In this document: piece by piece, positions 1 to 22,457 of the stretch
Layout of the letters: each line of letters starts with the position of its first letter
Position numbering within the stretch: the stretch's first letter is position 1
IMG/VR virus record: IMGVR_UViG_3300030117_006011
Location: 1 to 22,457 of that record
Strand: one strand, 5' to 3'
Length of the DNA stretch: 22,457 nt
Source: a virus
Program-made: the position numbers and the translations under genes
The notes under the pieces: generated by a model
Databases searched by the model: none
What the model saw: only the letters and a program-made list of their open reading frames with translations
Told to the model about the DNA's origin: nothing

Positions 1-306
1 TTCTCTAGTTACAGCATCAATAAACTTCTGTGGTAATGGTTCTCCTTGGGAATATAACTTTTCATAAGCTTGGTTTGCTATTGCTTTAAATGGCTCTAAA
101 CCTTTTTCAAAAGCTACTTTCTCTTGATCTTTTTTTAATTTTATACCACCCATAACATCAGCCATAGTATCTGTAAAGATTTTATCTATGCCCTTAGAGC
201 TTTCTTGCCATATTTCAGTTTGCATTTTAGCAGTATCTAATGCTGCTTTCGCTTCTGCTTTTTTATAAGCCCCTTGTATTAAAGCTTGATTTGCTTGTAT
301 TGCCAT
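1..306 (-). CDS. Small alpha-helical phage protein, 3'-truncated by window edge
   Basis: An open frame of 102 codons starts at an ATG at 306-304 and runs off the left edge, so the C-terminus is not seen. The visible protein starts MAIQANQALIQGAYKKAEAK and is rich in Ala, Lys and Gln. It is predicted almost wholly helical, with no signal peptide or membrane segment. The start is preceded by an A/T-rich stretch ending TAAATAAT, like its neighbours, and lies 12 bases after the stop of the Gln/Ala-rich gene upstream. Its position at the distal end of the structural operon, beside another Gln/Ala-rich helical protein, suggests a virion-internal or ejected protein, but that is inference from context only. 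I do not recognise the family. Without the C-terminus the function stays open. Confidence 0.7.
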   Translation of the reverse strand, partial: MAIQANQALIQGAYKKAEAKAALDTAKMQTEIWQESSKGIDKIFTDTMADVMGGIKLKKDQEKVAFEKGLEPFKAIANQAYEKLYSQGEPLPQKFIDAVTRE

Positions 307-318
307 ATTATTTACTGT

Positions 319-1092
319 TTAAAATTCGCCTAATTTTTTTTGCCAATTTGGTGTTGTTTCTTTAAATAATTTAAAATCTTCTCTAGTTGCACCTGGATTT
401 GCTTTTTTATACGTACCAAAACTCGTTTCAAAATTACTAAACCCATCTGTCTGTGTAGCTGTCGTAGTTAAGACATCAGAAATACCACCGTATATTGCCT
501 CAGTTTTAGCCATTTGACCTTGTAAAGCCATTTGTTCGGCTTGAGCAGATGCTACATCAGCACCAGCTGAAGCGGCTTGTTGCATCCCAAGCATTGTTGC
601 TTGTTTATCTATTTCAAATTGCTGTTGCATTTTTTGACCTTCTCTTTCTTGCATTTGTAATCTACTAGCTTCACCAGCTCTTAACCTTTGATTAGCAGCT
701 TCTTGTTGGCCTATAGATGCTGATATTTGTTGAGTTTGTAATTGGCCTTGATTAGCCATAGCTTGTGCTAATCCAGCCACTCCAGATCCACCAGCAGCAC
801 CTCTAAGACCCTGCATTATATCAGCCCTTTGTTGAGCACCTTGTTGGGCTTGAAATTGAGCCTGCTGTTGATTAACTGTTAAATCCTCGTACACATTTTC
901 CATATTAGAATAAGGATTTTCAAACTTCATAGATTTAAACTTAGCTTTTTCTTTGTCTAATAATTTCTGTTGCTCTTCTTGTTCAATTGCGGCTTTAGCA
1001 GCTTGATTTTTAGCAGCTTCAGCGTTTTTATGAGCTCCAATCATTTTTACACCAGCACCTATAGCTGTAGTCGCTATCATACCCCAGCTCAT
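319..1092 (-). CDS. Gln/Ala-rich virion-type protein (possible internal/ejection protein)
   Basis: A 257-aa protein. Residues 1-20 are a small, Gly/Ala-containing, mildly hydrophobic helix (SWGMIATTAIGAGVKMIGAH). A charged helix follows to about residue 50, then the segment FENPYSNMENVYEDLTVNQQ (about 57-76). After this comes a long helical region rich in Gln and Ala, with a Gly-rich hinge GLRGAAGGSGVAGLAQAMA near the middle. The C-terminal 50 residues are more polar and aromatic. From memory, the combination of the NPY-N-E--YEDLTVN-Q-AQF segment and the GLRGAAGGSG hinge recurs in marine phage structural modules. The composition resembles T7-like internal core or ejection proteins, but no catalytic motif is visible. 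It sits between the cupin-like gene (25-base gap) and another helical protein (12-base gap). Role as an ejected or internal virion protein is inference; a tail-associated chaperone-like helical protein is an alternative. Confidence 0.8.
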   Translation of the reverse strand: MSWGMIATTAIGAGVKMIGAHKNAEAAKNQAAKAAIEQEEQQKLLDKEKAKFKSMKFENPYSNMENVYEDLTVNQQQAQFQAQQGAQQRADIMQGLRGAAGGSGVAGLAQAMANQGQLQTQQISASIGQQEAANQRLRAGEASRLQMQEREGQKMQQQFEIDKQATMLGMQQAASAGADVASAQAEQMALQGQMAKTEAIYGGISDVLTTTATQTDGFSNFETSFGTYKKANPGATREDFKLFKETTPNWQKKLGEF

Positions 1093-1117
1093 GATTTATA
1101 TATTTTAATTAATATTT

Positions 1118-1612
1118 TCATTTTTTACTTTTTAAATATTCATCGTATTCTTCCCAATTGAATACTACATTTATTTTTGCTAGTTCATCTAAATTTTCTG
1201 TATTAGTTGGATTAGCATGTACTGTGACTATAACACAATCCTCTATAGCATAAACTATTCTCTTTGCTCCTTGTGGTGATATTATATAACAAGGTGCCAC
1301 AAACTCCTCAACGCCTTCTTCTTTTGACGATGCTAGCAATCCAGATAAAAGAAAGAATCCATAACTATGCTTATGTATTGCTGAAAAACCTAATTGTCCT
1401 TTTTTCATTCGCATTTCTCTGAAATACAATCCTTCCGCAAAAGAATGTTTATATTCCCATATATTCTCTGGATATATTATTTCTCTACCATTACCAACTA
1501 TATCTTTTCCATCCGCTATACTGATAAAATAATCTTCAATTTGCTTTACTTTGTCCTTGTATGATTTTGCAGGTGTATTGTCGAATATTTTTTGTAATTC
1601 ATTTTTAGGCAT
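1118..1612 (-). CDS. Cupin-like phage protein
   Basis: A 164-aa protein. An N-terminal helical part (about 1-60) is followed by a beta-rich core resembling a small cupin. The first motif region is GQLGFSAIHKHSYGFFLLSG, with the His-x-His pair expected for metal binding in cupins. The second region is APCYIISPQGAKRIVYAIED followed by VTVHA, which matches the Pro-x-Gly turn and late His of cupin motif 2. The acidic residue usual after HxH in motif 1 is not evident, so metal binding is uncertain. From memory, similar single-domain cupin-like proteins occur among structural genes of many tailed phages, with no settled function. It lies downstream of the 601-aa structural protein (54-base gap) and upstream of the Gln/Ala-rich gene. 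A role as a virion decoration or sugar-binding protein is conceivable; an enzymatic role cannot be shown from sequence. Confidence 0.75.
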   Translation of the reverse strand: MPKNELQKIFDNTPAKSYKDKVKQIEDYFISIADGKDIVGNGREIIYPENIWEYKHSFAEGLYFREMRMKKGQLGFSAIHKHSYGFFLLSGLLASSKEEGVEEFVAPCYIISPQGAKRIVYAIEDCVIVTVHANPTNTENLDELAKINVVFNWEEYDEYLKSKK

Positions 1613-1642
1613 AATTTAATTTAATTTATACCTAATATAGTC

Positions 1643-1662
1643 ACAGTTTTCACTGTTTTTTT
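1643..1662 (+). other. Short hairpin with plus-strand T-run in the gap before the cupin-like gene
   Basis: On the plus strand, ACAGT and ACTGT (1643-1647 and 1652-1656) can pair around a 4-base loop and are followed directly by six T residues (1657-1662). This looks like a minimal intrinsic terminator pointing rightward, against the genes. No plus-strand gene is present, so it could at most stop antisense transcripts. On the gene strand the same bases give an A-run before the hairpin and no T-run. A five-base-pair stem in A/T-rich DNA may be chance. Confidence 0.2.
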
Positions 1663-1666
1663 ACTA

Positions 1667-3472
1667 TCACGCAGATGTTAAGAGTTTTTCTACGTCAAAA
1701 TAAAGGGTTGCATTAGCAGTACCTGTTTTTATAATTTCTATATTACCAGTTATAGTCGCTACTTTACCAGCTCCGCTAAAAGTTAATGTTATACCATTTT
1801 CTAACGTTTGTGCAGCACTAAGTACTATTGTGCCAGCTCCAGTGGCATTTGCCCCACTATTTACAGTTGGAGCAGTAGAAGAAGGATCTATACCAATACC
1901 ACTAACAGTACTAGTAGAGTTCATTATACCATCTCTAGCCGCGACAACCACGCTGGTACTATCGAAAGATGCTGCTGTAGTTGTTGTGGTTATCGGCGTT
2001 AAGGTCACGGCAAGATCTGTAAATTTTATTTCATATCCATGAACGTTTAAAACTTGCTCTGTCCCATATCCTCCAATTTTCAAAGTATCACCAGCTAAAG
2101 CAAACGCTTGCTGCTTACTAAACACAACATTACCACCCTGTCCAGTTACTAATCCTTTTACTATAGTTGGTTTTAATCCTTTTTTATCTACAGCTGGCGC
2201 CTCATTTTTAATTACAGTTTGCTCTAGATCAGTATTCTCATATATTTTTATAGTATTTAAATATTTACTAATTCTAGTTCCAGTTGTAACATTTGTACTT
2301 GGCACAACAATCATTCCATCTGATATTTTATCAACACTATTTAAAGGCCATTGATAATTTTTTCTAGGTGAAAAAGTTAAAGGAGCGTTATCACGAAGTT
2401 GAATAGCTTGTGACATTGTGAAATCAGTTGCAGTACCACTTGTCTCAACAACAGTTACACGTGTTAAATCTCTATTTATTTGAGAACTAAAAGTTAGCGT
2501 TACACCATCACTAATTGTTGCAGCTGCAGATAAAGTAAATCTATTAGAACTACCACCAGTACCAATTGTAGCAACTGTAAATAATCTAGCATCAAGTTGA
2601 GCGTTACCTGTAACTCTATCGCCAACAGCCATTACAGTAGCACAATCAGCAACATCCATAGTAACACTAGTAGAGTTACTAACAGCTCCATTTACAGTAT
2701 CTGTTGTTACCGCTGTCGTTATTTTATCACCTACTTCTATAACTGCTGATAAATCAGTATTATCCATTCTAACTACACTTCCACTGGTAACAGCGCCATT
2801 AACATCATCGCCAGTAAAAGCAGCTCTATCTGTTGGATGTTCGTTTTCTCCTGGTAAAGTTTCTGGCTCACTACCAACTGTTGGTTCTAAAAATGATAAT
2901 ATATCGTTTTCTTCGGGTTGTTTTTTAATTTTAAAAGAAGCTCCCGAAGCACTAGAACAAGATATTGTAAAGGCAGATTTACCACCACTTCTTCCTCTAG
3001 ATAAAGTAAAAGTGTCATTAACCAAGGAACCAGTACTAAAAGCCGATGTTGGAGTATATGTAGCTAATGTCAATGTTATATCTGTGTATTGATATATAAT
3101 CTTTTTCATTAATAAAGAATCGGATCCCTTGCTAGAATTTATATCAATACTACCATCTTCAAATCTTACTTCTTTATACGAAGCGTGTCTAGTATCTCCT
3201 TCTGCAAATAAAAATATATCATAATGATCGTCATCTGAAATCGCTGGAAAAACAATACTACCTGAATAAACAGCGTTAGATACAACTTTGTTATACAAAC
3301 CAGCTTTAGCCACTTGAAATGCTTCTGTAGTAAAATTATAATAGTGACTATCTTCGTTTTTTATTTCTAAACTAAAAACAGCTCCACTATCAGCGGATAT
3401 TCTAAACACTCTAGTTTCAGAAGCCGCTGGTAAATCTGATAAATCTAAATTAAAATTATTTATTATTTTCAT
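1667..3472 (-). CDS. Beta-rich phage structural protein with internal repeats (likely tail or fibre component)
   Basis: A 601-aa protein, very rich in Thr, Ser, Val, Ala and Gly, predicted mostly beta-strand, with no signal peptide or membrane segment. The first ~130 residues are less repetitive and include a Phe/Tyr-rich segment (HYDIFLFAEGDTRHASYKEV). After this come internal repeats. Two tandem copies have the form VNGAV-S-SV-MD--D----I-VGD-(I/V)T at about residues 224-290. Three spaced copies of a short (I/L)-(D/N)(G/N)-x-LTFS motif occur, as SDGVTLTFSS, RDNAPLTFSP and ENGITLTFSG, each following a T-(L/M)S-A-like strand. Such repeats are typical of elongated, trimeric or stacked beta structures in phage tails and decoration proteins. 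It starts 6 bases after the 126-aa gene, directly in the tail region. A fibre or tail-surface role is inference from composition and context; no enzymatic motif is visible. Confidence 0.8.
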   Translation of the reverse strand: MKIINNFNLDLSDLPAASETRVFRISADSGAVFSLEIKNEDSHYYNFTTEAFQVAKAGLYNKVVSNAVYSGSIVFPAISDDDHYDIFLFAEGDTRHASYKEVRFEDGSIDINSSKGSDSLLMKKIIYQYTDITLTLATYTPTSAFSTGSLVNDTFTLSRGRSGGKSAFTISCSSASGASFKIKKQPEENDILSFLEPTVGSEPETLPGENEHPTDRAAFTGDDVNGAVTSGSVVRMDNTDLSAVIEVGDKITTAVTTDTVNGAVSNSTSVTMDVADCATVMAVGDRVTGNAQLDARLFTVATIGTGGSSNRFTLSAAATISDGVTLTFSSQINRDLTRVTVVETSGTATDFTMSQAIQLRDNAPLTFSPRKNYQWPLNSVDKISDGMIVVPSTNVTTGTRISKYLNTIKIYENTDLEQTVIKNEAPAVDKKGLKPTIVKGLVTGQGGNVVFSKQQAFALAGDTLKIGGYGTEQVLNVHGYEIKFTDLAVTLTPITTTTTAASFDSTSVVVAARDGIMNSTSTVSGIGIDPSSTAPTVNSGANATGAGTIVLSAAQTLENGITLTFSGAGKVATITGNIEIIKTGTANATLYFDVEKLLTSA

Positions 3473-3478
3473 ATTTGT

Positions 3479-3859
3479 TTATTTACTACTTTCAGAAATT
3501 TCCGACCCAACACCAAATAATTCTATTTTATCTGTTGAATCATTGACAAATTTTGCGTTAGCATAATATCCAACTAAACTAGATGTATTAACCACCTTAT
3601 TTTTAGCAAAGGATATATAATCTGTTGGTTGAGGACCTAGCGATCCAGAGGTATGATCAATAGTTACTGTCCACCCAGTTGAACCAGGGTTTGCTATAGC
3701 GTTATTAACCATAGATAATATTGGTCCTATCAAATAAGTATTTGACAATTGCGTACCCTGAAACCCACCTACATTCGCAAATGAATCAGAATAGTAAGCG
3801 TTGTCACCCACTTGTAGCGAAGAATTTACATTGTCAAAAGTTAGTATATATTGAGGCAT
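3479..3859 (-). CDS. Small conserved phage structural-type protein, function unknown
   Basis: A 126-aa protein beginning MPQYILTFDNVNSSLQVGDN. It is predicted beta-rich, with short motifs SLQVGDNAYY and GGFQ and a later segment TGWTVTIDH. It has no Cys, signal peptide or membrane segment. It lies between the giant tail protein (23-base gap) and the 601-aa repeat protein (6-base gap), so it is almost certainly co-transcribed with them. From memory, small proteins with a -QVGD--YY- segment occur beside tail genes in marine phage contigs. The tight packing suggests an accessory tail or neck protein, but this is context only. The start is supported by the TAAATAAAT stretch immediately before the ATG. 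Confidence 0.75.
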   Translation of the reverse strand: MPQYILTFDNVNSSLQVGDNAYYSDSFANVGGFQGTQLSNTYLIGPILSMVNNAIANPGSTGWTVTIDHTSGSLGPQPTDYISFAKNKVVNTSSLVGYYANAKFVNDSTDKIELFGVGSEISESSK

Positions 3860-3882
3860 ATTTATTTATTTTTATTAATTTC

Positions 3883-6800
3883 TTAGCACTGCCATTGTGC
3901 ACAAGTTGCTGTATAATCACCGCTAGCATTACCATCTAGCATATCACTGTTATCATAAATTAATCCATTAGTGTTTGCTAAGTCATTGCAACATGAACAT
4001 AAATCTGACCAATCAGGTTCAACATTGGTGCCAAACACTTGTTGACAAGAGTTTACACTGTTGTTATATGGAGTTGGTCCCCAAACAACACCGTCATATA
4101 AACATTGGCTAGGGTCACTAGTAGTTGCTGCGTACCAAAACGTAGTGGAATTAGGATCCATACAACCAACATAAGTACAAGAACTACTCCCCATTTGATA
4201 ATTTCCAACTGGATCCCAAGTTGCATTAGGATTATAGTTAGTAGCGCCAGCCACACCAGTAAATGGATTAGCACCCGTAAGACCATCTACACACCCAGGA
4301 ACACAAGGAGCGTCTTGGTATAAACCAGCCCAAATATCATTAATTATAAAATTACCTTGAACATAACTAGCACTATACCAATTTGGATCTCCGTCGCACC
4401 AACCTGGTTGACTATTATCAGAAATAGTTTGAACATTTACAAGACCATCATTAGCCCCGCATTGGTAACAAGTAGTATCCCAGGTGCAACTATCATCCCC
4501 ACCATTTTCTCCACTTTGCGCGTTAGGGTCATAGTTAGCAGCTGGAAATCCTGGATATCCACAATCATTAGCTGGGGCATTACCAGCGCCAGCACCGCCG
4601 TCGCAAGTACAGCCGTAAACACCAGTGTAATCACAACTATTATCATCAACAGTTGCGTTAGGATCGTAGTTATTCGGAACAGGTGGTCCTTCGTCTGTAC
4701 AGCCAGGATAAGCACAAGAGCTAGTTCCTGATTGGTAATCTCCTTGTGGATCCCAAGTAGCAGCAGAATCATAGTTAGAAGCATAATAACCATTACCAGA
4801 ACCACAACAATGATAACTAGCGCATTGAGTTCCATCAACACAAAAGCCGTTTACATCGGGATTATCACCGCCAGTAGGATCTACACATCCAGGAACACAA
4901 GGATCGTTAGGATTAGTACCTACCCAAATGTCATTTATTATATAAGCTCCTGCGTCGTCTCCATTGACAGTACCATTACCACATAAATTTGGTATTGCAT
5001 TGTTAGTTGAGCTAGATGAATTAACATATCCATTAACACATTGGTAACAAATAGTTGTATACAAACAAGAACCATCATCCGTGTTGGCATTGGCATCGTA
5101 GTTGTTTGCAACAAAACCATCGCCATTTTCCGTATCACCGCCATCAGTACATCCAAGAATAACTGCACAAGTTGCAGTTGCATTAACACTACCAGTTGTA
5201 AATGAGTAACCAGAAGTTTCATTTGCTATATCAGTCTGAAGTCCCATTGAACTTTCGTTTGCATCACCTGGAGTATTACAATATTCCCAAGTACAACTTC
5301 CATCATCGGTATTAACATCTACACTTGGATCACCTGTGTAGTGATTTCCGTTATTAAAATTAGTCGCATTAACGGCTAATAATCCACCTGGTGTACCTAA
5401 ACATCCGTAATTAAAATCAATACACATTGATGGATCGTTTATAGTTGCGTTGTTAGGCATGCCAGTGTTATAATAACCTGAATCTAAACAACCAGCTATT
5501 GGAAGTATACAACTACCATCATCTTGAATATTACCACCGTTGTTATAATTAGTGGCTTCAGGAGGGAAAGTAGTTGTATTGGTAGCAGTATTATCCGTGC
5601 ATCCCAACCATACACATGAACCATCATCACTTGTTACATTGTCGTTACAACTTGTTCCACCTTGCCAAATATTATTTCCGTTTTCACAATCGAAATTATT
5701 TGCGCTAGGCTCCATACAACCCTGTACTGCGTTAGGATAAGTACAACTCCCATCATCATCATTCGCTGTTGGATCATAATTTAAAGCTGTTGGATCTGTA
5801 CATCCGGAAACCGTACCCACCATAGTGTGTCCAGTTGGAACGCCCAACCCTTGTATCGCGAAACTACTTTGATCAAAACTAGAACTACCATCAGGATTAA
5901 AAATTAATGCTCCATCAGCAGTGTGAGATACATCTTTTCCCCTTATGTAATTAAACCATTTACCTTCTTTTTCTATAAATTCAAAAACATCTCCAGATTC
6001 TTTGTTGGTAAATATATTATCAACATACCAACCGGGTCTAGTTTGGTAAGCATGGCTATTGTAATAATCATTATCATCGGTATTTTGTGTTACTTTTGAA
6101 TTACTACCCTCGTAGTTTATTGTGTGAAAAGATTTAACAGAGCCAGGTGCTTCGTTAAAAATAACGTCAACAGTAGAATAATCAAGATTTGTGTGTATGC
6201 CGTAAAAAGTATTTCTACCAACAGTTTCGTCGTGATGTCTCCATAAATTACCATTTTTAAAAGTATAATATTCATTAGCACAGCTAACACCGTTGTTAGT
6301 TACAAATGATTTAAAACTAACCCATCCTCTTACGTCTTCTTTAAATGTAACAGTTTTAGAAATATCATTTATAGTAATATTATATTCATCTTTTTTATCA
6401 TCATAACTTCCTGTTAACTTATTACTTAATTTTAAATGATCTCTAAACCAATCTTTCATTCCATGGTTAGATATAGGTGTTAAACCATCTGTAGACAATC
6501 TCATAACAGTACCCCTAACTTTATCTGTAAAATATGCTCTATAAGCTTCCGAAGCAAAAGATTCTGGATTTTTAGATATACCATATTCACCAGTATAAGG
6601 AGTTGCTGTTCCTAAAACTCTATTTGTAGACGTGATGTTCGTGTTTCCATCAGCGTTAAATAAAGCATCTTTATTAGCTAGTATTCTTAAAATTCTATCT
6701 TCACAAAGAGCTATTAAATCACCACCTTGTCCCCATCCAGCTTTTAATTTTTGAATACTACCGTAAATAGGATTTATATCTTTTGTTATTTTTTCAGCTG

Positions 6801-9800
6801 CTATAAATTGATTTAAATCATTAACTCCGGAAGTAGAGTTATATATTCCAGAGTATATTAAACCATGTTTCCTTCTTTCTTGTTTGTACTCAGTTTCTAA
6901 TGTACTAGAAGCTTTTACACCATTGGCAATGTATGTTAAGTTAAAACTATCCTTAATTCTATTAGATTCAACACCATTTCCAAAAGAATAGCAATTGTGC
7001 CAATTTAAATAAAAATCACTGTTATATATTGAAGAATGTAATCTAAACTTATCTGTTGTTTGTGGAAAGCCAGAATCAGGAAATACTTCAGCAATTTTTA
7101 CTTCAAACGAAACACCATTTGGTTTTGTTATTTTTAAAGTATCTCCAGATGCTATAGGTAAAGTAACATTACCATCTGCGTCTGGTGGACTATTTCCAGG
7201 TCCTATCCAAACTAATTCAGATATTCTTATAGTATTTCCATCAGGAAAAATATTGTCATTAACAGTTACATCGCCCCAATTACCTCCTAAACCTGATGTA
7301 TTTTCTATTTTCGAATAAATAGGGATAGCTGATATAATAGTGCTTGCACTTAAGTTTATAGGATAGTTTTCACTTATCTCATAGTAAATATCTAACCCAG
7401 TGTCATCTTTAGGTTCTGTTTCCCAAACATAAGGATCTGATGGTAAATAGCCACCATCTTCAAACTCCTCTACAGGTTCTAGCATTTCAATTTCATACCC
7501 AACAGCTGCTATCCCACCAGAACCACCAGAACCAGGAGCTTGTCCATTAGCATGCCATTTTGTTTTCCAGAAATCAGTGTTTTCTTCCGTGAAATTACTA
7601 ACACTATTCATTGTCACTTGTCTAAATTCTAAATTCTGAGTAGCGGTAAAGGCTGTACCATCAAAATCATCTTGCCCATAATGTAGAGGTTCATAATAAC
7701 CAGCTAGAGTAATTTCATAACCCCCTGTTCCACCCGCTAAATTAGAATTATAAGGCCCTATATCTTTAACTATGACATTTCCACTAGCGGTAACACCTAA
7801 ATTATTATATCTTGTAAGCATCATACCTTTGTGCAAAGGATATTTAGGTTTGTTTGTATTGATTTGGCAAGAAGACCAAAGAGTATCTACAACAATAGTA
7901 TTAGTAGTAGGATCACTATTATCCATTGGATATACATTTGAATCTAAAACTTTTATATCTTGCAATTGCAAGCCATTTGGCATAAACGTAGTGTTTGCAG
8001 CTGGATTCCAATTTGACATATCAGGAACAACATCAAACGTCCATGTTTTATGGTAAGATGATGGGTCTTTTATTAATTTATTAAAATTATTAACAGCACT
8101 AAAACTAGTGTTAAACCCTTCATCTAATCTAGAAAATCTTAATCTATTATTATTCGCTATTTGGTTGTCAATAGTGTATATAGTTTCCGTTGGATCATCT
8201 TTCCATCTAAAAGACTGACCAGCGTTTATTCTTTCAACAAATGATTTAGTATCACCATCGTCATAATTACCAGTATCTGCCTCTCCAATACTAAAAAAAT
8301 TTTCAAATCCCGTGTGATCAATTTGATGATAACTACGTTGATTACCTCCATCATGATCCCATGCTTTATATATTCCAGAGTTATCAATACCACCAAAAGC
8401 TAATTTTACCTTAGAATAATCGTGAGAAGGAAAATCTAAAATCCCAAATCCATTATGAGTTGTAACACTCCATGGGGTAGGAGAGCCTAAATTCCAACTA
8501 TTAATAGCAGGGGAAAAATCATTCATATCATTGTCGGTGTCCGGGGGCGCCATCCACGGTAAAAGATTTGTAGAAGCATCTGGAACTTTATATTTATGTG
8601 TTGATTTATCTATAAACCAAACGCCTGGTAATAAATTATTGGGAACTGACGGGTAGTTGTTATCATAATCATCTTGAGTACTACTTGTCGAGTTAAGAGT
8701 AAATACCAAAGGCTTGTCACCTAAACTAAGATGAGAATGTGGACCTTCTTCGTCCAACATAGCACATCCAAAATAAGCTTGTCTAGCATATAAAAAATTA
8801 AAATTTTCTCCATTAGGATTATTGTCATTAAGACCAACGAAATTACTATCTATTAATCCAGAGTAATCAGTTATAACTAAGTTTTCCGTCACTCCAGTTG
8901 GATTGTTTACTTGATTTACTTCGTCAGAAACCGTTATATATTGATCGGAAAAATGTGCATTAGCAGATCTTACTTGTAAAAGATCGTCACTTTCTAGTGA
9001 GTAAACCATTTTCCCGGTTTTTCGTAAATAATTTACACCAGTAGAACTAGTATCTAGTTGTGATTTAATTTTACCGTCATTTTCAATTTTAACAAAAAAT
9101 CTACCTTCAAATTTAGGTTTGTTTTCTACTACGGCTTTTGTAAATTGAATTTTTACTTGATCGTTTATTGAAGATGGTGTCGCTGGATTGTCAAAAATAA
9201 AATCAATATCATCTTTAAAGCTAGTATCAATAGTAACATAATATTCCGTTGGCTGTATACCAATACTACCGCTTGTAGGTATTTCTCTATCAGAAGTAAT
9301 TGAAGATATTTTATATTGCGACGAATAATCACTTGAGCTTATAAACTGAATATATAAATCCTCGGTAATATCATCTAAATGAGATAAACTACTATTTCCA
9401 AATCCAACTGGATTACCACCTCCAGAAGCACCACCAAAATTCAATGTCATGTCATTAGCAAGTACTCTTGGAATACCAACTGTTTCATCGGTAGATGATC
9501 CCCATAAATAAATTGGATCAGCAGAATTACCCGAATCAAGATTAGCTGGATTATGTGTTACGGATCCAATACGTATTCTTCTTGTTTTAATAAATTCTGG
9601 AGCCTCATTTTCTATAGCTAACACCTTGTATGTATAAGTATTTTCTATAGCATTATCACCTTTTTTAAGGTATAAAGATGTTTCTAAATCTATTTTATTT
9701 CTATCATTAGATGGGAAAGCTAGCCATATATTACCATCTTCTGCTTCATACCACCGATCCATAGGTAGATTATAATATTCTGTAGAGGTTTCGTTTACAA

Positions 9801-12800
9801 AGAATTTAAAATAAGTCATATTACTAGGTGCATTACCTTGCAACCTAGCTACTAATCTATTGTAATTAATACTTTTTGGTTTTTCTATTTTAAATGAACT
9901 AGATTCACTAGTTAACACAGGCGTTTCTCTTCCATATTCATCTGTAAAAACAACTCCAAGTTTGTACTCTCTTAATGATTTTATAGATTTTTCAACAGTA
10001 CCACTAGCTGTAGCTTTCCAGCTTGATATATAATTTTTAAACTCAGGTTTAAATTTTTGACCACTAACTGTTAAGTTAAAATTTTGCTCATAATTACCGT
10101 ATATTATTCTACTACCACTAATATCTTGCGCTAAAGCTTTTTTAGGCACATTATCCCAAGATCTTAAAAGTTGATTAGAAGGTAGTGTGTATTTTATAGT
10201 TTCTGCATGTATTTCAAATTTATTAGTTAACCAAGGATTTGCAATACCTGTTGGCATTATGTCTAATGGACTTATAGTTTCTAAAACATATATATTTGGA
10301 GAATCTTCTTCCTTGTATAGTATATCTATTTCTGTAATATCCAAACCTATAGGTTGATTAAGAAGTATTGGCACGAATCCCTGTAACGTTATAGAGTTAA
10401 CATGATTTGTCATACCTGTATTGTAACCTTTTTTAGCTTCGTAATTAAAATTAGAAGGAAGAAACGCTACCTCAGACCAAGGCGCGAAAATAGAGTATTC
10501 ACCATCTGCGTATTTATATCTATAAGAAAATCTAGGAAATTTATCTTTAAATATAGGTTTTGTTGCAATTTCTAATTGTACCACATAGTGCAATTGTTCT
10601 TCACCAGTACTTACGTCTACTTGTGGAGGTGTTCCATTTAAACTTACAACTTCTATTTCAACATGAGCAGTTCCAACCGCTGAGGCTGGCCAGTTATTAC
10701 CATAAGGAGCCGATGGATCTTGAATACTAGAATCTGATTCAAAAGATTGATACTGCCAGTTTTTTATAACACCTCTTATAGTGTGGTTTGCAAGTGGTAC
10801 AGCTGGCATATTAACAGGATCTTGATCAAATTCTTTAAGTAATAAAAAATCACCTTCATTCCAAGCTAATTCAAAATCTCCATTTCCATCTATATCCGTT
10901 TCTATTTCAAATCGTAAAGAATCTCCTACTTGTAAACCTGAAAAATCATATGGTCCATTTACGCCATTTATAGTTATTATAGATGATTTGTTTTCACCAC
11001 CTATAATATCAGGATCTATGGCTGTATATGTTATACCAGCTATAGTTGAATCTGGATCTACCCCTGAAGATAGTTCTAAACTTAAGCTATTTTTAGGGCT
11101 TTTTCTAATTACAGTAATATGTTCTTTTCTAACTGGATTACTTTCGACTAAACCTATACCAGTAGCTTCATTAATAACAACAGTATGAGTATCACCCAAC
11201 ATATCTGTCCCAAGAATACTACGCTGAATATTTATTTTTTTTGGCTCTGTAAAATTATCAGTCCAAAATAACATGTCATCAACAACGTTAACACCAGTTA
11301 TTAAATTGTTATGTTCAAATTCTAAAACTCTATCGGAGACAAAACAAATAGTTTCTAATCCTAGTAAATCTACACTGTTCTGTAGTTGTATTACTGGTAA
11401 ACCAAATTGTGGTGCTGTAATAAAATCCATTTGTAAGCCCGAAGGATTCATGTTTAAAGCATTGACAGGTATGTAATCATAACCAGCTTGATTCCAAGGA
11501 CAGCCCATAATTTCATACTCATCATCGGTAGGACTAGTAACAGAATTAGGATCAATACAAACGTCCGCTGGGAAGTTAATAGCAGCAGGTCCACTTATTT
11601 GTAAACTAGCGTTAGTATAATTACCATCTTCATCATAAAATATATTATATACTTCATCTAACCATTGATCAGAACTTGGTAATATATTAATAATATTATT
11701 TGGAGTTGAAACTATTGGATTGTAATTTGCTATAGAATCATTTAGCACATTATAAATACCAATCTCACTATTAAAGTTTGGTTGAAAATTAGGCATTAAG
11801 GATGGGTAACTTATATCCGTATAACTACAAGTGCTAATATCTATTGTTATTATATTAGCAACGTAACAACTACCACCACCGGGTATATCAGAACTAAAAG
11901 CACATACAGAATCTTGTACTATACTAATAATTTCCGCGCCCGTAAACAAATACCCAAGATTAGGGGCCCCAGGAGTGTCAACAGTAGCACCAACCTCCCA
12001 TCCGGTAGGTAAAACTCCCGCGGGACCTACAAGTTGAAATATATTTGTTTGCACTTGGCTATTAGCGTCCAACCCAGGAGTACTCGCGGCACCATTTACC
12101 ACGCCATGATCGTTAAGTTTGGAAAATTGCCCAGGATTACTTGGGTCTTCGAACGTTCTCAAATAAAGATCGATAGGAGCGGATTGTTGAATTGCTCCTG
12201 GCGCTGAAGTAGATCCTTGAAAATAATCTACTTTACTTAATTGTGTTAAGTTTCCTATGTTATTTACCAAAACTGGACCTTCAGTTAATGCGGTACCAAC
12301 GTAACCCGTAAAGTTCATGCCAGGTATAATATTACTATACCACTCCTCTGAACTAAGTGATATTCCGGTAACATTCGTAGAGTCGTCGTTAATACCTACA
12401 CACCAACCGTATTTATCTACAAAAACTGGTTCGCAACCAGTGGCTTTTGCAGGGTTTGTACGCATTATTAAATCCTTTAAACTTCCAGTTTCATTTTCAC
12501 TTAAAGGTAGAAGTGAATCTATACTACCACCACCAGCAACCAACCAATATAAAGTATCATTTTTTTCATCTGCAACAGATCCAACCGTAGTAGATCCATC
12601 TGGAATTGGATTAGGATGGTTGTCTGGATCTATATATTCACAACCAGCAATATTACCTAATACGTTTTGAATAGTACCAACATCAGATCCTTCTGAAGTT
12701 GATACTTGAATATTCATCGCATCTCTATATTCACCACTTGGAACAAGTCTCTCGTCAAGATCTTTGTTCATTTTACCTTTGGTAAAATTACGCTTTATAT

Positions 12801-12807
12801 CCGGCAT
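3883..12807 (-). CDS. Giant tail hub/nozzle-like protein with C-terminal Cys-repeat array
   Basis: A 2974-aa protein in one uninterrupted frame. The N-terminus (NFTKGKMNKDLDERLVPSGE, then RDAMNIQVSTSEGSDVGT and QN-LGN) resembles the start of P22 gp10/T7 gp12-like tail stabilisation or nozzle proteins of short-tailed phages. A propeller-like strand set with FWTDNFTEPKKINIQRS lies near residues 500-530. FPRFSYRYKYADGEYSIFAP is near 750 and ISGSRIIYGNYEQNF near 890. The block GEYGISKNPESFASEAYRAY, TDGLTPISNHGMKDWFRDHL, then RGWVSFKSF and FKNGNLWRHH spans about 2030-2205. These segments match what I recall of conserved marine Bacteroidetes phage tail proteins. From about residue 2334 to the end lies a Cys/Asp/Asn-rich repeat array (separate entry). 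At nearly 3000 aa it is much longer than usual nozzle proteins (roughly 700-1000 aa). Likely role: distal tail tube plus receptor-interacting appendage. The core assignment is fairly firm; the function of the array is inferred. Confidence 0.88.
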   Translation of the reverse strand: MPDIKRNFTKGKMNKDLDERLVPSGEYRDAMNIQVSTSEGSDVGTIQNVLGNIAGCEYIDPDNHPNPIPDGSTTVGSVADEKNDTLYWLVAGGGSIDSLLPLSENETGSLKDLIMRTNPAKATGCEPVFVDKYGWCVGINDDSTNVTGISLSSEEWYSNIIPGMNFTGYVGTALTEGPVLVNNIGNLTQLSKVDYFQGSTSAPGAIQQSAPIDLYLRTFEDPSNPGQFSKLNDHGVVNGAASTPGLDANSQVQTNIFQLVGPAGVLPTGWEVGATVDTPGAPNLGYLFTGAEIISIVQDSVCAFSSDIPGGGSCYVANIITIDISTCSYTDISYPSLMPNFQPNFNSEIGIYNVLNDSIANYNPIVSTPNNIINILPSSDQWLDEVYNIFYDEDGNYTNASLQISGPAAINFPADVCIDPNSVTSPTDDEYEIMGCPWNQAGYDYIPVNALNMNPSGLQMDFITAPQFGLPVIQLQNSVDLLGLETICFVSDRVLEFEHNNLITGVNVVDDMLFWTDNFTEPKKINIQRSILGTDMLGDTHTVVINEATGIGLVESNPVRKEHITVIRKSPKNSLSLELSSGVDPDSTIAGITYTAIDPDIIGGENKSSIITINGVNGPYDFSGLQVGDSLRFEIETDIDGNGDFELAWNEGDFLLLKEFDQDPVNMPAVPLANHTIRGVIKNWQYQSFESDSSIQDPSAPYGNNWPASAVGTAHVEIEVVSLNGTPPQVDVSTGEEQLHYVVQLEIATKPIFKDKFPRFSYRYKYADGEYSIFAPWSEVAFLPSNFNYEAKKGYNTGMTNHVNSITLQGFVPILLNQPIGLDITEIDILYKEEDSPNIYVLETISPLDIMPTGIANPWLTNKFEIHAETIKYTLPSNQLLRSWDNVPKKALAQDISGSRIIYGNYEQNFNLTVSGQKFKPEFKNYISSWKATASGTVEKSIKSLREYKLGVVFTDEYGRETPVLTSESSSFKIEKPKSINYNRLVARLQGNAPSNMTYFKFFVNETSTEYYNLPMDRWYEAEDGNIWLAFPSNDRNKIDLETSLYLKKGDNAIENTYTYKVLAIENEAPEFIKTRRIRIGSVTHNPANLDSGNSADPIYLWGSSTDETVGIPRVLANDMTLNFGGASGGGNPVGFGNSSLSHLDDITEDLYIQFISSSDYSSQYKISSITSDREIPTSGSIGIQPTEYYVTIDTSFKDDIDFIFDNPATPSSINDQVKIQFTKAVVENKPKFEGRFFVKIENDGKIKSQLDTSSTGVNYLRKTGKMVYSLESDDLLQVRSANAHFSDQYITVSDEVNQVNNPTGVTENLVITDYSGLIDSNFVGLNDNNPNGENFNFLYARQAYFGCAMLDEEGPHSHLSLGDKPLVFTLNSTSSTQDDYDNNYPSVPNNLLPGVWFIDKSTHKYKVPDASTNLLPWMAPPDTDNDMNDFSPAINSWNLGSPTPWSVTTHNGFGILDFPSHDYSKVKLAFGGIDNSGIYKAWDHDGGNQRSYHQIDHTGFENFFSIGEADTGNYDDGDTKSFVERINAGQSFRWKDDPTETIYTIDNQIANNNRLRFSRLDEGFNTSFSAVNNFNKLIKDPSSYHKTWTFDVVPDMSNWNPAANTTFMPNGLQLQDIKVLDSNVYPMDNSDPTTNTIVVDTLWSSCQINTNKPKYPLHKGMMLTRYNNLGVTASGNVIVKDIGPYNSNLAGGTGGYEITLAGYYEPLHYGQDDFDGTAFTATQNLEFRQVTMNSVSNFTEENTDFWKTKWHANGQAPGSGGSGGIAAVGYEIEMLEPVEEFEDGGYLPSDPYVWETEPKDDTGLDIYYEISENYPINLSASTIISAIPIYSKIENTSGLGGNWGDVTVNDNIFPDGNTIRISELVWIGPGNSPPDADGNVTLPIASGDTLKITKPNGVSFEVKIAEVFPDSGFPQTTDKFRLHSSIYNSDFYLNWHNCYSFGNGVESNRIKDSFNLTYIANGVKASSTLETEYKQERRKHGLIYSGIYNSTSGVNDLNQFIAAEKITKDINPIYGSIQKLKAGWGQGGDLIALCEDRILRILANKDALFNADGNTNITSTNRVLGTATPYTGEYGISKNPESFASEAYRAYFTDKVRGTVMRLSTDGLTPISNHGMKDWFRDHLKLSNKLTGSYDDKKDEYNITINDISKTVTFKEDVRGWVSFKSFVTNNGVSCANEYYTFKNGNLWRHHDETVGRNTFYGIHTNLDYSTVDVIFNEAPGSVKSFHTINYEGSNSKVTQNTDDNDYYNSHAYQTRPGWYVDNIFTNKESGDVFEFIEKEGKWFNYIRGKDVSHTADGALIFNPDGSSSFDQSSFAIQGLGVPTGHTMVGTVSGCTDPTALNYDPTANDDDGSCTYPNAVQGCMEPSANNFDCENGNNIWQGGTSCNDNVTSDDGSCVWLGCTDNTATNTTTFPPEATNYNNGGNIQDDGSCILPIAGCLDSGYYNTGMPNNATINDPSMCIDFNYGCLGTPGGLLAVNATNFNNGNHYTGDPSVDVNTDDGSCTWEYCNTPGDANESSMGLQTDIANETSGYSFTTGSVNATATCAVILGCTDGGDTENGDGFVANNYDANANTDDGSCLYTTICYQCVNGYVNSSSSTNNAIPNLCGNGTVNGDDAGAYIINDIWVGTNPNDPCVPGCVDPTGGDNPDVNGFCVDGTQCASYHCCGSGNGYYASNYDSAATWDPQGDYQSGTSSCAYPGCTDEGPPVPNNYDPNATVDDNSCDYTGVYGCTCDGGAGAGNAPANDCGYPGFPAANYDPNAQSGENGGDDSCTWDTTCYQCGANDGLVNVQTISDNSQPGWCDGDPNWYSASYVQGNFIINDIWAGLYQDAPCVPGCVDGLTGANPFTGVAGATNYNPNATWDPVGNYQMGSSSCTYVGCMDPNSTTFWYAATTSDPSQCLYDGVVWGPTPYNNSVNSCQQVFGTNVEPDWSDLCSCCNDLANTNGLIYDNSDMLDGNASGDYTATCAQWQC
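3886..5810 (-). repeat. Array of about 14 Cys-bearing GC-D...DDGSC-type repeats in the giant tail protein
   Basis: The last ~640 residues of the 2974-aa protein consist of about 14 degenerate units of roughly 25-60 residues. The clearest unit is the first, GCTDPTALNYDPTANDDDGS followed by Cys. Units begin with GC-D or a related Cys pair, contain an Asn-Tyr-(D/N)-P/A segment, and end in DDGSC (five exact copies), DDNSC, DDSC or (S)SSC. Some units are expanded or carry extra Cys pairs (CYQC, CASYHCCG, CSCC). Repeats of this kind are known from secreted and surface proteins of marine Bacteroidetes and occasionally from phage tail proteins. The acidic D-D-G-S loops suggest calcium binding and the paired Cys suggest disulfides, both inferred. 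The segment also looks richer in G+C than the rest of the gene: a hand count gives 28/60 at 4501-4560 against 17/60 at 6301-6360. Confidence 0.85.
4160..5049 (-). repeat. Two copies of a larger CYQC...CVPGCVD...SSC module inside the Cys array
   Basis: Within the Cys array a compound module occurs twice, encoded at 4698-5049 and 4160-4470, with two ordinary repeat units between the copies. Both copies contain, in the same order, CYQC, a Val-Asn segment, (Y/F)IINDIW(V/A)G, PCVPGCVD, a Thr-Gly segment, ATWDP-G-YQ-G-SSC and then a GC-D start of the next unit. The copies differ in length through indels and in most other positions, so the duplication is not recent. It indicates growth of the array by duplication of blocks of repeats and not only of single units. 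Confidence 0.8.
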
Positions 12808-12810
12808 ATG

Positions 12811-14181
12811 TTAGTGTTTTATTTGTTTTGACTTACCTCTTAAAGTTTGAGTAATTTCTTCTAATTTAATATTAGATAATCTTAATTTTGCAGTTCTTAT
12901 AGCTGCGAATCTTTCTTTTTTATATCTACGCACTATGTACTCTTGTATATTAGCTTGTGTAGATAATATCGCGTATATAATAGACTTATACATAGCTTCC
13001 TCAGCGAATTTATGCACTCTCATTTCATCGTCTGTACCAAGACTGTCACTTAAATAATCTAAAACCACAGTTTTTCCATTTACATTAGAACTAAAGTGTA
13101 TTTCACCCATATCGCAATCTATATAAAACGATCCATTAACTTGAGCGTGTTGTGGATCTAATCCATATCTACCACCTTCTGAAGGCCAATAAATATCATC
13201 TTCATAATCATCGTTATTATTTTCTGATGGAGTTGATGATTTATAGTTCGAACTAGTAGTAGAATATTCTTCATCTCCAACTCTTACTAAAGAAATATTA
13301 TCTATAACAAGACCGTCAGTACCACTAGTAGTGGTATTTCTAAAAGATATAGTCTGAGGTTCCCAAGTAATAGCTGGAAAAGTAGCTGTAGACATGTCTA
13401 TAGTTAATGAATACGTACCGTTAGCAGTTATATCTATTGATTTATATCTTTTACCATCTTGATCTACTAACCACCAATTAAATGTACCAGCAACATAATC
13501 ACTTATTGTAAAGCTAAGCGTGTATGTCTCTCCACTATTTATAGGTACGTTAGTTTTTCTTATCGAATTATTATTAACCGCGTTAAAAAGTTTTAACTTA
13601 TTGTCGTGCCAAAGCCAACCTTGAGAAGTAGTAAAATTAGCATCTGGAGCACCTGATATTGTGTTTGCCACTATATTTGTGTTTCCTTGTAATACACCGT
13701 CCCTAGCTGTAACGTTTAAATCCCAACCATCACTACCTCCTTCAAGCGTCTCGTTTATTAATAAATTACCTGAAGGTATTAAATTTCCTTCAACATCAAA
13801 TAATAAATCGCCATCTGTATCAATTTGAGGGCGAAATGAATTTGACGTACTTTTTGTTGGGTATAAAGGATGTTTTATACCAGCAGAATCTATCCAACTT
13901 ATTTTTGTATAATTTACATAATCTTGTGGGAGTTGCGTTTTTAATGAAGCAGGAACTGTTATTTCTCTTGCTTTGCAAGACTTAAACGTATCAAAAGATA
14001 ATTCTTGCATTGCTCTTTGAGCGTGAAAAGCAACGTCTGTACGTTTTGCTTTAGAAATTATTTTGCCTTCTCCCACGTAAACAACCATGAATTGTTGTAT
14101 TATATCATCTAAAGAGGTAAATTGATAGCTTCCAGAATTGTTACTATCGTAATAAGCTTGAGTTTTATCTATTAGTCCCAT
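12811..14181 (-). CDS. Adaptor/neck-like structural protein with an inserted jelly-roll (CBM-like) domain
   Basis: A 456-aa protein in three parts. Residues 1-120 contain FTSLDDIIQQFMVVYVGEGK, TDVAFHAQRAMQELSFDTFK and LPQDYVNYTKISWIDSAGIK. This pattern is conserved, as far as I recall, in marine phage proteins placed between connector and tail genes and reminiscent of tail-tube A/adaptor proteins. Residues about 150-305 look like a separate beta-sandwich: SQGWLWHDNKLKLFNAVNNN, then a GETYTLSFTISDYVAGTFNW strand pair, then GTDGLVIDNISLVRVGD at the end, the strand pattern and closing IDNISL typical of CBM4/9-like modules. Residues 335-456 return to a conserved type with a basic helical tail (IVRRYKKERFAAIRTAKLRL). 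The gene begins 4 bases after the 245-aa gene and ends 3 bases before the giant tail gene, consistent with assembly at the portal-tail junction. The adaptor role is inference; the insertion is visible as a change in composition. Confidence 0.8.
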   Translation of the reverse strand: MGLIDKTQAYYDSNNSGSYQFTSLDDIIQQFMVVYVGEGKIISKAKRTDVAFHAQRAMQELSFDTFKSCKAREITVPASLKTQLPQDYVNYTKISWIDSAGIKHPLYPTKSTSNSFRPQIDTDGDLLFDVEGNLIPSGNLLINETLEGGSDGWDLNVTARDGVLQGNTNIVANTISGAPDANFTTSQGWLWHDNKLKLFNAVNNNSIRKTNVPINSGETYTLSFTISDYVAGTFNWWLVDQDGKRYKSIDITANGTYSLTIDMSTATFPAITWEPQTISFRNTTTSGTDGLVIDNISLVRVGDEEYSTTSSNYKSSTPSENNNDDYEDDIYWPSEGGRYGLDPQHAQVNGSFYIDCDMGEIHFSSNVNGKTVVLDYLSDSLGTDDEMRVHKFAEEAMYKSIIYAILSTQANIQEYIVRRYKKERFAAIRTAKLRLSNIKLEEITQTLRGKSKQIKH

Positions 14182-14185
14182 TTAT

Positions 14186-14923
14186 TTATTGTTTTTCTTG
14201 TTGAATCTGTGACCCTTCCATTCCTTGTCCCGCTCTCATAATATCATCTCGCTTCATAGACACACCAGCATATTTTAATATTTTGTAAACCAGTTCAGTT
14301 TCTTCGCTTGAATGTAGTTCAAAGTTGTATGTTTTACCTAGACCAGTAGATGGATCATATAATTCAGGATCGTGCAAGGCTTTACCACCTACTACAACGT
14401 AACCCCATATAGGCTTTGCTGGTCTTCTAAAATAAACCACGACAGTTGGTGTTAAACCTGTATTATTACTACCAATTATTCTTAAAATATTATTTCTAAT
14501 ATTTGCTATAGGTCTTTTGTCACTAGGTTTTGTAAGCGGACCACCATTAACACAATTATTAAAATCTTTGGTTTTTAATATTTCGCAGTCAGCGTTAACA
14601 TATTCTATTCTACTCACTCTATAAATATAATCAGGTAGTAAATAATAACCGCCTGTCACGATGCCATAATAACTAATCTCACCTGCAAAATCTGTTTTTT
14701 CAAAAACTTGAAGTTTTTCTTCTAACATGTCATCAATATCAGCATAAACATATTCGTTACCAGGTATTCTAGCTTGTTGATTTAAATCGTAAAAATATTG
14801 TTCAAATATTTCCATTTGAGCTTGATCAGCAAATAAATTAAATTCTTGAGGTGTTATATAACCTCTTTGTTCTTTATTAGCCAAAGCCAAAACTTTTTGA
14901 TATACATCATCTATAATAACCAT
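14186..14923 (-). CDS. Connector/head-completion-like structural protein
   Basis: A 245-aa protein whose N-terminus (KEQRGYITPQEFNLFADQAQ followed by MEIFEQYFYDLNQ) I recognise from memory as a recurring element of marine Bacteroidetes phage structural modules. The first ~80 residues are helical. The middle is beta-rich, with YGIVTGGYYLLPDYIYRVSR and a Thr-Val-Val-Val-Tyr-Phe-Arg-Arg-Pro strand, and the last 40 residues are helical (SSEETELVYKILKYAGVSMK) with a Gln-rich end. A helical N-terminus, small beta core and helical C-terminus placed between capsid and tail genes suit a head-tail connector ring protein, though no fold can be proved here. It follows the 54-aa CxC gene with a 9-base gap of A residues and T, and precedes the adaptor-like gene by 4 bases. 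Alternative: a tail terminator-type protein. Confidence 0.75.
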   Translation of the reverse strand: MVIIDDVYQKVLALANKEQRGYITPQEFNLFADQAQMEIFEQYFYDLNQQARIPGNEYVYADIDDMLEEKLQVFEKTDFAGEISYYGIVTGGYYLLPDYIYRVSRIEYVNADCEILKTKDFNNCVNGGPLTKPSDKRPIANIRNNILRIIGSNNTGLTPTVVVYFRRPAKPIWGYVVVGGKALHDPELYDPSTGLGKTYNFELHSSEETELVYKILKYAGVSMKRDDIMRAGQGMEGSQIQQEKQ

Positions 14924-14932
14924 AATTTTTTT

Positions 14933-15097
14933 TTAATTGTTATAAGGAAATAATCTATTTAAAGTATCTTGTCTTTTATCACAACCACAATCCTTACCAG
15001 TTGCCTCACTAACTTTATCAACAACTTTTTTGATTCCAGTTGCTTTTGTTATTTTAGCTATAGTATCTCCTAGACCTTTTGACTTATTTTTTTCCAT
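14933..15097 (-). CDS. 54-aa CxC miniprotein of a phage structural module
   Basis: A short frame with ATG at 15097-15095 and TAA at 14935-14933. The protein starts MEKNKSKGLGDTIAKITKAT and continues with a basic helix (GIKKVVDKVSEATG), then KDCGCDKRQDTLNRLFPYNN at the C-terminus. The Cys-Gly-Cys followed by basic residues, LN-LFPY and the end is a pattern I recall from small proteins in Bacteroidetes phage structural clusters. This, together with tight spacing (9 bases to the next gene) and an A/T-only upstream region, supports it as real despite its size. The two Cys could bind metal only with partners from other chains. Function unknown; a small virion or assembly protein is the best guess from context. 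Confidence 0.75.
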   Translation of the reverse strand: MEKNKSKGLGDTIAKITKATGIKKVVDKVSEATGKDCGCDKRQDTLNRLFPYNN

Positions 15098-15108
15098 ATA
15101 ATTTTATT

Positions 15109-15147
15109 TGTAGTTTGCAATCGCCCCGTAGAGCGACTGCATCTACA
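15109..15147 (-). other. Imperfect hairpin between two structural genes, no T-tract
   Basis: In the 56-base gap between the 276-aa gene and the 54-aa gene, three short arms pair in register: TGTAG with CTACA, TGCA with TGCA, and TCGC with GCGA. They are separated by one- or two-base internal mismatches around an 8-base loop. This G/C-containing element stands out in otherwise A/T-only spacer DNA. On the gene strand no T-run follows, so it is not a standard intrinsic terminator. It could be an mRNA-processing or stabilising structure, or a weak attenuator. Confidence 0.5.
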
Positions 15148-15153
15148 GTTAGA

Positions 15154-15984
15154 TTAATTTAATCTTTTTTCAATACTGGAGTAAATCTCCATTCCTTCAT
15201 CGGTTTTAAACCAAGAAGCTAAAGCTGAGTAAGGATGCTCATCAAAAGGAACATTCATTAACTTTCTATCATTAGAACCCCACATAAATGTTCTTTGATC
15301 AGAAGATAATTTAATTATACCCATTTCAGTTGCTTTAATACCAAAGTTTCTAAGCTGAACATTGTCATCATTTACTAACTCTAAGAATAATGCAGGATTT
15401 TTCTTAGCATAAAGTAATAAATCTCTTTTAAGTTCTTTAGAACTCATCTTAGATACTTCAGATCCAATCTCTACACGCATTACAGCTTCCGCCATATCTA
15501 TATCTAAGTTTTGAGCTGCATTTAAAGCTTCTATTTCTAATTCTAAAGTGTAAATTTCACTTTTTGCAATTTCTTGTGGTTTCCATTCTTCATAAAGCTT
15601 ATTTCTATGGGGATGATATAAGCTTAATAATTTTTGTAAAACAGTTTGTTCTCTTGGTACAAACAGCGCTCCATTTCTAAAGACAATATGAGATAATCTT
15701 TGATCGCCTTTCATTTCGTCTACAAAAACAGTTTTTTGGTTAGAACAATATTTCAATTCTCTCTCATAACCTTTTTCTTCATCAAACCAATGTATATTAG
15801 TTGATCTAATTGAATAGGACAAAGGTTTATTACCTTTTAAAAAATAACTTCTATCTTTTATTTCCCACTTATCTTTTTTTGGTTCTTGTTTTTGTGTAAC
15901 AGGTATCTCAACCTTTGGTTGTTTTACATTTTCAACAACTTTTTCAGTTGTTATTTCTTTTTTTATTTCTTGTTTTTTTGCCAT
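15154..15984 (-). CDS. Conserved phage protein of unknown function following the capsid gene
   Basis: A 276-aa protein. The first ~45 residues are Lys/Glu/Gln-rich and look disordered (MAKKQEIKKEITTEKVVENV). The core then opens with WEIKDRSYFLKGNKPLSYSI, WFDEEKGYERELKYCSNQKT and GDQRLSHIVFRNGALFVP, followed by helices with SSKELKRDLLLYAKKNPALF and NVQLRNFGIKATEMGIIKLS. It ends FDEHPYSALASWFKTDEGME and a short helix. I recall the same ordered motifs from proteins next to capsid genes in marine phage contigs, always without an assigned function. It is the first gene after the capsid terminator, so its expression depends on readthrough or on a promoter in the 89-base gap. A virion accessory protein, or a DNA- or capsid-binding assembly factor, is possible. 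No enzyme motif or membrane segment is visible. Confidence 0.8.
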   Translation of the reverse strand: MAKKQEIKKEITTEKVVENVKQPKVEIPVTQKQEPKKDKWEIKDRSYFLKGNKPLSYSIRSTNIHWFDEEKGYERELKYCSNQKTVFVDEMKGDQRLSHIVFRNGALFVPREQTVLQKLLSLYHPHRNKLYEEWKPQEIAKSEIYTLELEIEALNAAQNLDIDMAEAVMRVEIGSEVSKMSSKELKRDLLLYAKKNPALFLELVNDDNVQLRNFGIKATEMGIIKLSSDQRTFMWGSNDRKLMNVPFDEHPYSALASWFKTDEGMEIYSSIEKRLN

Positions 15985-16004
15985 AATATAATATATAATA
16001 AAAT

Positions 16005-16060
16005 TAATAAAAAGAAAGAGGAGGGCGGAGAACGTTTACATGTATGCCGCCCTCTTCTTT
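16005..16060 (-). terminator. Intrinsic terminator after the major capsid gene
   Basis: Read on the minus strand, a 14-base arm AAAGAAGAGGGCGG (16060-16047) pairs with CCGCCCTCCTCTTT (16028-16015) with one mismatch around an 18-base loop. CTTTTTATTAATTTT follows. The G/C-rich stem in A/T-rich surroundings, directly after the capsid stop codon and followed by T residues, is a classic Rho-independent terminator. It probably limits transcription of the downstream tail genes relative to capsid. The stem is not followed by a T-run on the plus strand, so it acts in the direction of the genes. Confidence 0.88.
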
Positions 16061-16073
16061 AATATAATAATGC

Positions 16074-17594
16074 TTACTTCATTAAGAAGAAGTTATTAGC
16101 ACCTTGTACAATTAAACATCTTTCAGATAAATAATGCACCTCCATTGCATCTAAATCAGAAGTAACCGCGCCAACAGACCCAGTAACCCATGTTTTCATT
16201 TTTCTGTTTTCAGTTTGTGAAGCTCTATAACGAACATGTAAGAAAGGACGTTTAAGATTCTTTCCTAATTGTTGATCGTATACAGAAGATACACCAGCAG
16301 GAACGACAACACCTCTTATAGCGTTTACAGTATCAATCGCATTGATAGCGCCTCTAGTACCATTATCATTTAGATATTTCCAATCAGATTTGTAGAAGTC
16401 ATAAGAACCTCTTCGGAATCCAGAAAAACCTAAATTTAATGCCATATCTTCAGAGTTGTCAAATACCCCGTAAGAAGTACCACCAGCTCCGTAAGAATTC
16501 ATTGAAGCTAGCATGTCATCCATAGCTAAACTAGTACCTCTATTTACGAACATCATGTTTTCTTCAATAGCACCTTGCTTATCAAATTCAGCTAACATAG
16601 CATCAAATTCAGCTAAATCAGTAGCAGCGTTAACACCAGTTACACCAGTAGTAATATTACCTCTATCTTCAATAGCAGCAAATAAACCTTCTGTACCAGC
16701 TCTAGTTTGACCTAAAGCGTTATCAACTAAAGTGTTTGCAACTGTGTAATCATCACCACCAGCTCTAACAGCTTCAATCATTGTCATTTCAACATAGTCA
16801 GAAAAACGCGCACGAGTATCACCTTCAGCTTTTAAATACCACATATAACCGTTTTGTCCTTCTTCTCCAGAAACTTCAACCCAACCAATTGCTGAAGCGT
16901 CAGATCCTGAAACTTCATACTTATCTTTCAATATAATTGGTTTATTAGAGAAAGAAGTAAATTTAGGTTCGTTAGCACCATCTCTACCAGTATCTCCTTT
17001 TTTGAATTCAGAACCAATAACTAAAACTCTCAATGCTTCAGAAACATCACCAGTAGCTAAACCAGCCGCTCCTAAAGTAGTTGTAGAACCACCAGCGTCA
17101 TAAGGAGTAACGTTAAGGTCTCCATCTGACTCTATCGTGTCTACATAACATTTTACAGTAGCTTGCGCATCTGCTATAATAATCATATCGCCTGGACGAA
17201 TACCATGATCACCATTTGAATAAGAAGTAGTACCTAAAGCATTACCGTCTATATCTTTTTCAATTTCAACGTGACCACCAGTATTTGAAGTACCACCTAA
17301 ACTACCAGCTGATGCAGGGTTTGTAGCACTTTTCATTCTACCTTTATAACAAAGGTGTAATCTACCTTGCTCAGACCAAACAACTTGGTCAGATGCCATA
17401 GATTCTTCAGCTCCTACTTGAGCTAAGAAACCTGAAATAGTTCTATTTCCAAAAACTTCAGCTTCCTTTTCCATTAAATCAGGTAGGTATTGTTGTGCCC
17501 AACCTGAACTAGCTAAATCAACGTAGTTTGAGGAAAGAACTTGCTTTCCTGGAGCAACTACAGCGTTGATTTCACTTCCATAACTTATTGCCAT
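16074..17594 (-). CDS. Major capsid protein
   Basis: A 506-aa protein. The N-terminal region has SNYVDLASSGWAQQYLPDLM, EVFGNRTISGFLAQVGAEES and VVWSEQGRLHLCYKG, a pattern I recall from marine Bacteroidetes phage capsid proteins. A Gly/Thr-rich beta segment spans roughly residues 85-190 (HGIRPGDMIIIADAQATVKC then VTPYDAGGSTTTLGAA). A long central helical region follows with EMTMIEAVRAGGDDYTVANT and LAEFDAMLAEFDKQGAIEEN, then MMFVNRGTSLAMDDMLASMN. The C-terminal beta part ends with a conserved-looking LSERCLIVQGANNFFLMK. Size and helix/beta layout suit an HK97-fold subunit. Position after portal and scaffold-like genes, and the strong terminator right behind it, support the call. The start is the ATG after an AAAAATAAATAAAAA stretch. 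No protease cleavage site can be assigned. Confidence 0.9.
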   Translation of the reverse strand: MAISYGSEINAVVAPGKQVLSSNYVDLASSGWAQQYLPDLMEKEAEVFGNRTISGFLAQVGAEESMASDQVVWSEQGRLHLCYKGRMKSATNPASAGSLGGTSNTGGHVEIEKDIDGNALGTTSYSNGDHGIRPGDMIIIADAQATVKCYVDTIESDGDLNVTPYDAGGSTTTLGAAGLATGDVSEALRVLVIGSEFKKGDTGRDGANEPKFTSFSNKPIILKDKYEVSGSDASAIGWVEVSGEEGQNGYMWYLKAEGDTRARFSDYVEMTMIEAVRAGGDDYTVANTLVDNALGQTRAGTEGLFAAIEDRGNITTGVTGVNAATDLAEFDAMLAEFDKQGAIEENMMFVNRGTSLAMDDMLASMNSYGAGGTSYGVFDNSEDMALNLGFSGFRRGSYDFYKSDWKYLNDNGTRGAINAIDTVNAIRGVVVPAGVSSVYDQQLGKNLKRPFLHVRYRASQTENRKMKTWVTGSVGAVTSDLDAMEVHYLSERCLIVQGANNFFLMK

Positions 17595-17619
17595 TTTTTA
17601 TTTATTTTTAAATTGTTAT

Positions 17620-18858
17620 TTATTTTCTATTTTTAATTTTAAATTTATAACTAGAAGAATCTTCACCCAATACTTTAAACTTTAAACCACCTGCTTCAAT
17701 TTGCCCATGAGCCTGTCTTGGATTCATATCGACATTTTTAGATTTAGCAATACTATTTTTCATAGCATCAGCTTTACCTTGCTCGTAAAAGTGTTTTGCA
17801 ACAGCATCCGCATTCATCGCTGTATATAAAGATTTGTGATAACCATTAGCATCTATTAAAGCATTTTTTTTGTCCAAAAACTTTTTGGTAAAATTATTAA
17901 TATCACTTTGCGTATTTTTAATCTCTTCAGCATTGTTTACGTTAAACCTATATTTTTTATCACCGACATTATATTCAAAACCTTTGAATTCATCGTTAAA
18001 AACTTCATTAGTTTTTTGTGTAAAAATATCAGAGTTCTTTTTAACTGTTTTTTGTGTTGCTTCTGATTCTTTGTTATATCTATTAAAGAAATCAATAGCT
18101 TTCTGTTGCTCAGTAGTGAGTTTACTTCCAGCTTTGATATCTTGATAGTATCTAGACTTTTGCCCGTCTAGGTGGCTTTTAGCGTTGGCAACTTGCTCTT
18201 TTAACGCTAGTTTTTTTCTTTTTATTTCTCTTTCGTCATCTTCTTCTTCATCGTAAGAGAATTGATCTTCCATAAGGAAATTAATTTCTTCGTTATTTAA
18301 ATGAGGTTTTGTTTGTTTATAATATTCGTAAAGTAAATCTTGATTATCTAGCTTGGAATAGTCTTGATTAAGTTTAACGTAGTCATTTAAATCTCCTCCA
18401 GTTTCTTCCATAAAGTCTATTAACTTTTGAATATCTTCTGGTAATTGTTTTCCGGTAGCTTTAGATTCAGCAATAGCATCTCCAACTTGCTCTTGCGTCG
18501 CCTCTACTTCAACTTCAGTATCTTCACCTTTCTCAGTAATTTCCTCTAATACTGGGGTTTCTTGTGCTTCTGCTTCCGGCTGTACTTCTTTTTGTTCTTG
18601 TGGGGCGTCGGCATTTTCAGACTCTGCAACCACTCCGCTGTCGTCAGTTGAACTTGTTTCAACTTCTGTGTTTTCTTTTGGTTCTTCATTTTTTTCTTGT
18701 TTTGGTGTTGGGGGTTTACTTAAATCTACTTTTAAAACAGTGTCGTCATCAGCAGAATTAAATTTATTTTTATCAATTTTCACCACGTTTTCATCACCTG
18801 GATCTTGTTGATTTTGGGTTGTAGTTTCTTCAACTACGTTTTCATCTTTTTCTTCCAT
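17620..18858 (-). CDS. Putative scaffolding protein
   Basis: A 412-aa, highly charged protein. Residues 1-145 are acidic and low in complexity (Glu, Asp, Thr, Gln, with repeated ENVV and EVE-type stretches), probably disordered. From about residue 150 the sequence is mostly helical and coiled-coil-like, with QFSYDEEEDDEREIKRKKLA and long Lys/Glu/Gln heptads. The last 40 residues are basic and include GGLKFKVLGEDSSSYKFKIK. Acidic disordered N-terminus, helical body and basic tail that could bind the capsid shell are typical of phage scaffolds, and the gene lies in the canonical place between portal and major capsid (25-base gap). No protease motif is visible, so it is not an obvious scaffold-protease fusion. 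The assignment rests on composition and position. Confidence 0.75.
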   Translation of the reverse strand: MEEKDENVVEETTTQNQQDPGDENVVKIDKNKFNSADDDTVLKVDLSKPPTPKQEKNEEPKENTEVETSSTDDSGVVAESENADAPQEQKEVQPEAEAQETPVLEEITEKGEDTEVEVEATQEQVGDAIAESKATGKQLPEDIQKLIDFMEETGGDLNDYVKLNQDYSKLDNQDLLYEYYKQTKPHLNNEEINFLMEDQFSYDEEEDDEREIKRKKLALKEQVANAKSHLDGQKSRYYQDIKAGSKLTTEQQKAIDFFNRYNKESEATQKTVKKNSDIFTQKTNEVFNDEFKGFEYNVGDKKYRFNVNNAEEIKNTQSDINNFTKKFLDKKNALIDANGYHKSLYTAMNADAVAKHFYEQGKADAMKNSIAKSKNVDMNPRQAHGQIEAGGLKFKVLGEDSSSYKFKIKNRK

Positions 18859-18885
18859 AATATAATATAATAATAATTAATAAAT

Positions 18886-21306
18886 CTATTTAGGGTCAAA
18901 CGCACCTAAATCAAATCCTCCGCCTAGTATATCATTACCTGCAGACTCAAAGTTTTTAGGTGGTTTTCCACTATTTCTTTGCTCAATCATTTCTGATTGC
19001 TGTGTAGCTTGAATTTTTGTTCTTTCGTCTTTTCTATCTTCTTTTTGTTTATCTTTTTCTTTAGCACTTTCAACTTCCATTTCTCTAAGTTGCATATTAT
19101 ATTGAAACTCTAAAGCCATTAGTTCTTTTTTCATTTCAACTTCTTGTAGCATTCTTTGAGATTCTATACCTGCTTTAACTTGAATTAATTCAGTTTCATT
19201 TTGTGTTATTGCTTGGTTTTTTTGAACATCAGCTTGAGCAGCTGCCTGTGCAGATTGCTGATTCAACTGAGCTTGTTGTTCCATGTTTTGTTGTTGTATA
19301 GCTTGATCTCTATCTAACTTCTTTTTTCTACGTATTTTAAGTAGTTGATTAGCTAGTTTAACATTTTTTATTTCTCTAATATCTATAGCGTCAGCTAGTT
19401 CTATTATTTGTTGCTGGAGAGCCATTTGAATATTATTTTCAAGCATCATTTTTTCCTCTTCATCAGGTTGTAAATCAATGAAAATACCAAAGTCATACAA
19501 ATGTAGTTCTTTTAATTCTTCTAAAACTGCTGCATTATGAACACCTATAGCTTGTATAAAAGCATCTCTAGTCGGTGAATATTCAATAATATCTGATATT
19601 CTAAGTGATAAGCATTCTGCTACTTCTGCTGTTAAAAATAAACCAGCTTGTAATATATGTCTTGTAGCGGTATTTGAATTTGCCGCGGCTAGTTTTTGAA
19701 CACCTACTAAAGTATTTTTATCTGGCATGCTACCATCTCTAGCCTCGTTTAACCCGGTTACATCTCTTATCATTTGTAGATAATAATTATAATTACCTAT
19801 AAGAGCTTGCATTTTGTTACCACCACTACCAGATGTTATTTCTTGAATTGGAATTTTACCTGGATTCATATCACCGTCCTGTGTAAACGATCTACCGATA
19901 ACACTACCAGTTTGGAAAAACATATTTAAAGCTTCTTGTGGATTGTAATTTGTTCCGTTACCTAAATCAACTTCAGCTAAACCGTCTGCATCAAGATAAA
20001 CACCATCAGGCACCATTCTAGCCATTACTTGTTGTAATTTCAGATGAGTTAACTGAATCATGTCGGCAAAACCTGTTATACGTTTTACTAATGAATCAAT
20101 TCTACCGTTATACATTCTAGGTGCGACTATAGCGTAATTCATTTTTACTTTAGTAAAATCACTTTTAGGCCGCATCATGTTTTTAGCCATTTCCCATTTA
20201 AGCAATTTATCTGTACCAAGAATCATAGCGCCGTCATATAAGCACTCTATAGATCTCAACATTCTACTATAACCACCCTCCATGTCTTGAGGTGGATTAA
20301 AAGAATCATCTTTGGGTATTATTTTATCAGCACCAGTACCAGTTTCTTTTATTTTATAAACCTCATTCATATAAGTTTTATAATTAAAATATAAAACTTG
20401 AATAGTATTGTTGTCTTCTTTATCAATAGAAAATCTGGTTGTATTATTATTTCTATTAAAAGACTTGTTTTTCATTATGTCTTCAAGATCGCTCCCTGTT
20501 AAATGTGGAAATTGCTTAGCTAATTCATTTACTGGTATAGATTTTACTTCACCAACGTAATATATATCTTCAAAATATGGGGAATCTGTATAAGAATAAA
20601 CTAAATTAGCTGGATCTACATAATCTACTACAACTCCCTCGGATGTGTTAAAAGAACTTTTTACCGCACCTATTCCAAGAACTGTTAGATCGTAATAAAA
20701 TTGCTTTTTTGTCAATTCATATTTGTTGCCCTCTAATAATGTATTTATAGCTTGTTCTTCTGCTATTTCGATAGATTGTTTATAACCTAATTGCATATGA
20801 AGCTCTAATTCTTCTTGAGATTGTGGTAATTCTTCAATAGTGCTTTTTCTAATATTTAAATTTAACTCCTCTTGCACCGCTTGATTAAACTGTTTTAATC
20901 TCATATCTTTCAATATAGATTCCATATATTCAGTCCTTTTAGAAACACCATAAGGATCTTGAGAATAAGCTTTTATATCGTAAGTTCTTTCCGCGATACC
21001 ATTAACTACGATATCTACAAATTTAGAAATAATTGGAACAGGCTTCCAGTCTAAATTAAGATAGGACAAATCACCGTTTATAGATAATTCATCCTTGTAT
21101 TTTTGTATCGATTGCTCGCCTCTAGCGTACAATCTTAATTTGTGAAATTCCTTTTGATTAGAACTGTATTTATTAATACTTTTATCATCATTAAACCACT
21201 CTGTTTCTATTGCTTTACCTACTTTCAAGCCATAGTCATAACTTAGCTTTTCAGCATCGCTTACAGTTTGACTCGGGAAATAACTTTTAATGCCAGACTC
21301 TGCCAT
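18886..21306 (-). CDS. Portal protein
   Basis: An 806-aa protein that would form the dodecameric ring at the packaging vertex. The N-terminal third has YARGEQSIQKYKDELSINGD, LDWKPVPIISKFVDIVVNGI and the AYSQDPYGVSKRTEYMESIL helix, as in portals of short-tailed phages. A central core includes VKMNYAIVAPRMYNGRIDSL, FADMIQLTHLKLQQVMARM and YYLQMIRDVTGLNEARDGSM with PDKNTLVGVQKLAAANSN, the usual crown-proximal helices and tunnel-loop region. Residues ~620-806 are a long Gln/Glu/Lys-rich helical tail (barrel-like or coiled coil) ending in GGGFDLGAFDPK. It starts 5 bases after the terminase stop and precedes the scaffold-like gene by 27 bases. At over 800 aa it is large, within the range of portals with a C-terminal barrel. 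Confidence 0.9.
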   Translation of the reverse strand: MAESGIKSYFPSQTVSDAEKLSYDYGLKVGKAIETEWFNDDKSINKYSSNQKEFHKLRLYARGEQSIQKYKDELSINGDLSYLNLDWKPVPIISKFVDIVVNGIAERTYDIKAYSQDPYGVSKRTEYMESILKDMRLKQFNQAVQEELNLNIRKSTIEELPQSQEELELHMQLGYKQSIEIAEEQAINTLLEGNKYELTKKQFYYDLTVLGIGAVKSSFNTSEGVVVDYVDPANLVYSYTDSPYFEDIYYVGEVKSIPVNELAKQFPHLTGSDLEDIMKNKSFNRNNNTTRFSIDKEDNNTIQVLYFNYKTYMNEVYKIKETGTGADKIIPKDDSFNPPQDMEGGYSRMLRSIECLYDGAMILGTDKLLKWEMAKNMMRPKSDFTKVKMNYAIVAPRMYNGRIDSLVKRITGFADMIQLTHLKLQQVMARMVPDGVYLDADGLAEVDLGNGTNYNPQEALNMFFQTGSVIGRSFTQDGDMNPGKIPIQEITSGSGGNKMQALIGNYNYYLQMIRDVTGLNEARDGSMPDKNTLVGVQKLAAANSNTATRHILQAGLFLTAEVAECLSLRISDIIEYSPTRDAFIQAIGVHNAAVLEELKELHLYDFGIFIDLQPDEEEKMMLENNIQMALQQQIIELADAIDIREIKNVKLANQLLKIRRKKKLDRDQAIQQQNMEQQAQLNQQSAQAAAQADVQKNQAITQNETELIQVKAGIESQRMLQEVEMKKELMALEFQYNMQLREMEVESAKEKDKQKEDRKDERTKIQATQQSEMIEQRNSGKPPKNFESAGNDILGGGFDLGAFDPK

Positions 21307-21311
21307 ATTTA

Positions 21312-22457
21312 TTATTTAATTATTTGTGAATTAGTTCCAGTATTATTATATCTGGAAATATTTATGTTTAATTTAGGTTTTTCAACCTTAGCGTTTGGCG
21401 CGTATAAATGTCTATTGTTAGCCATTATAGCTAAACCAGAACTTATTGTTGCGTCAAACTTTGTTCTTTTGTTTATATCAAACCTACTCCAATCATTCAG
21501 TAGTTCATTAAAATACAAATCTCCAAACGTTCCATCTTGCTTCATACCTACATGATCTTGTATATACATTTCGATCGCCGCAGCGTGTGCTTGTTTTATA
21601 TCTTCTGAAGAGTTAGGTATACCACCCACTTCTTTTTCTGCTACAGATAGTTTGTTCCAAACTTTATCAGGTCTATTCATACTAAAACCTCTATAACCTC
21701 TTCTTCTTAAGTAGTATAATAATCTAGGTTTGTTATTCTCCGCGAGTATTGGCATTCCATAAAATACTAATGCCATTAAAACGTCTTCAAAGAATATCTC
21801 CGCCGTAGGTGGTCTTGATAAGTATTCTAAAAAGAAGCTATTCGCAGGAGCGTCCTCCATACTAAACTTGGTTAAACCGTGTAAAGCGCCTTTAGAACCT
21901 ACGCCATCTACAGTTCCTGATATGTCATAAGAATCACAACCAAAGGCTCCCATATGTTCATTGCCAGGGTATTTTATACCATTTTTAAGTATTACTCTAT
22001 TTTGCAACCGTTGGGATGGAACCCAACTAAGTTTAAACCTACCTTTTGGATCTGGATAGAATATTACTTGAGAATCTTTTACACCATTAACCCATTGGAA
22101 ATTACCGGTTGTAATACCAAGGGTTCTAGACATTTCTTCGTTATAATCTATTTGCTCATATATTTTTACAAGATTAAAAATACTATTTTTAGTCTCATCT
22201 CTAAAAGCGTGTTCTTCTGTTCTAGGGAATTGTCTATAAAATTCGTTTAAAGCATCTTGATCATCTTTTAAACCATCCGCTTCATTTTGCCAGTTATCTA
22301 TTACACCTATATCTATTAATTCACCATCTGGGGCGAACACATCGATGTCAGGAGTAGTGAATACTGGAATTCCGTACTCATCAATAAATCCTTCGTAGTT
22401 CCATTCCATTGGGATAAACAAAGAGTATAAACCAGATTTTGTCTGGCCATTTCTATT
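21312..22457 (-). CDS. terL: Terminase large subunit, C-terminal part (5' end beyond window)
   Basis: The frame is open to the right edge: residues NRNGQTKSGLYS precede the TTG at 22421, so that codon is internal and the true start lies outside the window. The 381 visible residues lack the ATPase Walker motifs. They include RQFPRTEEHAFRDET (the region linking ATPase and nuclease) and an RNase H-like nuclease domain. Its likely acidic triad is the Asp in AFGCDSYDISG (fragment residue ~175), the Glu in PILAENNKPRL (~240) and the Asp in KFDATISSGLA (~335). This enzyme cuts concatemeric DNA and drives packaging through the portal encoded next, 5 bases downstream. The three acidic positions are visible; their catalytic role follows from the family. 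The C-terminal tail (LNINISRYNNTGTNSQIIK) is polar and likely binds the portal. Confidence 0.9.
   Translation of the reverse strand, partial: NRNGQTKSGLYSLFIPMEWNYEGFIDEYGIPVFTTPDIDVFAPDGELIDIGVIDNWQNEADGLKDDQDALNEFYRQFPRTEEHAFRDETKNSIFNLVKIYEQIDYNEEMSRTLGITTGNFQWVNGVKDSQVIFYPDPKGRFKLSWVPSQRLQNRVILKNGIKYPGNEHMGAFGCDSYDISGTVDGVGSKGALHGLTKFSMEDAPANSFFLEYLSRPPTAEIFFEDVLMALVFYGMPILAENNKPRLLYYLRRRGYRGFSMNRPDKVWNKLSVAEKEVGGIPNSSEDIKQAHAAAIEMYIQDHVGMKQDGTFGDLYFNELLNDWSRFDINKRTKFDATISSGLAIMANNRHLYAPNAKVEKPKLNINISRYNNTGTNSQIIK

Follow-up and report, generated by a model that had tools for sequence, protein, structure and literature searches.

Several alternative carbohydrate-binding modules (CBMs) are carried on the neck passage structure of the 936 lactococcal siphophages, and one of these neck CBMs binds host cells (PMC6669499). 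Neck passage proteins also exchange their C-terminal domains on a near-identical N-terminus (PMC10684548), and in the evolved Dit, a structural tail protein, a BppA-type CBM forms an internal insertion (PMC6669499). With neck CBMs, internal CBM insertions in Dit, and neck-passage domain exchange all published, the view taken in an earlier note on this DNA, that the neck is an uncommon place for a sugar-binding domain, does not hold. A further point of comparison is the phage crAss001, whose ring proteins consist of helices plus a beta sandwich and whose R1 and R2 rings form the interface for tail-fibre docking hubs; in the paper describing this structure we found neither a CBM-like module nor module swapping in ring 1 (PMC10172136).

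The locus analyzed here resembles the 936 neck passage structure in having a CBM-like domain at what is probably the phage neck, with alternative modules. However, the 936 CBM forms the tip of a collar fibre on a siphophage, whereas the present module is inserted within what is most likely a crAss-like tail ring protein, and an unrelated two-unit module is the commonest alternative in our sample. The evolved Dit shares the internal CBM insertion in a structural tail protein, but Dit is located at the baseplate, whereas the present 456-aa protein is encoded between ring and muzzle genes and probably sits at the head-tail junction. What appears to be new is that the carrier is a putative crAss-like ring protein, that the internal site is fixed, that the alternative modules are unrelated, and that empty alleles exist; a limited literature search returned no description of an exchangeable module in a crAss-like ring, and nothing relevant on phi38:1-like tails.

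The window (the whole stretch of 22,457 nucleotides that was analyzed) is nearly the whole of a 22.8-kb IMG/VR virus record. Read along the minus strand, its genes encode a terminase, a portal, one further protein, and a major capsid-like protein; after another protein come a ring-like protein of 245 aa, the 456-aa protein, and a giant protein of 2974 aa. The open reading frame is present at the coordinates given in the earlier note and lies on the minus strand (Table 1). Its product matched the profile of phrog_13977 (virion structural protein) with an E value of 4.3e-46, and gp096 of Cellulophaga phage phi38:1 (phrog_13977), annotated as a virion structural protein, is a clear homologue of its core in the same gene order, but has only 283 aa and lacks the inserted module.

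Table 1. Features of the locus, in window coordinates.
Feature	Position	Strand	Basis
Head-tail ring/adaptor-like virion protein (most likely), 456 aa	12811..14181	-	phrog_13977, phi38:1 gp096 homology
N-terminal core (residues 1-135), highly conserved, with two helices and the initial strands of the beta domain (modelled)	13777..14181	-	Alignment, modelled secondary structure
Inserted CBM4/9-like beta-sandwich module (predicted), residues ~136-303, exchangeable site	13273..13776	-	Empty sites, AF2, PDB/Pfam profile matches
C-terminal core (residues 304-456), with the rest of the strands and two long helices (modelled)	12814..13272	-	Alignment, model
Ring-like protein encoded upstream; its family is related to crAss001 gp34 (ring 4/5 protein)	14186..14923	-	hhalign, phrog_14543
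Downstream giant 2974-aa muzzle-like protein	3883..12807	-	crAss_MUZ, phrog_14478

The neighbors of the gene agree with the earlier assignment to a neck/adaptor-type protein. The upstream family aligned with crAss001 gp34 at an hhalign probability of 81% (P 1.3e-5). Residues 6-56 of the downstream giant matched Pfam crAss_MUZ (E 5e-6; 25.3 bits, just under the cut-off of 27), the giant matched phrog_14478 (E 1e-126), and its phi38:1 homologue (gp097, L083) matched crAss_MUZ_C (E 1.1e-18). Since its gene lies between a gp34-related gene and a crAss muzzle homologue, the latter adjoining it within the ring gene cluster, the 456-aa protein is most likely a head-tail ring protein. As phi38:1 belongs to Pervagoviridae, the match of gp097 also suggests that muzzles of the crass type are not confined to Crassvirales in its present classification.

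Among 11 crAss001 proteins, the core best fitted ring 1 (gp43), with a collinear alignment over 156 columns (P 0.02), in a comparison that favored ring 1 as the sole protein of the 11 represented by an alignment (12 members). Like our gene, that of crAss001 ring 1 lies directly upstream of the muzzle gene. A low-confidence model of the core gave the order two helices, strands, insert, strands, and two long helices, a layout that fits the combination of helices and beta sandwich in crAss ring proteins. On the other side, hhalign of the core directly against individual crAss ring sequences gave nothing significant, none of 14 core-family members matched Pfam CrAss_Ring_1 (PF24228), and the core family found no match in the PDB. 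The weak collinear alignment and the gene order thus point to the core as a likely, if not proven, counterpart of crAss ring 1. Suoliviridae ring-1 proteins (L241-L244) have 287-327 aa, compared with 227-243 aa in Steigviridae, and their up to ~90 extra residues lie mostly in the loop that aligns with our insertion site.

As judged by alignment with its relatives, the 456-aa protein carries a clean insertion at one fixed spot. Two relatives, L116 and L143, have an empty site with the junction ...DGSYTFDASGNLL/TDSESTTWSNYKSGTPSEN, where DGSYTFDASGNLL is directly joined to TDSESTTWSNYKS; both proteins have 291 aa and share 70-71% of their aligned positions with the query. Residues ~136-303 are likewise missing from the closest annotated relatives, namely phi38:1 gp096, Elemovirus (286 aa), Panino (290 aa), and MW202828 (307 aa), and from a 307-aa sister family (L154-L233) of nearly constant length. 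The earlier note had proposed an insertion at residues 150-305 and had asked whether some relatives lack it: the insertion stands, with a clear boundary against the relatives without it, but its span is wider than proposed. As far as the empty alleles show, the segment is not an integral part of the adaptor fold. Across 84 aligned relatives, modal identity per 30-residue block was ~64-92% in the flanks (0.70-0.81 over residues 1-120 and 0.71-0.92 from residue 331) and 26-41% in the insert.

To characterize the insert, we built a profile from 26 CBM-type modules: 24 from the query's CBM cluster plus the L047/L150 pair, which had fallen outside it in clustering and was added. This profile matched a hyaluronate lyase in the PDB (4d0q, E 1.1e-5) and, with lower significance, the CBM4 modules of endoglucanase C (1gu3/1ulo, E 0.0075) and S-layer associated endoglucanase modules (2zew, E 0.08), and 7 of the 26 members matched Pfam CBM_4_9 (best E 1.3e-5). 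Taken singly, the query's own module scored best against HpiC1-like (E 0.003, under the cut-off) rather than directly against CBM_4_9 and reached no curated Pfam cut-off, and the full query gave no credible match in the PDB. An AlphaFold2 run with 24 sequences, the structure prediction that the earlier note had called for, predicted a beta sandwich for the insert, where pLDDT was mostly 80-93, and gave a weak model of the core. The profile searches thus bear out the proposed CBM4/9-like module, including its closing IDNISLV strand, and relate the insert to CBM4/9-type (galactose-binding-fold) domains.

The same site holds other modules in related proteins. Our similarity-ranked samples, whose counts are not frequencies in nature, contained 145 insert-bearing relatives (65 with a two-unit 'VGM' module, 44 with a third type, 33 with the CBM type, and 3 with others) in addition to the 2 empty alleles. 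The insert families had no significant sequence similarity to each other. The two-unit module has mutually related halves (hhalign P 2e-9), and a shorter allele of it occurs in L123; the third type is a longer NGDF...W module. Searches with the two-unit and third families against the PDB and Pfam gave no significant family. The CBM and third types aligned with 35% hhalign probability over the N-terminal 33 columns only, and we suspect that they share a fold. A scan of viral contigs with module-only patterns, which were too specific for diverged modules, returned one close relative, the contig of L001. Between close pairs, dN/dS of the inserts was 0.12-0.40, and so the inserts look functional and constrained. 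CBM-type modules were also found inside the downstream muzzle-like protein of relatives (L101:5366-8359, L033:5339-9334, and L093:5327-8353; best domain E 1e-12), and they may thus move between tail proteins.

Comparisons of close relatives show that these modules are exchanged. The L017 and L114 proteins are 94% identical in the core and 20% in the insert; their contigs share 95.6% identity over 8.5 kb as far as about codon 117, cannot be aligned across the insert, and align once more from around codon 305, with 84.6% identity downstream. This pattern is repeated in L133/L134, L058/L065, and others, and L023/L065 show the opposite, with inserts 90% identical on cores 78% identical. On a core-only tree of 103 insert-family rows, obtained by a short search and with many weakly supported branches, the module label changed at least 29 times, compared with 43.5 (38-48) for shuffled labels, so that modules follow descent only loosely; supported sister pairs on this tree carry different modules. 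On this sequence evidence, the insertion site of the 456-aa protein family is a swap hotspot for several unrelated modules, a feature absent from the earlier note.

We propose, with a probability of roughly 0.6, that the ring protein presents the module at the neck as an exchangeable cassette for binding the host surface. The 456-aa protein would be a ring subunit, probably the ring-1 counterpart and likely forming a dodecamer that lies between portal and muzzle. Within its beta domain, a loop joining two strands, placed approximately by the low-confidence core model, would serve as fixed acceptor site, holding a CBM4/9-like sandwich here and two-unit, NGDF...W, or rarer modules, or nothing, in relatives. 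Conserved coding DNA on either side could allow homologous recombination to replace the module as a cassette while leaving the ring undisturbed. At the neck, the modules would probably stick out from the barrel and bind variable Bacteroidota surface glycans weakly but at many points, in addition to the contacts made by tail fibres and muzzle. The hosts are probably Bacteroidota, because isolated relatives infect Flavobacteriia and two relatives lie in Bacteroidota MAGs.

In the main rival to this proposal, the module would serve to dock the phage's own tail fibres, or another part of the virion, and would be swapped together with that partner. The R1/R2 region of crAss001 is where fibre-docking hubs attach (PMC10172136), and the lower identity downstream of the insert, 84.6% in the muzzle region of the L251/L250 contigs compared with 95.6% upstream, would fit a joint transfer of module and downstream sequence. 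Dissimilar modules and empty alleles on cores 87-94% identical would nonetheless be a large change for a docking interface, and CBM-type modules also occur in the muzzle-like proteins, where fibre docking is not expected; we therefore consider this reading unlikely. We also find it improbable that the modules have no binding role, being structural decoration (for example, stabilizing the barrel) or near-neutral insertions in a permissive loop. The existence of empty alleles and the extra residues in the aligned loop of Suoliviridae ring 1 suggest that the loop may tolerate insertions. Against this, the inserts appear to be under purifying selection, they are replaced rather than decaying, empty alleles are few (2 vs 145), and the CBM-type module comes from a largely ligand-binding superfamily.

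Nearly all relatives are metagenome contigs, which raises the question of whether the variety of modules could reflect chimeric assembly. This is very improbable: open frames continue through the junctions, alleles recur across separate samples (L017 and L018 with the same match statistics), L062/L066 and L045/L050 are near-identical in both core and insert, and within the coherent module families dN/dS lies well below 1.

Studies of variation in phage host range usually look to the tail fibres. A cassette exchanged within a nearly invariant ring protein would offer another marker of how phage and host surfaces are matched, one that is compact and easy to read, in the mostly uncultured marine phages of Bacteroidota, and the ring protein would be a natural scaffold tolerating many domains at one loop. 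More tentatively, the neck ring may be a dedicated plug-in platform for host recognition, in which a fixed loop of a dodecamer takes unrelated binding domains and the cassette helps to set which host surface can be adsorbed.

Other genes of the window have features of their own. The 2974-aa muzzle-like protein is about twice as long as crAss001 gp44 (1371 aa), and among 96 relatives its first 50 residues are conserved and the remainder variable, modal identity falling from ~0.84 to ~0.1-0.5. Its end is a Cys-rich region, from residue ~2335, with repeats like GCTDPTALNYDPTANDDDGSC, for which no Pfam family was matched. A small protein encoded at 1118-1612 on the minus strand resembles short tail fibre/adhesin families (phrog_12032, E 2.7e-22).
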